Shown here: positions 1-64,000 of the stretch, in pieces
How positions within the stretch are numbered: the stretch's first letter is position 1
Layout: each line of letters begins with the position of its first letter
Assembly: GCF_021390325.1 (NCBI RefSeq)
Contig: NZ_JAJUWU010000013.1
Location: 30,074 to 94,073, forward strand
DNA from: Jiella avicenniae
Lineage (GTDB): Bacteria > Pseudomonadota > Alphaproteobacteria > Rhizobiales > Rhizobiaceae
Length of the DNA stretch: 64,000 nucleotides
Direction: 5' to 3'
Notes under the pieces: generated by a model
What the model was told of the DNA's origin: nothing
What the model saw: only the letters and a program-made list of their open reading frames with translations
Database searches by the model: none
Program-made: the position numbers and the translations under genes

Positions 1-83
1 TGGGCGGCGTCGACGAACGCAACGCCGTGTTTTTCGAAATTGCCGCTGGCTTTCGCATCGTCCCACTCGAAGCGCAGAGATAT
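1..83 (-). CDS. brnT: BrnT-family toxin, N-terminal part, possible ATA start
   Basis: The reverse strand reads I-S-L-R-F-E-W-D-D-A-K-A-S-G-N-F-E-K-H-G-V-A-F and continues off the window edge. FEWDxAK...N..KHGV.F is the N-terminal signature of BrnT, the ribonuclease toxin of the BrnTA type II toxin-antitoxin system. The frame is closed upstream by a TGA and holds no ATG, GTG or TTG before the motif. A perfect GGAGGAG Shine-Dalgarno (89-95) lies five bases before an ATA codon (81-83), and CTG at 75-77 is the other choice. So either the start is non-canonical or the original ATG has mutated. The brnA antitoxin gene would lie outside the window. Confidence 0.75.
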   Translation of the reverse strand, partial: MSLRFEWDDAKASGNFEKHGVAFVDAA

Positions 84-101
84 AGTCGCTCCTCCATTTC
101 A

Positions 102-127
102 TGTACATATATCGTGTACACATGTAT
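102..127. promoter_or_regulatory. Candidate operator of the BrnT gene: repeated TGTACA palindromes
   Basis: Two copies of the self-complementary hexamer TGTACA (102-107 and 115-120), 13 bp apart centre to centre, are followed by ACATGTAT. The whole GTACATATATCGTGTAC block is a dyad just upstream of the BrnT ribosome binding site. BrnA antitoxins are DNA-binding autorepressors, so an operator is expected here. The assignment is inferred from position and symmetry. Confidence 0.45.
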
Positions 128-269
128 CCGCAAGCGCCTGCGATATTTGCACACGAATTCGCTCGACACCCGTAGCAACCTTTCGCCGCCGCCGTGATAA
201 TGCGATGGAAGCTTGGGTGGGCGGGTGGGAAATCTCGCCGCAATGCGTCGTCAATGGGGGAACGTGTCG

Positions 270-2285
270 ATGAGTGACGCTGCGGTGCTTTCGTCTTCGG
301 CATCGCGTTCGATCACGCCGGACGTCGACCGCTCGGTCGGCGCGCTCTTGTCGATCGAGGATCTGTCGATCGAGTTCCGCTCCATGGCAGGCGTCACCAA
401 GGCGGTGACCGGCCTGTCGATGGCGATCGCGCCGGGCCGCACCGTCGCGCTGGTCGGCGAATCGGGGTCCGGCAAGTCGGTGACGTCCCAGGCGATCCTC
501 GGCATCCTGCCGAAGAACGGCGTGATCACCGCCGGGACGATCCTGTTTCGCGACCAAGAACTCGGCGAGGTGGACCTTGCGGCGATCCCCCGCGCGTCGC
601 CGAAATTCCGCTCGATCCGCGGCCGCTCCATCGCCATGGTCTTCCAGGAGCCGATGACGGCGTTTTCGCCGCTCCACACGCTCGGCGACCAGATCGGCGA
701 GATGGCGGCCATCCACCGCAAGGCGTCGAAGGCGGAAATCCGCGAGCTGACGATCGAAACCCTGCGGCTCGTCCGCTTTCCGGAGCCCGAGCGGGCGGTC
801 CGGATGTATCCGTTCGAACTGTCGGGCGGGCTGCGCCAGCGCGCGATGATCGCCATGGCGCTGATGTGCCGGCCGCCGCTCTTGATCGCCGACGAGCCGA
901 CGACCGCGCTCGACGTGACGCTGCAGGCGCAGATCCTCAAGCTCCTGAAGGACCTTCAGGGCGAGCTCGACATGGCGGTGCTCTTGATCACCCACGATCT
1001 CGGCGTCGTCGCCAATCTGGCCGAGGAGGTCGTGGTCATGCATCACGGCCGGGTGGTCGAATCGGGTCCCGCCCGGACCATCTTCACCAATCCCAGCCAT
1101 CCCTATCTCGTCTCGCTGATGAAGGCGGTGCCGGACTTTTCCGACGCCGATCGCCGCCGGCTGACGCCGATCCGCGAGATCAGGATCGACGCCGACGCCC
1201 TGGTCAAGCCGAAGGCGAGCGGTCCGAAGGGCGAGCCGCTGGTCGAGGCGCGGGGGCTTCAGAAGAGCTTTTCGCTGCGCGGCGACCGCCGCCTCGTCGG
1301 ACGGGCGCCGGCGCGGGTGATCCGGGCGCTCGCCGACGTCTCGCTGACGGTCCGGCGCGGCGAGTGCCTCGGCCTCGTCGGAGAATCCGGCTCCGGCAAG
1401 ACGACGCTGGCGAGAGCCCTGATGCGGGCCGTGCCCGTCGACGACGGCTCGATCGTGCTGCATGGCGAGGGGGAGGGCGGAACGGACGGGCCGGTCGATC
1501 TCGTCTCCGCCGACCGCGAGACGATGTTCAAGGTCCGCAAGCGGATGCAGTACATCTTCCAGGATCCCTTCTCCTCGCTCGACCCGCGGATGACCGTCGG
1601 GGCGATCCTGTCGGAACCGTTGGAGATCCACGATCTCTGCAAGCCGGCCGAGCGGCGCGAGCGGGTGGCGCGGCTGCTCGCCGCCGTCGGGCTCGATCCG
1701 AGCTTCGCCGGCCGCTATCCGCACAGCTTTTCCGGCGGGCAGCGCCAGCGCATCGGCATCGCGCGGGCGCTGGCGCTGGAGCCGGAAATCCTCATCTGCG
1801 ACGAGCCCGTGGCCGCCCTCGACGTTTCGGTCCAGGCGCAGATCCTCAATCTGCTGAAGGATCTGCAACGTCTGTCGGGCCTCACCTACGTGTTCATCAC
1901 CCACAATCTGGCGGTGGTGAACCACATCGCCGATCGTATCGTGGTCATGTGCGACGGGGCGATCGTCGAACTGGCGCCGCGGGCGGACCTCTTCCGCCGG
2001 CCCTTGCACCCCTACACCAAGCTTCTGATCGACGCGGTTCCCCATGCCGATCTCGACAGGCCGCTCGACTTCTCGCACCTGCCGGAAGCCGGGCTGATCG
2101 GGCGCCGGGACTGGCCGGCGCCGTTCACCGTCGCCGCCGACCAGCCGCTGCCGCCGCTCCTCGAGGCGAGGCCGGGCCATTTCGTGCGGGCCGCCGACCT
2201 TCGGTTCTTGAACCAGCGAGGCGATCGCGGCGGTGTCGCAGAGGCGGTCGCCGCCGCCGTGGCGGCCCTGGAGACGCCCGCATGA
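270..2285 (+). CDS. Double-NBD oligopeptide-type ABC transporter ATP-binding protein (YejF/DppDF-like)
   Basis: A 671-residue protein with two complete ABC ATPase domains in one chain, the layout of YejF and fused DppD-DppF proteins that energise peptide or microcin-C-type importers. The first domain has Walker A GESGSGKS (about residue 63), signature LSGGLRQRA and Walker B LLIADEP. The second has GESGSGKT (about 371), FSGGQRQRIG and ILICDEP. The ATG at 270 is chosen because GGGGGAA precedes it and the BrnT-side sequence upstream is non-conserved. No permease or substrate-binding gene lies beside it in the window: upstream is a divergent toxin gene, and downstream (ATGA overlap) is an unusual ABC protein. 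Its transport partners are therefore either encoded elsewhere or are the next gene. It could also be a cytosolic ATPase recruited to the signalling cluster. Confidence 0.85.
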   Translation: MSDAAVLSSSASRSITPDVDRSVGALLSIEDLSIEFRSMAGVTKAVTGLSMAIAPGRTVALVGESGSGKSVTSQAILGILPKNGVITAGTILFRDQELGEVDLAAIPRASPKFRSIRGRSIAMVFQEPMTAFSPLHTLGDQIGEMAAIHRKASKAEIRELTIETLRLVRFPEPERAVRMYPFELSGGLRQRAMIAMALMCRPPLLIADEPTTALDVTLQAQILKLLKDLQGELDMAVLLITHDLGVVANLAEEVVVMHHGRVVESGPARTIFTNPSHPYLVSLMKAVPDFSDADRRRLTPIREIRIDADALVKPKASGPKGEPLVEARGLQKSFSLRGDRRLVGRAPARVIRALADVSLTVRRGECLGLVGESGSGKTTLARALMRAVPVDDGSIVLHGEGEGGTDGPVDLVSADRETMFKVRKRMQYIFQDPFSSLDPRMTVGAILSEPLEIHDLCKPAERRERVARLLAAVGLDPSFAGRYPHSFSGGQRQRIGIARALALEPEILICDEPVAALDVSVQAQILNLLKDLQRLSGLTYVFITHNLAVVNHIADRIVVMCDGAIVELAPRADLFRRPLHPYTKLLIDAVPHADLDRPLDFSHLPEAGLIGRRDWPAPFTVAADQPLPPLLEARPGHFVRAADLRFLNQRGDRGGVAEAVAAAVAALETPA

Positions 2286-4996
2286 AGCCCGCCGACGAAC
2301 TCGACGAAAGCGTCTTTCGCTACGTCTGGCGCTTTACCCGCAGCCAGCAGCTCTGGCTGTTCGGGGTCCTCGCCGTCTCCCTGCCGCTCTACTATCTGAC
2401 GCTCGACCTGCCCAAGCGCATCGTCAACGGTCCGATCCAGGGCGAGTGGGCGGCCGGCGAGACCCAGACGCTGTTCGACTTCTCGATCCCCTTGCCGGGT
2501 TTTCTCGGCGGCGGGGAAATCGACGTCTTCGACGGGCTCGAACTCGACAGGCTGGGGGTGCTGATGGCGCTCTCCTTCGCCTTCCTGTTCTTCGTCATCG
2601 TCAACGGCCTCTTCAAGTTCTACATCTCGACCTACAAGGGCAAGCTCGGCGAGCGGCTGCTCCGGCGGCTGCGCTATCAGCTGGTCGATCGGGTGCTGCG
2701 CTTTCCCTCCGGCCGCTTCAAGCAGGTGCGCGGTTCCGAGATCGCCTCGATGATCAAGGACGAGACCGAGCCGGTCGGCGGATTCGGCGGCAGCGCCTTC
2801 GCCGATCCGGCGCTGTTGATGAGCCAGGCGCTGACGGCGCTGTTCTTCATCGTCCTGCAGAATTTCTGGCTCGGCCTCGTCGCCGCGACCATCGTGCTCG
2901 TCCAGATCGTGATGATCCCGCGCATGCGGCGGCGGCTGGTGGTCCTCGCCCGCTCCCGGCAGCTGACCGCCCGCATCCTGTCCGGACGCATCGGCGAGGT
3001 GGTGGAAGGCATCGCCTCGATCCGCACCAACGATACGTCGAACTACGAGCGGGCCGAACTCGGCGAGCGGCTCGGCCGGATCCTGAAGATCCGCTACGAC
3101 TTCTACCAGTGGAAGTTCTTCGTGAACTTTCTCAACAACCTGCTCGCCCAGATGACGCCGTTCATCTTCTATCTCGGCGGCGGCTATCTGGTCATCACCG
3201 GCAAGCTCGACATCGGCCAGCTGGTCGCCGTCATCGCCGCCTACAAGGACTTGCCGGCCCCCTTGAAGGAACTGATCGCCTGGGATCAGTACCGGGTCGA
3301 CGTGCAGTCGAAATACGCCCAGATCCGCGAGCAGTTCGTCATGTCGGATCTCGTCGCGGCGGACACCCAGAAGGTCAGCTTCGACGCGCCCCCGCGGCTC
3401 GAGGGCGAGGTGCTGGTGTCGGGCCTGAAGGTCAGCGACGACGCCGGCAACGAGCTCCTTTACCCGACGACGCTGAGGCTCTCGCCCGGGGAAACCGTCG
3501 CCCTCGTCGGCCCGCCGGGCGGTGGCGGGGAATATCTTGCCGAAGCGCTCGTGCGGCTCGTCCAGCCGGCCGGAGGGCGCGTCGCCTTTGCCGGCACGAC
3601 GCTCGATTCGATGCCGGACTTCATTCCCGGCCGGCGCCTCGGCTATTCGGCCTCGGGGCTTTTCCTGCCGCAGATGAGCGTCCGCGACGCCCTGACCTAC
3701 GGGCTCAAGCACGTGCCGATGCGCCGCGAGGAGCGCAGCGGCCGTGCCGAAGCCTCACGGCTGGAGGAAGCGCGGCTCTCCGGCAATCTCGACCTCGACA
3801 TCCGCGACGACTGGATCGACTACGAGGCGGCCGGCGTCACCGGACCGGAAACCCTTCCCACCCGGCTCGCCGAAGTTCTGGCGATCGTCGAGTTGCGATC
3901 GGAAATCGCCCGCTTCGGCCTGCGCGGCAAACTGCCGGAGGTCCTCGCCGACGGCGTATCCGACCAGATCCTCAGCGCCCGGGCGCGATTCCGCCAGCGG
4001 CTGATCGAGGGCGGCGACGAGGACTATTTCGAGAGCTTCGACAGGAGCCGCTATTCCGACTACGCCTCCGTCTTCGAAAATCTCGTCTTCGGCACCGCCG
4101 ATCCGGATGCCGATGCCGACCAGCCGCTTGCCGACCGGCCCTCGGTCAAGGCGGCGCTCGTGGCGAGCGGCCTCGACGACAAGCTGTTCGTCATGGGGCG
4201 GCAGATCGCCGAGACTTTGGTCGAGATCTTCGGTGACCTTTCCGCCGACAATCCGCTGCTCGACGACATCGACCTGATGTCCCCCGAAGACGTCGAGCGC
4301 TACCGGGCCGCGCTGCGCCGGATCGACGGCGAGGGCAAGCGCGAGGACAAGTACAAGGACAGGGACCGCCGCGCCTTCCAGCGCCTCGCCTTCGGCTATG
4401 TCGAGCCGCGGCACCGCCTGGGGCTGCTCGACGCCGGCCTGAAGCAGGCGATCGTCGCGGCGCGCGATCACTTTGCCGACGGTCTCGGTCCCGATCTCGC
4501 CGGGGCGGTGTTCCTTCACGATCCGGCCGGCGTGAACCGCGCCGCGAGCCTGCAGGACAACATCCTGTTCGGCCGCATCGTCACCCGCTATGCCGAGGCG
4601 CAGGGGCGGATCAACACGGTGCTCGCCGAGACGCTGCGCGAGACCGGCCTCTACGAGGTGGTTTTCGATCTCGGCCTCTCCTTCGACATCGGCTCTGGCG
4701 CCAAGCGGCTCGCCGCCAGCCAGCAGCAGAAGCTGACGCTCGCCCGGGCCCTGTTGAAGCGGCCCGATCTCCTCGTCCTCAACCGGCCGCTTTCGGCTCT
4801 CGACGGCGAGAGCCAGCGGCGCATCACCGCCGCCGTGCTGAAATCGCGCCAGGACCTCGGCGTCGAGCGCCAGACGATCGTCTGGGTCCTCTCCCATTCG
4901 GAACATGCCGATCTCTTCGATCGGCGGATCAGCTTCCGGGAGGGTCGCATGCAGGATCCGGAAAGCCGGGCCGCGACGCCGATGGAGGTGTCGTGA
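2282..4996 (+). CDS. ABC exporter-like membrane protein with degenerate, enlarged nucleotide-binding domain
   Basis: A 904-residue protein that overlaps the preceding stop by ATGA. The first ~340 residues are an ABC exporter-type membrane domain with several hydrophobic segments (for example LWLFGVLAVSLPLYY and FIFYLGGGYLVIT). The ATPase part is damaged: the Walker A position (about residue 410) reads GPPGGGGEYLAE and lacks the GK[ST]. The Walker B region (about 830) reads LLVLNRPLSALDG, with Asn for Asp and Arg for Glu. The signature region (AASQQQKLTLARALL, about 810) is recognisable. Roughly 400 residues separate Walker A from the signature instead of about 100, and this insert carries two copies of a S[VL]x[ED]NxxFG-like motif. 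It probably binds or hydrolyses no ATP itself. Neighbours are cyclic-nucleotide proteins, suggesting a signalling or scaffold role, or a partner for the upstream ATPase. Function is not established. Confidence 0.75.
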   Translation: MKPADELDESVFRYVWRFTRSQQLWLFGVLAVSLPLYYLTLDLPKRIVNGPIQGEWAAGETQTLFDFSIPLPGFLGGGEIDVFDGLELDRLGVLMALSFAFLFFVIVNGLFKFYISTYKGKLGERLLRRLRYQLVDRVLRFPSGRFKQVRGSEIASMIKDETEPVGGFGGSAFADPALLMSQALTALFFIVLQNFWLGLVAATIVLVQIVMIPRMRRRLVVLARSRQLTARILSGRIGEVVEGIASIRTNDTSNYERAELGERLGRILKIRYDFYQWKFFVNFLNNLLAQMTPFIFYLGGGYLVITGKLDIGQLVAVIAAYKDLPAPLKELIAWDQYRVDVQSKYAQIREQFVMSDLVAADTQKVSFDAPPRLEGEVLVSGLKVSDDAGNELLYPTTLRLSPGETVALVGPPGGGGEYLAEALVRLVQPAGGRVAFAGTTLDSMPDFIPGRRLGYSASGLFLPQMSVRDALTYGLKHVPMRREERSGRAEASRLEEARLSGNLDLDIRDDWIDYEAAGVTGPETLPTRLAEVLAIVELRSEIARFGLRGKLPEVLADGVSDQILSARARFRQRLIEGGDEDYFESFDRSRYSDYASVFENLVFGTADPDADADQPLADRPSVKAALVASGLDDKLFVMGRQIAETLVEIFGDLSADNPLLDDIDLMSPEDVERYRAALRRIDGEGKREDKYKDRDRRAFQRLAFGYVEPRHRLGLLDAGLKQAIVAARDHFADGLGPDLAGAVFLHDPAGVNRAASLQDNILFGRIVTRYAEAQGRINTVLAETLRETGLYEVVFDLGLSFDIGSGAKRLAASQQQKLTLARALLKRPDLLVLNRPLSALDGESQRRITAAVLKSRQDLGVERQTIVWVLSHSEHADLFDRRISFREGRMQDPESRAATPMEVS

Positions 4997-5219
4997 CCGC
5001 CGCCCGGCTGCGACGCCAGCCAAAGCTCCGGGGCCGTGCTATTGATGCGGCATCCGCCGCCGTGCCAAGTTCGGGGTGCGCAAATGTCGCAGCCTCGTCG
5101 TCGCGTTTCGGGACGTTCGGAACGCGTGGCTCACGAGTTGTGATCACTGCCGGCATGCAAACTGAAATCGCGAACGGATTGTCCGCACTGCCGTCGTCGT
5201 TACGCAAGGATCGAAGACG

Positions 5220-5690
5220 ATGCTTCTGAAATCCGAGATCGACCTCCTGAGGGCCGTGCCGCTGTTCGCCGGCATCGAGCCCAGTCGGCTGAAGCTGATC
5301 GCCTACACCGCCGAGACGGTGATGTATCGCGAGGGCCAGGTGCTCTGCCGGCAGGGCGAACAGGGGGATGCCGCCTTCGTCCTGATGGACGGCGAGGCGG
5401 ACGTCTCGATCGCGGCCGAGACCGGCGACTTCGTCGTGGCCAGACTGAAGACCGGCGACGTCGTCGGCGAGATCTCGATCCTCTGCGACGTGCCGCGCAC
5501 CGCGACGGTGACCGCCAAGACGCCCGTCTCGGCGCTCAGGGTTCGCAAGGACGCCTTCCTGCAGCTGGTGCGGCAGTTCCCGGAAGTGGCGGCCGAAGTG
5601 ATGCGCGGGCTGGCGGAACGGCTGAGCCACACCAATGCCGAGCTGGTTCGCGCCCGCGACCTCGCCGCCGGCAAGGGCGGAGCCAGATGA
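5220..5690 (+). CDS. Single-domain cyclic-nucleotide-binding protein (CNB/cNMP-binding)
   Basis: A 156-residue protein that is essentially one cyclic-nucleotide-binding beta-barrel plus a C-terminal helix. The phosphate-binding cassette is well preserved: GEISILCDVPRTATVTA (about residues 82-98), with the Glu that contacts the ribose and the Arg that contacts the cyclic phosphate. There is no DNA-binding helix-turn-helix, so it is not a Crp-type regulator. It more likely reports cNMP levels to a protein partner. The ATG at 5220 follows AAGGA by about ten bases. The 223 bp before it (4997-5219) hold no convincing gene and may contain a promoter. The stop overlaps the next start by ATGA, so translation with the hydrolase is probably coupled. 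Confidence 0.85.
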   Translation: MLLKSEIDLLRAVPLFAGIEPSRLKLIAYTAETVMYREGQVLCRQGEQGDAAFVLMDGEADVSIAAETGDFVVARLKTGDVVGEISILCDVPRTATVTAKTPVSALRVRKDAFLQLVRQFPEVAAEVMRGLAERLSHTNAELVRARDLAAGKGGAR

Positions 5691-6514
5691 GCCGTTTCGA
5701 ACTGACGGTCTGGGGCGCGCGCGGCTCGATCCCGGCACCGGCCGCCGTCAATACCCGCTATGGCAGCGACACGAGCTGCGTCGAGTTGCGCTGCGGCGAA
5801 AGGGTGATCTTTCTCGACGCCGGCACCGGCATCGTCGCCGCCGGCCGCAAGCTCTACGAGGAGAAGCGGGTCGACGATTTCGACGTCCTTCTGACCCACT
5901 GCCATTTCGACCACGTCATGGGCCTGCCCTTCCTGATCCCGCTCTACAAGGACCACGTCTCGGCGCGGATCTTCGCCGGCCATCTCCTCGACGGAACCAC
6001 CTGCCGGAACATGGTCGCCCGGTTCATGTGCCCGCCCTATTTTCCGGTGACGCCGAAACAGTTTGCGGCGAAGATCGGCTATCGCGACTTCCGACCGCCG
6101 GACGAGATCGATCTCGGCGACGGCATCTGCGTGAAGACCTTCCGGTTGAACCATCCGAACGGGGCGGTGGGCTACCGGGTGGATTTCGATGGCCGCTCGC
6201 TCTGCTACATCACCGACACCGAGCACGAGGTCGGAACGATCGATCCGGCGCTGGTCGAGTTCATCGCCGGCGCCGAGGTGATGATCTACGATTCGACCTA
6301 TACGGACGAGGACTTCGCCCGCTACGTCGGTTTCGGCCATTCGACCTGGCAGCAGGGCGTCCGCCTCTGCCGGGCCGCCGGCGTGGAACGGTTCGTCGCC
6401 TTCCATCACGACGTCTCGCGGACCGACGGCTGGCTGGAGAGGCTGGAGGCCGAGATGCGGGCCGTGTTTCCCGGCGCATACGTCGCCAGCACCGGCCTGA
6501 CGCTGTCGGTCTGA
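5687..6514 (+). CDS. Metallo-beta-lactamase-fold hydrolase, possible cyclic-nucleotide phosphodiesterase
   Basis: A 275-residue single-domain MBL-fold enzyme. The opening LTVWGARGSIPAP, the metal-binding HCHFDH motif (about residue 71), a later D in YITDTEHE and a histidine in AFHHD give a complete dinuclear metal site. Proteins of this subfamily, with the GxRGSxP start, are often annotated as MBL-fold hydrolases or class II-like cyclic-nucleotide phosphodiesterases, but substrates are rarely proven. It lies between a cyclic-nucleotide receptor (ATGA overlap) and a nucleotide cyclase. Degradation of the cyclase product is the natural inference from this context, though not from the active site alone. 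Confidence 0.8.
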   Translation: MSRFELTVWGARGSIPAPAAVNTRYGSDTSCVELRCGERVIFLDAGTGIVAAGRKLYEEKRVDDFDVLLTHCHFDHVMGLPFLIPLYKDHVSARIFAGHLLDGTTCRNMVARFMCPPYFPVTPKQFAAKIGYRDFRPPDEIDLGDGICVKTFRLNHPNGAVGYRVDFDGRSLCYITDTEHEVGTIDPALVEFIAGAEVMIYDSTYTDEDFARYVGFGHSTWQQGVRLCRAAGVERFVAFHHDVSRTDGWLERLEAEMRAVFPGAYVASTGLTLSV

Positions 6515-6665
6515 CCGCAGGGCCCGGGCGGACGGCAGGGCCGCAATCGGCGCCTCGTCTTGAAAAGACCGCCATGGCTCTTCAGTTGATGTTGGATCGG
6601 ACCGCCACCCCGAGAGGAACCCGGCGGTTCGCTTCGGGCATTTCTGCAACGAAAGGGCTGGCGTC

Positions 6666-7895
6666 ATGGGGCTTGCCGATCAGGTCAACGAATGGCTGCT
6701 CTCCGAGGCGCTCGGCGAGCCGAAGCTCGAAGACATCTTCTATCGCCTGTGCATCAAGCTGCTCGGCATCGGCGTGCCGATCTCGCGGGCACGGCTGAAC
6801 TGGCCGACGCTGCATCCCCTGTTTCGCGCCGAGATGATCTCCTGGGACCGCCACGACAGGGTGGCGACGCTCGATCATTTCCACCATCAGGACTCCAACA
6901 CCGAAGCCTGGCAGGCGAGCCCGCTCAAGCACATGCTGGAGAACGACCTGAAGATCCTGCGCCGGCGGCTGGCCGGGCCCGGCAGGCTCACCGACTTCCG
7001 GCTGCTGGAGGAACTCGCCGCACACGGCTTCACGGACTATCTGGCGCTTCGCACGGCATTCAAGCAGCCCGGCAAGGGGACGGAATTGCGGGGAACCGGC
7101 ATCATCGTGATCTGGGCCTGCGACCGCGACGGCGGGTTCACCGAGGAGGATCTCTCCGTCCTGCAGGAAATCCAGCGCAGCCTGGCGCTGGTCTGCAAGT
7201 CGATCATCCAGCAGCAGATCACCACCAACATCGTCGAGGCCTATCTCGGCCGGCAGGCCGGCCGCAGCGTGCTCGAGGGCAACATCCGCCTCGGCGACGG
7301 CGCGACGACCAAGGCGCTGGTCTGGTATTCCGACCTGCGCGACTCCACCCATCTGACGGCGACGCTTTCCAGCGACGACTATCTGGCGCTCCTCAACGAC
7401 TATTTCGAATGCGCCGCCCGGCCGGCCATCCTTGCCGGCGGCGAGGTTCTGGCCTTCATCGGCGATGCCGTCCTGATCGTCTTTCCGATGGAGACGCGGG
7501 CCGAGGGCGAGGCCGTGCTCCGCAAGGTGCTCGACGCCCTATCGCAATCCTTCGACATGCGCGACGGCGTCAACGCCACGCGCCGTGCCGCGGGCCTCGC
7601 CGCGATCAACTTCGGCATCGGCCTCAACATCGGCAAGGTGGTGTTCGGCAATATCGGCGTACCCGAGCGCCTCGCCTTCACCGTCATCGGTCCGACCGTG
7701 ACGGAGGTCGAGCGCATCGAGAAGCTGACCAAGACGATGGATGCCAACGTTCTCGCCAGCAAGCGCGTCGCCGATCTCGTGCCCGGGCGTTGGCGCTCGG
7801 TCGGCTCCCATGCCCTCGAGGGCGTCGACGAGCCGATGGAACTCTTCATGCCGCTGAACTTGGCGGCAGTGCCGCTGAAGGCGGCGGCCGAGTAA
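6666..7895 (+). CDS. Class III adenylate/guanylate cyclase-like protein with atypical active site
   Basis: A 409-residue cytosolic protein: an N-terminal sensor-like region of about 200 residues, then a class III cyclase homology domain (about 215-390). Both metal-binding Asp residues are present (WYSDLRDST and FIGDAVLIVF), and the transition-state Arg is present in the TEVERIEKLTK segment. Three positions that are usually conserved differ: the substrate-specifying Lys before FIGD is Ala (VLAFIGD), the Asp/Thr of the IGDTVN motif is Pro (VIGPTVT), and the Asn of NxxxR is Thr. Activity may therefore be low, regulated or on an unusual nucleotide. The ATG at 6666 has an AAGGG ahead. It is the last gene of the cyclic-nucleotide cluster, and an insertion element sits one base behind its TAA. 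Confidence 0.85.
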   Translation: MGLADQVNEWLLSEALGEPKLEDIFYRLCIKLLGIGVPISRARLNWPTLHPLFRAEMISWDRHDRVATLDHFHHQDSNTEAWQASPLKHMLENDLKILRRRLAGPGRLTDFRLLEELAAHGFTDYLALRTAFKQPGKGTELRGTGIIVIWACDRDGGFTEEDLSVLQEIQRSLALVCKSIIQQQITTNIVEAYLGRQAGRSVLEGNIRLGDGATTKALVWYSDLRDSTHLTATLSSDDYLALLNDYFECAARPAILAGGEVLAFIGDAVLIVFPMETRAEGEAVLRKVLDALSQSFDMRDGVNATRRAAGLAAINFGIGLNIGKVVFGNIGVPERLAFTVIGPTVTEVERIEKLTKTMDANVLASKRVADLVPGRWRSVGSHALEGVDEPMELFMPLNLAAVPLKAAAE

Positions 7896-7981
7896 TACCA
7901 ACCGCCCCGAATTCTGACTCTGGGTGGATTCCCACGGCGCTGAAAGTCTGACTCTCTGTGATTTGCGACAGGGAGGCCCCG

Positions 7982-8491
7982 ATGGCAGGGATCGAGATCA
8001 CGCGTTTGGAGATGAGTTCATCCGAGCTTCGGGCGGCTTCGGCGAAGGCGCCGAACGTGAAGGCGGCGCGGCGGATGCTGGCTCTGGCGATGGTGCTGGA
8101 TGGGGTCGACCGCAAGACGGCGGCCGAAACCTGCGGCATGGATCGCCAGACGCTTCGCGACTGGGTTCACCGTTACAACGCAGATGGATTGGCCGGCCTG
8201 GTGAACCGCAGCTATGCCGGCCCGAAACGGCGGCTGAACCCGGAGAACCTCGCCGAACTGGCAGCGATCGTGGAGGCGGGACCCGATCCCCAAAAGGACG
8301 GGGTCGTGCGCTGGCGCCAGAGCGATCTGCAGCGGGTGATCGAAGAGCGCTTCGGTGTCGTCCTGACGGAACGGGCTGTCGGCAAGCAGTTGGCGTATCT
8401 CGGCTTCAAGCGCCTTTCCGTTCGCGCCCAGCATCCCAAGTCCGACCCCGCAGCACAGGAGGCTTTTAAAAAAGCTTCTGCGAAACCGTGA
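7982..8491 (+). CDS. IS630 transposase, N-terminal frame (orfA)
   Basis: The 169-residue frame contains a winged helix-turn-helix/homeodomain-like DNA-binding region (AAETCGMDRQTLRDWVHRYN, then the second HTH EERFGVVLTERAVGKQL), typical of the N-terminal half of IS630 transposases. The ATG at 7982 has GGGAGG five bases ahead, and a GTG at 7958 is a weaker alternative. The frame runs into TGA just after a run of six A (8468-8473). A -1 shift on this run would join it to orfB as ...AFKK-SFCETVTAAL..., giving one transposase of about 350 residues. Confidence 0.85.
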   Translation: MAGIEITRLEMSSSELRAASAKAPNVKAARRMLALAMVLDGVDRKTAAETCGMDRQTLRDWVHRYNADGLAGLVNRSYAGPKRRLNPENLAELAAIVEAGPDPQKDGVVRWRQSDLQRVIEERFGVVLTERAVGKQLAYLGFKRLSVRAQHPKSDPAAQEAFKKASAKP

Positions 8492-9045
8492 CGGCCGCCT
8501 TGCCGGAAGCGGCAAGGGACAAGCCGATCGAGATCTGGTTCCAGGATGAAGCCCGGGTCGGCCAGCAGGGCACGCTGACCCGCGTCTGGGCACGGCGAGG
8601 CACGAGACCACGCGGCCCGCGCGACCGACGCTACAAATGGGCGTATATCTTCGGGGCTGTATGCCCCACCCGGGCAACGAGCGCGGCGCTCGTCCTTCCC
8701 CGGGCCAACGCCGAGATGCTGCAATTGCATCTCGACGAGATCGGCCGACAGGTCGCCGAAGACGCCCATGCCGTCCTCGTCTGGGACGGTGCAGGCTATC
8801 ACAAGTCGGACGAGCTGGACGTTCCCGGCAACATCACCATCGTCGAACTGCCGCCATACGCCCCCGAACTCAACCCGGTCGAGAACGTCTGGCAGTATCT
8901 GCGCCAGAACAAGCTCGCGATCACCGTCTTCGACGACTATGCCCACATCGTCGACGTCTGCTGCGATGCATGGACATTCTTCGCACGAGACCCGGCAACC
9001 GTCGCATCAATAACCCGAAGGTCATGGACACAGATCAAGGGTTAG
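8488..9045 (+). CDS. IS630 transposase, catalytic frame (orfB)
   Basis: The 185-residue DDE catalytic half. The triad is seen as WFQDEAR (first Asp), VLVWDGAGYH (second Asp) and PELNPVENVW (Glu). The GTG at 8488 overlaps the orfA stop, but translation is more likely through a -1 frameshift on the A6 run at 8468-8473, a mechanism used by some IS630 members. No internal stop is present, so the element looks intact. Confidence 0.85.
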   Translation: MTAALPEAARDKPIEIWFQDEARVGQQGTLTRVWARRGTRPRGPRDRRYKWAYIFGAVCPTRATSAALVLPRANAEMLQLHLDEIGRQVAEDAHAVLVWDGAGYHKSDELDVPGNITIVELPPYAPELNPVENVWQYLRQNKLAITVFDDYAHIVDVCCDAWTFFARDPATVASITRRSWTQIKG

Positions 9046-9071
9046 GGCTGTTGGTATAAGGGGGCCCTCCC

Positions 9072-9587
9072 TCAGAGCGTCAGCGGCAGGACGAAGGGCG
9101 TGCCGGCGAAGGCGTTTTCGCCGCGGCCGATCGCCGTGATCGCCGCGACCATCCGGCCGCCTCGCCCGAGCTTTTCGTCGGCGAGCGCGACCAGCCGGGG
9201 ATTGGGCGTCGCCGAGGGCGAGCGACGGCGCAATTCGTTCGCAAGAGCCGCTTCGTCGAGATCGGGATTGATGGCGATCGCCAGGATGTAGGCGGCCGCC
9301 GTCGATCGGCTGATGCCGGCGAAGCAGTGGATCGCCAGCGGCCTGTCCCGGCTCCAGCGCGAACCGAATGCGATCAGCTGGTCGAGATGATCCCGGGAGG
9401 GCGCGACGAAACCCGCCATCTCCTCGGCGATGTCGTTGAAGCCGAGAAAGAGATGGCGCGGCGCCGCGACCGCCACCGGGCGGTCGACGACGGTTTCGGC
9501 ATTGATCAGCGTGACGAGATCGAGGGCGCCGTGCTCTTCGACCGTCTTCGGCATGTCGGCGAGGGAGGAGACGACGAGATAGCTCAT
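9072..9587 (-). CDS. Dual-specificity/tyrosine phosphatase-like protein
   Basis: A 171-residue protein with the cysteine phosphatase loop HCFAGISRS (CX5R followed by Ser), as in protein tyrosine and dual-specificity phosphatases. The Asp general acid could lie in the FNDIAEEM segment. The ATG at 9587 (MSYLVVSS) is preferred over an upstream TTG. It is the last gene of a three-gene minus-strand set, ygfZ - HD hydrolase - phosphatase, with 60 bp between it and the HD gene. A substrate cannot be named. Small alphaproteobacterial proteins of this kind are annotated as tyrosine phosphatases. Confidence 0.75.
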   Translation of the reverse strand: MSYLVVSSLADMPKTVEEHGALDLVTLINAETVVDRPVAVAAPRHLFLGFNDIAEEMAGFVAPSRDHLDQLIAFGSRWSRDRPLAIHCFAGISRSTAAAYILAIAINPDLDEAALANELRRRSPSATPNPRLVALADEKLGRGGRMVAAITAIGRGENAFAGTPFVLPLTL

Positions 9588-9647
9588 GGCGCTGCTATAG
9601 GGCCTCCCCGACGAGATTGCCAATGCATCGCACGAAGGTGGACGGGC

Positions 9648-10334
9648 TCATCGCGCGCTTGCTGCCGCCGGCGGGGCGTTCGTCGCGCCGCCGGTCCGTG
9701 GTCGCCCTGCGGTCAGTTCCTTGTCCAGCACGGCGAAGCGCTCCAGGAAGGCGGCCTCCATCCGCGTTGCCGGCTGCGGCGCGAAGTCTTCCGGCGAGAC
9801 GACCTCCCGTCCCGGCGCGCCGAAGAACTTCGCCGCCTCCTTCTCGCCGAAACCGGCGAGCAGCGTCGCCTCGTAATAGGCCGAGACCCGGTCGGCCGCC
9901 TTGATCGCCTTCTCCACCGGCGCCGGCAGCTCGCCCGGCAGGCCGAAGCGCAGGTGGATCGCCGCCTGCAGCCGCTTCTCGACCGTCTTGTAGTCGCCGC
10001 CCATCACCGCCTTGAAGGGCGAAATCATGTCGCCGACGACATATTCCGGCCCGTCATGCAGGAGCGCCGCCATGCGCCAGCGCGGATCGACCTCTCTCTC
10101 GGCGACGATCCTTTCGACGATCAGCGAGTGCTGGGCGACGGAAAAGGCGTAGTCGCCCCTGGTCTGGCCGTTCCACCGGGCGACGCGGGCGAGGCCATGG
10201 GCGATGTCGGAAATCTCGACGTCGAGGGGCGAGGGATCGAGAAGATCGAGCCTGCGGCCGGACAACATGCGCTGCCAGACGCGGGGTGCGCTTCGTCCCT
10301 CGCTGGCTTTCGGCGGGGCGTGGCGGCGGCTCAT
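9648..10334 (-). CDS. HD-domain phosphohydrolase (YfbR/5'-nucleotidase-like)
   Basis: A 228-residue HD-superfamily protein. A histidine in SVAQHS, the paired HD in LLHDGPEYVVGD and the later Asp in IKAADRVSAYYE form the metal site of YfbR-type dNMP 5'-nucleotidases. DISPFK-like MISPFK after the HD is also characteristic. The ATG overlaps the ygfZ stop by four bases (ATGA), so the two are translationally coupled. A role in nucleotide housekeeping is inferred from the family. Confidence 0.8.
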   Translation of the reverse strand: MSRRHAPPKASEGRSAPRVWQRMLSGRRLDLLDPSPLDVEISDIAHGLARVARWNGQTRGDYAFSVAQHSLIVERIVAEREVDPRWRMAALLHDGPEYVVGDMISPFKAVMGGDYKTVEKRLQAAIHLRFGLPGELPAPVEKAIKAADRVSAYYEATLLAGFGEKEAAKFFGAPGREVVSPEDFAPQPATRMEAAFLERFAVLDKELTAGRPRTGGATNAPPAAASAR

Positions 10335-11194
10335 GCCGCGTCGCCGGCCGTTCCGTCATCCCCGCCGCCGCGGGCTTCGGGGATCGCGTAGCCGGCGAAG
10401 GCCGGGATTTCCAGCGCCACCGGCATGCCATCCACGGTCAGCGCCTCGCCTCTGGCGGCAGCGCTCGCCAGCTTGTCGATCCGCACCAGCGCAAGGCCGG
10501 CGGCGTCTTCGATCGAGAGGATCTCGCCGACGCTTCTTTCGCCCGCCAGGATCTCGGCGTCGGCGGTCAGGGGCGCCTCGCCGACGACCAGCATCAGCCG
10601 GCGCCGCGCCGTGCCCCGATGCTGCATGCGCGACACCACTTCCTGGCCGATGAAACACCCCTTCTTGAAGGAGAGGCCGCCGGAAAAATCCATCAGGACG
10701 TCGTGGGGAAACATCTCGGAGGGACCGTAGTCCGAGCCGAGCTCGGCGACGCCGTTCCGCATCCGCAGCGCCCGGTACTCTTCCGCCGGCGCCTCGGCGA
10801 CGCCTTCGGGCGCCAGGCCGTAGATGCGGAAGACGCCGGTGTCCGGAAATCGGCGGTCGCCGAGGCCCTTTCCGTCCGCATCCTCGTCCCAGAGCGCGAA
10901 GACCGTCTCGTCACTCTCGGCGATGTCGACCTTGCGCCGCAGCCGATAGAGCGTCAGCCGCTTCTTCAGATCGGCCCGGATCTCCGCCGGCCCGTCGAGC
11001 CGCAGCCCGCCGTCGATCCGGCTGATCAGGAACTCGAACATCACCTTGCCCTGCGGCGTCAGCAGCGCCGCCGGGCTCGCCGCCCCGGCGGTGGCGGCGC
11101 CGACGTCGGCGGTGACGAGGCCTTGCAGAAAGTCCTCGGCGTCGGGGCCGGTCAGCATCAGGACGGCGCGGTCGGGGAGGGGGGTGAAGGGCAT
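10331..11194 (-). CDS. ygfZ: Folate-binding protein YgfZ (iron-sulfur cluster maturation)
   Basis: A 287-residue member of the YgfZ/GcvT family, which binds tetrahydrofolate and helps repair or mature [4Fe-4S] proteins. The diagnostic motif K-G-C-[FY]-[IT]-G-Q-E appears as FKKGCFIGQEVVSRMQHRG (about residue 185), including the redox-active Cys. The N-terminus LPDRAVLMLTGPDAEDFLQGLVTADV is the typical GcvT-like start, placing the initiation codon at the ATG at 11194. First gene of the ygfZ - HD - phosphatase operon. Confidence 0.9.
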   Translation of the reverse strand: MPFTPLPDRAVLMLTGPDAEDFLQGLVTADVGAATAGAASPAALLTPQGKVMFEFLISRIDGGLRLDGPAEIRADLKKRLTLYRLRRKVDIAESDETVFALWDEDADGKGLGDRRFPDTGVFRIYGLAPEGVAEAPAEEYRALRMRNGVAELGSDYGPSEMFPHDVLMDFSGGLSFKKGCFIGQEVVSRMQHRGTARRRLMLVVGEAPLTADAEILAGERSVGEILSIEDAAGLALVRIDKLASAAARGEALTVDGMPVALEIPAFAGYAIPEARGGGDDGTAGDAA

Positions 11195-11366
11195 GTCGTC
11201 CAGCTCGTCTTGATCTTCGAGGGGCGGGGGCTGGTCCGTGGGCCGAGCGTCTTTAGGTTCCGCAATAGGTAAACCCCGGCCAGCCGCCCGACAAGGCGAC
11301 GGACGGCGAATCGCAGCCGCATCTGCCTTCGCCTGCGGGCCGAAGACCATCGATGGAGCATCCCGC

Positions 11367-11885
11367 ATGAATGACCTCACCCCGGAGGAATACGCCGCCT
11401 TCCAGGATCTGGCGACCCGCGTGTTCAATTCGGCGCGGGGCGGCGACGTCGAGGGGCTGGGGGCGTTTCTCGATGCGGGGATGCCGGTGAATCTCACCAA
11501 CGAGAAGGGCGACAGCCTGTTGATGCTGGCGAGCTATCACGGGCATCTGGAGGCGACGCGGCTGCTTCTGGAGCGCGGCGCCGATCCGGAGCGGCGCAAC
11601 GATCGCGGCCAGGCGCCGCTCGCCGGGGCCGCCTTCAAGGGCGAGATGGAAATCGCCCGTCTGCTGCTCGATCATGGGGCGGCCGTCGACGGGGCCGGCG
11701 AGGACGGGCGAACGGCGCTGATGATCGCGGCGATGTTCGATCGGGTGGAGATGATCGACCTTCTCGTCGGGCGAGGGGCCGATCTCGGGGCGACGGCAGC
11801 CGACGGAGGCACGCCCCGGGGTGCCGCCGAGACGATGGGGGCGAAGAAGGCGGCGGAGCGGTTGGCGGCGCTGAACGAGGCTTGA
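11367..11885 (+). CDS. Ankyrin-repeat protein
   Basis: A 172-residue protein built of about four ankyrin repeats (for example GDSLLMLASYHGHLEATRLLLERGADP, NDRGQAPLAGAAFKGEMEIARLLLDHGAAV and EDGRTALMIAAMFDRVEMIDLLVGRGADL, split here for reading). It has no signal peptide, so it is probably a cytosolic protein-binding module. The ATG at 11367 has GGAG nine bases upstream. It is divergent from ygfZ and stands alone; no partner is evident. Confidence 0.85.
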   Translation: MNDLTPEEYAAFQDLATRVFNSARGGDVEGLGAFLDAGMPVNLTNEKGDSLLMLASYHGHLEATRLLLERGADPERRNDRGQAPLAGAAFKGEMEIARLLLDHGAAVDGAGEDGRTALMIAAMFDRVEMIDLLVGRGADLGATAADGGTPRGAAETMGAKKAAERLAALNEA

Positions 11886-12041
11886 GGAGGCAGGCCGCGC
11901 GACGAGCCGACGTTCGCCGGCGCCTATCCCAGGGGCCGCGCGTCATCGAAGAGGCCGCGCATCTGCGAGGGGCCCCGCGCATCGAGCTTTGCCCGAAACT
12001 CCGCGTGGCCGCCGACAAAATTGCGGGCCCGGCCCTCGATG

Positions 12042-12178
12042 CGGCGTCATCCTCGGCCTCGTGCCGAGGATCTACTGCGGGGTGATCATCGGACCGTCCG
12101 TTGACGAAAGGTGTGCCTGCGAGGCTTCTGGTGCGGAGGTGACGGTAGATCCTCGGCACGAGGCCGAGGATGACGCCG
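12042..12178. repeat. Structured intergenic repeat, copy 1 (34-bp inverted arms)
   Basis: Arms 12042-12075 and 12145-12178 are perfect reverse complements, and each arm is itself a small hairpin (CCTCGGC...GCCGAGG). They enclose 69 bp. The same unit occurs in opposite orientation at 13805-13941 with an identical 69-bp spacing and recognisably similar interior. Transcripts would form a long cruciform or hairpin. This is a dispersed alphaproteobacterial intergenic repeat type that is often mis-annotated as short proteins containing VILGLVPRI or DPRxKPEDD. Together with flanking sequence it accounts for the gene-free stretch 11886-12403, in which I see nothing else. Confidence 0.85.
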
Positions 12179-12403
12179 TTGCGATGGATTCGCCGGGACG
12201 TCATCGCCGATGCGGGTGGGGTGTCGCCGCAGCCCTTCGACAGAGGGTGATCGGTCGGTGCGCCAAAGTCGTCCCGTCGTCTCTCCACGGGATGTCCGGT
12301 CGGGAGGAGTCCATGGCCAATGGCGCCCGGCGACTTCCCTGACCTCGGAAGGATCAGGCGAGGGCGCGAGACGCGCCCGACCGGCCGAAGGCGATGCGGC
12401 GCG

Positions 12404-12856
12404 CTACTCTGCGGCCTCGACCGTCGGCGGGGGCGTTGCCGGAACCAGCGCCTCGAGATCGGGCCGCAGCACCACGCTTTCCTGTTCGTTCGGATCGGTG
12501 CGGGCGATCACGGCGACGCAGGGCTCCGGGCCGGAATTGTAGGGAAGGTGCGGGACGCCGGCGGGGATGTAGAAGAGATCGCCCGCCGCGACCGTCGCGT
12601 GATGTTGCAGCCGGTCGCCGTACCAGGTGCCGGAAACGCCGCTGACGACGTAGATCGCCGTTTCGTGGTTCTCGTGCAGATGCGCCTTCGCCCGGCCGCC
12701 GGGCGGAATCGTCAGAAGGTGCATGCAGATGCCGGTCGAGCCGACGGTTTCCTTGGCGATGCCGGCGACATAGCTGAAACCCTGCTTGCCGTCATAGGTC
12801 GAAGCGGGCCTTATGAGCCGGCATTCAGCGTCGGAAGGAATCGAGGATGCATCCAT
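12404..12856 (-). CDS. Small cupin-domain protein
   Basis: About 150 residues forming a single cupin barrel. Motif 1 reads GGRAKAHLHENHETAIYVVSG (Gly, two His, Glu) and motif 2 GDLFYIPAGVPHLPYN, so the metal-binding His/His/Glu/His set is complete. The ATG at 12856 has GGGAG eight bases upstream, and in-frame ATGs at 12871 and 12931 are alternatives. It is divergent from, and at its 5' end overlaps, the neighbouring ABC ATPase gene. The enzymatic or sensory role cannot be deduced. Confidence 0.75.
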   Translation of the reverse strand: MDASSIPSDAECRLIRPASTYDGKQGFSYVAGIAKETVGSTGICMHLLTIPPGGRAKAHLHENHETAIYVVSGVSGTWYGDRLQHHATVAAGDLFYIPAGVPHLPYNSGPEPCVAVIARTDPNEQESVVLRPDLEALVPATPPPTVEAAE

Positions 12857-13713
12857 CGGAAGGTCTCCCATCGTCGTCCGGGCAGGGCGCACCCACCCAG
12901 ACGGCGAAGGATAGCGCGAATCCGGCCGCAAGAGGAGGGGCGCCGGTGATCGCGGCGAAGGGGCTCGACCTCGTCTTCGCCACGGCCGATGCGCCGGTCC
13001 ACGCGCTGAAAGACATCGACCTCGACATCTTCCGCGGCGAATTCGTCTCGCTGATCGGGCCGTCCGGCTGCGGCAAGTCCACGCTTCTCAGGGTGATCGC
13101 CGATCTCGAACGGCCGACCGGCGGCTCGATCTCGGTCAACGGCCTGAGCCCGGACGAGGCGCGCCGCCAGCGTGCATACGGCTACGTATTCCAGGCCGCC
13201 GCGCTCTATCCCTGGCGCACCATCGAGAAGAACATCGCGCTCCCCCTCGAAATCATGGGGATCGAGCGGGCCGAGCAGCGACGGCGGATCGACGAGGGGC
13301 TGGATCTCGTCGGGCTGGCGGGCTTCGGCAGAAAATATCCCTGGCAGCTTTCGGGCGGCATGCAACAGCGGGCCTCGATCGCGCGGGCGCTGTCCTTCGA
13401 TCCCGATCTTCTCCTGATGGACGAGCCCTTCGGCGCGCTCGACGAGATCGTCCGCGACCATCTCAACGAGGAGCTTTTGAAGCTCTGGGCGAAGACGGAC
13501 AAGACCATCGTCTTCGTCACCCACTCGATCCCCGAGGCGGTGTTCCTGTCGACCCGCATCGTGGTGATGAGCCCGCGGCCCGGCCGCATCCACGAAATCA
13601 TCGACTGCGACCTCGGCGCCGACCGGCCGCTCGACATCCGGGATACGCCGGAGTTCCTGGCAATCGCGCACCGGGTGCGCGAAGGACTGCGGGCGGGGCA
13701 CGGGTATGATTGA
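12847..13713 (+). CDS. NitT/TauT (SsuB/TauB)-type ABC transporter ATP-binding protein, orphan
   Basis: A 288-residue ATPase with Walker A GPSGCGKST, Q-loop VFQAAALYPWRT, signature LSGGMQQRAS, Walker B LLLMDEPFGALD and H-loop VTHSIPEA, the pattern of nitrate/sulfonate/taurine/pyrimidine importers. The C-terminal SPRPGRI is typical. The ATG at 12847 has AGGAA six bases ahead. No permease or periplasmic binding protein gene is adjacent, so it must serve a transporter encoded elsewhere. Downstream is an inverted copy of the structured repeat, then convergent hslU. Confidence 0.85.
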   Translation: MHPSEGLPSSSGQGAPTQTAKDSANPAARGGAPVIAAKGLDLVFATADAPVHALKDIDLDIFRGEFVSLIGPSGCGKSTLLRVIADLERPTGGSISVNGLSPDEARRQRAYGYVFQAAALYPWRTIEKNIALPLEIMGIERAEQRRRIDEGLDLVGLAGFGRKYPWQLSGGMQQRASIARALSFDPDLLLMDEPFGALDEIVRDHLNEELLKLWAKTDKTIVFVTHSIPEAVFLSTRIVVMSPRPGRIHEIIDCDLGADRPLDIRDTPEFLAIAHRVREGLRAGHGYD

Positions 13714-13804
13714 GGGGGTGATTGACCGCTGCCCGATTGCGGTCGCGGCGGAGACGTCCGATGTCGTCATGGTCCGAACGGATTCATGCCGCGGACCCGG
13801 TATG

Positions 13805-13941
13805 CTGCGTCATCCTCGGGCTTGTTCCGAGGATCTGCCGCCACTGCCACTCCCAAATCCTGGCAGAACGCCCTTCCGCTACCGAACGGTTCGATGATCG
13901 ACCCACAGTAGATCCTCGGGACAAGCCCGAGGATGACGCCG
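13805..13941. repeat. Structured intergenic repeat, copy 2 (inverted relative to copy 1)
   Basis: Arms 13809-13838 and 13908-13937 are near-perfect inverted repeats, again with 69 bp between them. Read in reverse, the interior aligns with copy 1 (shared GATCATCG.ACCGT segment). It lies between the convergent ends of the ABC ATPase gene and hslU and could act as a bidirectional transcription barrier as well as a dispersed repeat. Confidence 0.85.
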
Positions 13942-14010
13942 CGCGGGGGAAAGGCCCACCGAAAGGCTGATCGTTCAAACGCCTGAGCGTCCTCGACGCC
14001 CCTCACCCCC

Positions 14011-15324
14011 TTACAGAATATACCGCGACAGGTCGACGTTTCCGGCGATGCTGTCGAGCGCCTTGTGGACGTAGGCGGCGTCGACCGTGTAGCGCTCGCC
14101 GGTCTTGTCCGGCGCCTCGAAGGAGATGTCGTCGAGGACGCGCTCCATCACCGTCTGCAGGCGCCGTGCGCCGATGTTCTCGACCGAGCCGTTGAGCGAG
14201 ACGGCGGTATCGGCGATGGCGTCGATGGCGTCGTCGGTGATTTCGAGGTCGACGTTTTCGGTCTTCATCAGCGCGACGTACTGCTTGATCAGCGAGGCCT
14301 CGGTTTCCGTCAGGATGCGGCGGAAGTCGTCGCGGGTCAGCGCGCGAAGCTCGACGCGGATCGGCAGGCGGCCCTGCAGCTCGGGCAGAAGATCCGAGGG
14401 CTTGGAGACGTGGAAGGCGCCCGACGCGATGAACAGGATGTGATCGGTCTTCACCGGCCCGTGCTTGGTCGCGACCGTCGTCCCCTCGACCAGCGGCAGC
14501 AGATCGCGCTGGACGCCCTCGCGGCTGACGCCGGCACCGCCGCCGCCCTGGCTGTGGTTGTTGGCGACCTTGTCGATCTCGTCGAGGAAGACGATGCCGT
14601 TGTTCTCGACGGCGGAGACCGCCTCACGCGCCAGCTGCTCCTCGTCGAGAAGCTTGTCGGATTCCTCGTCGATGAGAAGGTCGTAGCTGTCGCGGACGCT
14701 GGTGCGGCGCTGCTTGGTGCGCCGGCCGCCCATCTTGCCGAGCATGTCGGAAAGGTTGAGGACGCCGATGTTGGCGCCCGGCATGCCGGGGATCTCCATG
14801 CCGCCGAGCGGATTGCCGGTGTCGGCGACCTCGATGTCGATCTCCTTGTCGTCGAGTTCCCCGGCCCGCAGCCGCTTGCGGAAGGTGTCGCGGGTCGCGG
14901 GCGAGGCGGTCTTGCCGACGAGCGCGTCGAGCACCCGGTCCTCGGCGCCCTGATGCGCCTTCGCCTTCACCTCTTCGCGCTTCTTCTCGCGGACGAGACC
15001 GATGCCGATCTCGACGAGATCGCGGATGATCTGCTCGACGTCGCGGCCGACATAGCCGACCTCGGTGAATTTCGTCGCCTCGACCTTGATGAAGGGGGCG
15101 CCGGCGAGCCTGGCGAGGCGGCGCGAGATCTCGGTCTTGCCGACGCCGGTCGGCCCGATCATCAGGATGTTCTTGGGCATCACTTCCTCGCGGAGGCTCC
15201 CCTCCAGCTGCTGCCGGCGCCAGCGATTGCGCAACGCCACGGCGACGGCGCGCTTGGCGTCGTTCTGGCCGATGATGTGGCGATCGAGCTCGGAGACGAT
15301 TTCGCGGGGCGAGAAGTCGGTCAT
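14011..15324 (-). CDS. hslU: ATP-dependent protease ATPase subunit HslU (ClpY)
   Basis: A 437-residue AAA+ unfoldase of the HslUV (ClpYQ) protease. Seen are [16 protein letters not shown] at the start, Walker [10 protein letters not shown] (about residue 58), the pore motif GYVGRD, the intermediate domain, Walker [10 protein letters not shown] (about 248), sensor/arginine-finger segment [12 protein letters not shown] and the C-terminal DLSRYIL tail that docks into HslV. The ATG at 15324 gives the family's usual start ([10 protein letters not shown]). In related bacteria hslV lies just upstream. Here the 586 bp upstream carry no hslV, so the peptidase subunit must be elsewhere. Confidence 0.97.
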
Positions 15325-15910
15325 CAGTGTCACTTCTATCTGCGGCGGGGGAAATCCCGCCCGAGGGTCCAATCCCTTCGCCGCTCGCGCGGTCGGCCGT
15401 TGCGCCGTTCTGGATGCCGGCGAAGGGGAGCGTCAGTCTGTCACACCAGGAGTCGGGATCGCGACGGCCGGCCCATCCCTCCCACGCCCGGCGCGTTCGT
15501 GAGGTGTCTACGCGCCACCGCCGCATTCCCGTTGCGCCGCGGTTTTTCGCGCAGGCGGGGTCGTGGCGATCCCGTCCTTCGTGTACGCCCGTCTAGATGG
15601 GATCGCAGATCGCGCCGTGCCAGCCTCTGCGTCGGCATGATGGCGAAGCCGACGTTGCGGGGCCTTCAAATCCCGGCGGAAATGCAGTCAAACTGAGGCG
15701 GCGATTCGTCGGACTCCAGGCCAGGTCTCCGGCAGTCGGCGACATTCGATGAAGGGGGCGAAGCGGCATCGTCCCCAGCCGGCGCGGCGATCGGGAATGG
15801 CGAGTGACCTTCCCGAAACCGGCGGGCCGGCCGCGAGGGGTATGATCGACGATGACGTTCTCCGATCGGTGTTCGAATGACCATCCTCGCGAGGCAGGCG
15901 AGGGGGAGAC
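15325..15910. other. Gene-free stretch between hslU and the LuxR-type gene
   Basis: These 586 bp separate divergent hslU and the LuxR-type regulator. No hslV, tRNA or recognised small protein is visible on either strand. Short open frames here lack family motifs and ribosome binding sites. The stretch must contain both promoters, but I could not single out convincing -35/-10 pairs. Confidence 0.5.
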
Positions 15911-16627
15911 GTGAGCGTGGCCGGAGCCGAGGACGTGATCGCCCGGATCGACGAGCCATGGCAGGAAGAGCATCTCGCACAGGCCCTCGACGAGGTGGCG
16001 CGGCGGCACGGCTTCACCCATGCCGCCTCGTTCTCCCTGCCTTCGACCGACGACGAGGGCCTCGTCACCCGGATCGTCCACGCCAATTGGTCGCCGGCCT
16101 TCGCCAAGGGCTACGACGCGAACGGTCTCAACAAGTTCAAAATCGTTCTCGGCACCCTGCGAACCGATCCGATGCCTTTCGTCTGGGACATCGAGACGCT
16201 CTATGGCGCCGACGAGCCGGATCCGAGCCCGGCCGCGCGCTTCCTGCTCGGCGAGGGCTATCTGGCCGGCGTCCTCCTGCCGGTCCACGCCATGACCTCC
16301 TTCAGCGGCGCGCTGTCGCTCGCCGGACGCGATCCCGACCTGTCGGCGCAGAGCGTCCGCGAGCTGCACCGTTTCGCCTTCGTCTATTTCTCGATGCTGG
16401 CGGCGGTGCGCTTCGAGGAGAACCAGCGGAACAATCCGCTGTCGGTGCGCGAGCGCGACTGCCTGAAGCTCGCGATGCTCGGCAAGACGTCGAGCGAGAT
16501 CGGCATCATCCTGTCCCTGTCGGAATACACCGTGTCGCAATATCTGACCGCCGCCCAGCGCAAGATGAACGCCGCCAACCGCACCCACGCCGTCGCCATG
16601 GCCGCCCAGCTCGGCTATCTGTCGTGA
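15911..16627 (+). CDS. LuxR-family solo transcriptional regulator
   Basis: A 238-residue protein with an N-terminal autoinducer-binding-like domain and a C-terminal LuxR helix-turn-helix (LSVRERDCLKLAMLGKTSSE..IILSLSEYTVSQYLTAAQRKM, residues about 172-225). Trp and Tyr of the ligand pocket (NWSPAFAKGY) and the later Trp (FVWD) are kept, but the Asp-Pro pair that holds acyl-homoserine lactones is Lys-Ile (FKIV). No luxI-type synthase is in the window. It is probably a solo that senses another ligand or none. The GTG start at 15911 follows GGGGAGAC. Confidence 0.85.
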   Translation: MSVAGAEDVIARIDEPWQEEHLAQALDEVARRHGFTHAASFSLPSTDDEGLVTRIVHANWSPAFAKGYDANGLNKFKIVLGTLRTDPMPFVWDIETLYGADEPDPSPAARFLLGEGYLAGVLLPVHAMTSFSGALSLAGRDPDLSAQSVRELHRFAFVYFSMLAAVRFEENQRNNPLSVRERDCLKLAMLGKTSSEIGIILSLSEYTVSQYLTAAQRKMNAANRTHAVAMAAQLGYLS

Positions 16628-16664
16628 GCCCGTCGGGACGCGGCTGACGTTCGCGTCACGTGCC

Positions 16665-16692
16665 GCCGGCCCTTCGCCATCGAAGGGCCGGC
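16665..16692. terminator. Hairpin between convergent luxR-type and cfa genes
   Basis: A perfect 12-bp stem (GCCGGCCCTTCG / CGAAGGGCCGGC) with a four-base loop lies between the 3' ends of the LuxR-type gene and the synthase gene. There is no T-run after it on either strand, so it is a terminator-like or transcript-stabilising hairpin. Confidence 0.55.
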
Positions 16693-16727
16693 GTCGCCAC
16701 GCCGGTGACCCGGCGAACCCGCGCGGC

Positions 16728-18002
16728 TCAATCGTAGAGATCGCGCCGCGTCGGCGGCAGGCCGCTCGGGCCCTTGGAGCGCTTCGAGGCGAGCGTCTGG
16801 TAGATCAACAGGCCGCCGCGTTGAAAGCCGAGGGAGACGCCGGCGAGATAGAGCAGCCAGAGCCGGGCCTTGTCCTCGCCGGCGATCGCCGAAGCCTCGT
16901 CCATGCGCGCCAGCAGACGGTCGTGCCAGAGCCGGCAGGTGCGGGCATAATGCTCCCGCCAGTTCTCGACGTCGTGGACCTCGAATCGGTGCTTTTCCAG
17001 GAACTGCGCCGTATGGCCGACATGGTCGAGCTCGGCGCCGGGAAAGATGTAGCGGATGATCGCCGCATATTCCTTGGTGCCCTTGCGAAACTTGGCGTCC
17101 GTCTCCTTGGCCGGCCGGGTGATGGCGTGGTGGAGATAGAGACCGTTCGGCCGCAGCAGCTTGCGGACGGCGGAAAAATAGGCGTCGTGCCTGTCCCAGC
17201 CGACATGCTCGAACATGCCGATCGAAGCCACCTTGTCGAACTGGCCGGTCAGCTCCTCGAAGGGCTTGAGCTCGACGGTCACCTTGTCCGACAGGCCCTT
17301 GGCGGCGATACGCTCCTTCGCCAGATCGAACTGCGCCTGGCTGAGCGTCACGCCGTGGCCGGAGACGCCGTAGTTCTCCGCTGCATGGATCAGAAGCGCG
17401 CCCCAGCCGCAACCGATGTCGAGGAAGCGCTCGCCCGGCTCGAGGCGCAGCTTGCGGCAGATCATGTCCAGCTTGTCGAACTGCGCCTTGTCGACATCGT
17501 CGTGCCAGCCGTCGAAATAGCCGCAGGAATAGAGCATGCGGCTGTCGAGGAAGAGCCGGTAGAAGTCGTTCGAGACGTCGTAGTGGAACTGGATCGCCGC
17601 CTTGGAGGAGCCGCTGGCCGAGGCATCCTCGCCGGAAGCGGGGCCCTTGGTCTTCGTCCGGCGCGACAGGCCGTAGAGCGCCGGCAGGCTGGCTGCGATC
17701 TTCAGCTTGTCGATCCGCTTCAGCGCCGCCTTGGTGCGGATGTCGGGCCGGGCGCTCGCGAGATCGAAGATCGTCCCATGCTCGACGTCGATCGCCTTCG
17801 ACATCCACAGGCCGACGGCGGTGGCGATGTTCGGGCTGACGGCGAGCCGGGCGATGGCGGCCGGATCGTTGAGGGCGAGCACCGGGCCGTCCGTCGTCGG
17901 GCCGAGCCATTCCCCGTTCCACAGCCGGATGGCGATCTTCGGTTCGAGCGCGGCGACCACGTGGCGCACGAGATCCGCCAGCTTTTCCTCGGCGTTGGCC
18001 AT
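16728..18002 (-). CDS. cfa: Cyclopropane-fatty-acyl-phospholipid synthase
   Basis: A 424-residue SAM-dependent methyltransferase that converts cis-unsaturated acyl chains of membrane phospholipids to cyclopropane chains. Visible are the SAM loop FLDIGCGWGALLIHAA (about residue 190), the upstream YDVSNDFYRLFLDSRMLYSCGYF segment conserved in CFA synthases, and SIGMFEHVG. The ATG at 18002 (MANAEEKLAD) has GGAG seven bases upstream and is preferred to the ATG at 18023. It is divergent from the CMD-family gene. The length and motif order match the family. Confidence 0.92.
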   Translation of the reverse strand: MANAEEKLADLVRHVVAALEPKIAIRLWNGEWLGPTTDGPVLALNDPAAIARLAVSPNIATAVGLWMSKAIDVEHGTIFDLASARPDIRTKAALKRIDKLKIAASLPALYGLSRRTKTKGPASGEDASASGSSKAAIQFHYDVSNDFYRLFLDSRMLYSCGYFDGWHDDVDKAQFDKLDMICRKLRLEPGERFLDIGCGWGALLIHAAENYGVSGHGVTLSQAQFDLAKERIAAKGLSDKVTVELKPFEELTGQFDKVASIGMFEHVGWDRHDAYFSAVRKLLRPNGLYLHHAITRPAKETDAKFRKGTKEYAAIIRYIFPGAELDHVGHTAQFLEKHRFEVHDVENWREHYARTCRLWHDRLLARMDEASAIAGEDKARLWLLYLAGVSLGFQRGGLLIYQTLASKRSKGPSGLPPTRRDLYD

Positions 18003-18214
18003 CCGATCACTCCGACTTTCCATGAAAATGCGCGGTTGCGCGGTGGCTTAGCCCGCCCGCGGCGACGGCGCAATTGCGGGGCGCTCCTCCTGCCGGCCCC
18101 GAGCGCTGCCCCGATGAAATTTCGGCAATGGTCCTGGAGGGAACGGCGCGGCCTCTATGTTGCATTGCACAATCGCCGCGAAGTCGCGGCACCCGAAAAC
18201 GAAAGGATGCCGCC

Positions 18215-18784
18215 ATGCGCCTGCCCCTGATCGCGCCTGCCGATCTCACCGCCGAACAGAAGCCGCTCTACGACGACATGAAGGCCGGCATCTCCAGCAA
18301 TTTCAACGCTTTCGAGGCCGTGCGCGAGGATGGCGCGCTGATGGGGCCGTGGAACCCGTGGCTGCACGAGCCGAAGATCGGCGGCGCCATCTGGGAGCTG
18401 ACCAAGGCGATGTCGATGGAGGCGACCCTGCCCGACAACGCCCGGCAGATCGCCATTCTCGTCACCGGCGCGCATTTCAACGCCGCCTACGAGATCTATG
18501 CCCATGTCGCCGTCGCCGAGAAGGAAGGGATGACCGAGGAGCGGCTGTCGACGCTCGTAGCCGGCGTCAAGCCGACGGGGCTCGAAGGCGCCGAGGAGGT
18601 CGCCTACGACGTCGCCTTCGCGCTGCTCAACGGCGGCGGCATCCTGCCGCGTCCGACCTACGATCTGGCGGTGAAGACCTTCGGCCAGCATGGCGCCAAC
18701 GAGCTGATCTATCTCGTCGGCCTCTACAGCCTCGTGTCGGTGACGCTGAACGGCTTCAACGTGCCGGTTCCCGAGAAGGAATGA
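18215..18784 (+). CDS. Carboxymuconolactone decarboxylase (CMD)-family protein without redox cysteines
   Basis: A 189-residue AhpD/CMD-like all-helical protein. The core helix region NARQIAILVTGAHFNAAYEIYAHVAVAEKEGM contains the family's Glu and His but not the CxxC of AhpD peroxidoreductases, so it resembles the decarboxylase-like, non-redox branch. The ATG at 18215 follows AAAGGA at 18202-18207. The 190 bp upstream are shared with divergent cfa. The actual substrate is unknown. Confidence 0.8.
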   Translation: MRLPLIAPADLTAEQKPLYDDMKAGISSNFNAFEAVREDGALMGPWNPWLHEPKIGGAIWELTKAMSMEATLPDNARQIAILVTGAHFNAAYEIYAHVAVAEKEGMTEERLSTLVAGVKPTGLEGAEEVAYDVAFALLNGGGILPRPTYDLAVKTFGQHGANELIYLVGLYSLVSVTLNGFNVPVPEKE

Positions 18785-18795
18785 GCCGGCGCGGC

Positions 18796-19311
18796 TCAGC
18801 GGCCGGCGAGCGCCACGGCGGAGGGATCCTCGCCTCGCAGGGCGCCGCTGCGCAGCTCGCCGTCGGCGCACCAGTTCCGGCGCTTGCCGCCCTTGTAGGG
18901 CGCGACGAGTCCTTCCTTGAGGAGCGTCCGGGCGAGGTCGTCGTTGCCCTTGGCGGAGAGCCTGGCGAGGACGCGGCCGAAATACTTGTCGCCGGAAATG
19001 TCGCTGAGCCGGACTTCGCCCGAGCCGACGAGTTCCTGCAGTCGCGCCGTCGCGCGGGCCGCGGCGGCCTTTTCGGCCGCGCATTTGCCGCGCTTTTCCG
19101 GCGCGTCGATGCCGCGCAGCCTGACGGCGACGTAAACGCTCTGCATCGGCCAGACGAAGGCCTCGACCTCGACCGTGTCGCCGTCGCGCACCTTGACGAC
19201 GTTGGCGGCGACGGGCCCGGCGATCTCGCGCGGATAGACAGCCTCGCCCGCCAGCCCGGGGCTGGCGGCGGTGGCACATCCTATGAGGGCAAGGCACGCG
19301 ATTGCGCGCAT
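18796..19311 (-). CDS. Secreted thermonuclease-like (SNase) protein
   Basis: A 171-residue protein with a Sec signal peptide (MRAIACLALIGCATAASPGLAGEA) followed by a staphylococcal-nuclease domain: VVKVRDGDTVEVEA (metal-binding Asp residues) and VRLRGIDAPE (Arg and Glu of the catalytic set), ending in a short C-terminal part. It probably acts as an exported or periplasmic nuclease, or as a nuclease-fold protein of unknown target. The ATG at 19311 is chosen to give the signal peptide directly at the start. It converges with the CMD gene, leaving 11 bp. Confidence 0.85.
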   Translation of the reverse strand: MRAIACLALIGCATAASPGLAGEAVYPREIAGPVAANVVKVRDGDTVEVEAFVWPMQSVYVAVRLRGIDAPEKRGKCAAEKAAAARATARLQELVGSGEVRLSDISGDKYFGRVLARLSAKGNDDLARTLLKEGLVAPYKGGKRRNWCADGELRSGALRGEDPSAVALAGR

Positions 19312-19496
19312 TGGAAACGGTGCTCCGTCTGAGAACAATTTCCTATGTACGCGGCAGAAGGCGATTCGGCAAGGCAAGGTCGATTCACGGAGGCGAGAGC
19401 GGACAGATCAAGACGCGGATTCCACGAAGTCCGCGACTCGGTGAAGTTATAGGATGTTCAACCTACAATCATCGCGGGAATTTGGCTCACCCCATT

Positions 19497-19775
19497 TCAG
19501 AAGTCGGAGATGATGCCGTTCTTCTCCCAGTCGCCGTAGCGGATCGGCTCCGGGCCGTTGCGGCCGTTCACCTCCTTCGGCCTGTCTTCGGGATCGACCG
19601 TTTCGGCCGCGCGCCTGCGGCGCCGTTCCTCTGCCTCGGCGAGCGCCCGTCTTGCCGCCGGCGTGAGTTCGCGGCGGCCGTGGCTCCCCGGCTGTTCTGA
19701 GGAAAGGCGCATCCGATCGAGGATCGCGTCCTCACGCACGGCCTTGCCGTCATTCACATTGCCGTCGTCGCTCAT
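19497..19775 (-). CDS. DUF1674 / SDHAF4-like succinate dehydrogenase assembly protein
   Basis: A 92-residue protein whose C-terminus (PKEVNGRNGPEPIRYGDWEKNGIISDF) is the diagnostic block of DUF1674, the bacterial homologue of SDHAF4/Sdh8, which helps assemble flavinylated SdhA. The N-terminal half is low-complexity and charged, as usual. The ATG at 19775 has AGGGA upstream. In many Hyphomicrobiales this gene sits next to htpX and rsmB. Here a toxin-antitoxin pair and a small gene lie in between. Confidence 0.88.
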   Translation of the reverse strand: MSDDGNVNDGKAVREDAILDRMRLSSEQPGSHGRRELTPAARRALAEAEERRRRRAAETVDPEDRPKEVNGRNGPEPIRYGDWEKNGIISDF

Positions 19776-19948
19776 CGAATTCGTCCCTTCCGCACCAGCC
19801 GGTCGTCTGCGCAGATAGTCGCGCCCTCACGCGAGCGAAAGTGGGCACCAGCCTGGCGGAGACCCGGGATGGCTGGCGAGGCGCCGCGAAAGCGGAACGA
19901 GCGCCCCAGAATACACCCTTAACCGCTGATCCAGCGCCTGCGGCGCCG

Positions 19949-20242
19949 TCAGAACCGCTTGGGGATGTTCGCACGGTCCGGCAAAATCCGTACGATCCGT
20001 ATCCCACCGCGAATTCGCGTGAAGAAAATCAAAAAGGGATAATTTCTGACCGGGAAATAGCGAATGTCGGGTGGAAATTCCGGATAAGTCAGGCCGATCC
20101 CGGGGAAATCGTCGAGCAGGGAGAAGAGTTCGTCGAAGCGGCGCAAAACTCTTTGCGCGTGACTTACACCATAGGTAGTGGCGCCTTGAAGCCAGATCTG
20201 CTCGAGGTCGGCTCGGGCTGCCCTACTGGTTCGAACGGCCAT
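19949..20242 (-). CDS. parE: ParE/RelE-family toxin
   Basis: A 97-residue protein. The sequence ...ARADLEQIWLQGATTYGVSHAQRVLRRFDELFSLLDDFPGIG and the C-terminal RYFPVRNYPFLIFFTRIRGGIRIVRILPDRANI are typical of ParE-type toxins (plasmid stabilisation family), which poison gyrase or cleave mRNA depending on subgroup. The ATG at 20242 overlaps the antitoxin gene by 20 bp, the usual coupling of antitoxin then toxin. Confidence 0.88.
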   Translation of the reverse strand: MAVRTSRAARADLEQIWLQGATTYGVSHAQRVLRRFDELFSLLDDFPGIGLTYPEFPPDIRYFPVRNYPFLIFFTRIRGGIRIVRILPDRANIPKRF

Positions 20243-20498
20243 GCGGATACTTCGCCCGCAATTTCGCCTCGAACGCGTCGGCACCTTCCCATGGCTCGCC
20301 CGGTCCGCTCAATCCTCGTTCGAGTTCCCGGTTGAGAGCGGCGGCCTCCATTCCCGTCCGTTCCAGAATATCCGGTTCCGGGTTCTCGCCGAGGCTTCGC
20401 AAAGCTGCGTCGATCACGGCTTCTTCCGAACTGCCGACACCGCGCTCCAATGCACGGCGTACCAAAGCTTCCTGATCGGCTGTCAGTGTGATGGTCAT
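20223..20498 (-). CDS. parD: ParD/CopG-like antitoxin
   Basis: A 91-residue protein starting TITLTADQEALVRRALERGVGSSEEAVIDAALRSLGE, a ribbon-helix-helix-type antitoxin N-terminus, followed by an extended toxin-binding tail. It precedes and overlaps the ParE-like toxin gene on the same strand. By analogy it neutralises the toxin and autorepresses the operon. Confidence 0.85.
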   Translation of the reverse strand: MTITLTADQEALVRRALERGVGSSEEAVIDAALRSLGENPEPDILERTGMEAAALNRELERGLSGPGEPWEGADAFEAKLRAKYPHGRSNQ

Positions 20499-20621
20499 GA
20501 CGAAATCATAGGTTCCCGCTCCAGTTTCCGCCAGCCGAATCTCGAGGCGCTTCCGACGAGCCCGGAAGTGCCCGGAGAAGAATCCGCTCCTTGGCGTCCG
20601 GCCCGTGGTCCGCCTGGGCCG

Positions 20622-20897
20622 TCACTCCGCGAGTTCGCCCCAGCGCGGATCCCATTCGACGCCGACCTCCATCTCGACGAGGACTTCTGTGTCGCCGAGC
20701 ATCTCGCGCTGGTTCTCGACCGTGCGGAACGCCTCTTCCGGGTCCATTTCCTCGCTCGGAAAGATCGTCGGCTCGGTGACGTCGCCGGTGTCCCGGTGCC
20801 CGACGATCATCGCCTTGACCATGTCGCCCTCCTCGACCAGGCGGACGACGATCTGGCCTTCCTCGCGCTCGCCTTCCAGGCGTCGATACTGTGCCAT
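20622..20897 (-). CDS. Conserved-looking small acidic protein of unknown function
   Basis: A 91-residue acidic protein (MAQYRRLEGEREEGQIVV...ending VGVEWDPRWGELAE) with predicted alternating strands and helices but no motif I recognise. It has a clean ATG and stop, codon use like its neighbours, and occupies its own space between the antitoxin gene and htpX, so it is likely real. No signal peptide or membrane segment is seen. Confidence 0.65.
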   Translation of the reverse strand: MAQYRRLEGEREEGQIVVRLVEEGDMVKAMIVGHRDTGDVTEPTIFPSEEMDPEEAFRTVENQREMLGDTEVLVEMEVGVEWDPRWGELAE

Positions 20898-21105
20898 TGT
20901 CGGTTCTCCTCGATGAAGCTATTCGAACAGCAATCCCGCAGCGCCCGGAAGGCTCCTTGGAGGCGGGGCGGAAAAGCGTCTCCGCCGCTCGGCCGGGGCG
21001 GCAACGATCGGTCGGGAACCGTTGAAGACCCCTTGCGACATTCCCAGATTTCAGGCGTTCGGGCGCTCTCAAGCCCCGCTTGGACGAAAGGTTCGAGGTA
21101 GCCTC

Positions 21106-22200
21106 ATGAGCATGATCAAGACGGCGATGCTGATCGCCTTCCTCACCGCCCTGTTCATGGGGGTCGGTCTCCTGATCGGCGGGCGCGGCGGCATGATGAT
21201 CGCGCTGGTCATCGCGCTCGGCATGAACCTCTTCGCCTACTGGAACGGCGACAAGATGGTCCTGAGGATGTACGGCGCGCGCGAGGTCGACCCCCGCACG
21301 GCGCCGGAGTTCTACCGGATCGTCGAGGGGCTGGCCGGCCGTGCCGGCCTGCCGATGCCGCGGGTCTTCGTCATCGACAGCGACCAGCCCAACGCCTTCG
21401 CCACCGGCCGCAACCCGGAGAACGCCGCCGTCGCGGCCAGCACCGGGCTTCTGCGCTCCCTGAGCCAGGAGGAGATCGCCGGCGTCATGGCCCATGAGCT
21501 CGCCCATGTCGAACATCGCGACACGCTGACCATGACGATCACCGCGACGCTCGCCGGAGCGATTTCGATGCTCGCCAATTTCGGCATGTTCTTCGGCGGC
21601 AGCCGCGACAACAACAATCCGCTCGGCTTCGTCGGCGTCCTCGTCGCCATCGTCGTCGCGCCGCTGGCGGCGATGATGGTGCAGATGGCCGTCAGCCGGA
21701 CGCGGGAATACGAGGCCGACCGGCGCGGCGCCGAGATCTGCGGCCAGCCCCTGTGGCTCGCCTCGGCGCTCGGCAAGATTGCCGGCGCCGTGCGCCAGCG
21801 GCCGAACTGGGGCGCCGAGCGCAATCCCGCGACGGCCCACATGTTCATCATCAATCCCTTGAACGGTCAGCGCATGGACAGCCTGTTCTCCACCCATCCG
21901 GCGACGGAAAACCGCATCGCCGCGCTCGAGGAGCTGGCGAGCGACATGGGCCGCGCGAGGCTCGATCGCCGCGACGCCGACCGGCTGGGCGCCCCGATGG
22001 GCGACGGCCGCGGGGTGGCTCGGAGCGACGGGTGGGCGGGCGGAGGACAGTCCGCAGCGCCCCGCAGGGGCGGCAGGGCCGGCCCCTGGGACGGGCGTCC
22101 CCATGATCCGAAGAGCGACGCGAAGGAGGCGGACGGGCGCGGGCCCTGGGGTCGCGCCGGTTCGGGCCGCGGTCCCTCGCGCAAGGGGCCGTGGGGTTGA
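21106..22200 (+). CDS. htpX: Membrane zinc metalloprotease HtpX with long PWG-rich tail
   Basis: A 364-residue M48 protease of inner-membrane protein quality control. Two N-terminal membrane segments ([36 protein letters not shown]), the zinc motif HELAHVEH (about residue 130), two further membrane segments ([35 protein letters not shown]) and the third ligand Glu in [12 protein letters not shown] are present. The last 65 or so residues are Gly/Arg/Pro/Trp-rich, with GPW repeats ([17 protein letters not shown]), an extension beyond the enzyme fold. Its stop overlaps the rsmB start region. Confidence 0.95.
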
Positions 22201-23636
22201 ACGGGGCGAAGGGTCCGCATCCGACCGACGGTGCCGGGAAGACGAGGAAGCCGGGGAGACCGGGCGTGGGGCGTGGGGGCAGGCCGGATCGTCCCGGCCG
22301 TCCCGCGCCTGCCGACGATCGGCCGGGCCTCGCGGTGCGGCAGGTGGCGGCGCGGCTTTTGGCCGCCGTCGTCGACAAGCAGACCTCGCTCGACGGCCTG
22401 ACCGACGCCGTGACCGGCCATCCGCATCTGCGCCAGCTCGAGCCGCGGGACCAGGCGCTGGTCAAGGCGATCCTCACCTCGGCCCTCAGGTTTCGCGGTA
22501 CGATCGAGGCGGAGATTGCGGCGAGGCTCGAACGGCCGCTGCCCTCCGGGGCAGCTTCGCTGCGGCATGTCCTGCATGTCGGGGCGGCGCAGATCCTGTG
22601 CCTCGACGTGCCGGATTCGGCGGCCGTCGATCTCGCCGTCGCCAGTGCCGGTTCGGATCCGCGTGCCGCGCGCTTCTCCGGCCTCGTCAACGCCGTCCTG
22701 AGGCGGATTGCGCGGGAGGCCGGGCGCCTGCCCGACCTTCAGGCCGATCCCCGCCGGAACTGCCCGGACTGGCTGTGGAGCCGGCTCGTCGAGCAATATG
22801 GGCCGGAGCGTGCCGGCGCCATCGCAGGCGCCCATCTCGCCCGTGCGCCCATCGATCTGACGGTCAAGTCCGATGCGCAAGGCTGGGCGGCGCGCCTCGG
22901 TGGCCGGGCGATCGGGCGCCGTTCCGTGCGGCTTTCCGCGATCGAGGGGCCGATTTCGGGGCTCGATGGTTTCGACACCGGCGAATGGTGGGTGCAGGAC
23001 GTCGCCGCCGCGCTCCCCGTCCAGCTGTTCGGTGACGTTGCCGGCAAGCGCGTCGGCGATCTCTGCGCCGCGCCGGGCGGCAAGACGGCGCAGCTCGCCG
23101 CCGCCGGCGCCCGGGTGACGGCGCTCGACCAGTCGTCCTCACGCATCCGGCGGCTGAAGGAGAATCTCGGGCGTCTCGGCCTTTCCGCCGAGACGCTGAC
23201 CGGGGACGTCATGGCGTTCGCCCCCGACCACCGCTTCGAGGCGGTGCTTCTCGACGCGCCCTGCTCGTCGACCGGCACCATCCGCCGCCACCCGGACGTC
23301 GCCTATACCAAGGACGATGCGGAAATCGAAAAGCTCGCCGCTCTTCAGCTGCGCCTTCTGACCCCGGCGGCCGATCTCGTCGAACCCGGCGGCCTGCTGG
23401 TGTTTGCCAACTGCTCGATCGACGGGCGGGAAGGGGAAGACGTCGCCGCCGCCTTTCTCGAAGCCCGGCCGGACTATGCGCTGGTGCCGGTCGCTCCGGG
23501 CGAGCTGGAAGGCTTCGACTTCGCCGTCTCGCCGGACGGAATGTTGCGCACCACGCCCGAGATGCTGGGGGGCGGCGAAGCGGGCGGCGGCCTCGACGGC
23601 TTCTTCGCCGCAAGGTTCAGACGCGAAAAAGCTTGA
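22191..23636 (+). CDS. rsmB: RsmB-family 16S rRNA (cytosine-C5) methyltransferase
   Basis: A 481-residue protein. A basic Gly/Arg/Pro-rich leader is followed by a NusB-like RNA-binding domain ([20 protein letters not shown]...) and a SAM-dependent Rossmann domain with [13 protein letters not shown] (SAM binding), [15 protein letters not shown] (motif IV with one catalytic Cys) and [12 protein letters not shown] (motif VI with the second). It methylates C967 of 16S rRNA in E. coli. The start is GTG at 22191 or TTG at 22197, both overlapping the end of htpX, so coupled translation is expected. Confidence 0.92.
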
Positions 23637-23921
23637 TTTTCCGTAAGGTCGCGTCTCACATTCCCTTTCGGAAGCTTCGTTTCGTAAGGGTTTGTTTACC
23701 CTATTGGCAGAAACTTGGCACCAGACGAGCCACGCGGGGCCTTTGCGGGTCCGGCGCGGCGGCGCCGCGGTACGGGGATCCGATGGGATTTTCGGCGCCG
23801 ACGACGCGTCGCGTGAATGAGGAGAGCGTCCTTTGTGCGTCCCGTCGGGCGCACGGCGCGAGGCCGCCCGGGCGCGTCGCGGGAACCCGGCCGGGCTGAG
23901 CATGGGGTGATCGGAGTGTCG

Positions 23922-25610
23922 ATGTCCTTGGCGGACAAGCCGCAGATCGCGGTTCTGACGATTCAGGAGGCCTGGCGCCGCCTTCGCCGGCGGCTGCGCA
24001 ACGGGCCGATCCATCGTCTGCGCTTCTCCGGCGTCGGCCCCGACCGTCTCGCCGTGGTGCCGCCGACGCTGTATCAGGGCGATCCCTTCATCGCCGAGGC
24101 GATCTATGGCGGCCGCTTCCTCTTCGCCGGGCGGCTGGTGGAAGCGGGCCGGGCCTCGATCTTCCAGCTCGCGCCCCCGACCCCGGAGTTCGCCGCCGAG
24201 CTGCACGGCTTTTCCTGGCTTTCCCACCATGCGGCCGCCGCCGACGCGCTGGCCGCGCAGAATGCCCGCGCGCTGGTTTCCGACTGGCTGCGCTATTCGG
24301 CCGGCCGTCTCGGCGGCGTGGCCTTCGAGCCGGAGGTGACGGCGCGGCGGGTGATCGCCTGGCTCAGCCATGCGGACCTTCTGCTCGGCTCGGCCGAATA
24401 CGACTTCTACCGGCGGTTCCTCAAGAGCCTGACGATCCAGACCCGTTACCTCCGCTCGATCGCCCAGGAGGCGCCGGTCGGCATGCCGCGGCTGACGGTG
24501 CGCATGGCGCTGGCGCTGGCGACGCACTGCCTGCCGGGTCCGGCGAGCCGGATGCGGGCGTCGGCCCAGCAGCTCGCCGACGAGCTCGACCGGCAGATCC
24601 TGCCCGACGGCGGCCATGTGAGCCGCGACCCGGCGGCGCTGGCGACGATCCTCGGCGATCTCCTGCCGATCCGCGAGACGCTGCAGGGCCAGGGCCAGCC
24701 GGTGCCGAAGGGGATCTATTCGGCGATCGACCGCATGCTGCCGGCGCTGCGCTTCTTCCGCCATACCGACGGCACGCTGGCGCTGTTCAACGGCACCGGC
24801 TGCTCGAACATGCAGCTGATGGCGGCGCTGATGCGCTTCGACGAGACGCTCGGCGAGCCGCTGTCGAATGCGCGCCATTCGGGATACCACCGGCTCGCCT
24901 CGGGCAGCACCGTGGTGATCGCCGACACCGGCTGCCCGCCGCCGGTGGCGCTGTCGCGCAACGCCCATGCCGGAACGCTGGCCTTCGAGCTGTCCTCGGC
25001 GGCGGCGCGGATCGTCGTCAATTGCGGCTCGCCGCAGGCCGGCCAGGCGGCGCTGAAGCGGGTGTCCCGCTCGACGGCGGCCCATTCGACGGTGACGATC
25101 GGCGACCGCTCGTCCTCCCGCTTCGCCGGCCAGCCGCATCTCGACCGGTTCCTCGGCTCGCCGCTGGTGCCCGGCCCGACCGGCGTCGAGCTGGAGGAGA
25201 TCGTCGGCGAAGGCGACCGCACCACCGGGTTCGAGGCGACGCACGACGGCTACGACCGCGACCTCGGCTATCTGCACAGCCGCCGCCTCGAACTCGAAAA
25301 CGACGGCTGGACGCTTACCGGCCTCGACCGGCTCACCGCGACGCGCAGGTCGCGGGCCCGGGAAGAAGCGCGCGAGGCGGCGCTGCGCTTTCATCTGCAT
25401 CCGCAGGTCAGCGTCGAGACGATCGGCGACATCGCCCGGCTGTCCCTGCGCGGCCAGATCTGGCGCTTTACGGTCGATCAGCCGTTCACCATCGAGGATT
25501 CGATCCTGTTCGCCGACAGTTCCGGCCCGCGCCGAACCCTGCAGATCGTCGTCAGCGTCGATCCGGGGCTGACGCCGGAAATCGCCTGGAGCTTCGAACG
25601 CCTGTCGTGA
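23922..25610 (+). CDS. Heparinase II/III-family protein
   Basis: A 562-residue protein with an N-terminal alpha/alpha-toroid region and a C-terminal beta-sandwich as in heparinase II/III lyases (FNGTGCSNMQLMAALMRFDET; HSGYHRLASGSTVVIADTG; HDGYDRDLGYLHSRRLEL). No signal peptide is obvious. In Hyphomicrobiales this gene sits between rsmB and purH, a conserved position with no known physiological substrate. The ATG at 23922 has CGGAG six bases ahead. The 285 bp before it hold no gene. Confidence 0.88.
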   Translation: MSLADKPQIAVLTIQEAWRRLRRRLRNGPIHRLRFSGVGPDRLAVVPPTLYQGDPFIAEAIYGGRFLFAGRLVEAGRASIFQLAPPTPEFAAELHGFSWLSHHAAAADALAAQNARALVSDWLRYSAGRLGGVAFEPEVTARRVIAWLSHADLLLGSAEYDFYRRFLKSLTIQTRYLRSIAQEAPVGMPRLTVRMALALATHCLPGPASRMRASAQQLADELDRQILPDGGHVSRDPAALATILGDLLPIRETLQGQGQPVPKGIYSAIDRMLPALRFFRHTDGTLALFNGTGCSNMQLMAALMRFDETLGEPLSNARHSGYHRLASGSTVVIADTGCPPPVALSRNAHAGTLAFELSSAAARIVVNCGSPQAGQAALKRVSRSTAAHSTVTIGDRSSSRFAGQPHLDRFLGSPLVPGPTGVELEEIVGEGDRTTGFEATHDGYDRDLGYLHSRRLELENDGWTLTGLDRLTATRRSRAREEAREAALRFHLHPQVSVETIGDIARLSLRGQIWRFTVDQPFTIEDSILFADSSGPRRTLQIVVSVDPGLTPEIAWSFERLS

Positions 25611-25682
25611 GGGCCGGCCGAAACGCCTCGGACGGGCTCGGAGGGCTGGATCTCGCCGGAAAGAAGCCCAATTGCCGGTGCC

Positions 25683-25901
25683 ATGGCGATCCGAGCGTTT
25701 CCCGTCTTCTTCGTGCTCGTCCCGCTGGTCGGTCTCGCCGGCTGCGGCGGGATGAACCGGGCCGTGACCACCCTGCCGCGGACGTTCGACGACCTCGGCG
25801 ACAAGACGTCGTCGCTGCGCGGCGAGGCGGCCGGGCAACCGTCACGCGGGGTGGAGCAGGAGACGACGGGCCGGCGGGACGGCCCCGCTTCCTCGAGGTG
25901 A
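25683..25901 (+). CDS. Small predicted lipoprotein
   Basis: A 72-residue protein whose first 24 residues form a lipoprotein signal ending LVGLAGC, with Cys24 as the expected lipidation site, followed by a short polar, disordered tail. No family is recognised. It lies in the same direction as heparinase and kup, with no strong ribosome binding site, so the call rests mainly on the lipobox. Confidence 0.5.
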   Translation: MAIRAFPVFFVLVPLVGLAGCGGMNRAVTTLPRTFDDLGDKTSSLRGEAAGQPSRGVEQETTGRRDGPASSR

Positions 25902-26135
25902 ACCGAACGCCGGGACGAACGTTGCAGCGTCCGTCAATCCGCATTCCAATTTCCTGGATCGTGACGAGGAAAGGGTCTATCGACGCTCCGCGGTCGAAGG
26001 GGCGATGCCCGGCGAGTCCGGTCGACCGGCGGCCGAAAGGCCGCTTTCCGCGACGACCTCGACCTGTTCCAAGGATTTCGGGCCACCCGGGCGGTGACGC
26101 CCCCGTAACGGAGTACGGCCGCCGGCCGCTCGATC

Positions 26136-28055
26136 ATGATCGACACCCCCATCGGCGGGTCGAAGACCGCCCCGGTCTCCAGGTCCGGCCATCATTCCAC
26201 GCGGAAGCTGACGCTCACTCTCGGCGCGCTCGGCGTCGTCTTCGGCGACATCGGCACGAGCCCCCTCTACGCCTTCAAGGTGGCGATCGACGCCACTGGG
26301 AATCCGGGCCCGGAGGCCGTCTTCGGCGTCCTGTCGCTGATCCTCTGGGCGCTCGTCCTCGTCGTCACGGCGAAATATCTGTTCTGGATCCTGCGGGTGG
26401 ACAATGCCGGCGAGGGCGGCATCCTGGCGCTCGCCGCGCTGCTCCGGCTCGACCGGCCGCGCGGGCTGAAGCCGCACGCGCTCGCCCTCCTCGCCGTCGC
26501 GCTGGCCGGCGGCGCGCTGCTCTTCGGCGATGCCGTTCTCACCCCGGCGATCTCGGTGCTCTCGGCCGTCGAGGGACTCGGCGAGATCACCACCAGCCTG
26601 GACCATCTGATCGTGCCGGTGGCGCTCGTCATCATCGTCGGCCTGTTTGCCGCCCAGCTTCTCGGGGCAGGGCGGATCGGCAAGGCCTTCGGTCCGGTGA
26701 TGCTCGTCTGGTTCGCCATGCTGGCGATCTCCGGCGGGATCCAGATCGCCAGGACGCCGCAGGTGCTCGAGGCGGCCTCGCCCCATTACGCCCTGTTCTA
26801 TCTCGCCGGCCATCCGGCCACCGCCGCGGCGATCTGCGGCGCCGTCTTCCTGGCGGTGACGGGTGGCGAGGCGCTCTATGCCGATCTCGGCCAGTTCGGT
26901 CGGCGAGCGATCACGAATGCGTGGATCTTCGTCGCCTTCCCGGCTCTCGTCCTCAACTATTTCGGGCAGGGCGCCCTGGTCCTGTCCGGGCGCGCCGTCG
27001 GCAGCAGCACCTTCTACGGCCTGTTCGGCGGCGCCGTCCTGCCCTTCGCGGTGATTCTGGCGACGCTCGCCTCGATCATCGCGTCCCAGGCGGTGATCAC
27101 CGGAATCGCCAGCCTCGCCAGCCAATCGATGCGGCTCGACTTCCTGCCGTCTATGCGGATCCGCTATTTCTCGGCCACCAATCACCACGATCTTCTGGCG
27201 CCGGGGGTCAACACTCTCGTCGGCGTCTCAACCGCCCTCGTCGTCCTGTCCTTCGGCTCGTCGGATGCGCTGTCGAACGCCTACGGCATCGCCGTCGCCG
27301 GCGCGATGGCGAGCACCACGGCGCTCTATCTCGCCTATCTTCTGCAGCGGAAGGGTGAAGGCGTCTGGCGCGGCTTGTCGGTCGCCGTGACCGTGCTCTT
27401 CCTCCTCCTCGACGTCGCTTTCGTCGCCGCCAATCTCGGCAAGATCGAGGGAGGCGGCCTGCTGCCGATCGGCCTTGCGAGCGCGGTGGTCTTTCTGGCG
27501 GTGTCCTGGCGGGTCGGCCAGATGCGCATGGCGGCGCTGCAGGAGGGGGACGAGCAGAACCTGCGCGACTACGTCAAGGCCAGCGGCAACCGGCCGCCGA
27601 CGACCCAGCGGGCGGCGGTCTTCCTGGTCCGGCGCGGCGCCAGCGTGCCGCGTGCGCTGGCGGAGCTCAACGAGCTCACCGAGACGCGCTTTGCCCGGAC
27701 GATCCTCGTCAGCGTCCGCACCTGGGCGATCCCGCGGGTTTCGCAGGACGAGCGCATCCAGCGCAGTGAGATCCGGCCGGGGCTCGCGCGGATCGTCGTC
27801 AACGTCGGCTACATGCAGCGGATCAACCTGCCGTCGCTGATCGCCGCCGAACTGCAGAGCCTCGGCGTCGATCCGGACGAGGCGGTCTACATCACCGGGC
27901 TGGAGCGACCGGTGCCGCCGTCGATCTTCGCAAAGCCGGAGGGCCTCGTCCTTTCCGCCTATGCGGTGATGGCGCGGCTGGCGCTCAGGCCGCCGGACCG
28001 CTTCATGCTGCCGCCCTCGCGCACCCTCGAAGTCGGCATGCCGCGCTATCTCTGA
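26136..28055 (+). CDS. kup: Low-affinity potassium transporter Kup
   Basis: A 639-residue K+ uptake permease. The first ~450 residues hold about twelve membrane segments. The N-terminal LGVVFGDIGTSPLYAFK is the KUP/HAK/KT hallmark and GDAVLTPAISVLSAVEG follows. The C-terminal ~180 residues are cytosolic. Length and motifs match the family. The ATG at 26136 has no strong Shine-Dalgarno. The 234 bp upstream carry no other gene and no recognised riboswitch. Confidence 0.95.
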   Translation: MIDTPIGGSKTAPVSRSGHHSTRKLTLTLGALGVVFGDIGTSPLYAFKVAIDATGNPGPEAVFGVLSLILWALVLVVTAKYLFWILRVDNAGEGGILALAALLRLDRPRGLKPHALALLAVALAGGALLFGDAVLTPAISVLSAVEGLGEITTSLDHLIVPVALVIIVGLFAAQLLGAGRIGKAFGPVMLVWFAMLAISGGIQIARTPQVLEAASPHYALFYLAGHPATAAAICGAVFLAVTGGEALYADLGQFGRRAITNAWIFVAFPALVLNYFGQGALVLSGRAVGSSTFYGLFGGAVLPFAVILATLASIIASQAVITGIASLASQSMRLDFLPSMRIRYFSATNHHDLLAPGVNTLVGVSTALVVLSFGSSDALSNAYGIAVAGAMASTTALYLAYLLQRKGEGVWRGLSVAVTVLFLLLDVAFVAANLGKIEGGGLLPIGLASAVVFLAVSWRVGQMRMAALQEGDEQNLRDYVKASGNRPPTTQRAAVFLVRRGASVPRALAELNELTETRFARTILVSVRTWAIPRVSQDERIQRSEIRPGLARIVVNVGYMQRINLPSLIAAELQSLGVDPDEAVYITGLERPVPPSIFAKPEGLVLSAYAVMARLALRPPDRFMLPPSRTLEVGMPRYL

Positions 28056-28307
28056 GCGCCTTGCCCAATGCGGCGCGGGCAGGGCGGGTCGCAAGGGCGG
28101 CGCCCGGCGCTCAGGGCGATTGCCGCCCGGCTCCGTCTTCGAGCGATTGCTCTGGCCAGGCAGGCGCGCTGCCATTGCCGCGACGCGGCGGGACGACTAT
28201 CAGGGGGCAAAGTTCCCGCGCGGGGCTGCCGGGCCGCCGAAACGGCCGGCCGGTGGCGAGGCGCCGCGTGCGACACCCACCCGCCAGCCCGCCGAGGAAG
28301 CCCCGCA

Positions 28308-29924
28308 ATGTCCGTCAAAGCCAACGCCACCCCGCTGCCCGACCGCGTCCGCATCCGCCGCGCGCTGCTGTCGGTCTCCGACAAGACCGGGCTGGCCGAA
28401 TTCGCGGCGGGGCTTTCGGCGCTCGGCGTCGAGCTGGTCTCGACCGGCGGGACGTCGAAGGCGCTCGCCGAGGCGGGACTCGCCGTCCGCGACGTGTCCG
28501 AACTCACCGGCTTTCCGGAAATCATGGACGGCCGGGTGAAGACGCTGCATCCCGGCGTCCATGGCGGCCTGCTCGGCATTCGCGACGACGCGGCGCACCG
28601 GCAGGCGATGGAGGAACACGGCATCGCCGGGATCGACCTCCTCGTCGTCAATCTCTATCCCTTCGAGGAGACCCGGGCCTCCGGTGCTTCCCGTGAAACC
28701 ATAGTCGAGAACATCGACATCGGCGGGCCGGCGATGATCCGCGCCGGGGCGAAGAACCACGGCTATGTGACGGTCGTCGTCGATCCGGCCGACTACGGCG
28801 AGATCCTCGCCGCCCTTCAGGCGAATGGCGGCGAAACCGATCTTCAGCTCCGCCGCCGGCTCGCCGGCCAGGCCTTCGCCCGCACGGCGGCCTATGACGC
28901 GGCGGTCTCCGGCTGGTTCGCCGGGGATCTCGGCGAGACGACGCCGAGGCGCATCGCGATCGCCGGCGAACTGGCGGAAGCGCTGCGCTACGGCGAGAAC
29001 CCGCACCAGTCGGCCGGCTTCTACCGGACCGGGGAGAAGCGTCCCGGCGTCGCCACGGCGCGGCAAGTGCAGGGCAAGGCGCTCTCCTACAACAACATCA
29101 ACGACACCGACGCCGCCTTCGAACTGGTCGGCGAGTTCGACCCGGCCCGCACCGCGGCCGTCGCCATCATCAAGCACGCCAATCCCTGCGGCGTCGCGGA
29201 AGGGAGCGACCTCGTCGCCGCCTATCGGGCGGCGCTCGCCTGCGATCCGGTCTCGGCCTTCGGCGGCATCGTCGCGCTCAACCGGCGGCTCGACGCACGC
29301 ACGGCCGAGGAGATCGTCAAGGTGTTCACGGAAGTGATCATCGCCCCCGAAGCGGACGAGGCGGCGATCGCCGTCGTCGCGGCGAAGAAGAACCTGCGCC
29401 TTCTGATCACCGGCGGTCTGCCCAACCCGCGCGCTCCGGGGCGCTTCGTCAAGTCGGTGGCCGGGGGGCTCCTCGTCCAGTCGCGCGATGCCGGCGTCGT
29501 CGACGATCTCGACCTGAAGGTGGTGACCAAGCGGGCGCCGAGCGCGGCGGAACTGTCGGACCTGCGCTTCGCCTTCCGGGTGGCCAAGCACGTCAAGTCG
29601 AACACCATCGTCTACGCCAAGGGCGGCGCCACCGTCGGCATCGGCGCCGGCCAGATGAGCCGGGTGGATTCGGCCCGCATCGCGGCGCGCAAGGCCGAGG
29701 ACGCGGCGAAGGCGGCCGGGGCGGAAAAGCCCGCCACCATCGGCTCCGTCGTCGCCTCCGACGCCTTCTTCCCCTTTGCCGACGGGTTGCTCTCGGCCGT
29801 CGAGGCGGGGGCGACCGCGGTCATCCAGCCGGGCGGCTCGATGCGCGACGACGAGGTGATCGCGGCGGCCGACGAACACGGCCTCGCCATGGTGCTGACC
29901 GGCATGCGGCATTTCCGGCACTGA
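28308..29924 (+). CDS. purH: Bifunctional AICAR formyltransferase/IMP cyclohydrolase PurH
   Basis: A 538-residue enzyme for the last two steps of IMP synthesis. The N-terminal IMP cyclohydrolase (MGS-like fold: [37 protein letters not shown]) is followed by the AICAR transformylase with the KHANPCG motif (about residue 289), [11 protein letters not shown] and the C-terminal [10 protein letters not shown] and QPGGSMRD. The ATG at 28308 has GAGGAAG seven bases ahead. The 252-bp leader is GC-rich with hairpins but does not match the conserved core of the ZTP riboswitch. Confidence 0.97.
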
Positions 29925-30364
29925 GCACGGACCGCGGCGCCCCATTCGTCGCTCTCATTGGTTGCCAAGAACACCAACAGATCCTAAAAGTACATCTAAA
30001 CAACCGAACTCGGCGTAATTGAATTAAAGGCTGGTGACGCCGTCAACAGATCTTTCGAGAACGTTAAGCACGAAAACGCCGCCGCAAATCCTTGCGACGG
30101 GCGTCCGTTTTTCCTTCGCTATTCCTCGAGCGGCGGAAGCCGCATTCCTTTGCGAAGGCTTCGAGAGCCGCCCGGCCCGGAACCCGATGACGGATCGCCC
30201 GTCCGGCAAGATGCTCCACGGCGCCGCGTCATTGAAATGATCTCAGCCTGCCATGGAGATGTCGTTTGCCGTATCGTCGACACGGTAGGCTCTGCCGTCT
30301 ATCATTTGGAAATTCGCTTGGGCGAGTAAGATGGGCCGACAGTCTGACAGATAGGAGGTTTGCG
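29925..30364. other. AT-richer intergenic stretch after purH
   Basis: These 440 bp begin a region that is visibly richer in A/T than the flanking genes. No gene, tRNA or clear terminator is seen. The right end carries the AGGAGG ribosome binding site of the DUF433 gene. The change in composition at the end of purH suggests the left border of a transferred island. Confidence 0.5.
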
Positions 30365-30598
30365 ATGAAGAAGAGTTCGTTGACCTTGGACGACCTCATC
30401 ATCTCGGATCCGGAAGTGATGGGCGGGCGACGGGTGTTTCGCAATACGCGCGTCCCGATCGAGGTCCTGTTCGAGAACCTTGCCGACGGCATGTCCCTGG
30501 ACGAGATCCTCGACGAATACGAGACGCTTGATCGGGATGATGTCGTGGCGGTGCTCGAGTTGACGTCGCAGGCTATGTCAGCGCCGCGTGCGGCGTGA
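30365..30598 (+). CDS. DUF433-family antitoxin
   Basis: A 77-residue protein with the DUF433 core: ISDPEVMGGRRVFRNTRVPIEVLFENLADGMSLDEILDEYETL. Such proteins form small winged-helix-like modules and are paired with DUF5615 PIN-like proteins as putative toxin-antitoxin systems. A perfect AGGAGG precedes the ATG at 30365. Its TGA overlaps the GTG of the partner gene. Confidence 0.85.
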   Translation: MKKSSLTLDDLIISDPEVMGGRRVFRNTRVPIEVLFENLADGMSLDEILDEYETLDRDDVVAVLELTSQAMSAPRAA

Positions 30599-30939
30599 GG
30601 GTTGTCGTCGACGAGGGGGTGCCGAAGCAACTTGTCGCGGCGTTGCGAAGCCTCGGTATCGACGCTCACGAATTTCCCAAGCAGTTCAGAAACTTCTCGA
30701 ATGGAGAACTGATCGCGGCCGTCGAAGCGGACGGGTTTGATGTACTCGTCACCAACGACAAGAACATTGCCAGCCAGCAGAGCCTTCGCGGAAAGAAGGT
30801 GGCAGTGGTGGCGCTGCCACTCAACAGGCGTCGGCAGATCGTCGAGCGGGCTGACGATGTCGCCGACACGGTGAGACGATCACGGCCAGCATGTCGAGAT
30901 GAGGATGGATGGAACACGCAGTGCCAGGAGCATCGGTAA
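30595..30939 (+). CDS. DUF5615 PIN-like toxin
   Basis: A 114-residue protein (start GTG, overlapping the previous stop as GTGA) with the PIN-like pattern VVVDEGVPKQL ... LVTNDKNIASQQSL: acidic residues at the strand ends that could bind metal for RNase activity. It is the partner of the DUF433 protein immediately upstream. Toxicity is inferred from the pairing. The C-terminal tail (after about residue 90) is unlike the family core. Confidence 0.8.
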   Translation: MRVVVDEGVPKQLVAALRSLGIDAHEFPKQFRNFSNGELIAAVEADGFDVLVTNDKNIASQQSLRGKKVAVVALPLNRRRQIVERADDVADTVRRSRPACRDEDGWNTQCQEHR

Positions 30940-31386
30940 TCCTGATCCGGAGACCGAAGATTTCCCTCCCGTGCCTCCGTTCGGTTATCGCTGATTCAAA
31001 GGCGACGGACCGGACATTCCGCAGGAGGTCGTGCCCCGGAAAGCCTTCGAAGTCGATACACTTTTGATCGGCGATTGGGCGGTCCGCCGACTGAAGCCTT
31101 TTCGTATTCCGTACTGGAATTCGCCGTTTTGAACCTTTTGGTGGTCGATTCCGCCTTTTCAGGTGACAGACCTGAAGCTTGCGACGGCTGTGCGCATGAC
31201 GGAGCAAGCGGACGCCCTGTCGTGGAGGGCTTCCACGGTTTCGCGTTTCAGATCGGGAAGCAGGTAAATTCACAACTTTGGTGATCCCGATATTGGTGAA
31301 GCGGATGGGGAAGGCGTCAGCGTCTCATCTTTGGTTCTGGCTCGTGGGGAGCACCACATGCGGCGGGCAAGGTCTTCCCCCGGCCG
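30940..31386. other. Gene-poor stretch in the low-GC island
   Basis: These 447 bp lie between the DUF5615 gene and the convergent Uma2 gene. Open frames on both strands are short and lack motifs or ribosome binding sites. One short forward frame reads LIGDWAVRRLKPFRIPYW before a stop, which could be a gene remnant, but I do not recognise it. A hairpin with 7-bp arms (TTCAGGT/ACCTGAA) occurs at 31158-31176. Confidence 0.4.
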
Positions 31387-32025
31387 TCAGGGCCGGTGTT
31401 CGGAAGCCGCGGCATTTCGCAGGGCCGGGGTTCTGGCGTAGATGTCGGCGACCGTGCATTTCAGGCCGAAATCGGGAACGGCGATTTCGTCGTCGGGCGA
31501 TTCGTATTGCCACTCGATCCACCCCCGTCCGGTCCGCACCAGCAGGATCACCCGTAGCTCGCTCTGATCGACCGCGAGGATCGCCTTGCAGGACGGCAGG
31601 TTTTTGTAGCCTTCGAGCTTGATCTTTATTTTCGGCCGATCCGATCCGGCGAGTGGTTTTCGATCGCTCGGGCTGACGACTTCCGCCGCAAGATGGCAGG
31701 TCTCCGTCGAGGTGACGCCTTCCCGAAGGTGGGTCTCGTCGAGGATGGCGACATCCGGAACGTAGTTGCCGCCACCGACGATGCCGGCCGCTTCCATCAC
31801 GATCGTCACCTCCCGGCAGGCAATGAGATCGGGACGGCAATTCACCACCGCGTCGTTGAGAAGCCGCTCGATGTTCGAGGCGATGACCGAGTGCGGAATG
31901 GTGGGGGTCGCCTGCATGACGAAAAGTCCGTCGATGAGTTCCCACGTCTCGCCTTCGGGCCTCGTCGCCACGAAGTCCTCGAATGCAGAGAGATGCTCTG
32001 GCATGGATCGTGATGGCAATCCCAT
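31387..32025 (-). CDS. Uma2-family (DUF820) restriction-endonuclease-like protein
   Basis: A 212-residue PD-(D/E)xK-fold protein: WELIDGLFVMQATPTIPHS, YVPDVAILDET, LAAEVVSPSD and KIKIKLEGYKNL follow the order of Uma2 family proteins, including Asp, Glu and Lys that would make a nuclease site. The ATG at 32025 has AGAGGT seven bases upstream, and an ATG at 32055 is an alternative. Biological role unknown; these genes are usually mobile. It lies in the lower-GC island. Confidence 0.82.
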   Translation of the reverse strand: MGLPSRSMPEHLSAFEDFVATRPEGETWELIDGLFVMQATPTIPHSVIASNIERLLNDAVVNCRPDLIACREVTIVMEAAGIVGGGNYVPDVAILDETHLREGVTSTETCHLAAEVVSPSDRKPLAGSDRPKIKIKLEGYKNLPSCKAILAVDQSELRVILLVRTGRGWIEWQYESPDDEIAVPDFGLKCTVADIYARTPALRNAAASEHRP

Positions 32026-32230
32026 GACCGGACCTCTGTGGTGACCGTTCGCCATTCGTGAGACTAGCATGACCCGGCCCACCGCGTCGCGACGAATCCG
32101 GTCGGCGCGGGATCGGCATCGCTCCGGCGGGATCGGCGACCTCGGACGGGGGCGTGTTGCGACGCGAGAGATTTTCACCCCGCGATGGGGCCTCGCTCTA
32201 CCATCCCGTGCCCGAGTATCGCGCCGGCCC

Positions 32231-32611
32231 TCAGGCGAGCACCGCTTCCGGCTTCAGAAAGCGCTGGAGGATGGCGTCCAGCGCGGCGCGGTCGAAGGGC
32301 TTGTAGAGGTAGCACTCGACGCCCGCCCGCTTCAGCCGGGTCATCAGGCCGAGATTGGCCTCGACGATCATCGCCACCATATGCGTGGCGCTTCCCGTGC
32401 GTTCGCGCAGCGCCTTGATCTCCTCGACGACCGCCTTGTCGCCGGCGCTGACGCCGATGACGAGGATGTCCGGTGCGCCGTGGTTCTCGATCCAGGCCAG
32501 CGCGTCCTCCGGCTTTTCCAGCGTGTCGACGTCGAGACCCTCGCGGCTCAGCAGCCGGAAGGCGATCTTGCGGATGACCGGCGCCTCGTCGATGATCAGA
32601 CAGGTCTTCAT
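32231..32611 (-). CDS. CheY-like receiver protein lacking the phosphoacceptor Asp
   Basis: A 126-residue single receiver domain. The acidic pair (Asp8-Glu9 in LIIDEAP) and the conserved Lys (Lys104 in YLYKPFD) are present, but the residue expected to be the phosphorylated Asp is Gly53 (PDILVIGVS), and the Thr/Ser switch residue is replaced in MVAMIVEA. It is therefore a pseudo-receiver, probably working through protein contacts. It lies downstream of and in the same direction as chpT, whose product passes phosphate to CtrA, so it could tune that relay. No output domain is attached. Confidence 0.8.
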   Translation of the reverse strand: MKTCLIIDEAPVIRKIAFRLLSREGLDVDTLEKPEDALAWIENHGAPDILVIGVSAGDKAVVEEIKALRERTGSATHMVAMIVEANLGLMTRLKRAGVECYLYKPFDRAALDAILQRFLKPEAVLA

Positions 32612-32923
32612 GGGCTCATCCTTTCGACACGGCCGGGCTCGTTCGCCGCTCGTCCGGGCGGAATCCGTCCGCCCGAAGCGACTGCGCCATCGGCGATCCG
32701 CGCCGGACCGGCCACCGGGAAGGCGGCCGAATCGAAGCGGGGATCGCCCCGGCAAGGCAACGTAACCGGGCGGCTTTTCCGAATGGTTGAGGGAAAGGGC
32801 TAACGTTGGGTAAAATCCGGCGGATCATCCCGACTCGAGGGGCAGGCAGGCGGCGGGTCGGCGCTCTCTGCTGCCCGGAGGACGCCGGAGGACGTACGCG
32901 CGGCCCGGCAGGCTCGACCGCCG
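32612..32923. other. Intergenic stretch between chpT and the pseudo-receiver gene
   Basis: These 312 bp carry no gene. On the minus strand a CtrA-like half-conserved box TTTA-N7-TTAG (32800-32814) lies about 190 bp before the pseudo-receiver start. Nothing else is recognised. Confidence 0.4.
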
Positions 32924-33562
32924 TCAGGCCGGCTTCTGGCCGATCTTGAAGACCACGCGGTCGTCGGTCTTCTCGTAGGTCACGGCAAGGCCGGACTCCT
33001 CGGCGAGGAACAGCGTGTAGTAGGGCTGGATCGCCTGGGCGTCCATCGCCTCCTCGCCGGCCGTGCCGTCGAGCATCGCGACGAGCCGCTGCTGCATGCG
33101 GATGCGCTCGCCGGTGGCGGTAATGGTGGCGGCGAAGGGGTCGATCGCCTCGATCCGGACGTGGACCGTGCCGCCGCGGCTGATCGAGGCGCTCGCCATG
33201 ACGATCAGGTTGAGGACGATCTTGGCGCAATTCTTCGGAACGTAGCCCGGCTCGCCCTCCCAGACGAGGCTCGGCTTCTCGTGCTCCATGTAGCCCGCCG
33301 CCACGGTCTTGGCGTCGTTGAGATCGATCGCCGCGGTCTGCGAGCCGGCGGCGCCGAAGGCGATCCGGGCGAATTGCAGCTTGGCGACCGCCGATTTCAG
33401 CGACGAGCGGACGAGCTGCATCGATTCCTTGTCGCCCGGCATGTCGTCGAGGAGTTCCAGCCCGCTCTGGATGCCGAAGACCGGCGAGATGATGTCGTGG
33501 CAGAGCCGGCTCGACAGGAGCGCCGCAAGATCGGCCGCGGAGATGGGAGGCAGGCTGGTCAT
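32924..33562 (-). CDS. chpT: Histidine phosphotransferase ChpT
   Basis: A 212-residue protein. The N-terminal four-helix dimerisation region contains the phosphorylated His22 in SSRLCHDIISPVFGI. The C-terminal half resembles a degenerate histidine-kinase ATPase domain (NCAKIVLNLIVMA, LAEESGLAVTYE). In Caulobacter and Brucella ChpT relays phosphate from CckA to CtrA and CpdR. The ATG at 33562 gives the typical start. Located about 6.4 kb from ctrA. Confidence 0.93.
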   Translation of the reverse strand: MTSLPPISAADLAALLSSRLCHDIISPVFGIQSGLELLDDMPGDKESMQLVRSSLKSAVAKLQFARIAFGAAGSQTAAIDLNDAKTVAAGYMEHEKPSLVWEGEPGYVPKNCAKIVLNLIVMASASISRGGTVHVRIEAIDPFAATITATGERIRMQQRLVAMLDGTAGEEAMDAQAIQPYYTLFLAEESGLAVTYEKTDDRVVFKIGQKPA

Positions 33563-33832
33563 GGTCGAACCGTCCGCTGGTTGGGCGATTTTCGTCTGAT
33601 CTCGAATCGGCGAATCAACGCCCGTCTCGTGCCACGACCATGATTCCAAGCCGGGTGGCCGTCAACCGAGCCCGCGTGAAACGCGTCGAAGCGCCGCCGC
33701 TCGGCCGAGAAACGTCGCCTTCGCGAGGGTGCGTTAGTGTTTCGGAAACCACGACCGGCGCAAAATGCGCGAAAGCGGGAATTTCGCCGCGCTTTTTGCC
33801 GAAACGATCAATCCTCGCGAAAGGAATGGATC

Positions 33833-34423
33833 ATGCGTTCGATCGTCGGAACGTTCCGCAGCCTCGCCGCCGCGGCCTTCATGGGCCTCGCGGCGGTGGC
33901 CGGCTCCGCCGCTCCCGCCACTGCCCAGGTGGCGGCGCAGGACGGCTACACCATGGACGAGGTGGTCGGTACCGGCCACCGCTTCTTCGGCACCACCTCC
34001 GGCGGGCTCGCCCAGCTGCTCGAGCGCGCCTTCCAGAGCTACGGCCTCCCCAACGGCTACATCCTCGGCCAGGAAGCGGCCGGGGCCTTCTTCGGCGGCC
34101 TGCGCTTCGGCGAGGGCACCCTCTACACCAAGAATGCCGGCCAGCGGCGGATCTTCTGGCAGGGGCCCTCGCTCGGCTTCGACGTCGGCGGCGACGGGGC
34201 GCGGACGATGATGCTGGTCTACAACCTGCCCAGCATCGAATCGGTCTATGGCCGCTTCGGCGGGGTTTCCGGCAGCGCCTATCTGGTCGGCGGTCTGGGC
34301 ATGACGGTGCTCGCCCGCGACAACGTGCTGCTGGTGCCCGTCAAGACCGGCGTCGGAGCGAGGCTCGGCCTCAATGTCGGCTATCTGAAGCTGACGCCGA
34401 TGCCGACCTGGAACCCGTTCTGA
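33833..34423 (+). CDS. eipA: Envelope integrity protein EipA (DUF1134)
   Basis: A 196-residue exported protein: signal peptide (cleavage near TATAQ), then the DUF1134 core (YTMDEVVGTGHRFFGTTSGGLAQLLERAF ... VYNLPSIESVYGRFGGVSGSAYLVGGLGM ... GARLGLNVGYLKLTPMPTWNPF). EipA of Brucella is a periplasmic protein needed for envelope stress resistance and belongs to the CtrA-controlled set. Here it sits next to chpT. The ATG at 33833 follows AAGGA. No textbook CtrA box was found directly upstream. Confidence 0.9.
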   Translation: MRSIVGTFRSLAAAAFMGLAAVAGSAAPATAQVAAQDGYTMDEVVGTGHRFFGTTSGGLAQLLERAFQSYGLPNGYILGQEAAGAFFGGLRFGEGTLYTKNAGQRRIFWQGPSLGFDVGGDGARTMMLVYNLPSIESVYGRFGGVSGSAYLVGGLGMTVLARDNVLLVPVKTGVGARLGLNVGYLKLTPMPTWNPF

Positions 34424-34527
34424 CTTCGGCAGGGCGCGGCGTGACGCATTCACCATAGCGACTTGTCTTTATTGCACCGGCAGGCGCGAAGACGCGCATT
34501 CGGTGAGCTTTTGCTCTATATGTCGGG

Positions 34528-35871
34528 GTGAAGGACGAGAACCCCGGATATGAGATGATCGCCACCGCCCTGACCTTCGCGTTCGGCTTTCTCGCGGCGA
34601 CGCTGATCGCGCTCGTCGTCTCGCCGCTATTCTGGTCGCGCACGCGCCGTCTCGCCCTGAGAGAGTACCAGGCCAGCATTCCCGCTTCCGCCCGGGAGAT
34701 CCGCGCCAGCCTCGATCACGTCCGGGCCGAAGCGGCGCTCGGCGCCCGGCGCCGCGAGATGAAGGCCGAGGCCGAGATCGAGAAGGCGGCGCTCGCCCGC
34801 GTCGAGTCCGGACGGCTGGCCGGCGAAAACGCCGAACTGCGGGCGCGCAACGCGGCGCTTTCCGGCACGCTCGCGGACGTGACCGGCGAACTCCGGGACG
34901 CCGGCGAACAACTCGCCCTCCGCGACGAGGAGATCGAGGAACTCGGCGCCGAATTGCGGGCTCTCTCCCACGACTTCGACCTGAAGTCCGACGAACTCGA
35001 TGCGCTCGGCGCCCGGTTCGCCGATCTCGGCGCGATCGCCGACGAACGCCGGGCGACGATCGAGGAACAGGATCTGCGGATCGAGGAAATGTCCGACGCG
35101 CTGCGCGAGGGCGAACGGGAAAGACGCGAGAACGGCAAGGCGCTCGAACGGCTGCGCAGCGAGGCGGGCGTGCTCGAGGCGCATCTCGCCAAGGAGCGGA
35201 ACGCCGTCAAGCGCCTCGACGACAAGCTCGCCCGGCTGACCGGCCAGCTCGCCGAGCGGGACGAGCAGATCGCCCGGCTGCTCGGCGAGGCGGCGAGTTC
35301 GGCCGCCGGCCATTCCGATCACGACCACGCCGAAGGCGCGGATGCCTTCGAGAGCCGGGATCGGCGGGGCGAGCCACGCCTCAAGGTGCGGCCCGCGATC
35401 CGCCCGGCCTTCGGCCGCCGCAGCGACGAAGCCGCCGCGCCTGCCGGCCGGCATGACGGCGACGGCCCGGACGTGGCGACAGGACGGGACGACGAGCCGG
35501 AAGTCGCGGCCGCCGCCGCGGCAATCGCAACGCCGGTGCTTGCGCCGCAGGCCGGCGATCATCGGGATCGGCCGGGTTCGGGAGAGGAGGCGCCGCCCGC
35601 CCCCTCCCTCGCGACACGCCTCGGCCTGCCCGAACGGCCGGAATTCGCCGACGATCTCGGCGACGGGGAGCTGCGCGACGAGGTCGGCGAACTCGCGGCG
35701 AAGGTCGTGGCGCTCACCGCCGAACGGGAGGGCGCGCGCTCGCCGCTCGACGCCATCCTCGATGCGGAGACGTCGATGGCCATGCCGCGCCGGCGCGAGG
35801 CCTCCGGCCCGTCGCTGGCCGACCGGGTGCGGCGGCTGCGCCAGGAAGCGCGCGATCACGCCGCCGAGTAG
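34528..35871 (+). CDS. Membrane-anchored coiled-coil protein of unknown function
   Basis: A 447-residue protein (GTG start; ATG at 34555 possible). One N-terminal membrane segment (ATALTFAFGFLAATLIALVVS) is followed by a Trp/Arg stop-transfer, about 200 residues of heptad-rich coiled coil (residues about 45-250), a His/Asp-rich and Ala/Pro-rich linker, and a charged C-terminal helix. This layout is seen in uncharacterised Hyphomicrobiales proteins. Its 3' end overlaps the convergent SpoU methyltransferase gene by 16 bp. It is a plausible envelope or cell-division scaffold, but nothing proves it. Confidence 0.75.
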   Translation: MKDENPGYEMIATALTFAFGFLAATLIALVVSPLFWSRTRRLALREYQASIPASAREIRASLDHVRAEAALGARRREMKAEAEIEKAALARVESGRLAGENAELRARNAALSGTLADVTGELRDAGEQLALRDEEIEELGAELRALSHDFDLKSDELDALGARFADLGAIADERRATIEEQDLRIEEMSDALREGERERRENGKALERLRSEAGVLEAHLAKERNAVKRLDDKLARLTGQLAERDEQIARLLGEAASSAAGHSDHDHAEGADAFESRDRRGEPRLKVRPAIRPAFGRRSDEAAAPAGRHDGDGPDVATGRDDEPEVAAAAAAIATPVLAPQAGDHRDRPGSGEEAPPAPSLATRLGLPERPEFADDLGDGELRDEVGELAAKVVALTAEREGARSPLDAILDAETSMAMPRRREASGPSLADRVRRLRQEARDHAAE

Positions 35872-36722
35872 AGCCGCGACAGGACGATCGCCGCGGTCGT
35901 CGCGACATTGAGGCTGTCGATCCCGGGCGCCATCGGGATGCGGACCGTTTCCGCTCTTGCGAGAAGCTCTTCGGGAAGGCCGGTTCCCTCGCTGCCGAGG
36001 CAAAGCGCCAGCCCGTCACCGGGCTTCACCGCGGCGAGATCGGTCTCGCCCCGCGGCGACAAAGCGAGCGGGCGATGGCCTGAGTGCTCGAGCCCCCGCC
36101 AGATCGCCTCGACGTCGGCGCCGTGGTGGAACGGCAGCGTCAGCGCGGTTCCGACCGAAACGCGGATCGCCTTGCGGTAGAGCGGATGGCAGGACGCCCC
36201 GTCGAGGACGAGGCCGGATGCCCCGAAGGCGGCGGCGTTGCGGAACAGGGCGCCGACATTGTCGTGGTTGGCAAGGCCGATGGCGACGACGAGCGGCCCG
36301 CCCGCCCGCCGCGACCTTGCGAGAAATTCCGACAGACCGTCCGCCTCTCCGCCGAACTTCGCCAGATCGCCCTCGATCCGGCCGGCCGTGCGATCGACGG
36401 CGTGAGCGAGGACGCCGCGATGGATGGCAAAGCCCGCCGCCCGGTCCATGACCGGGCCTTCGGCGACGAAGATCGGCACGTCGTCCGGGACCAGCGCCAG
36501 GCGGCCCGCGAGGCCGGCGACGCGGCTCTTCAGCAGGAACAGGCTGGTTGGCCGAAAGCGCCCGGAGCGCAGCAGATGGTCGAGAACGACGGTGCCCTCG
36601 GCGATGAAGCCGCCGCGCGCGACCAGATCGCGGTCCCGGATGTCGCGATAGTCGGCGATGCGGATGTCGGCGGCATCGTCGATCCGGACGAGGCGGGCGG
36701 CAAGGGCGGGCGGAAGCGTCAT
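35856..36722 (-). CDS. SpoU/TrmH-family RNA 2'-O-methyltransferase
   Basis: A 288-residue SPOUT enzyme. A substrate-binding N-terminal region (RDRDLVARGGFIAEGTVVLDHLL) precedes the knotted domain with motif 1 NHDNVGALFRNAAAFG, motif 2 LCLGSEGTGLP and motif 3 IPMAPGIDSLNVATTAAIVL. It methylates a ribose in rRNA or tRNA; which one cannot be said. The tail of the gene overlaps the convergent coiled-coil gene by 16 bp. Confidence 0.9.
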   Translation of the reverse strand: MTLPPALAARLVRIDDAADIRIADYRDIRDRDLVARGGFIAEGTVVLDHLLRSGRFRPTSLFLLKSRVAGLAGRLALVPDDVPIFVAEGPVMDRAAGFAIHRGVLAHAVDRTAGRIEGDLAKFGGEADGLSEFLARSRRAGGPLVVAIGLANHDNVGALFRNAAAFGASGLVLDGASCHPLYRKAIRVSVGTALTLPFHHGADVEAIWRGLEHSGHRPLALSPRGETDLAAVKPGDGLALCLGSEGTGLPEELLARAETVRIPMAPGIDSLNVATTAAIVLSRLYSAA

Positions 36723-36782
36723 GAGGCTTTGTAGAGCATGGGGGACGCGGAATTAAGGGGCGACGGTCGAGGCTGTGTCCAT

Positions 36783-36957
36783 CCCCCCCTCTGCCTGCCG
36801 GCATCTCCCCCGCAGGGAAGAGATCAGGCTTCTGCTGCTTCAGCACGCGCATTGGACCCGGTATGCCGAGCTTTTCGGTCGATCCGGATGGGCTGCGGGT
36901 GGCGCGAGATCGATCTCCCCCCTTGCGGGGAAGATGCCCGGCAGGGCAGAGGGGGGG
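36783..36957. repeat. Imperfect inverted repeat upstream of hisA
   Basis: A C-rich left arm (36783-36826: CCCCCCCTCTGCC... to GAGATC) is an imperfect reverse complement of the right arm (36908-36957: GATCGATCTCCCCCC... to CAGAGGGGGGG). About 80 bp lie between. It fills most of the gene-free stretch 36723-37044 and resembles a dispersed palindromic element rather than a terminator. It is a different family from the repeats at 12 and 13.8 kb. Confidence 0.7.
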
Positions 36958-37044
36958 TCGCAGGCGCCGACGTCCGACCGAGGACGACGGCTCCGCCGCC
37001 CCCGCGCGCCGGGCGGCGCCGACACCTCATCGAAAGGCGAGACC

Positions 37045-37782
37045 ATGATCCTCTTTCCGGCGATCGATCTGAAGGACGGCGCCTGCGTGCGCCTGAAGCT
37101 CGGCCTGATGGACGAGGCGACGGTCTACAACGCCGATCCGGCCGGCCAGGCGCGGGCCTTTCGCGACGTCGGCTTTTCGCATCTCCACGTCGTCGACCTC
37201 AACGGCGCCTTCGCCGGAAGGGCGATGAACGAACCGGCCGTCGACGCCATCCTCGCCGCGGTCGGCGCCGACGTGAAGGTGCAGCTCGGCGGCGGCATCC
37301 GCACCCTTGCGGACATCGAGCGCTGGCTGAGCAAGGGCCTCTCCCGGGTCATCCTCGGCACCGTCGCCGTCCGCGATCCCGACCTCGTCCGGCAGGCGGC
37401 GGCGCGCTTTCCCGGCCGGATCGCCGTCGGCATCGACGCGAAAGGCGGCAAGGTGGCGGTCGAGGGCTGGGCGGAGACGTCCGAACTCACCGCCATCGAT
37501 CTGGCGAAGCGCTTCGAGGATGCGGGCGTCGCGGCGATCGTCTACACCGACATCGACCGCGACGGCATCCTCTCCGGCATCAACTGGGAATCGACCATTG
37601 AACTCTCCGAGGCCATCTCGATCCCGGTGATCGCTTCAGGCGGCCTCGCCTCGATCGCCGACGTCGTGCGCCTGAAGATGCCGGATGCCGCGAGGCTCGA
37701 AGGGGCGATTTCCGGCCGGGCGCTCTATGACGGCCGGCTCGACGCCGCCGAGGCGCTGAAGGTCCTGGCGGCTGAGGGATGA
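37045..37782 (+). CDS. hisA: Phosphoribosylformimino-5-aminoimidazole carboxamide ribotide isomerase HisA
   Basis: A 245-residue (beta-alpha)8 barrel with both half-barrel phosphate sites: FPAIDLKDG (catalytic Asp8 region), [34 protein letters not shown] (second catalytic Asp) and VIASGG. The ATG at 37045 follows AAAGGCGAG. It isomerises ProFAR to PRFAR in histidine synthesis. In relatives it lies within hisB-hisH-hisA-hisF-hisE. Here it stands alone between a SpoU gene and mbfA, so the his operon is split. Confidence 0.95.
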
Positions 37783-37920
37783 CGGCCGAGGCGCGATGCG
37801 GGCGGACCGCCGCCTTGGCGGGCAAGGGGTGATGGGGGCGAAGTCCATTTCCGCCGCGGCATGATTTCTCGGGAGGCCGGCTCTCCGCCCCCCATGACAT
37901 CGGCGCCTTCGCATTTTAGA

Positions 37921-37935
37921 TTGGAATAATTCCAA
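37921..37935. promoter_or_regulatory. Irr-type iron control element (ICE) before mbfA
   Basis: TTGGAATAATTCCAA is a perfect 7-1-7 palindrome, extended by TTAG and CTAA outside. It matches the Irr-box pattern TTAGAA-N3-TTCTAA with one symmetric change. It lies 41 bp before the mbfA ATG, the place expected for Irr repression of this iron exporter gene under low iron. Confidence 0.7.
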
Positions 37936-37976
37936 ACTAAGTCCATCCGGCCTGGCCCCCGGGGCCTGCCGTCCTG

Positions 37977-38981
37977 ATGAGGCCGCAGATGTTTTCCTTT
38001 CCCCCGTCGTCCTTCGCTCCCGGCCGTCGTCGGTTCGCCGATCTCTCGGAGCGCGAGATCCTGGCGCTCGCCATCTCCGCCGAGGAGGACGACGGGCGGA
38101 TCTATGCGAGCTATGCCGAACGGCTGGAGGCCGACTATCCGGCCACCGCCGCGATCTTCCGCGAGATGGCGAAGGAGGAGGACGGCCATCGCCGGGCGCT
38201 GATCGCCGAGCACGAGCGCCGGTTCGGGCCGACCATTCCGCTGATCCGCCGCGAGCACGTCGCCGACTACGTCACCCGCCACCCGGTCTGGATGGTCGAA
38301 AATCTCGGGCTGGAGCGGATCCGCGCCGAGGCCGAGCGGATGGAGAAGGACGCCGCGCGCTTCTACGAGATGGCGGCGCAGCGGGCCGGCGATGCCGGCA
38401 CGCGCCGGCTGCTCGGCGATCTGGCCGCGGCCGAGCGCCAACACGAGCACCGGGCCGAGGCGCTGGCCGAGGAGAATCTCGCCGGCGAAGGCCGCGCCGA
38501 GGAGGACCGGACGGCCCGGCGCCGGCTGATCCTGACATGGGTGCAGCCGGGGCTCGCCGGGCTGATGGACGGCTCGGTCTCGACGCTGGCGCCGATCTTC
38601 GCGACGGCCTTCGCCACGAAGGATCCGCACACGACGCTTCTGGTCGGCCTCGCCGCGGCCGTCGGCGCCGGCATCTCGATGGGCTTCACCGAGGCGGCCC
38701 ATGACGACGGCAAGCTCTCCGGCCGGGGCTCGCCGATCAAGCGGGGCCTCGCCTCCGGCATCATGACCGCCGTCGGCGGCCTCGGTCATGCGCTGCCCTA
38801 TCTCATCCCGGACTTCTGGACCGCGACGACCATCGCCTTCGCCGTCGTCTTTCTGGAACTCTGGGCGATCGTCTGGATCCAGCATCGCTTCATGGAGACC
38901 CCGGTGGTGCGGGCGGCCATCCAGGTCGTCGTCGGCGGAGCGCTGGTGCTCGCGGCCGGCACGCTGATCGGCGGCGGTTGA
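37977..38981 (+). CDS. mbfA: MbfA-type membrane-bound ferritin / VIT1-like iron exporter
   Basis: A 334-residue protein. The N-terminal ferritin-like/rubrerythrin domain (AISAEEDDGRIYASYAERL, FREMAKEEDGHRR, EKDAARFYE, AAAERQHEHRAE) carries repeated ExxH iron ligands. It is fused to a CCC1/VIT1-type membrane domain (GLAGLMDGSVSTLAPIFATAF, AAVGAGISMGFTEAA, then two C-terminal segments). This is the MbfA architecture, which exports iron and is repressed by Irr in Agrobacterium and Bradyrhizobium. The ATG at 37977 or 37989 (with GAGG ahead) is the start. Confidence 0.92.
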   Translation: MRPQMFSFPPSSFAPGRRRFADLSEREILALAISAEEDDGRIYASYAERLEADYPATAAIFREMAKEEDGHRRALIAEHERRFGPTIPLIRREHVADYVTRHPVWMVENLGLERIRAEAERMEKDAARFYEMAAQRAGDAGTRRLLGDLAAAERQHEHRAEALAEENLAGEGRAEEDRTARRRLILTWVQPGLAGLMDGSVSTLAPIFATAFATKDPHTTLLVGLAAAVGAGISMGFTEAAHDDGKLSGRGSPIKRGLASGIMTAVGGLGHALPYLIPDFWTATTIAFAVVFLELWAIVWIQHRFMETPVVRAAIQVVVGGALVLAAGTLIGGG

Positions 38982-39054
38982 TCGGGGAGGCGAACAGCGC
39001 TGGAAAGCCGGCCGGCAATGGCCCGCCAATCGCAAAGCGCTACCGAACCACCGA

Positions 39055-39072
39055 TATGCACTTGAGTGCATA
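39055..39072. promoter_or_regulatory. Candidate higBA operator
   Basis: TATGCACTTGAGTGCATA has 8-bp inverted arms around a 2-bp centre and ends 23 bp before the toxin ATG. HigA-type antitoxins bind such palindromes to repress their own operon. Assignment is by position. Confidence 0.55.
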
Positions 39073-39095
39073 TACCTCTCGCGGTATATCGAGTC

Positions 39096-39386
39096 ATGCA
39101 GTGGGAGGTAGTCTTTCACCCTGACTTCGATCCCGAATTTGAGCGACTCGATGCGGAGACGCAGGACGAGTTGCTCGCTCAACTGATCGTCTTGCGGGAG
39201 TTCGGGCCGAAACTCGGGCGTCCGAAAGTGGACACCCTTAACGCCTCGATGCACGCGAACATGAAGGAACTTCGCTTCCGACAGGGTGACGGCGTCTGGC
39301 GCTTTGCGTTTGCCTTCGATCTCCGAAGAAGGGCGATCGTCCTGTGCGGAGGCGACAAGACCGGCAAAAACGAGAAGCGCTTCTAA
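39096..39386 (+). CDS. higB: HigB/RelE-superfamily toxin (Gp49-like)
   Basis: A 96-residue protein: WEVVFHPDFDPEFERLDAETQDELLAQL at the start, the core KVDTLNASMHANMKELRF and the C-terminal WRFAFAFDLRRRAIVLCGGDKTG. These are typical of phage-derived Gp49-like HigB mRNA interferases. In higBA loci the toxin comes first, as here. The antitoxin gene follows after 55 bp. Confidence 0.88.
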   Translation: MQWEVVFHPDFDPEFERLDAETQDELLAQLIVLREFGPKLGRPKVDTLNASMHANMKELRFRQGDGVWRFAFAFDLRRRAIVLCGGDKTGKNEKRF

Positions 39387-39441
39387 AATCTGATCGCGGT
39401 CGCCGATGCCCGCTTCGGACGCCACCTGAAGGAGATGGGAA

Positions 39442-39792
39442 ATGCGTAGCCTGGACGACGTCATGAAGGGGCTCTCTCCCGAGCGTCGCGGCCGCATCGA
39501 GCAGAAGGCGAAAACGCTTCTTCGAGCCGAAGGTCTTCGCCAGCTTCGAAAGGGGCTGAAGAAGACCCAGGATGACGTGGCGCGGGCGACCGGTATGTCG
39601 CAGCACAACGTTTCCCGCCTGGAGAACCGCGACGACATGCTCCTGTCGACCCTCAACGAATACGTCGAAGGCCTCGGCGGTCGGCTTCGCGTGATCGCCG
39701 AGATGCCGGGCGACGAGACGATCGAAATCGATCTTTCGCGCAAGGCCCCGGTCCGGCGCTCTCGTCGCCCCGGCGGGAACGAGGCTGCGTGA
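39442..39792 (+). CDS. higA: HigA-like XRE-family antitoxin
   Basis: A 116-residue protein with an XRE helix-turn-helix in the middle (LRKGLKKTQDDVARATGMSQHNVSRLENRDD, residues about 36-66), then YVEGLGGRLRVIAEM, as in HigA antitoxins. It follows the HigB-like toxin gene on the same strand and should bind both toxin and operator. Confidence 0.88.
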   Translation: MRSLDDVMKGLSPERRGRIEQKAKTLLRAEGLRQLRKGLKKTQDDVARATGMSQHNVSRLENRDDMLLSTLNEYVEGLGGRLRVIAEMPGDETIEIDLSRKAPVRRSRRPGGNEAA

Positions 39793-39831
39793 CCGCCTGA
39801 AAGGACGAGACCGTCATCGCTGACGAATGCA

Positions 39832-39866
39832 AAAACGCCGCGCCTCTCGAAGAAGCGCGGCGTTTT
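39832..39866. terminator. Bidirectional intrinsic terminator between higA and ctrA
   Basis: A 12-bp perfect stem AAAACGCCGCGC / GCGCGGCGTTTT with an 11-base loop, flanked by A-runs and T-runs on the two sides. It lies between the convergent ends of higA (+) and ctrA (-), so it can stop transcripts from both directions. Confidence 0.88.
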
Positions 39867-39905
39867 CGTTTTGCAGAGCAGGCCGCGGCGGCGGCCGGCG
39901 GGGTC

Positions 39906-40595
<690 letters not shown>

Positions 40596-40955
40596 CAGAA
40601 AGTCCTCTCAGCCAGCCGAGCCGAACCGGGGAAATTCGGCAATGCATTTTTTGTCATCGTTGGGCCCAAACTGGCACTGAATGGTTAACAAATCCTCCTG
40701 GCCCTTCATGGACCCGGACCGCGGCGGGACCGCGCTCCGACTTTGGGCCCGGCAGAGCGACCGAGCCGTGGTCCGCATCGGCGGCCCGTTTGGCTTGGAT
40801 CGGTTTACCCTGCCTTAAACCCTCGACCCTATGATTAACCGTGCGCGTAAACAGACGGTTAAGGGCATAGGCCACGAGCCTTGCCCGAAGCCGTCAGACG
40901 CGGAGTTGCAACGTGCTCTGCCCGGCGGGGAGAGCCGTGAGTTGAGGGTGTGTGC
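40596..40955. promoter_or_regulatory. Shared ctrA/fliJ divergent control region
   Basis: These 360 bp contain no gene but several TTAA tetramers. The best CtrA-like box is TTTA-N7-TTAA at 40804-40818. Other half-sites are GGTTAAC (40683-40689), GATTAACC (near 40833-40840) and GGTTAAG (40858-40864). The spacing and the position between ctrA and a flagellar gene support autoregulation by CtrA. The binding strength of each site cannot be judged by eye. Confidence 0.6.
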
Positions 40956-41324
40956 ATGAAACGCGACAACATGGTGCGGCTGACGCGCTTCAAGGTGCTG
41001 GAAAAGCGCCGTCAGGTCGAACAGCTCGAACTCATGCTGCAGGATTTTTCGCGGATGGCCGGGGAGCTGGATGCGCAGATCCTCAACGAGGAAAAGAAGT
41101 CGGGGATAACCGACGTCACCCATTTCGCCTATTCGACATTCGCCAAGGCGGCGCGTCTTCGGCGCGACAATCTGCAGAACTCGGCCAAGGATCTGAAGGT
41201 CCAGATCAACGCCGCGCGGCTCTCGCTGGAGGAAGCCGAGGCGGAACTCGAACATGCGGAAAAGATCGAGCAGCGCGACGGCCTGCGCGACGATCACGAG
41301 CCGCGGCGTTCGGCGATCGCCTGA
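40956..41324 (+). CDS. fliJ: FliJ-like flagellar export chaperone
   Basis: A 122-residue, almost entirely alpha-helical coiled-coil protein (RLTRFKVLEKRRQVEQLELMLQDFSRMAGELD ...) of FliJ type, the central-stalk-like partner of the FliI ATPase in flagellar type III export. The ATG at 40956 is used; fliI is not adjacent. In many Hyphomicrobiales a fliJ-like gene lies divergent from ctrA, as here. Confidence 0.75.
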   Translation: MKRDNMVRLTRFKVLEKRRQVEQLELMLQDFSRMAGELDAQILNEEKKSGITDVTHFAYSTFAKAARLRRDNLQNSAKDLKVQINAARLSLEEAEAELEHAEKIEQRDGLRDDHEPRRSAIA

Positions 41325-41452
41325 TCGGCAGGGACCGTTCGGGCAAGAACGCGCCAGGGGAACGCCATCGGCGCCCCCTGCCGCGGCGATTCGTCATCGC
41401 CGACGGCAATGGCGGAGCGTCGTCGGACACGCCCGGGAAAGGCTCCGATCCT

Positions 41453-41908
41453 TCACCACTTCTTGTAGGGCAGGAATTTTCCGGTCATCTCGACCTTCAC
41501 CCGGTCGCCCTTCGGATCCTCGACCTTCGAGACGACCATGTCGAAGTCGATCGCCGACATGATGCCGTCGCCGAATTTCTCGTGCACCAGCGCCTTGAAG
41601 GACGGGCCGAAGACGCCTGCGATCTCGTAGAGCCGATAGATGCAGGGATCGGTGGGCACGTCCCGGTTCCAGTCCTTGCTCGGGCATTCCTGCAGTTCCT
41701 CGACGGCCGCCTGCGGCAGGTCGAGCAGCCGGCCGAGGATCTCGGCCTTGTCCTGCGGGCAGGCGCCCATGCCGGTCGCGACCATGTGGGTCCAGACCGG
41801 CGACATGCCGATCTCCGCGGCGATGCCCTCCCAGGTCAGCTTCTTGCGCTTCGTTTGGGCGAGGACGAGGGCGGTGACGTCGTCGCGGCTCATGATGTCG
41901 GTGGTCAT
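41453..41908 (-). CDS. cynS: Cyanate hydratase (cyanase) CynS
   Basis: A 151-residue cyanase. The N-terminal DNA-binding-like helical domain is followed by the C-terminal catalytic domain, where the catalytic Arg and Glu (IYRLYEIAGVFGPSFKALVHEKFGDG) and Ser (GIMSAIDFD) are in place. It converts cyanate plus bicarbonate to ammonia and CO2. It is the last gene of the nitrogen cluster, 37 bp behind the kinase/phosphatase gene, implying cyanate use as a nitrogen source or detoxification together with nitrite reduction. Starts are ATG at 41908 or 41893. Confidence 0.95.
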   Translation of the reverse strand: MTTDIMSRDDVTALVLAQTKRKKLTWEGIAAEIGMSPVWTHMVATGMGACPQDKAEILGRLLDLPQAAVEELQECPSKDWNRDVPTDPCIYRLYEIAGVFGPSFKALVHEKFGDGIMSAIDFDMVVSKVEDPKGDRVKVEMTGKFLPYKKW

Positions 41909-41945
41909 CGAGATTCTACTCCTTCACATTGCGATCGAGGCTGGC

Positions 41946-43889
41946 TCATCCGGCGACCAGAAGGCCGGCGAGGACGATGACGGCGACGGCGAGGGCGGCG
42001 GCGACCGCCTGCCAGAAGCGGACGGGGTCCCGCATCGCGATCGGCTTGCGCTCGCGCGTGGTGAAGGCCGGATTCGGATGGGACAGGTCGTGGACGAATT
42101 CGGCCACCTCGGCGTAGCGGCGGGCGGGATCGATCGACACCGCTTTCCGCAGTGCCCCCTCGACGAAGTCGGGCACGTCGAGATCCTCGCCTCCGGCCGG
42201 CCGCCAGACGAGGCGACGCTGCTCGCGCCTCGTTCGGGTCCGCGCCAGAGCCGCCCCGTAGGGCAGATCGCCGGTGAGCATGTGATAGGTGAGGACGCCG
42301 AGGGAAAAGACGTCCGAGCGCGCCCGCCCGACGTCGCCGCAAAGCTGCTCGGGCGCCGCAAACTGCAGCGCGCCGGCCGCCGGCGTGTCGGCGGCGAAGG
42401 CCTTCGCCTCCTCGACGCCGGCGACCCGCGCGGCGCCGAAGTCGATGAGCACGGCCCGGCCCTCGCGATCGATCATGACGTTCTCGGGCCTGAGATCCTG
42501 ATGCACCATCTCCTTGCGGTGCATCGCCTGAAGACCGTTGCCGACGTCTGCGACGATCGTCCGCACTTCGGCGAGACGAAGCTGCGGCGTCTCGTCGAGG
42601 ATCGCCCGGAGCGTGCGGCCTTCGAGGAGATCCATCGCCGTATAGAGCGCCGAGCGCGGCCGGCGGCGGGGCAGGGCCTTCAGGCAATGGCGGCTGGAAA
42701 GCCGCGCGGCGATCCATTCCTCCATCAACAGGCTGCGGCGGGCGGAAGGATCGTCGAAAAGTTCGGAGGCGACGAACTTCAGCGCGGCGCGCTCGCCGGT
42801 CTCCGCGTCGCGGGCGGCAAGGACGTGGCTGCGCGGACCGAGATGCAGCCGGCGCTCGATCAGCCAGCCGTCGAAGCTCTCGCCTTCGCCGGGAATGACG
42901 GCCGGCGGCTCGAGATCGCCGTCGGCCAGCCATTCCCCGGCCTCGGCCACGGGCAGCCGGTCGACGCGCAGGATCTGGACGGTGAGATTGTCGCGGCTGC
43001 CGTTGTCGAGCGCCCTCGCGGCGATCGCCTTCGCTGTGCCGTCGAGATCGGCGCCGGCCGCAACGACGAGGGAGGCGAGTTCGCCGGGCGCCAGATGTTC
43101 GTGGACGCCGTCCGTCGTGAGGAGAAAGACGTCGGCCTCGCGGAGGGTGAGCGCGCGATGGTCGATCTCGACGTTCGGCGCCATGCCGAGCGCCCGGGAC
43201 AGATAGCTCTCGGACGCCGAGAGGATCAGCCGGTGATCCTCGCTCAAGGGCTCGAAGCTGCGGCCCGAAAGCCGGCTGATCCGGGTGTCTCCGACATGGA
43301 AGAGATGCGCCGTCCGGCCCTTGAGGACGAGGGCGCTGAAGGTGGTGACGTGGCCGCGGTCGGGATCGGCGCCTTCTGGATCGGGGCGGGCGGCGCGGCG
43401 GGTTTCGGCGTGGAGCCAGGCATTGGTGGCGGCGATGACCTGACCCGCCGAATGGCGGACGCTCCAGGCCTCGGAGGTGCAGTAATAGTCGGTGAGGAAG
43501 CTCTTCACCGCGGTCTCGGCCGCGACGCGGCCGTGGCGGGAGGAGGAAATGCCGTCGGCGATGGCGACGGCAATGCCCTTGGTCACGAGCGCTGCTCCGC
43601 GCGGCACGACGGCGCCGTAGAAATCCTGGTTCGCCGGCTTGGCGCCGGCCTCGGACCAGCCGCCGAGAGAGACGGCGAGGACGCCGGCGGACGCGGCCGC
43701 CGGGGCGTCGCCGGGGTGCGGGGCCGCGGGCGCGGCGGGAGCGGCAGGCCGCCCCTCCGCCCGCTCGTCGCCGGCAGGCGTTCCGGCGCGGGTCGGGGCG
43801 GCGTCGGGCTTCGGCGCGCCGGCTCTTCCCGCCGGTCCGTCGGACGGCGGGAAGATCTCGTGGATGGCGCGCAGGAGCGGGCGGGTCAT
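41946..43889 (-). CDS. Fused PP2C-type phosphatase / Ser-Thr protein kinase, membrane-anchored
   Basis: A 647-residue protein: an Ala/Pro-rich leader (1-65), a PP2C domain (about 70-310: NQDFYGAV, AVAIADGISSSRHG, LLTTDGVHE, GSRDNLTVQ), a protein-kinase domain (about 340-615: ATP-site Lys in AALKFVASE, catalytic loop HQDLRPEN at about 463, LIDFGAAR, APEQ) and a C-terminal membrane segment (AVAAALAVAVIVLAGLLVAG). The HRD Arg is Gln and the glycine loop is weak, but the catalytic Asp, Asn and DFG Asp remain. Such fusions occur in nitrate/nitrite assimilation loci with a nitrite transporter and NirB. It may control the FNT channel or NirBD by phosphorylation. Start ATG at 43889, 22 bp after the FNT gene. 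Confidence 0.88.
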   Translation of the reverse strand: MTRPLLRAIHEIFPPSDGPAGRAGAPKPDAAPTRAGTPAGDERAEGRPAAPAAPAAPHPGDAPAAASAGVLAVSLGGWSEAGAKPANQDFYGAVVPRGAALVTKGIAVAIADGISSSRHGRVAAETAVKSFLTDYYCTSEAWSVRHSAGQVIAATNAWLHAETRRAARPDPEGADPDRGHVTTFSALVLKGRTAHLFHVGDTRISRLSGRSFEPLSEDHRLILSASESYLSRALGMAPNVEIDHRALTLREADVFLLTTDGVHEHLAPGELASLVVAAGADLDGTAKAIAARALDNGSRDNLTVQILRVDRLPVAEAGEWLADGDLEPPAVIPGEGESFDGWLIERRLHLGPRSHVLAARDAETGERAALKFVASELFDDPSARRSLLMEEWIAARLSSRHCLKALPRRRPRSALYTAMDLLEGRTLRAILDETPQLRLAEVRTIVADVGNGLQAMHRKEMVHQDLRPENVMIDREGRAVLIDFGAARVAGVEEAKAFAADTPAAGALQFAAPEQLCGDVGRARSDVFSLGVLTYHMLTGDLPYGAALARTRTRREQRRLVWRPAGGEDLDVPDFVEGALRKAVSIDPARRYAEVAEFVHDLSHPNPAFTTRERKPIAMRDPVRFWQAVAAALAVAVIVLAGLLVAG

Positions 43890-43911
43890 CGTCTTGCGAC
43901 CGTCTTTCGCC

Positions 43912-44757
43912 TCACTCGGCCGGCTGGGCCAGCGGGCTGACCGGGCCGGCGGCGTTGCGGGCCTGCTTCGTGCCGTAATGGGTCGAATAGAGCGTGGCAC
44001 CGACGAAGGTCAGGCCGCCGACGACGTTGCCGATGATCGTCGGGATCTCGTTGAAGAGGAAATAGTCCATCCAGGTGAACTGGCCGCCGAGAATGATGCC
44101 GGACGGAAACAGGAACATGTTCACGATGGAATGTTCGAAGCCGAGATAGAAGAAGACCAGGATCGGCATCCACATGGCGACGACCTTGCCGGTCACGGAG
44201 GTCGACATCATCGCCGCGACGACGCCGGTCGAGACCATCCAGTTGCACATGACGGCGCGGATGAAGAGCGTCAGCATGCCGCCGAAGCCGGCGGCGGCAT
44301 AGCCGAGCGTGCGGCCTTCGCCGATATGGCCGATCTTCTGTCCGACCTCGTTCGGCTCCTGGGTGAAGCCCATGGTGAAGATGATCGCCATGAACAGGGC
44401 GACGGTGAGAGCGCCGGCGAAATTGCCGAGAAAGACCAGGCCCCAGTTGCGCGCGAGGCCCTTCATATCGCAGCCCGGGCGCTTGTCGAGGAGGGCGAGG
44501 GGCACGAGGGTGAAGACGCCGGTCAAAAGGTCGAAGCCGAGCAGGTAGAGCATGCAGAAGCCGACCGGGAAGAGCAGCGCGCCGACCAGCGGATTGCCGG
44601 TGTTGACGGTGATCGTCACGGCGAAGGCCGCGGCGAGCGCCAGGATCGCACCGGCCATATAGGCTCTTATCAGCGTGTCCTTGGTGCTCATGAAGATCTT
44701 CGCCTCGCCGGCGTCGACCATCTTGGTCACGAATTCCTTGGGTGCGAGATATGACAT
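43912..44757 (-). CDS. Formate/nitrite (FNT) family channel, probably nitrite uptake
   Basis: A 281-residue, six-segment membrane protein of the FNT family. Typical elements are the conserved Lys-containing loop and GFDLLTGVFTLVPLALLD (second transmembrane segment/loop), GNFAGALTVALFM, NWMVSTG and GFEHSIVNMFLFPSG with the gating His. Between nirD and the kinase/phosphatase gene it most likely passes nitrite, although formate channels look alike. Starts at the ATG at 44757. Confidence 0.92.
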   Translation of the reverse strand: MSYLAPKEFVTKMVDAGEAKIFMSTKDTLIRAYMAGAILALAAAFAVTITVNTGNPLVGALLFPVGFCMLYLLGFDLLTGVFTLVPLALLDKRPGCDMKGLARNWGLVFLGNFAGALTVALFMAIIFTMGFTQEPNEVGQKIGHIGEGRTLGYAAAGFGGMLTLFIRAVMCNWMVSTGVVAAMMSTSVTGKVVAMWMPILVFFYLGFEHSIVNMFLFPSGIILGGQFTWMDYFLFNEIPTIIGNVVGGLTFVGATLYSTHYGTKQARNAAGPVSPLAQPAE

Positions 44758-44792
44758 CGTGTGTGGTTCCCCTGCTTTGGTTGATTGTCGTC

Positions 44793-44816
44793 GTCGGTCT
44801 GTCGGTCTGTCGGTCT
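44793..44816. repeat. Triplicate octamer between nirD and the FNT gene
   Basis: Three perfect head-to-tail copies of GTCGGTCT lie in the 95-bp gap upstream of the FNT start codon (about 35 bp before it). Such a run is prone to slipped-strand change and could alter spacing or mRNA structure ahead of the FNT ribosome binding site. Its role is unknown. Confidence 0.8.
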
Positions 44817-44852
44817 GATGCGGATGGGCCGGCTTTCGCCCGCCCCGCGGCG

Positions 44853-45203
44853 CTACTCGGCGGCTTCCCGGATGCCGGCCGTCTCCTCGTCGAGCGAGAG
44901 TTCGATCACCTCGGTGAGCGGGTCGACCCGCGTCGCGAAGACGCGCACCCGGCCCTCGTCCGGGCCGCGCATCGCGCCGCTCTGCAGCGAGATCACCGCG
45001 TTGTGGAGCGGGCAGGTGACCGAGGAGTCGTGGACGATCCCCTGCGACAGCGGCCCGCCCTTGTGCGGGCAGCGATCCTCGGTGGCGAAGATCCGGTCCT
45101 CGGCGGTGCGGAACACCGCGATCCGGCCGAAGGGGGAATCGACGCAGCGCGCGCCGCGCCGCGGAATGTCGGTGACGAGACCGATCCTGTGCCAGTCGGT
45201 CAT
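44853..45203 (-). CDS. nirD: Assimilatory nitrite reductase small subunit NirD
   Basis: A 116-residue Rieske-type protein with both ligand pairs intact (DRCPHKGGPL and TCPLHNAVI), FAT and DP segments as in NirD. It overlaps the nirB stop by four bases (ATGA), so the subunits are made together. It assists the NirB catalytic subunit in NADH-dependent reduction of nitrite to ammonium in the cytoplasm. Confidence 0.94.
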   Translation of the reverse strand: MTDWHRIGLVTDIPRRGARCVDSPFGRIAVFRTAEDRIFATEDRCPHKGGPLSQGIVHDSSVTCPLHNAVISLQSGAMRGPDEGRVRVFATRVDPLTEVIELSLDEETAGIREAAE

Positions 45204-47653
45204 TCCGCGGCCTCCTGAAACGAGATGTCGGCCATCGGCTTGAACTCGTGGCTCGCCAGGCCGCCGCTCGCCCGGTCTGCCCAGGGATCGCGCTGGGCGA
45301 ACTTCTGGCTGAAGGCGAAGCGGTCGAAATAGACCCGGCGTTTCGCCGCGTCGTCGACGACGGCCGCCTTGATCGACTCCATCCCGACCCGCTTCGCCCA
45401 TTTGTAGATGCGCTCGAGATAGTGCCCCTGCTCGCGATAGAGCTGGACGAGGGCGACGATCGTCTCGAGCGCCTCCTCCTCGGTCTTCACCTGGGTGAGC
45501 ACCTCGGTGCCCTTGATGTCGAGCCCGGCCGCACCGGCGAAGTGGATCTCGTAGCCGGCGTCGGTGCAGATGACGCCGACGTCCTTGCAGGTCGCCTCGG
45601 CGCAATTGCGCGGGCAGCCGGAGACCGCCATCTTGACCTTGGCCGGCGTCCAGGACCCCCACATGAACTTTTCGACCCGGATGCCGAGGCCGGTGGAATC
45701 CTGCGTCCCGAAGCGGCACCAGTCGGTGCCGACGCAGGTCTTCACCGTTCTGAGCGCCTTGCCGTAGGCGGCGCCGGAGACCATGCCGGCGGCGTTGAGA
45801 TCGGCCCATACGGCGGGCAGGTCCTCCTTCTTCACCCCCAGCATGTCGATGCGCTGGCCGCCGGTGCATTTGACCGAGGGGATCTGGAACTTGTCGACGA
45901 CGTCGGCGATCGCCCTCAGCTCCTGCGACGTCGTCATGCCGCCCCACATGCGCGGCACGACGGAGTAGGTCCCGTCCTTCTGGATGTTGGCGTGGACGCG
46001 CTCGTTGATGAAGCGGGACTGGTCGTCGTCGACATATTCGCCCGGCCAGTCGGCGAGGAGATAGTAGTTCAGCGCCGGCCGACATTTGGCGCAGCCGCAG
46101 GAGGTCTTCCATTCGAGCTCCTGCATGACCTCGGGGATCGACTTCAGGGATTTCGCGACGATCAGCCGGCGCACGTCCGCATGGGAGAGGTCGGTGCAGC
46201 CGCACATCGGTTTGACGGCCTGAGGGTTGAAGGCATCGCCCAGCGTCAGCGCCATCAGCTGCTCGACGAGGCCGGTGCAGGTGCCGCAGGAAGAGGACGC
46301 CTTCGTGTGGGCGCGGACGTCTTCCAGCGTGGTCAGGCCCTTGGCCGTGATCGCGCCGGTGATCTTGGACTTGCAGATGCCGTTGCAGCCGCAGATCTCC
46401 GCATCGTCCGGCAGGGCTGCGGCGGCGGCGATGGGGTCGAGCGGGGATCCGCCCTGGTAGGACTGGCCGAAGATCAGCGTCTCGCGCATCTCCGAGACCG
46501 GCGTCTTCTTCTTCATCAGGTCGAAGAACCAGGCGCCGTCCGCCGTCTCGCCGTAAAGCACGGCGCCGATGATGCAGTCGTCCTTGACGACGAGGCGCTT
46601 GTAGACGCCGGCGCTCGCGTCCCGCAGGACGATCTCCTCGCGGTCGTCGCCCTCGGCGAAGTCGCCGGCCGAAAACAGGTCGATGCCGGTGACCTTCAGC
46701 TTGGTCGAGGTCACCGAGCCGAGATAGTGGCTCTCGCACGGTCCGCAGAGCTGCGAGGCGACGACCTCGGCCATCTCGTAGAGCGGCGCGACGAGGCCGT
46801 AGCACTGGCCGCGATGCTCGACGCATTCCCCGAGGGCAAAGACGTCCGGATCCGACGTGCGCATGTCGTCGCCGACCTTGATTCCCCGACCGACGTCGAG
46901 CCCGGCCGCCCTGGCAAGACCCGCCGAAGGGCGGATGCCGACGGCCATGACGACGATCCTCGCGTCGATGACGGTGCCGTCGTCGAGCTTCACACCCTCG
47001 ACCTTGTCCTCGCCGAGGATGGCGTGGGTGTTCGCCTTGGTGACGATGTCGATGCCGCGCGCCTTCAGGGAGCGTTCCAGGAGATAGCCGGCGGCGGGAT
47101 CGAGCTGGCGCTCCATCAGCGTCGGCATCAGGTGCAGGACGGTGACGTCCATGCCCCGCAGCTTCAGGCCGGCCGCGGCTTCGAGGCCGAGCAGGCCGCC
47201 ACCGATGACGACGGCGCGGCCGCCGCTCTTCGCCGCTTCCAGCATCGTCTCGACGTCGTCGAGGTCGCGATAGGTGAGGACGCCGGGCAGGGTGGAGCCG
47301 GGGATCGGGACGATGAAGGGGCTGGAGCCCGTCGCGATGATCAGCTTGTCGTAGGGCGCCGTGGTTCCGTCGGCTGCCGTGACGGTCTTGGCCGTGCGGT
47401 CGATCGCATCGACCCGCTTGCCCTTGTGGAGCGTCACGCCGTTGGCGGCGTACCAGGCGTCGTCGTGGGTGACGATCTCCTCATAGGTCTTTTCGCCGGA
47501 CAGCACCGGCGAGAGCATCAGCCGGTTGTAGTTGACCCGCGGCTCGGCGTTGAAGATCGTGACCTCGTACTGGCCGGGGGCCTTTTCGAAGAGGTGCTCC
47601 AGCGCCCGGCCGGGCGCCATGCCGTTGCCGATGACGACGAGCTTTTCAGGCAT
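45200..47653 (-). CDS. nirB: Assimilatory NADH-nitrite reductase large subunit NirB
   Basis: An 817-residue flavo-iron-sulfur-siroheme enzyme. The N-terminal FAD/NADH domain (LVVIGNGMAPGRALE; VIGGGLLGLEAAAGL) is followed by the Cys-rich [2Fe-2S]/BFD-like region (CGCNGICKSKI; SCGTCTGLVEQL; CGCAKCRPAL) and the siroheme/[4Fe-4S] domain (KCTGGQRIDMLG; CVGTDWCRFGTQDS; SGCPRNCAEATCKDVGVI). The ATG at 47653 gives the standard start. It reduces nitrite to ammonia. A long structured leader with a terminator precedes it, suggesting NasT-controlled antitermination. A nitrate reductase gene (nasA) is not in the unit. Confidence 0.97.
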   Translation of the reverse strand: MPEKLVVIGNGMAPGRALEHLFEKAPGQYEVTIFNAEPRVNYNRLMLSPVLSGEKTYEEIVTHDDAWYAANGVTLHKGKRVDAIDRTAKTVTAADGTTAPYDKLIIATGSSPFIVPIPGSTLPGVLTYRDLDDVETMLEAAKSGGRAVVIGGGLLGLEAAAGLKLRGMDVTVLHLMPTLMERQLDPAAGYLLERSLKARGIDIVTKANTHAILGEDKVEGVKLDDGTVIDARIVVMAVGIRPSAGLARAAGLDVGRGIKVGDDMRTSDPDVFALGECVEHRGQCYGLVAPLYEMAEVVASQLCGPCESHYLGSVTSTKLKVTGIDLFSAGDFAEGDDREEIVLRDASAGVYKRLVVKDDCIIGAVLYGETADGAWFFDLMKKKTPVSEMRETLIFGQSYQGGSPLDPIAAAAALPDDAEICGCNGICKSKITGAITAKGLTTLEDVRAHTKASSSCGTCTGLVEQLMALTLGDAFNPQAVKPMCGCTDLSHADVRRLIVAKSLKSIPEVMQELEWKTSCGCAKCRPALNYYLLADWPGEYVDDDQSRFINERVHANIQKDGTYSVVPRMWGGMTTSQELRAIADVVDKFQIPSVKCTGGQRIDMLGVKKEDLPAVWADLNAAGMVSGAAYGKALRTVKTCVGTDWCRFGTQDSTGLGIRVEKFMWGSWTPAKVKMAVSGCPRNCAEATCKDVGVICTDAGYEIHFAGAAGLDIKGTEVLTQVKTEEEALETIVALVQLYREQGHYLERIYKWAKRVGMESIKAAVVDDAAKRRVYFDRFAFSQKFAQRDPWADRASGGLASHEFKPMADISFQEAAE

Positions 47654-48215
47654 GGGCGAGAGGCTCCATGGAGTTGCGGCAGGGATCGGAATTGCGGCGC
47701 GGATCGATCGGCCGAAGGGATCGACCGGCCGCGGCGGAGAAGTGCGGCACCCCGACGTCATTTCCGGCGGGCGGAACGACGACGAAGCAACGTCCGAGGA
47801 TCGCGGTCGGGACCGGCATTCGGCAAAGTTCTCCCGTTGCCGGACGCAGGGAAGCGTCGGCCTGATGATGTTTGGACAAAGAAAAAGGCTGCCCGACCCT
47901 TCGCGTCACGACCGATGGTCTGTGACGGTGCAAAGAAGTGTCGGCAGCCTTGCCAGTGACGCCCGCCTTTGGACGCCGAATGTTGCGAGGCGACAGTAAC
48001 GCCTCACGGCATAGTGTTAGAGCAGACGGCGGCAGTCCGCAATGCGGACAAGCGCATTTTCGCAAGTTTTTTGAGCTTCAAAAAATAATGCACATAAAAT
48101 ATTCAAATTGAAATCGGCTTGGGCAGTGTCGACGCGAACGGGCTGAGCATTTGCCTTTCAGGAATGCACATCCGCCGGCTTCGGGCGCCGCCAGTCAGTT
48201 CGGGTCTGCCGCGGC
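47654..48215 (-). promoter_or_regulatory. Structured nirB leader: hairpins and attenuator, candidate NasT (ANTAR) target
   Basis: In the nirB direction this 562-bp stretch begins with an AT-rich promoter-like zone (48062-48120). Then come a hairpin GTCCGC-N3-GCGGAC (48035-48049), a second hairpin GAGGCG-N7-CGCCTC (47987-48005) and a long stem pairing 47941-47951 with 47885-47896, which encloses another hairpin (CGTCAC/GTGACG, 47904-47927) and ends in a run of five U. This order of hairpins then terminator, between nasTS and nirB, fits ANTAR-protein antitermination by NasT. The remaining 230 bp to the nirB start hold no gene. The exact hexaloops known for ANTAR targets were not unambiguously found. 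Confidence 0.65.
47882..47951 (-). terminator. Attenuator hairpin in the nirB leader
   Basis: On the minus strand AAGGCTGCCGA (47951-47941) pairs with TCGGGCAGCCTT (47896-47885, one bulged base), and the stem is followed directly by Us. Inside the loop a second hairpin with CGTCAC/GTGACG arms forms. It is an intrinsic terminator placed 230 bp before nirB, so it is likely to be conditional. Confidence 0.75.
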
Positions 48216-49334
48216 TCAGTCCTCGGCGTCGAACAGCCCGGCCGGCCGCTCGCCGGCTTCCGGGGAGTTGGTTCCGGTCCCGCCCATGGCCGCGTCGAAC
48301 AGGGTCGGCGAAAAGGTCTCGTCGGCGATCCTCAGGCCCGCATCGGAGGAAGGCGCGTCGCCCCAGCGGGTCATCTGGCGATAGAGCCAGCGGCCGTGGC
48401 GGGGGTCGGGCCGGTTGGCGCCGCCGCCGGCGAAGACCATGAAGTCGGCGATCTGGCGGAAACGGCCCGGCGCCGTTTCCAGCCGGCCGGCCAGCCCCGG
48501 CATCAGCGCGGCCTCGGCGACGTCGATCCGCTCCGGGGCGGAAAGGAGCCCGGCGAGGGTCTCGAAATTCTCCGGATCGGCGCACCAGGCGGCGGCGTCG
48601 CACAGGGCCATGACCAGGCTCGACAGCGTCTCGGGATTTTCCTCGGCGAAGGCCCGCCGGACGCCGAGCACCTTTTCCGGTCCGCGCCGCCAGATCTCCG
48701 CCCGGCTGGTGACGATCCGCCCCGCCCGCCGTTGCACCGCGATCGTCGCCCAGGGCTCGCCGGCGCAGAAGCCGTCGATGCCGCCGCCGGCGAGCGCGTC
48801 CGGCATCAGAGGCGGCGGCAGGACGGTGATCTCGACGTCCTTCTCCGGCACGACGCCCGAGGCGGCGAGCCAATAGCGAAGATCGTAGTTGTGGCTCGAA
48901 TGGGGATGGACGACGGCGAGCCGCAGCGGCGCCTCGCCGGCCTCGACGCGGCGCCGCACCACCGCCGCGAAAGCCCGGCCGGCGCTCGCCGGCGTTTCGT
49001 CGAATCCCTCCGGCGCGCACCGGTCCATCGTCTCGGCGACCGCGTTGGAAACGGTGATGCCGTTGCCGCCGAGCGCCAGCACCATCGGCGCCAGCATCGG
49101 CACGGGAAGCGGCCCGAGGCCGAGATTGGCGGCGATCGGCATCGGCGCCAGCATGTGGGCGCAGTCGAACTGGCCGACGCCGATCCGGTCGCGGACCGTC
49201 GCCCAGGAGGTTTCCCGCTGCAGCGACAGGACGACGCCGCGCTCCTCGGCAAAGCCCTTTTCGGCCGCGGCGATCAGGACGGCGCTGTCGAGAAGCGGCA
49301 CATAGCCGGCGCGGACGAAGCTCGGCCCGGCCAT
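48216..49334 (-). CDS. nasS: Nitrate/nitrite sensor NasS (NrtA/CmpA-like, cytosolic)
   Basis: A 372-residue protein related to the periplasmic NrtA/CmpA binding proteins but with no signal peptide (starts MAGPSFVRAGYVPLLDSAVLIAAAEKGFAEE), as in NasS. Segments such as RETSWATVRDRIGVGQFDCAHML and GGIDGFCAGEPW are typical of the nitrate-binding fold. In known systems NasS holds NasT inactive until nitrate or nitrite binds. The start codon shares a base with the nasT stop (TGATG), so the pair is coupled. Confidence 0.92.
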   Translation of the reverse strand: MAGPSFVRAGYVPLLDSAVLIAAAEKGFAEERGVVLSLQRETSWATVRDRIGVGQFDCAHMLAPMPIAANLGLGPLPVPMLAPMVLALGGNGITVSNAVAETMDRCAPEGFDETPASAGRAFAAVVRRRVEAGEAPLRLAVVHPHSSHNYDLRYWLAASGVVPEKDVEITVLPPPLMPDALAGGGIDGFCAGEPWATIAVQRRAGRIVTSRAEIWRRGPEKVLGVRRAFAEENPETLSSLVMALCDAAAWCADPENFETLAGLLSAPERIDVAEAALMPGLAGRLETAPGRFRQIADFMVFAGGGANRPDPRHGRWLYRQMTRWGDAPSSDAGLRIADETFSPTLFDAAMGGTGTNSPEAGERPAGLFDAED

Positions 49335-49924
49335 CAGTCGTCTCCGAGCAGGGTGTAGGCGGAAACGAGGCTGGCGGCGACCTCGCCGATCCGGCGGTTC
49401 TCGTTCATCGCGGTGCGGCGCAGCAGCTTGTAGGCCCCCGCCTCGTCGAGTTTCTTGGCCTTCATCAGGATGCCCTTGGCGCGGTCGATGATCTTGCGCT
49501 CGGCAAGCTCCGACCTGGCTTCTGCGAGTTCGCGCGACAGGCGGCTGACCGCATTGAAGCGCGAGATCGCCATTTCGAGGATCGGCTTGATCCGCTCCTT
49601 CTTCAGCCCGTCGACGACGTAGGCCGAGACGCCGGCCTCGATCGCCGCCTCGATCTCGGCGGTGTCGGAGCGGTCGACGAACATCGCCATCGGCCGCTTC
49701 ACCACGCGTGAGACCTGGAAGAAATGTTCGAGCTGGTCGCGGTTGGGATTTTCCAGATCGACGACGATGACGTCGGGCTCCAGCATCTCGATGCGCTTCA
49801 CCAGCCCGGCGACGGTGGTGACGACCGACACGTTGCCGTAGCCGGCCTCCCGCAGCCCTTCCTCGATGATCGAGGAGCGCAGGCCGTTGTCGTCGACGAG
49901 AAGGATGGTGAGCGGCTGCGACAT
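49334..49924 (-). CDS. nasT: ANTAR-type antiterminator response regulator NasT
   Basis: A 196-residue protein: an N-terminal receiver-like domain (ILLVDDNGLRSSIIEEGLREAGY) and a C-terminal ANTAR RNA-binding domain (LAERKIIDRAKGILMKAKKLDEAGAYKLLRRTAMNENRRIGEVA, residues about 133-178). NasT binds a two-hairpin leader RNA to prevent termination upstream of nitrate/nitrite assimilation genes. It is the first gene of the nitrogen unit, with its likely target leader 1.2 kb downstream before nirB. Confidence 0.94.
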   Translation of the reverse strand: MSQPLTILLVDDNGLRSSIIEEGLREAGYGNVSVVTTVAGLVKRIEMLEPDVIVVDLENPNRDQLEHFFQVSRVVKRPMAMFVDRSDTAEIEAAIEAGVSAYVVDGLKKERIKPILEMAISRFNAVSRLSRELAEARSELAERKIIDRAKGILMKAKKLDEAGAYKLLRRTAMNENRRIGEVAASLVSAYTLLGDD

Positions 49925-50120
49925 GAGGAGAATATTGCACCTGCGAAAATCGAATGCGCAACGGCAAAAAACGCGATCTGACGCTGCGGCCGAAAGTCCT
50001 TCGCCGGAAGGCTCCGCGAGAATCGGCCGTCTCGCGACGAAAATCGCCGCGCTTGATCCCGATCAATGCTCCTCGGGGCGCCGGGTCTAGTCTGGGTCCA
50101 ACCGGATGGAGATTCCCGAC

Positions 50121-51194
50121 ATGACCCAGATGATGAAAGCCGCCGTCGTCCATGCCTTCGGCGAGAAGCTCGTTCTCGAAGACGTCCCCGTGCCGCGGCC
50201 CGGCCCCGGCGAGGTTCTCGTCAAGGTCGCCGCTTGCGGCGTCTGCCACACCGATCTCCATGCCGCCGAGGGCGATTGGCCCGTCAAGCCGACACTGCCG
50301 TTCATTCCCGGCCACGAAGTGGTCGGCACCGTCGCCGAACTCGGGGCGGGCGTCACCGAGCTTTCGCTCGGCGACCTCGTCGGCGTGCCATGGCTGCACG
50401 ATGCCTGCCGCGCCTGCGAATATTGCGAAACCGGCTGGGAGACCCTGTGCGAGCACCAGCACAACACCGGCTACAGCGTCAACGGCGGCTTTGCCGAATA
50501 CGTCATCGCCGCGGCTCCCTTCGCGACGCGGCTGCCGGCCGGCGTCGATCTGGCCGCCATCGCGCCGATCCTCTGCGCCGGCGTCACGACCTACAAAGGC
50601 CTGAAGGAGACCGACGCCAAGCCCGGCCAATGGGTGGCGATCTCCGGCATCGGCGGCCTCGGCCACGTCGGCGTGCAATATGCCAAGGCGATGGGCTTCA
50701 ACGTCGTCGCCCTCGACATCGCGGCCGACAAGCTGGAACTGGCGAAGCGCGACGGGGCGGACGTGGCGATCGACGCCTCGGCGCCCGACGCGGTCGAGAA
50801 AGTGCTCGAGGTCACCGGCGGCGGCGCCCACGGCGTCCTCGTCACGGCGGTCTCCGTGCCGGCCTTCAACCAGGTGCTCCACATGGTGCGCCGGCGCGGC
50901 ACCGTCAGTCTCGTCGGACTGCCGGCCGGCGAGTTCCCGACGCCGATCTTCGACGTCGTCCTGAAGCGCATCACCGTTCGCGGGTCGATCGTCGGAACGC
51001 GCGCCGATCTCGACGAGGCGATCGCCTTTGCCGCCGCAGGCAAGGTGAAGAGCGAGGTGCGGACCGCGCCGCTCTCCGCGATCAACGAGATCTTCGCCGA
51101 TCTGAAGGCGGGCAGAATCGAGGGGCGCATGGTGCTCGACATCGACATCGCCGGGACCGCGCGACAGGCCGCGCCGGCGTCACGGGCCGCGTGA
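50121..51194 (+). CDS. adhP: Zinc-dependent alcohol dehydrogenase (AdhP-like)
   Basis: A 357-residue medium-chain dehydrogenase. The catalytic zinc ligands lie in CGVCHTDLHAAEGDW and GHEVVG, and the four structural Cys are in DACRACEYCETGWETLCEHQ. The NAD-binding fold has GIGGLGHVGVQYAKAMG followed by an acidic residue in ALDIAADK, favouring NAD. The ATG at 50121 (MTQMMKAAVV) has GGAG upstream, and an ATG at 50106 is in frame. The universal stress protein gene follows by 16 bp in the same direction. Confidence 0.92.
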   Translation: MTQMMKAAVVHAFGEKLVLEDVPVPRPGPGEVLVKVAACGVCHTDLHAAEGDWPVKPTLPFIPGHEVVGTVAELGAGVTELSLGDLVGVPWLHDACRACEYCETGWETLCEHQHNTGYSVNGGFAEYVIAAAPFATRLPAGVDLAAIAPILCAGVTTYKGLKETDAKPGQWVAISGIGGLGHVGVQYAKAMGFNVVALDIAADKLELAKRDGADVAIDASAPDAVEKVLEVTGGGAHGVLVTAVSVPAFNQVLHMVRRRGTVSLVGLPAGEFPTPIFDVVLKRITVRGSIVGTRADLDEAIAFAAAGKVKSEVRTAPLSAINEIFADLKAGRIEGRMVLDIDIAGTARQAAPASRAA

Positions 51195-51210
51195 GCGTCG
51201 GGAGGAGGCC

Positions 51211-52038
51211 ATGTACCGGACCATACTCGTCTGCCTCGATGCCGCCGAACGCGTCGACCGGCTGCTCGACGTCGTCCTGCCGATCGCCGAGAGGCACCGC
51301 GCCCACGTCGTCGGGCTGCACGTGACGCCGAGCGCGCTCGCCGATCTCGCCACGGAGATCTCGGTCGAATATCTGGAAGAGACGCGCAAGTCGCTGCGCC
51401 ATACGGCCGAGGCCGTGCGCGCCGCCTTCGAGGCGCGGGGCGCCGCGACGGCCGTTTCAATGGAATGGCGCTGCGAGGAGCCGAGCGCCCCCGACTATGC
51501 CCGGTCGGTGACCCGGCACGCCCTCTGCTCGGACCTCGTCGTCGTCGCCCAGTCGCACACGTCGGAATGGTTCGGCGGCGGGCTGGTCACGGACGTTCTG
51601 TTCGAGACCGGCCGGCCGATCCTCTTCGTGCCGCGGGAGGGACGCTTTGCCGCCGTCGGCGCGCGTCCCGTCGTCGCCTGGAACGGCACGCGGGAAGCGG
51701 CGCGGGCCGCCTTCGACGCAGTTCCGCTTATGTCGGAAGCAGAGGTCGTGCGGGTCATCGCCGTCGATCCGCATCGCAGCGACGCCAAGTCGGGCCTGGC
51801 GCCGGTCGCCGATCTCGCGGCTTCACTGGCGCGCCACGGCCTGAAGATCGAGGCGAACGCCACCTACAGCGGCGACATCGCCGTTTCGGACGCGCTGCTC
51901 AACTATCTCGCCGACGTCGGCGCCGACCTTCTGGTGATGGGCTGCTACGGTCATTCGCGCATCCGCGAGATGCTGTTCGGCGGCGTCACCCGGCAGATCC
52001 TGCAGCAGATGACCGCGCCCGTGCTGATGTCGCGGTAA
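51211..52038 (+). CDS. Tandem universal stress protein (UspA)
   Basis: A 275-residue protein made of two Usp domains. The second keeps the ATP-binding pattern GCYGHSRIREMLFGGVTRQIL (G-x2-G-x9-GG[VS]T). In the first the corresponding stretch (AQSHTSEWFGGGLVTDVLF) is altered. It directly follows the alcohol dehydrogenase gene and is probably co-transcribed, suggesting stress or low-oxygen response. GGAGGAG precedes the ATG. Confidence 0.9.
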   Translation: MYRTILVCLDAAERVDRLLDVVLPIAERHRAHVVGLHVTPSALADLATEISVEYLEETRKSLRHTAEAVRAAFEARGAATAVSMEWRCEEPSAPDYARSVTRHALCSDLVVVAQSHTSEWFGGGLVTDVLFETGRPILFVPREGRFAAVGARPVVAWNGTREAARAAFDAVPLMSEAEVVRVIAVDPHRSDAKSGLAPVADLAASLARHGLKIEANATYSGDIAVSDALLNYLADVGADLLVMGCYGHSRIREMLFGGVTRQILQQMTAPVLMSR

Positions 52039-52154
52039 GGCGGGCGAGAGGTCCGACGGCCGGGCGCCTGAGCCGATCCGGGGCGGCGTCCGGCGTGGCC
52101 GTGGACCCGGCCGGCTGAGCCCGCCATGTCGAACCGGGCTCGCGCCGGGCCGGA

Positions 52155-52316
52155 TCAGACGTAGCGGTCGAACATCCGGCTGTTCAGGCCGAGGCGGCGC
52201 AGCGCGGCCTCCGGCGGCTTGCGCCCGCCCTCGAGCGCGACCGCACAATGACGGGCTGCCCGAACGTCTTCGAAGAAATCGACCACGCCCGCGACGAAAC
52301 CTCTTTGGCGTTTCAT
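52155..52316 (-). CDS. Small basic DUF1127-like protein (53 residues)
   Basis: The reverse strand encodes MKRQRGFVAGVVDFFEDVRA and ends LRRLGLNSRMFDRYV: an Arg/Lys-rich protein whose C-terminal half (a short helix, RRLGL, then a second helix) resembles the DUF1127 module found in many small alphaproteobacterial proteins. AGGGA lies about eight bases before the ATG at 52316. It is convergent with the stress protein gene. DUF1127 proteins in relatives affect RNA turnover and phosphate or carbon metabolism, but this one is only similar. Confidence 0.65.
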   Translation of the reverse strand: MKRQRGFVAGVVDFFEDVRAARHCAVALEGGRKPPEAALRRLGLNSRMFDRYV

Positions 52317-52500
52317 TTCAACATTCCCTTTCAACTTTCATCTCCCTCAAGATAGACTTCCTATCGGAGGAGTTGAAGCGACGATCCGAGGGCTCTGCCA
52401 TGCAGAACGTGCATGTCTCGGGTGGATGATTTGTCGGCAAGGCATAGGCCGGCATCGCGCGCCGATGCCGGCGAGGCCTCGGTCGGGGCCACGGGGCGGT

Positions 52501-54858
52501 TCAGCGCTCCGGGATGACGATCGAGGCGGACAGGCGCTTTGCGAGCGGGCCGATCGCCTCGGGCTTGCCGAAGAAATAGCCCTGCGCGAGGCAAATGCCC
52601 GTGGCGGCGATCGCCTCGACCTGAAGTCTGCTCTCAAGCCCCTCGGCGACGACCGTGAAGCCGATCCGTTCGGCGAGGTGCTGCACCAGTTCGACGATCG
52701 AGCGCGAAGCCTCGTTCTCGGAGATGACGCTGGCGAAGCTGCGGTCGATCTTGACCTTGTCGAAGGAGTAGGTGGCGAGATAGCCGATCGAGGCGTAGCC
52801 GGTGCCGAAGTCGTCGAGCGCAAAGCGGATGCCGAAGGCCCTGAGTTCCGCCATGGTCGCAAGCGTCTGATCCGGATCGTCGACGAGGACGGACTCCGTC
52901 AGTTCCAGTTCGAGCCGGTCGGCCGGCACGGCATGGTCCTCGATGATCGCGCGGATCGCCGCGACCAGGCGCCCCGGCTGGCGAAACTGCATCGGCGAGA
53001 CGTTGATCGAGACCGAAACCTCGCCCGGCAAAAGGACGATGTCGGTGGCGGCGCGCTCCAGCACCCATTCGCCGAGATCCGAAATCAGGTCGCTGCGCTC
53101 GGCGATGGGGATGAATTCCGCCGGCGAGATGCGGCCCTTGGCCGGATGATTCCAGCGCAGCAGCGCTTCGAGGGCGACGACCTTGCGTGAGGCGATTTCC
53201 ACGATCGGCTGGTAGTGAAGCTCGAACTGGCCGCTCGCCAGGCCTTCGCGCATCTCGTTTTCGAGTTCGGTGCGGCGGCGGAAGGAGGCTGCCATTTCCG
53301 GGCGGAACAGGCACGCCCGGTTCTTGCCGCCGGTCTTGGCTTCGTAGAGCGCGAGGTCCGCGGCGGTCATCAGCGAACCGCCGTCCCGACCGTGGCGGGG
53401 GCCGATGGCGATGCCGATGCTGGCGCTGATCGAGAACTTGCGCTCGCCGACGATGACCGGCGGGGCGAGCGCCAGCATCAGCCGCTCGGCGGCCGCGAGG
53501 CTGATCTCGCCATCGGCGGACGGAATGATCGCGACGAATTCGTCGCCGCCGAACCGGGCCAGGAAATCGGTCAGCCGGAAGGCCGTGCGGATGCGCTCGG
53601 CGATGGCCACGAGCACCTTGTCGCCGGCACCGTGGCCGAGGGAATCGTTGATGGTCTTGAAGTCGTCGAGGTCGATGTAGAGGATCGACACCGAACCGAT
53701 CCCCTCCCGAAAGCCCGGCCCGATCGACGCCAGGATGCGGTCGAGTTCGTGACGATTGGCAAGGCCGGTCAAGGGATCGGTCCGGGCCAGCGTCTCGATC
53801 TTCTGCTGGGTCAGTTTCCGCTCGGTGACGTCTTCTGTGACGATGAGGACGCCGCCCGCATCGGTCGGTTCGGCATGGACGAGCAGCGTCTTGCCGCACG
53901 GCGTCGTCAGTTCGCGGGCGCTGGTCGCCTTCTGCTTGAGGGTCCGGTGGACGTCCTGGCGGATCAGCGTGGCATCGCTCCGCGACAGATGCCGGGCCCT
54001 GATCGCGTCGGTCAGCATCGTTTCGAGATCGTTCGTCTCGGCATCGACGCCGTAGAGATCGCCATGCCGGTCGTTCTGAAGCTCGCGCACCAGGCTGGCG
54101 TCGAAGGTGACGAGGCCGTGGGTCATCGAGCGCAGCGCGAGATCGGCCTGTTCGGCATGTTTGCGCGACGACGCTTCCTTGTCCTGCGCGGCTGCGGTCG
54201 CGTCCGCCAGAGCCTTCAGATTGCGGTTGAGCGACAGGACGATGAGGAAGTTCGTCACGATGTAGAGGATGATGAAGGCCGCGATGATCCGGTAGCTGGT
54301 CTGTTTCGACTGTTCCAGCGCCATCATCAGCGGGACGCACAGGCACAGCACCTGGATGATCACGTATTTCGGCTTGGCCGCATTGCGCGCGACATATCCC
54401 GAAGCGAAGGCCACCGCGGCGATCACGTTGAGGATCTGCACGGCGGGCATTTCCGTGGCGGCGATGGCCCGGAAGGAGCAGACGCCCTGGAGGAGCGCGA
54501 AGACCGTCGCGCCGATCTGGAACTCGAGATCCCAGCGTCGGGTCGCCGGGCGGCTCTCCCCGTCGTGGGAGGCGCGACGATAGCGGACGAGCGTCGCGAT
54601 CCGTCCCATGAGGACGAGGGTCGCCGCGACGGCCAGTCCCGCGAACGTGCGGTCGCCGGTCCATCGCCAGGAAATCAGCATGACCAGGATGCCGACGGCG
54701 TTGGAAAGAACGAGCGAGGCCGGGGACGAGAACAGCGAGCCGACGAGAATGCTTTCGCGCGACGCCGGGACGCCGCGTTGCCCTTGCAACGGCACGCGGC
54801 GCGTCTTCCTGGCCTTTGCCGTCTGCAAGGCGAAATGGCCTCTGGTTGAAACTGACAC
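52501..54858 (-). CDS. Membrane GGDEF-EAL protein (diguanylate cyclase/phosphodiesterase)
   Basis: A 785-residue protein with an N-terminal multi-segment membrane sensor (about 35-220), a PAS-like linker (245-350), an intact GGDEF domain (ARFGGDEF, about residue 435, preceded by the RLTD product-inhibition site) and an intact EAL domain (ALEALLRW at about 564, LELTES, LDDFGTGYASIGYL, DKVKIDRSF, VVAEGLE). It can in principle both make and degrade c-di-GMP. It lies 138 bp downstream of an RpfF-like gene, resembling the RpfF/RpfR pairing of Burkholderia, though the sensor here is membrane-bound. Confidence 0.92.
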   Translation of the reverse strand: MSVSTRGHFALQTAKARKTRRVPLQGQRGVPASRESILVGSLFSSPASLVLSNAVGILVMLISWRWTGDRTFAGLAVAATLVLMGRIATLVRYRRASHDGESRPATRRWDLEFQIGATVFALLQGVCSFRAIAATEMPAVQILNVIAAVAFASGYVARNAAKPKYVIIQVLCLCVPLMMALEQSKQTSYRIIAAFIILYIVTNFLIVLSLNRNLKALADATAAAQDKEASSRKHAEQADLALRSMTHGLVTFDASLVRELQNDRHGDLYGVDAETNDLETMLTDAIRARHLSRSDATLIRQDVHRTLKQKATSARELTTPCGKTLLVHAEPTDAGGVLIVTEDVTERKLTQQKIETLARTDPLTGLANRHELDRILASIGPGFREGIGSVSILYIDLDDFKTINDSLGHGAGDKVLVAIAERIRTAFRLTDFLARFGGDEFVAIIPSADGEISLAAAERLMLALAPPVIVGERKFSISASIGIAIGPRHGRDGGSLMTAADLALYEAKTGGKNRACLFRPEMAASFRRRTELENEMREGLASGQFELHYQPIVEIASRKVVALEALLRWNHPAKGRISPAEFIPIAERSDLISDLGEWVLERAATDIVLLPGEVSVSINVSPMQFRQPGRLVAAIRAIIEDHAVPADRLELELTESVLVDDPDQTLATMAELRAFGIRFALDDFGTGYASIGYLATYSFDKVKIDRSFASVISENEASRSIVELVQHLAERIGFTVVAEGLESRLQVEAIAATGICLAQGYFFGKPEAIGPLAKRLSASIVIPER

Positions 54859-54996
54859 CGCCCGTCCGTCGTGGTGAGCTACTATGCCGCAGCCTAGGGC
54901 GGAGATGTTAACGCTTGACTGAAAGGAGATGGCGAGGCGGTGAAAATCTTGTCTCGAGCCAACCGGTCGGGCGCTCGTCCCGCGCCCGGGAAATCC

Positions 54997-55911
54997 TCAT
55001 CCGGCGCTTCGGGCGAGCAGCCGCTGCTGGGCCTGAACGATGCGCTGCAGCCGGGTGATCTCGGCCTCGCTCAGAGCCAGCATGTGATCGACCCAGGCTG
55101 CGCCGGCGATCGCGAGTTCCGCCGCAAGGTCGGGCGCCATGCGGTCGAAGGCGGCGGCGATGGCGATGCGCGAGCGCCGGCTCGCCGCCGTTTTCGTGCA
55201 GAATTCGCGAACCCACATGGCACCCGCGCCGTCATCGACGACGGCCTCGAGTGCGCCCTTCTCGTAGAATTCCGCAGCGGTGAAGGCGCGACCGGACAAG
55301 AGCATGCGCTCCGCCTCCACCGCCCCGATGCGGCGGGTGAGGATCGGCGCGGCGGCGATCGGAAAGTGGTTGTAGCTGATCTCGGGATAGCAGAACGTCG
55401 CCGATTCCTCTGCCACCATGACGTGGCACGCGCGGGCCGGATCGATGCCGCCGCCGAGCGCCCTGCCATGCACGGCCGCGACGGTGGCGAAACGGCCGCC
55501 GAGCCCGGAGAGATTGCCCGCCATCACGGCGCAGGCCGTCTCCGCGTAGCGGACGAGACCGCCCCGGTCGCGCCGGGCGAGGCATGCGAGATAATAGTCG
55601 AGATCGCCCCCCAGCGAAAAGGCCGGCCCGGCCGTGCGGTAGGCGATGACCTCGACCGGCATCGGCTCGCCGGCCTCGACCATCGCCCGGAGCGCGTTCT
55701 GAACCCGCAGCACGCTGTCGACGAGAGGCAGGGTGAAGACCGGTTTCGGCTCCGGATGCATGACCAGCCACAGGAGCCGGTGCTGCTCTTCGAACATCAG
55801 CTGAAGCTGGGGAAGGGGGCCGGTCCGGTCGACGATGCGGTCGACGACCCCCGAAGCGGAAAGGGCAGCGGAAACACCGTGGCTGGTATCGACTGGATGA
55901 ACCTGCGACAT
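54997..55911 (-). CDS. RpfF-like crotonase, probable DSF-family signal synthase
   Basis: A 304-residue crotonase-fold protein. The RpfF-type oxyanion segment AFSLGGDLDYYLACLARRD and HGRALGGGIDPARACHVMVAEESATFCYPEISYNHFP are seen. Of the two catalytic Glu residues of Xanthomonas RpfF, the second (PE in CYPEISYN) is present, while the first appears as Asp (GGGID instead of GGGFE). RpfF makes cis-2-unsaturated fatty acid signals (DSF). The ATG at 55911 has GGAG upstream. A CtrA-like box lies 68 bp before the start, and the GGDEF-EAL gene follows. Another enoyl-CoA hydratase activity cannot be excluded. Confidence 0.78.
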   Translation of the reverse strand: MSQVHPVDTSHGVSAALSASGVVDRIVDRTGPLPQLQLMFEEQHRLLWLVMHPEPKPVFTLPLVDSVLRVQNALRAMVEAGEPMPVEVIAYRTAGPAFSLGGDLDYYLACLARRDRGGLVRYAETACAVMAGNLSGLGGRFATVAAVHGRALGGGIDPARACHVMVAEESATFCYPEISYNHFPIAAAPILTRRIGAVEAERMLLSGRAFTAAEFYEKGALEAVVDDGAGAMWVREFCTKTAASRRSRIAIAAAFDRMAPDLAAELAIAGAAWVDHMLALSEAEITRLQRIVQAQQRLLARSAG

Positions 55912-55978
55912 CGGTACGATCTCCACACGGGGGACGACCAATGCCTAATCCTGCAATCGCAATCTGTAAAATCGAAAC

Positions 55979-55993
55979 CTAAGATAAAGTTAA
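55979..55993 (-). promoter_or_regulatory. Near-consensus CtrA box upstream of the RpfF-like gene
   Basis: On the minus strand TTAACTTTATCTTAG matches TTAA-N7-TTAA at seven of eight positions, in an AT-rich patch 68 bp before the start codon. This is the best CtrA-type site I could find in the window. No other regulator site is evident. Confidence 0.6.
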
Positions 55994-56171
55994 CGCTCGG
56001 GTTTTCATTGAGGCCATCGCAACCAGGTTCGGCGCGGCTCCGGCGAGTGCCGGCCCTCCACGTCCGGGGGCGACATCTCGAACCGGGCGTCCGGTTGCCG
56101 GCCGGATCCGTCGACGCGCCGAGACCCGGAAAGGACCGGAAGACGCTCGCCGCCATCGAGGGCCCGTGCTC

Positions 56172-57089
56172 TCAGAAGGTCTTGGCTCCGTTCACCGGCA
56201 GCCTGATCCCGTAGAGGGAGGTCGTGCCGCAAATATAGAGATAGTTTCGCTTGGGGCCGCCGAAGCACAGATTGGCGACGACTTCGGGGACGTGGATCTT
56301 GCCGACGAGCGTTCCGTCGGGATCGTAGCAGTGGACGCCGTCGGCGGCGCTCGTCCAGATCCGGCCGGCATCGTCCAGCCGCAGGCCGTCGAAGAGGCCG
56401 CTGGTCGAAACCGCGAAGACCTCGCCGCCCGACAGCCGCCCGTCGTCCGAGACGGCGAACCGGCGGATGTGCCTCGGGCCGTCCTCGACGTGGGTGGCGC
56501 CGGTGTCGACGATGTAGACGTGGCGTTCGTCGCCGGAGAAGGCGATGCCGTTCGGCTGGACGAAGTCGTCGGCGACGACGACGAGGCTTCCGTCCCTGGG
56601 ATCGAAGCGGAAGACGAGGCTTCCCGGCTGCTCCCTGTCGCCGCGGTGGCCCTCGTAGTCGCTGTCGATGCCGTAGGTCGGATCGGTGAACCAGACCGTG
56701 CCGTCGGATTTCACCACCACGTCGTTGGGGCTGTTCAGCCGCTTGCCGTCGTGACGATCGGCGAGGGTGACGACCCGGCCGTCGAACTCGGTGCGCGAAA
56801 CCCGCCGGCCGCCATGCTCGCAGGTGACCAGCCGGCCGGCCCTGTCGACCGTGTTGCCGTTGGAATGGCCGGCGGGCTGGCGAAACACCCCGACCGAGCC
56901 GGTGCACTCGTCGTAGCGCAGCATCCGGTCGCTCGGGATGTCCGACCAGACGAGCGCGCGGGCGGCGGGAAAATAGGCCGGGCCCTCGGCCCAGCGGCAG
57001 CCGGTGAACAGCGTGTCGAGGCGCGCCGTCGGCACGAAGAGGCGCGAGAAGCGCCGGTCGAGAACCTCGAAAATCTCCGAATTCGTCAT
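56172..57089 (-). CDS. SMP-30/gluconolactonase-family lactonase
   Basis: A 305-residue six-bladed beta-propeller of the SMP-30/LRE family. The divalent metal ligands are recognisable: Glu in RWAEGPAYF, Asn in RLNSPNDVVV, Asn in QPNGIAFS and Asp in FDGLRLDDAG. It probably hydrolyses a sugar lactone. No sugar operon genes are adjacent, so its substrate cannot be named. Start ATG at 57089. Confidence 0.9.
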   Translation of the reverse strand: MTNSEIFEVLDRRFSRLFVPTARLDTLFTGCRWAEGPAYFPAARALVWSDIPSDRMLRYDECTGSVGVFRQPAGHSNGNTVDRAGRLVTCEHGGRRVSRTEFDGRVVTLADRHDGKRLNSPNDVVVKSDGTVWFTDPTYGIDSDYEGHRGDREQPGSLVFRFDPRDGSLVVVADDFVQPNGIAFSGDERHVYIVDTGATHVEDGPRHIRRFAVSDDGRLSGGEVFAVSTSGLFDGLRLDDAGRIWTSAADGVHCYDPDGTLVGKIHVPEVVANLCFGGPKRNYLYICGTTSLYGIRLPVNGAKTF

Positions 57090-57267
57090 CGTTGCATCCT
57101 CCCGCTCGTGTCGCCTGCGCCCGTCGGCGCGGCGCTGCCGGCATCGGGGTGGTCCGCCTCCCGGACACGTTCATCCCGACCTGCCGGAACCCTGCAAGCC
57201 TTAGGATCTGACGTCTTCGTTGTCACGGCCGGAGTCGGGCGCTTCGTGGCTGGCCGAGCGGACGGCT

Positions 57268-59262
57268 TCAGGCGATTCGGCGGATCGCCGCGGCGCTTCG
57301 CGCGCCCTCGCCGAAGCGATCGTTGCGCCGATAGCCGACGAGGAAGTTCTCGGCGATCTCGCCCGCCGGAAGCGGCTTGCCGAAGAAGTAGCCCTGCAGC
57401 TGATCGCAGCCGAGCGAAGCGAGGAACCGCGCCTGCTCCTCCGTCTCGACGCCCTCCGTCGTCACCTTCATCTTCATCTGATGGGCGAGCGAGACGATCG
57501 TGCGGACGATTTCCTTGACGTTCGGCTCGCCGTTTTCGAGCGCCTTCATGAAGGACTGGTCGACCTTCAGCTTGTCGAAGGGGAAGCGCCAGAGATAGCC
57601 GAGCGACGAGTAGCCGGTGCCGAAGTCGTCCATGTCGATGGAGATGCCGAGCTGCTTCAGGGCGAAGAGCTGGTCGAGGATCGCGGTCGAGCGTTCGAGC
57701 ATCAGCGATTCGACGACCTCGACCTCGAGCCGTTCGCCCTCGATCCCCGCCGCGTCGAGGGCGCTGCGAATGATCGCCACGAGATCGCCGTCGACGAACT
57801 GCACGGCGGAGAGATTGACCGAGACGAAGAGCGGCGCCGGCCACTGGGCAATCTGCCGCGTCGCCTCGCGGATCACCCAGCTGCCCATCGCCTTGACGTA
57901 GCCGCGCGCTTCGGCGATCGGCACGAATTCCGACGGCGGGATCAGAGTGCCCTTCTCGTCGCGAAGCCGCACCAGCGCCTCGAACCCGACGAGCGAGCCG
58001 TCGTGGCCCCGGACCAGCGGCTGATAGAACAGTTCGAACCCGTCGTTCTCGACCGCGCGCTTGATGTGCGCCTCGACGTGGCGCCGCCGGTGCATGACCT
58101 CGTCCATCTGCGGCTCGAAGAACACCAGCGGACCCTGCCGGTCGGCCTTGTGATGGAAATGCGCGATCTCGGCATGCTTGACGAGTTCGGAATGGCTACG
58201 CCCGTGTTCGGGCGCAAAGGCGCAGCCGATCGAGATCTTCGGCACGATCTGATGGCCGTCGATCTCCACCGGCTCGCCGACGGCCTCCGAAAGCTTCTGC
58301 GCCAGTTCGCCGACGAGGCGGCGATCGGAGACCCGCCGGCGCACGATGGCGAAATCGTCCGGACCGATGCGGGCGACCAGGTCCTCCTCGTCGAGACTTG
58401 CGGCGAGCCGGCGGGCGACGATGCGCAGGATCTCGTCGCCCCTCGCCTGGCCGCACCGATCGTTGATCTCCGCCAGGTCGTCGAGATCGACGTAGAGATA
58501 GGCGATCTCCTCGCGCGTCGCCCGGATCTTGAACAGCAGCTGGTCGCAGGCTTCCTGCATGCGGCGGCGGTTCAGAAGCTGCGTCAGGGAGTCGTGGTCG
58601 GCGAGGAAGCGGATGCGTTCGTCCGCCTCGGCGATCCGGCGGCGGCGGCGATGGAAGAGGACGAAGGGCACGATGGTCGCGGCGAGGACGACGACGATGA
58701 CGAGGGCGTAGGTCCGGGCGAGGGTCGACTGATAGTGGTAGCGCTCGGCGATCATGTCGGAGACGACGGACAGGAAGCCGATGGTCCGGCCGTCGCGGAT
58801 CAGCGGCATGATCACCGAGGGATTGGTCTGCCCGGCGTCGGAGACCACCTGCCAGGCGCCCGGACGGGAGACGGTGGACGCAGACAGCTTGTCGCCCGTC
58901 GAGACGCCGCCCGGACGGTCCCGGAGCAGCCATTCATAGCGCTCGGACCGGGACCGGAACACTTCTTCGCCGTTCCGGTCGAACAGCGCGTAGCCGTCGA
59001 TGCTCGAAAGGTCGGCCACCCGGCGCACGAAATTCTCGGCCTCCGGGTCGCGGGCAATGCCCGTGAGCATGGCGTCGGCATAGCGTTGCGGGCCGAGGAG
59101 AAGGTCGGCGAAGTTCTGGCCGCGGCTGCGCATCTCGGCTTCGACCAACCTGCCGACGGCCTCGTGTCCGATCGCAAGGACGCTTCCCGCGACGACGGCG
59201 AAGATCGCCGCAGCCCCCAGGATACTCGTCCAGAACAGCCGTTTGGTCAGAAGTGAAATCAT
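57268..59262 (-). CDS. Membrane EAL phosphodiesterase with degenerate GGDEF domain
   Basis: A 664-residue protein: membrane segment 1 (about 5-29), a periplasmic sensor of about 150 residues, membrane segment 2 (VIVVVLAATIVPFVLF), then a GGDEF domain whose signature is GPDDF (ARIGPDDFAIV, about 303), so unlikely to make c-di-GMP. The EAL domain is intact (FEALVRL, VEVVES, DMDDFGTGYSSLGYL, DKLKVDQSF, TTEGVET). It probably hydrolyses c-di-GMP under control of the periplasmic sensor, with GTP possibly binding to the dead GGDEF. The ATG at 59262 is preferred to a GTG at 59292. Confidence 0.9.
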   Translation of the reverse strand: MISLLTKRLFWTSILGAAAIFAVVAGSVLAIGHEAVGRLVEAEMRSRGQNFADLLLGPQRYADAMLTGIARDPEAENFVRRVADLSSIDGYALFDRNGEEVFRSRSERYEWLLRDRPGGVSTGDKLSASTVSRPGAWQVVSDAGQTNPSVIMPLIRDGRTIGFLSVVSDMIAERYHYQSTLARTYALVIVVVLAATIVPFVLFHRRRRRIAEADERIRFLADHDSLTQLLNRRRMQEACDQLLFKIRATREEIAYLYVDLDDLAEINDRCGQARGDEILRIVARRLAASLDEEDLVARIGPDDFAIVRRRVSDRRLVGELAQKLSEAVGEPVEIDGHQIVPKISIGCAFAPEHGRSHSELVKHAEIAHFHHKADRQGPLVFFEPQMDEVMHRRRHVEAHIKRAVENDGFELFYQPLVRGHDGSLVGFEALVRLRDEKGTLIPPSEFVPIAEARGYVKAMGSWVIREATRQIAQWPAPLFVSVNLSAVQFVDGDLVAIIRSALDAAGIEGERLEVEVVESLMLERSTAILDQLFALKQLGISIDMDDFGTGYSSLGYLWRFPFDKLKVDQSFMKALENGEPNVKEIVRTIVSLAHQMKMKVTTEGVETEEQARFLASLGCDQLQGYFFGKPLPAGEIAENFLVGYRRNDRFGEGARSAAAIRRIA

Positions 59263-59392
59263 GAAACGCGCCACTCGCCCATGCCAAGACACTGAGTGAC
59301 AAAGGTAAATTTTTCGGTGCGCGTGGGCGGCTAAAAATCGCTCGTGAGTGGCGTCGCAGCAGAGCCCGGCCGGAACGCCCCAGGCACGCGGT

Positions 59393-60880
59393 CTAGCCCT
59401 TCACCTTCTGATAGGCGTCGAGCGCGCGCTGGCGACCTTCGCCGTGGTCGACGATCGGCTTCGGATAGTCCTTGCCGAGGGTGACACCGGCTTTGGCCAG
59501 GACCTTTTCATCGGCCTCCCATGGAGCGTGGATCGCCTCGGCCGGCACGTCTTTCAGCTCCGGTACGAATGCGCGGATATAGGCGCCTTCGGGGTCGAAC
59601 TTCTCGCTCTGGGTGATCGGATTGAAGATCCGGAAGAACGGCTGGGCATCTGCCCCCGACCCCGCCACCCACTGCCATTGCGCGGTGTTCGAGGCGATGT
59701 CGCCGTCGACCAGCGTGTCCCAGAACCAGCGCTCGCCCTCCTGCCACTGGATCAGGAGGTCCTTGGTCAGGAAGGAGCCGACGATCATCCGGACGCGGTT
59801 GTGCATCCAGCCGGTCTGCCAGAGCTGGCGCATGCCGGCATCGACGATCGGATAGCCGGTCAGCCCCTTCTGCCAGGCCTTCAGGTCCTTCGGCGATCTC
59901 CGCCAGGAGAACCCGTCGAAACGGTCGTTGAAATTGTCGGCCTCGAGGCGGCCGAAATGGTAGAGAAGGTGGTAGTTGAAGTCGCGCCAGACGAGTTCCT
60001 GGCGGAAGGTGCGGATGGCGGCATCCGGGATGGTCTTGCGCCGCGAGGCATAGGCGTTGGCAGTGTGCCAGGCGCGGAAGGGCGAGATCTCGCCCCAGCG
60101 CAGACGCGGCGACAGCCGCGAGGTCTCGTCGGCGAAGGGCTTTTCGCGACCGGCCTCGTAGTCCTGGAGGAGATCGTCGCAGAAGTGCTCGAGCCGCTCC
60201 TGCGCCGCCGTCTCGCCGGGCGTCCAGAGGTCCTGGATGCCGCCAGACCAGTCCGGCTTCGTCGGCAGCAGGTTCCAGTCCTTCAGCCTTTCCGACTTCG
60301 GGAAGTCGTCCGGCTGCTTCAGCCCCTTCGGCGGATCCATCGGATCGCGGAAACCGGTTTCCGAGACGTTCTTCCAGAACGGCGTATAGACCTTGTAATA
60401 GCCGCCGGACTTGGTCTGGACCGCTTCCGGCTCGTGCAGGATGTTGCCGGTGAATCGCTCGACTTCGACGTCCTCGCCGAGTGCCGTCTCGACGGCGTCG
60501 TCGATCCTTCGGGATGCCGGATCGTAGCGGCGGTTGAAGAACAGCGCCGTCGCGCCGACCGCCTCGACGACGTCGAGAACGTGGTCCTTCGCCTTGCCCC
60601 GGCGCAGCGTCAGCTCAGACCCGATGCCGCGCAGGGAGCTCGCAAAACTCTCCAGGGAATGGTGCAGCCACCATTTGTGGGCGCCGCCGAGGGCGCGGAC
60701 GCCCGCCGAGTCCTCGTCCAGCACGACGAGCGGCACGACGGGCCGGCCGGTCTCGGCGGCATGGGCGAGCGCCGGATTGTCGTCGAGCCTCAGATCGTCG
60801 CGGATCCAGACGACGATCGGCCCCTCGGGCGCTTCTTCGGCTCGCTTCTCCCGCTTCGACATCGGCTGTCTCGTCTCCAT
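59393..60880 (-). CDS. phrB: Deoxyribodipyrimidine photolyase
   Basis: A 495-residue class I CPD photolyase/cryptochrome-family flavoprotein: N-terminal Rossmann domain (IVVWIRDDLRLDDNPALAHAAETG), then the helical FAD domain (SRLSPRLRWGEISPF, RQELVWRDFNYHLLY, GYPIVDAGMRQLWQTGWMHNRVRMIVGSFLTKDLLI, WQWVAGSG). It repairs UV-induced pyrimidine dimers using blue light. Start ATG at 60880 or 60862. It is divergent from the VOC gene. Confidence 0.95.
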   Translation of the reverse strand: METRQPMSKREKRAEEAPEGPIVVWIRDDLRLDDNPALAHAAETGRPVVPLVVLDEDSAGVRALGGAHKWWLHHSLESFASSLRGIGSELTLRRGKAKDHVLDVVEAVGATALFFNRRYDPASRRIDDAVETALGEDVEVERFTGNILHEPEAVQTKSGGYYKVYTPFWKNVSETGFRDPMDPPKGLKQPDDFPKSERLKDWNLLPTKPDWSGGIQDLWTPGETAAQERLEHFCDDLLQDYEAGREKPFADETSRLSPRLRWGEISPFRAWHTANAYASRRKTIPDAAIRTFRQELVWRDFNYHLLYHFGRLEADNFNDRFDGFSWRRSPKDLKAWQKGLTGYPIVDAGMRQLWQTGWMHNRVRMIVGSFLTKDLLIQWQEGERWFWDTLVDGDIASNTAQWQWVAGSGADAQPFFRIFNPITQSEKFDPEGAYIRAFVPELKDVPAEAIHAPWEADEKVLAKAGVTLGKDYPKPIVDHGEGRQRALDAYQKVKG

Positions 60881-61066
60881 GGCAGGTTTCGATGGTCGGC
60901 TGCGTAACTGGAGCCCGTTGGCGCGGTTGCGACCCGCTGCGACGATCCGTCGGGACGAAACAGGTAACGGCCGTTCACGATACGACGACGATTCGTCACG
61001 AATCGTCCACTGCCGACCCGGCGAGGCGATGCCTTATCTTTCGGACACCAACCAACGGAGGCGACC

Positions 61067-62008
61067 ATGACCCTGACCGGTCTCCACCACCTGACGGCGA
61101 TCACCGCGAACGCGCCGGCCAATCTCGACTTCTACACCCGCGTGCTCGGCTTGCGGCTGGTCAAGAAGACCGTCAACCAGGACGACACCTCGGCCTACCA
61201 CCTGTTCTATGCCGACGGGCTGGCGTCGCCGGGCACGGACGTGACCTTCTTCGACTGGCCGGCGCCGCGCGAAAGCCGCGGCACCCGTTCGATCGCCAGG
61301 ACCGCGCTGCGCGTTTCCGGCCGGGCGAGCCTCGACTACTGGGCCGGGCGGCTGAAGGAGAAGGGCCTTGAGGCCGGTGCGATCCGCAGCCTCGACGGTC
61401 GCGACGCCATCGACTTCGAGGATCCCGAGGGTCAGCGCCTGCGGCTCGTCGACGACGGCGGGGCGGGCGAGGCCAATCCCTGGGACGGCAGCCCCGTCCC
61501 GGCGGAGCACCAGATCCGCGGCCTCGGCCCGATCGTCCTCTCGGTGCCGCAACTGGCGCCGACCGAGGCGCTGCTCACCCAGGTGATGAACATGCGCGAG
61601 GCGCGGCGATACGAGGAGGCGGGCGCGACGGTCCACGTCTTCGAGATGGGCGCGGGCGGCCCGGCAGCCGAGCTGCACGTCGCCGTCGAGCCGCATCTTC
61701 CGCCCGCGAGCCAGGGCGCGGGCGGCGTCCACCACGTCGCCTTCCGCACCAACGACAATGCCGAGTTGACCGAATGGGCAAAGCGGGTGAAGCAATACCG
61801 GGTGCCCTCGAGCGGCGAGGTGGAGCGCTATTATTTCCGTTCGCTCTATTTCCGCGAGCCGAACGGCATCCTCTTCGAGATCGCCACGGACGGTCCGGGC
61901 TTTGCCGTCGACGAGCCGCTGGCGACCCTCGGCGAAAGCCTGTCGCTGCCGCCCTTCCTCGAGCCGAAGCGGGCGGCGATCGAGGCCAATCTGAAGCCGC
62001 TCGCCTGA
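61067..62008 (+). CDS. VOC-family ring-cleaving dioxygenase (MhqE/MhqO-like)
   Basis: A 313-residue protein of two vicinal-oxygen-chelate modules: [48 protein letters not shown], and the second with [12 protein letters not shown] and [14 protein letters not shown]. Candidate metal ligands are His in the N-terminal HHL, His in GGVHHVAF and Glu in LFEIATD. These proteins cleave hydroquinones or catechols and are linked to quinone resistance. GGAGG precedes the ATG. An esterase gene of MhqD type follows in the same direction. Confidence 0.88.
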
Positions 62009-62159
62009 GGCGGGCGGGGGGCGGCTTGCCGCCGACCCTCGGAATGAGACCGGGCCGAAGTCCGCTGGGGGCAAGCGCGCCCCATTCGACCCGGGATCGG
62101 CCCGCCACCCCCGCGCCGCCATTGTCGGCGACGTTCATCCTTCGAGAAGGAAGCCTTCG

Positions 62160-62810
62160 ATGTCCGAAATCCGCCTGACCGGGCCGCTGGCAGAAAGCGG
62201 CCTTCTGGCCGCCGGCAGCGCACCGAAGGACGCCCGGCTCGCCGTCGTCTGCATCCACGGCCGCGGCGCCTCGGCTGCCGACATCATCGGCCTCTCCGAT
62301 GCGTTCGGCCTCACCGACGTCTTCTACGTCGCGCCCGACGCCCCGGGCGGGGCCTGGTATCCGGCCCCCTTCACCCAGCCCCTGGCGGCGAACGAGCCCC
62401 ATCTCTCAGACGCCCTGGGGCGGATCGGGTCGATCCTCGAAGGCCTCGCGACTGAGGGATTCGGACCGGAGCGCACGGTGCTCGCCGGATTTTCGCAAGG
62501 GGCCTGCCTGTCGCTCGAATATCTGGCGCGCAACGCCGGCAGTCTCGCCGGCGTCCTCGGCTTTTCCGGCGGGCTGATCGGACCGGATGCGGCGAACCGG
62601 CCGGAGACGGCGAGCCTTGCCGGCACGAAGGTCTTCCTCGGCTGCAGCCGGACCGATCCCTTCATCCCGGCGCTGCGGGTGATGGAGACGGAGCGCCATC
62701 TGGCGGAGCGCGGCGCGGAGGTCGACGCGGTGCTCTATCCGGAGCCCGGCCACTCGATCAACGCCGACGAGATCGCCAGGGCCGTCGCCCTGCTGCGGGC
62801 GATCGGTTGA
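62160..62810 (+). CDS. Phospholipase/carboxylesterase-family hydrolase (MhqD-like)
   Basis: A 216-residue alpha/beta hydrolase: oxyanion region VCIHGRGASAADI, nucleophile GFSQGACLS (Ser), Asp in SRTDPFIPALR and His in PGHSI, a full catalytic triad. It pairs with the preceding VOC dioxygenase as in the MhqE/MhqD quinone-responsive genes of Bacillus and similar alphaproteobacterial pairs. The gap of 151 bp contains no other gene. Confidence 0.88.
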   Translation: MSEIRLTGPLAESGLLAAGSAPKDARLAVVCIHGRGASAADIIGLSDAFGLTDVFYVAPDAPGGAWYPAPFTQPLAANEPHLSDALGRIGSILEGLATEGFGPERTVLAGFSQGACLSLEYLARNAGSLAGVLGFSGGLIGPDAANRPETASLAGTKVFLGCSRTDPFIPALRVMETERHLAERGAEVDAVLYPEPGHSINADEIARAVALLRAIG

Positions 62811-62911
62811 GGCTCGCCGTTCCACGTCGGCCCGTTTCGATCCGGCGGGTGCCGACCAAGGCGAGGCCGGCGACGGGCCAGCCGCCTGCTGGCGGGCCGG
62901 TGCCCGAGACG

Positions 62912-63796
62912 TCAGCAGGCTTCGGAGAAGATCGCCAGCACGTGGGAAGCCTCGGAAAGTTCCGGCACGAACTGCTGGCGCCAGACCGGCGAGCCGGCGC
63001 GCCGGAGCGTCAGGCCGAGCGGCCGCGCACGGCGCAGGCCGCGCAGCGTGACGCGGGCCGTGTCGCGCCGATGGGCGAGCAGCCGGCCCATCGCCGCCTC
63101 GATCTCCATTTCGTCGCCCCGATCGGCGAGCGCCAGCCGGTCGTTCGGCAGCCCGCGGCGGAAATAGCGGGCCTCGTGCAAGAGCTCCTCGGCGGCGACG
63201 TTCGCCGCCTCGATCGTCATGTCCCGCGACAGAAGCAGCACCGGCGACGCGATGCGGTCCCAGACGCACTCGATCGTCGGGCGGCTCGGCTGGTCCGGGC
63301 TGCCGGTGGCGTGAGAGACCAGGAAGGCCGGAACGAGATCGCCGGCGAGGCGATTGAGAAGCGTCAGGACGGGCGGCAGGAATTCGTCCGAGCGCTGCGG
63401 CGGGGCGCAGACGGTCAGGAACCAGCTCTGCTGGGCGCAGTCGTGGAGGATGAGGCCGGCACCGGTCGGCTCGCCGTCCACCGCGAGATCGGGCCGGGCG
63501 AGGCGGTCGAGTTCGTCGAAGCGGAAGACCGTCCCGGCTTCGAGTCTTTGATGGCAATCGTCCTGCCAGCCGCCCTCGGAATAGCGCAGGCGCGTCCGGT
63601 TGGCGACGGACAGGGCGCGGCGCACCATGAGGCCACGGCGCGCGACGTTTCGGTCGACGCGTCTCAGCCGGGCTTGCGCCCCAGGCATGGCCTTCTCGAT
63701 GGATCGGAGGAGTGGCGTCCACGACGATGGACACAGGGAAGCCTGGCCGACAAACTCGCGAACGAGGTCCAGCCGTCTTGGAAACTGGAGTAACAT
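62912..63796 (-). CDS. PAS-type sensor protein related to LuxR-family regulators, no HTH
   Basis: A 294-residue protein. A PAS-like segment (WDRIASPVLLLSRDMTIEAANVAAEELL, about residues 182-209) and the helical N-terminal half resemble the sensory parts of PAS-LuxR proteins, but the polypeptide ends at ILAIFSEAC with no LuxR helix-turn-helix. The 100 bp downstream cannot hold one in another frame. It may be a natural sensor-only protein or a truncated regulator. Confidence 0.55.
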   Translation of the reverse strand: MLLQFPRRLDLVREFVGQASLCPSSWTPLLRSIEKAMPGAQARLRRVDRNVARRGLMVRRALSVANRTRLRYSEGGWQDDCHQRLEAGTVFRFDELDRLARPDLAVDGEPTGAGLILHDCAQQSWFLTVCAPPQRSDEFLPPVLTLLNRLAGDLVPAFLVSHATGSPDQPSRPTIECVWDRIASPVLLLSRDMTIEAANVAAEELLHEARYFRRGLPNDRLALADRGDEMEIEAAMGRLLAHRRDTARVTLRGLRRARPLGLTLRRAGSPVWRQQFVPELSEASHVLAIFSEAC

Positions 63797-63957
63797 TGAA
63801 GCATGCCGTTTCTAGGCCCCGCGGGTATGATTCCACCGTCGGGGGAAAAATTCAAGTGTGTGCGAACGCTGCGCAGGGCTCCGAATTCATATGACAGCGG
63901 ATGACGGGTTGCTTTTGATCTGATTCGATGAAGGGGTTTGATTCGCGGAGCGCTCTC

Positions 63958-64000
63958 ATGTCCCTGTCCATTGCCGAACCAGCGTTGCCAAAGTCCAGGC
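63958..64000 (+). CDS. Start of an unidentified gene, cut by the window edge
   Basis: An ATG at 63958 preceded by GGAG (spacing about seven) opens a frame beginning MSLSIAEPALPKS that runs to the end of the window. Fourteen codons are too few to assign a family. The 160 bp upstream carry no other gene. Confidence 0.35.
   Translation, partial: MSLSIAEPALPKSR

Follow-up and report, generated by a model that had tools for sequence, protein, structure and literature searches.

Organization of the locus

The window, a stretch of 64,000 nucleotides from Jiella avicenniae (RefSeq assembly GCF_021390325.1, contig NZ_JAJUWU010000013.1, positions 30,074 to 94,073 of the forward strand), carries near its start genes for an ABC exporter-like protein, a stand-alone cyclic-nucleotide-binding (CNB) protein, an MBL-fold hydrolase and a class III nucleotidyl-cyclase-like protein (Table 1). 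All four reading frames are open and lie on the plus strand, in agreement with a preliminary description of this DNA made from the sequence. That description considered the genes partly coupled by ATGA overlaps, which is true of the CNB and MBL genes (5687-5690) and also of yejF and the ABC gene (2282-2285), although 223 bases separate the ABC and CNB genes and 151 bases separate the MBL and cyclase genes. A promoter scan of positions 4900-8200 gave no signal above chance, and Rfam and tRNA scans gave no matches. The J. avicenniae genome (5.17 Mb) has 8 matches to PF00027 and 6 to PF00211.

Table 1. Features of the locus (positions are those of the window)
Feature	Position	Strand	Remarks
yejF, YejF-type dual ATPase (start uncertain)	213..2285	+	ATGA overlap with the pseudo-ABC gene
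Pseudo-ABC exporter, 904 aa	2282..4996	+	PF00664 and part of PF00005; NBD enlarged by internal repeats
Destroyed Walker A GPPGGGGE, residues 410-417	3509..3532	+	Gly replaces Lys, Glu replaces Ser/Thr
NBD repeat R1, residues 452-586, Q-loop/helical segment	3635..4039	+	hhalign
NBD repeat R2, residues 586-740	4037..4501	+	hhalign
NBD repeat R3, residues 740-892, contains LAASQ and LLVLNR	4499..4957	+	hhalign
Stand-alone cyclic-nucleotide-binding protein (CNB), 156 aa	5220..5690	+	PF00027, no further domain
Intact phosphate-binding cassette VVGEISILCDVPRTATV (Glu84, Arg93)	5460..5510	+	alignment
MBL-fold hydrolase, 275 aa	5687..6514	+	PF12706; HCHFDH metal motif
Class III nucleotidyl-cyclase-like protein, 409 aa	6666..7895	+	PF00211

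An exporter-like protein with degenerate ATPase motifs

The ABC protein possesses the exporter membrane domain (PF00664, 64.3 bits against a cut-off of 28) and the NBD fold, and the type IV exporter fold is retained in its predicted model. Its best structural matches include subunits of the heterodimeric exporters TmrAB and TM287/288, and SUR2 structures are also among the matches. The earlier label of ABC exporter-like protein is appropriate for the membrane domain and fold, but not for the ATPase, as the Walker A Lys, the Walker B Asp and the catalytic Glu are gone. The Walker A Lys is found in none of the 222 nearest relatives examined (nor in any of a smaller set of 30), and the adjoining Ser/Thr position is occupied by Glu in 194 of the 222 and by Asp in 19. 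Walker B reads LLVLNR (residues 830-835), with Asn in place of Asp and Arg in place of the catalytic Glu; the Asp position is Asn in 216 of the same relatives and Asp in 3, while the catalytic position is Arg in 195 and Glu in none. The signature motif is likewise degenerate (LAASQ, residues 810-814). Since the replacements are themselves conserved (Glu in 194, Asn in 216 and Arg in 195), they do not reflect random decay. The 222 relatives belong mostly to the Hyphomicrobiales, with one gammaproteobacterial member (L079) and some MAGs whose order differs or is not given. Judged by its motifs, the protein is, along with its lineage, a predicted ATP-dead pseudo-exporter, referred to here as pseudo-ABC. 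The seven other PF00664 proteins of the genome all have an intact P-loop. The destroyed ATPase motifs were absent from the preliminary description.

The NBD contains three copies of one segment. Repeats R1 and R3 align with an E value of 3.6e-6 and R1 and R2 with 8e-6, neither score being matched by any of 40 shuffles, and R2 and R3 align with an E value of 4.2e-11 and a score of 68.9 (shuffled maximum, 20.3). Invariant columns of the alignment are concentrated in the membrane half of the protein, with 52 up to residue 352 and 18 beyond it.

Motif loss was followed across the Alphaproteobacteria in 51 of 131 matching genomes, about one per family, families with a partial match or a match on a short contig (for example, G131 and G384) being skipped. 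Among the 52 rows that include the window, the Walker A Lys position holds Lys in 33 and Arg in 16, the others being Gly (the window), Pro and a gap. In this sample Lys is often retained (33 of 51 besides the window), but most members have other residues in place of the Mg-binding Ser/Thr and Asp; the L205 protein, for example, has a motif of the form GK[ED]. The catalytic Glu is present in 33 of the 52 rows, and one member (L231) has kept the Lys, Ser, Asp and Glu. With Lys and Glu so often in place, nucleotide binding or turnover may persist in some of these relatives. Loss of the Walker A Lys throughout the class is ruled out by the same rows, and the claim is narrowed to the lineage of the window. 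In the tree, from which a locus with a broken ABC gene (L234) was omitted, this Lys-less lineage comprises 28 rows in one clade and one stray row (L199); four more distant members of the same order (L054, L056, L057 and L059) have Arg at the Lys position and fall outside the clade. Because the tree is unrooted, any order of motif loss is one that we infer.

The CNB protein and its tie to pseudo-ABC

The CNB protein matches PF00027 with 74.7 bits against a cut-off of 27.5. Its phosphate-binding cassette had been described as intact, and the alignments bear this out: the Gly-Glu and Arg of the cassette are found in 30 of 30 rows, and G83, E84 and R93 are invariant in 24 of 24. In a class-level alignment of 46 rows, the window included, the Glu is conserved in 45 and the Arg in all 46. 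Alignment A1 does not contain L040 (in whose record a frameshift splits the ABC gene), L058 (a fusion) and some close Jiella rows, all of which are included in the 30-row counts. A Pfam search of the 156-residue protein found no DNA-binding or other output domain, and with PF00027 as its only domain, its identity as a Crp/Fnr transcription factor was rejected.

The CNB gene is beside the ABC gene in 29 of 29 loci and in all 80 named loci, the latter being the 80 best among 548. In a set of 99 loci (the window and 98 others, close relatives L031-L041 being excluded), it lies downstream of the ABC gene or is fused to it in 98 of 98 loci besides the window, the fusion occurring in one (L058). Across the class, 48 of 51 loci have the two genes side by side or as a fusion; a stricter spacing rule places the CNB near the ABC in 45. 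Five of the 48 are fusions, and these belong to one clade that also has an unfused member, which indicates few events. Given that the genome has only 8 PF00027 matches, the recurrence of a CNB gene at 98 of 98 loci is far above chance. The conserved unit of the locus is the ABC gene together with the CNB gene, and the partner of the CNB protein is very probably the ABC protein, as had been suggested from the window.

The MBL hydrolase and the cyclase as companions of nearer relatives

The HxHxDH metal motif of the MBL hydrolase, HCHFDH in the window, is found in all 25 aligned rows. The protein scores 49.6 bits against NF041851, the NCBI equivalog for cNMP phosphodiesterases, which has a cut-off of 400, and it is also below the cut-off of the RNase Z model. 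Its earlier assignment to the cyclic-nucleotide phosphodiesterase type has the metal motif in its favor but not the equivalog score. The class III cyclase has the two metal-binding Asp residues (in SDLRDST and FIGDAV) and the Arg, but Thr replaces the transition-state Asn, and the Lys and Asp that specify the purine are replaced by Ala and Pro, respectively. As the catalytic Asn is missing, a point that the preliminary description does not make, the window cyclase may be weak or inactive. A membrane cyclase is encoded upstream of the window.

MBL genes are present in 55 and cyclase genes in 50 of the 99 loci. The exact four-gene set is found in 26 loci, and all four kinds of gene, with the cyclase drawn from whichever of three linked class III families, in 44. 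Across the class, an MBL gene is near only 2 and a cyclase gene near only 4 of the 51 loci. Both are companions among the nearer relatives and are rare class-wide, which weakens the case for a conserved cyclase-MBL cassette. Of the proposal that the four genes form a full set for making, sensing and degrading a cyclic nucleotide, with a membrane component, the ABC-CNB pair is supported; the self-contained set is not, and the cyclase residues noted above tell against it as well. Neighbor clustering lost some real genes when overlaps were resolved (for example, the MBL gene of L062), and these counts therefore come from a recount with profiles derived from the same clusters. The recount and the clustering gave, respectively, 55 and 53 loci for MBL, 50 and 49 for the cyclases, 26 and 24 for the exact set, 68 and 67 for the GT28 and GT4 pair, and 37 and 31 for deacetylase-like genes.

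Glycan genes and YejF in the neighborhood

Genes for GT28 and GT4 glycosyltransferases occur together in 68 of the 99 loci and in 39 of the 51 class loci, in varying orientation relative to the ABC gene. The pair is absent from the stretch examined in 31 of the 99 loci, where some contigs are short, and in 12 class loci. In J. avicenniae, a GT28-GT4-GT28 array lies directly upstream of the window. Deacetylase-like genes are near 37 of the 99 loci. The steady neighbors of the ABC-CNB pair are glycan genes, and the locus is accordingly predicted from gene content to be a surface-glycan locus. By a crude hydropathy count, pseudo-ABC is the sole recurrent protein of the class loci with at least four predicted membrane segments besides an FtsK-like housekeeping gene product, and none of the recurrent membrane proteins found there resembles a flippase or a polymerase. 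The glycan context was absent from the preliminary description.

A YejF-like ATPase is encoded near 34 of the 51 class loci and in 43 of the 99 loci, the family in the latter count mixing in some other ABC ATPases, for which reason hits with low scores carry no weight here. Two P-loops are present in 28 of the 30 class-level hits above 300 bits; LSGGQ is likewise doubled in 27 of these and single in one. The other two hits are cut pieces with one motif of each kind. Hits of 570-630 aa were considered as a possible exporter half and rejected, their dual P-loops and LSGGQ motifs being those of YejF-type dual ATPases. Many of these loci also hold genes for other subunits of the YejABEF importer.

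Genetic studies of apparent relatives

Counterparts in Agrobacterium and Sinorhizobium were identified from gene order and product names rather than from locus-tagged sequences, and they apparently sit in clusters for uncharacterised protective polysaccharides. In Agrobacterium, transposon insertions in Atu2577, a 'putative ABC exporter', improve a yejABEF mutant, as do insertions in glycosyltransferase and UDP-GlcNAc dehydrogenase genes of the same glycan cluster, according to the accessible parts of that article (PMC9790009). A polysaccharide that protects S. meliloti from phazolicin is described as needing nine genes between smb21252 and smb21271 (PMC10128002). By gene order this stretch holds the ABC and CNB genes, and the available text does not specify which genes are the nine. 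The same text reports that cyaA contributes to phazolicin protection, with a small effect (MIC 1.47 to 0.74), which could be exerted through transcription. In S. meliloti, cAMP/Clr is reported, in the portion of the article available, to change expression of neighboring polysaccharide genes (PMC5498481), and the CNB relative is annotated there as a 'Crp/Fnr family transcriptional regulator'. Among titles and abstract beginnings of the open-access literature searched, no article dealt with the loss of the ATPase motifs or with a CNB protein as partner.

A possible mechanism and its alternatives

With the CNB gene adjoining and glycosyltransferase genes usually near, the ABC-CNB pair likely acts as a cyclic-nucleotide-controlled step in building a sugar coat. 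The specific reading we favor, held tentatively and at a little short of even likelihood, is that of a surface-glycan locus in which an ATP-dead, exporter-shaped membrane protein is switched by the neighboring CNB protein, a predicted binder of cNMP. The cNMP would come from cyclases, which in part of one order are encoded within the locus and in other lineages lie at other sites of the genome. The loaded CNB protein would dock on the dead NBDs and alter the state of the membrane dimer, which would then open, act as a scaffold or permit passage of the glycan, or of its lipid-linked precursor, that the transferases of the locus synthesize. In loci with an MBL hydrolase, this enzyme would remove the nucleotide. 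A bolder version, which we consider doubtful, is that a lineage of ABC exporters abandoned ATP and turned into a cNMP-gated portal through which a surface glycan crosses the membrane, the CNB protein replacing control by ATP binding. The loss would have been stepwise, the Mg-binding residues going first in most of the class and the Lys and Glu later in the lineage of the window.

Among the alternatives, pseudo-ABC could belong, as the degenerate half, to an ordinary heterodimeric exporter that is driven by ATP through an active half encoded elsewhere and only tuned by the CNB protein. The structural matches to TmrAB and TM287/288 and the seven intact exporters of the genome are consistent with this, yet with those seven as BLASTP queries (E 1e-20), neither the 99 nor the 51 loci yielded an exporter of full length whose P-loop is intact. 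In known heterodimeric exporters, ATP binding is usually retained by the degenerate half, whereas pseudo-ABC has lost both Walker A and Walker B, and we consider this account unlikely. Less likely again is that pseudo-ABC is a pure scaffold that gathers GT28 and GT4 at the membrane, with the CNB protein signaling to the transferases and nothing passing through the membrane domain. The recurrence of these transferases without a recurrent flippase- or polymerase-like protein fits a scaffold, and the dead NBDs with their conserved repeat expansion could be docking surfaces, but the stronger constraint on the membrane half (52 versus 18 invariant columns) suggests more than anchoring.

The CNB protein might instead be a transcription or general signaling factor, its adjacency to the ABC gene reflecting shared regulation only. 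The annotation of the S. meliloti relative and the effect of cAMP/Clr there point this way, while the short length of the protein, the lack of a Pfam DNA-binding domain and the existence of CNB-ABC fusions make it improbable. More improbable still is a self-contained cassette that makes, senses and degrades cNMP, with the ABC protein as its membrane output and no tie to glycans: the joint presence of the four kinds of gene in 44 of 99 loci (26 as the exact set) speaks for it, but class-wide the MBL and cyclase genes nearly vanish while the glycan genes remain, and the window cyclase lacks key catalytic residues. We give least credence to the idea that pseudo-ABC receives ATP-driven motion from YejF, a dual ATPase that looks active and is encoded next to it. 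The yejF gene of the window runs into the start codon of the ABC gene, and YejF-like genes recur as counted above (28 of the 30 strong class hits having two P-loops); against this, YejF is part of the YejABEF importer, and pseudo-ABC carries its own NBD, so no free docking site for YejF is expected.

Relation to known systems and significance

ABC transporters are defined by ATP hydrolysis coupled to movement. Pseudo-ABC resembles the type IV exporters MsbA, TM287/288, TmrAB and PCAT1 in membrane domain, NBD fold and domain order, but differs from them in its missing Walker A Lys, Walker B Asp and catalytic Glu, its degenerate signature, and the triplicated NBD segment in a protein of about 900 aa. 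CFTR and SUR, a channel and a channel regulator, use the exporter fold beyond ordinary pumping, as is proposed for pseudo-ABC; they are full transporters of eukaryotes and have kept ATP binding, and kinship with them, SUR2 structures being among the structural matches, is claimed at the superfamily level only. The CNB protein shares its family and cassette with SthK, MloK1 and the regulatory domains of PKA/PKG, which are among its best solved matches, but here the domain is a separate protein or is fused to pseudo-ABC. It also weakly matches TIGR03896, a bacteriocin-type transport-associated CNB protein which, by the model name, is presumably a CNB domain tied to an export system (E 1.2e-14); the 54.4 bits are far below the cut-off of 161.

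From gene order, the S. meliloti smb21252-smb21271 cluster and the Agrobacterium glycan cluster with Atu2577, Atu2582 and Atu2583 apparently belong to the same locus family, sharing glycosyltransferases, a sugar-nucleotide dehydrogenase, a deacetylase and the ABC, CNB, MBL and cyclase genes. The linked GT28 and GT4 of these phazolicin-protecting and phenazine-tolerance clusters are also present upstream of the window in J. avicenniae. The accessible parts of the two studies make no mention of a CNB partner, of dead ATPase motifs or of a role for the ABC protein beyond that of putative exporter (PMC9790009, PMC10128002).

A conserved, class-wide exporter family that lost its ATPase residues in one large lineage, while keeping the fold and a near-invariant CNB partner, would offer a natural test of what the fold does without ATP. 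The pairing suggests that cyclic nucleotides could act directly and post-translationally on a bacterial surface polysaccharide. In the apparent relatives, as far as the available parts of the published work report, this polysaccharide shields rhizobia and agrobacteria from phenazines and a peptide antibiotic. For a gene filed as an ABC transporter, and for its neighbor, filed as a Crp/Fnr regulator, the pairing also provides a role that can be tested.

Genes of the window and spread of the ABC protein family

The host genome is 5.17 Mb in size and belongs to the order Hyphomicrobiales, family Aurantimonadaceae. The four genes singled out in the preliminary description, encoding an ABC exporter-like protein, a stand-alone cNMP-binding domain (CNB), an MBL-fold hydrolase and a class III cyclase, are real and all lie on the plus strand. 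Jiella pacifica has an ABC protein with 92% identity to that of the window. Six PF00211 matches occur in the genome, two of them less than 8 kb from the ABC gene.

Features of the window and of the rest of the host genome (G000; L141, a locus of that genome)
Feature	Position	Strand	Remark
YejF-type dual ATPase	213-2285		precedes ABC, its end overlapping the ABC start codon
ABC	2282-4996	+	
Repeat R1	ABC residues 452-586		
Repeat R2	ABC residues 586-740		
Repeat R3	ABC residues 740-892		
CNB	5220-5690	+	
MBL	5687-6514	+	
Cyclase	6666-7895	+	
IS630-like two-ORF transposase (HTH + DDE_3)	7958-9045		directly after cyclase
Membrane cyclase	L141:9351-10808	opposite	beyond GT28-GT4-GT28 upstream of the window
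Second short CNB ORF	G000:C34:51534-51794		174 aa open frame
Second class III cyclase	G000:C6:29053-30279		a CNB-containing ORF lies about 0.5 kb away, on the opposite strand

At E 1e-80 the ABC family was found in 131 of 385 alphaproteobacterial genomes (87 of 277 genera) and in 27 of 398 genomes of a phylum sample, all 27 within the class. A relative on a contig of the gammaproteobacterium Plasticicumulans lactativorans (L079), accompanied by CNB, Fe-S cyclase and DUF3095 genes, reflects either transfer or contamination. At one locus (L040, genome G001) a frameshift splits the ABC gene into 4770-5516 and 5530-7452, while the neighboring genes match at length; the split is either a sequencing error or a real loss.

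Motif loss and internal repeats in the nucleotide-binding domain

Motifs were counted in 51 loci sampled across the class, about one per family (52 rows with the window). The Walker A Lys is retained in 33 of the 51 and replaced by Arg in 16, Glu or Asp follows this position in 42 of 52 rows, and just five of 52 retain the Walker B Asp. A single protein (locus L231) has Lys, Ser, Asp and Glu all in place. In an unrooted ABC tree built without the motif columns, 28 of the rows lacking both Lys and Arg, the window among them, group in one clade, and one further such row stands apart. The simplest reading of this tree has most of the loss of Mg-binding residues occurring early, and Lys and the catalytic Glu disappearing later, in the window's lineage; the label "ATP-dead" applies to that lineage and may or may not fit the rest of the class.

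About 270 extra residues of the ABC protein consist of internal repeats, one segment of the nucleotide-binding domain being triplicated. Profile comparison gave E 4.2e-11 for R2-R3, 3.6e-6 for R1-R3 and 8e-6 for R1-R2, with membrane-domain controls at 0.02 or worse, and for each of the three pairs all 40 column shuffles scored below the real profiles. The alignable part of each segment is partial (25 to 62 columns), and an ENLLFG-like stretch (Q-loop/helical region) is present in each.

Linkage of the CNB protein to the ABC protein

In 29 of 29 loci of same-order genomes, in all of the best 80 of 548 loci and in 48 of the 51 class loci, the gene immediately 3' of ABC encodes CNB or the two are fused. 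Fusions occur at L058 and at five class loci; since these five share one clade which includes an unfused member, the number of events behind them is small. CNB has an intact phosphate-binding cassette: 30 of 30 sequences have its Gly-Glu and Arg, and in the class-level alignment the Glu is present in 45 of 46 rows and the Arg in every row. The closest solved relatives include kinase regulatory domains and the bacterial channel SthK.

Cyclases and other neighboring genes

Neighbors were recounted by profile in 99 loci (the best 80 of 548, 18 more and the window); the original clustering gave slightly lower figures. GT4 was found in 76 of these, GT28 in 69 and both in 68, followed by MBL (55), any of three class III cyclase families (50), a deacetylase-like protein (37), a DUF3095 protein (21) and UDP-sugar dehydrogenase (17). 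No Pfam model matches the deacetylase-like family, whose name is taken from the Sinorhizobium meliloti annotation. Of the 51 class loci, 39 have GT28 and GT4, 34 a YejF-like ATPase, 28 the deacetylase-like protein, four a cyclase and two MBL. The proposed set of genes for making, sensing and degrading a cyclic nucleotide holds up only among some near relatives (26 of 99 loci have exactly this set).

In the window cyclase the transition-state Asn is gone, as are the residues that specify the purine, and another cyclase may therefore be the source of cNMP. The upstream membrane cyclase retains the purine Lys and the Asn and has Lys for the catalytic Arg; as these defects are complementary, a heterodimer of the two is conceivable. 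A Fer2-cyclase occurs at 22 of the 99 loci. Compared by domains alone, it resembles S. meliloti CyaC, described in PMC10463352 as a cyclase that responds to redox state and carries hemes as well as a 2Fe-2S cluster. DUF3095 proteins (L095:16225-17382 and relatives) carry D-IVGST and GGDG motifs and look class III cyclase-like by eye; no paper naming DUF3095 was found in the open-access literature searched.

In the host genome, GT28, GT4 and GT28 genes end 0.5 kb upstream of the window. The transferases run in the same direction as ABC in many Rhizobiales loci and divergently in most class loci, and their association with ABC has therefore outlived rearrangement. By a crude hydropathy count of families in at least eight loci, the only recurrent class-locus proteins with at least four predicted membrane segments are the pseudo-ABC and an FtsK-like gene product; the 99 loci add permeases resembling YejB and YejE, two cyclase families and a handful of lineage-specific genes. 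About 31 of the 51 class loci have a histidine-phosphatase-like gene, named by eye, that sits between GT28 and GT4 about 6.7 kb from ABC.

Apparent relatives in Sinorhizobium and Agrobacterium

The annotated order on S. meliloti pSymB is GT4, deacetylase, MBL, DUF3095, nucleotide-sugar dehydrogenase, cyclase, polysaccharide lyase, four Yej-type ABC-importer genes, an unlisted gap, GT4, a second unlisted gap, methyltransferase, ABC, CNB (annotated Crp/Fnr) and FkbM methyltransferase. Anchor genes named in PMC5498481 (smb21248 aminotransferase, smb21247 deacetylase, smb21243 sulfotransferase, smb21242 glycosyltransferase) agree with this record at one gene per number, from which we infer that ABC and CNB lie near smb21267-21268, within smb21252-smb21271. 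Nine genes of the latter range are reportedly required for a polysaccharide that protects against phazolicin, and the phazolicin MIC is reported to fall from 1.47 to 0.18 in smb21252 and smb21265 mutants and to 0.74 in a cyaA mutant (PMC10128002).

In Agrobacterium, a yejABEF mutant reportedly becomes fitter when transposons insert into genes of one cluster: Atu2577, a putative ABC exporter gene, as well as Atu2582 and three genes for glycosyltransferases. Resistance to phenazines is said to depend on the glycan of this cluster (PMC9790009). From product names and gene order, Atu2577 appears to be a member of the pseudo-ABC family. The order ABC, CNB, MBL, Fe-S cyclase, methyltransferase, sugar-nucleotide dehydrogenase, GT4 is common to loci of A. 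salinitolerans (L123), A. rubi (L125), a Rhizobiales bacterium (L130) and a Rhizobium sp. (L133); A. cavarae (L121) has only the first four, and the arrangement in A. vitis (L098) differs. Upstream of ABC in L121 and the four loci sharing the order (three Agrobacterium, two relatives) are tRNA-synthetase-like, DUF1839 and glycoside hydrolase family 2 proteins, at a position that holds GT28-GT4-GT28 in many relatives.

Proposed mechanism

Motif loss, the predicted fold, the repeats, ABC-CNB linkage, the fusions and the glycan-gene context are observed features of these loci. In our best reading, cNMP acts as a switch: bound by CNB, which would contact the ABC protein, it would act on a pseudo-ABC membrane dimer whose membrane domain may conduct, scaffold or only permit. 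The dimer, no longer run by ATP, would serve the co-encoded glycan pathway.
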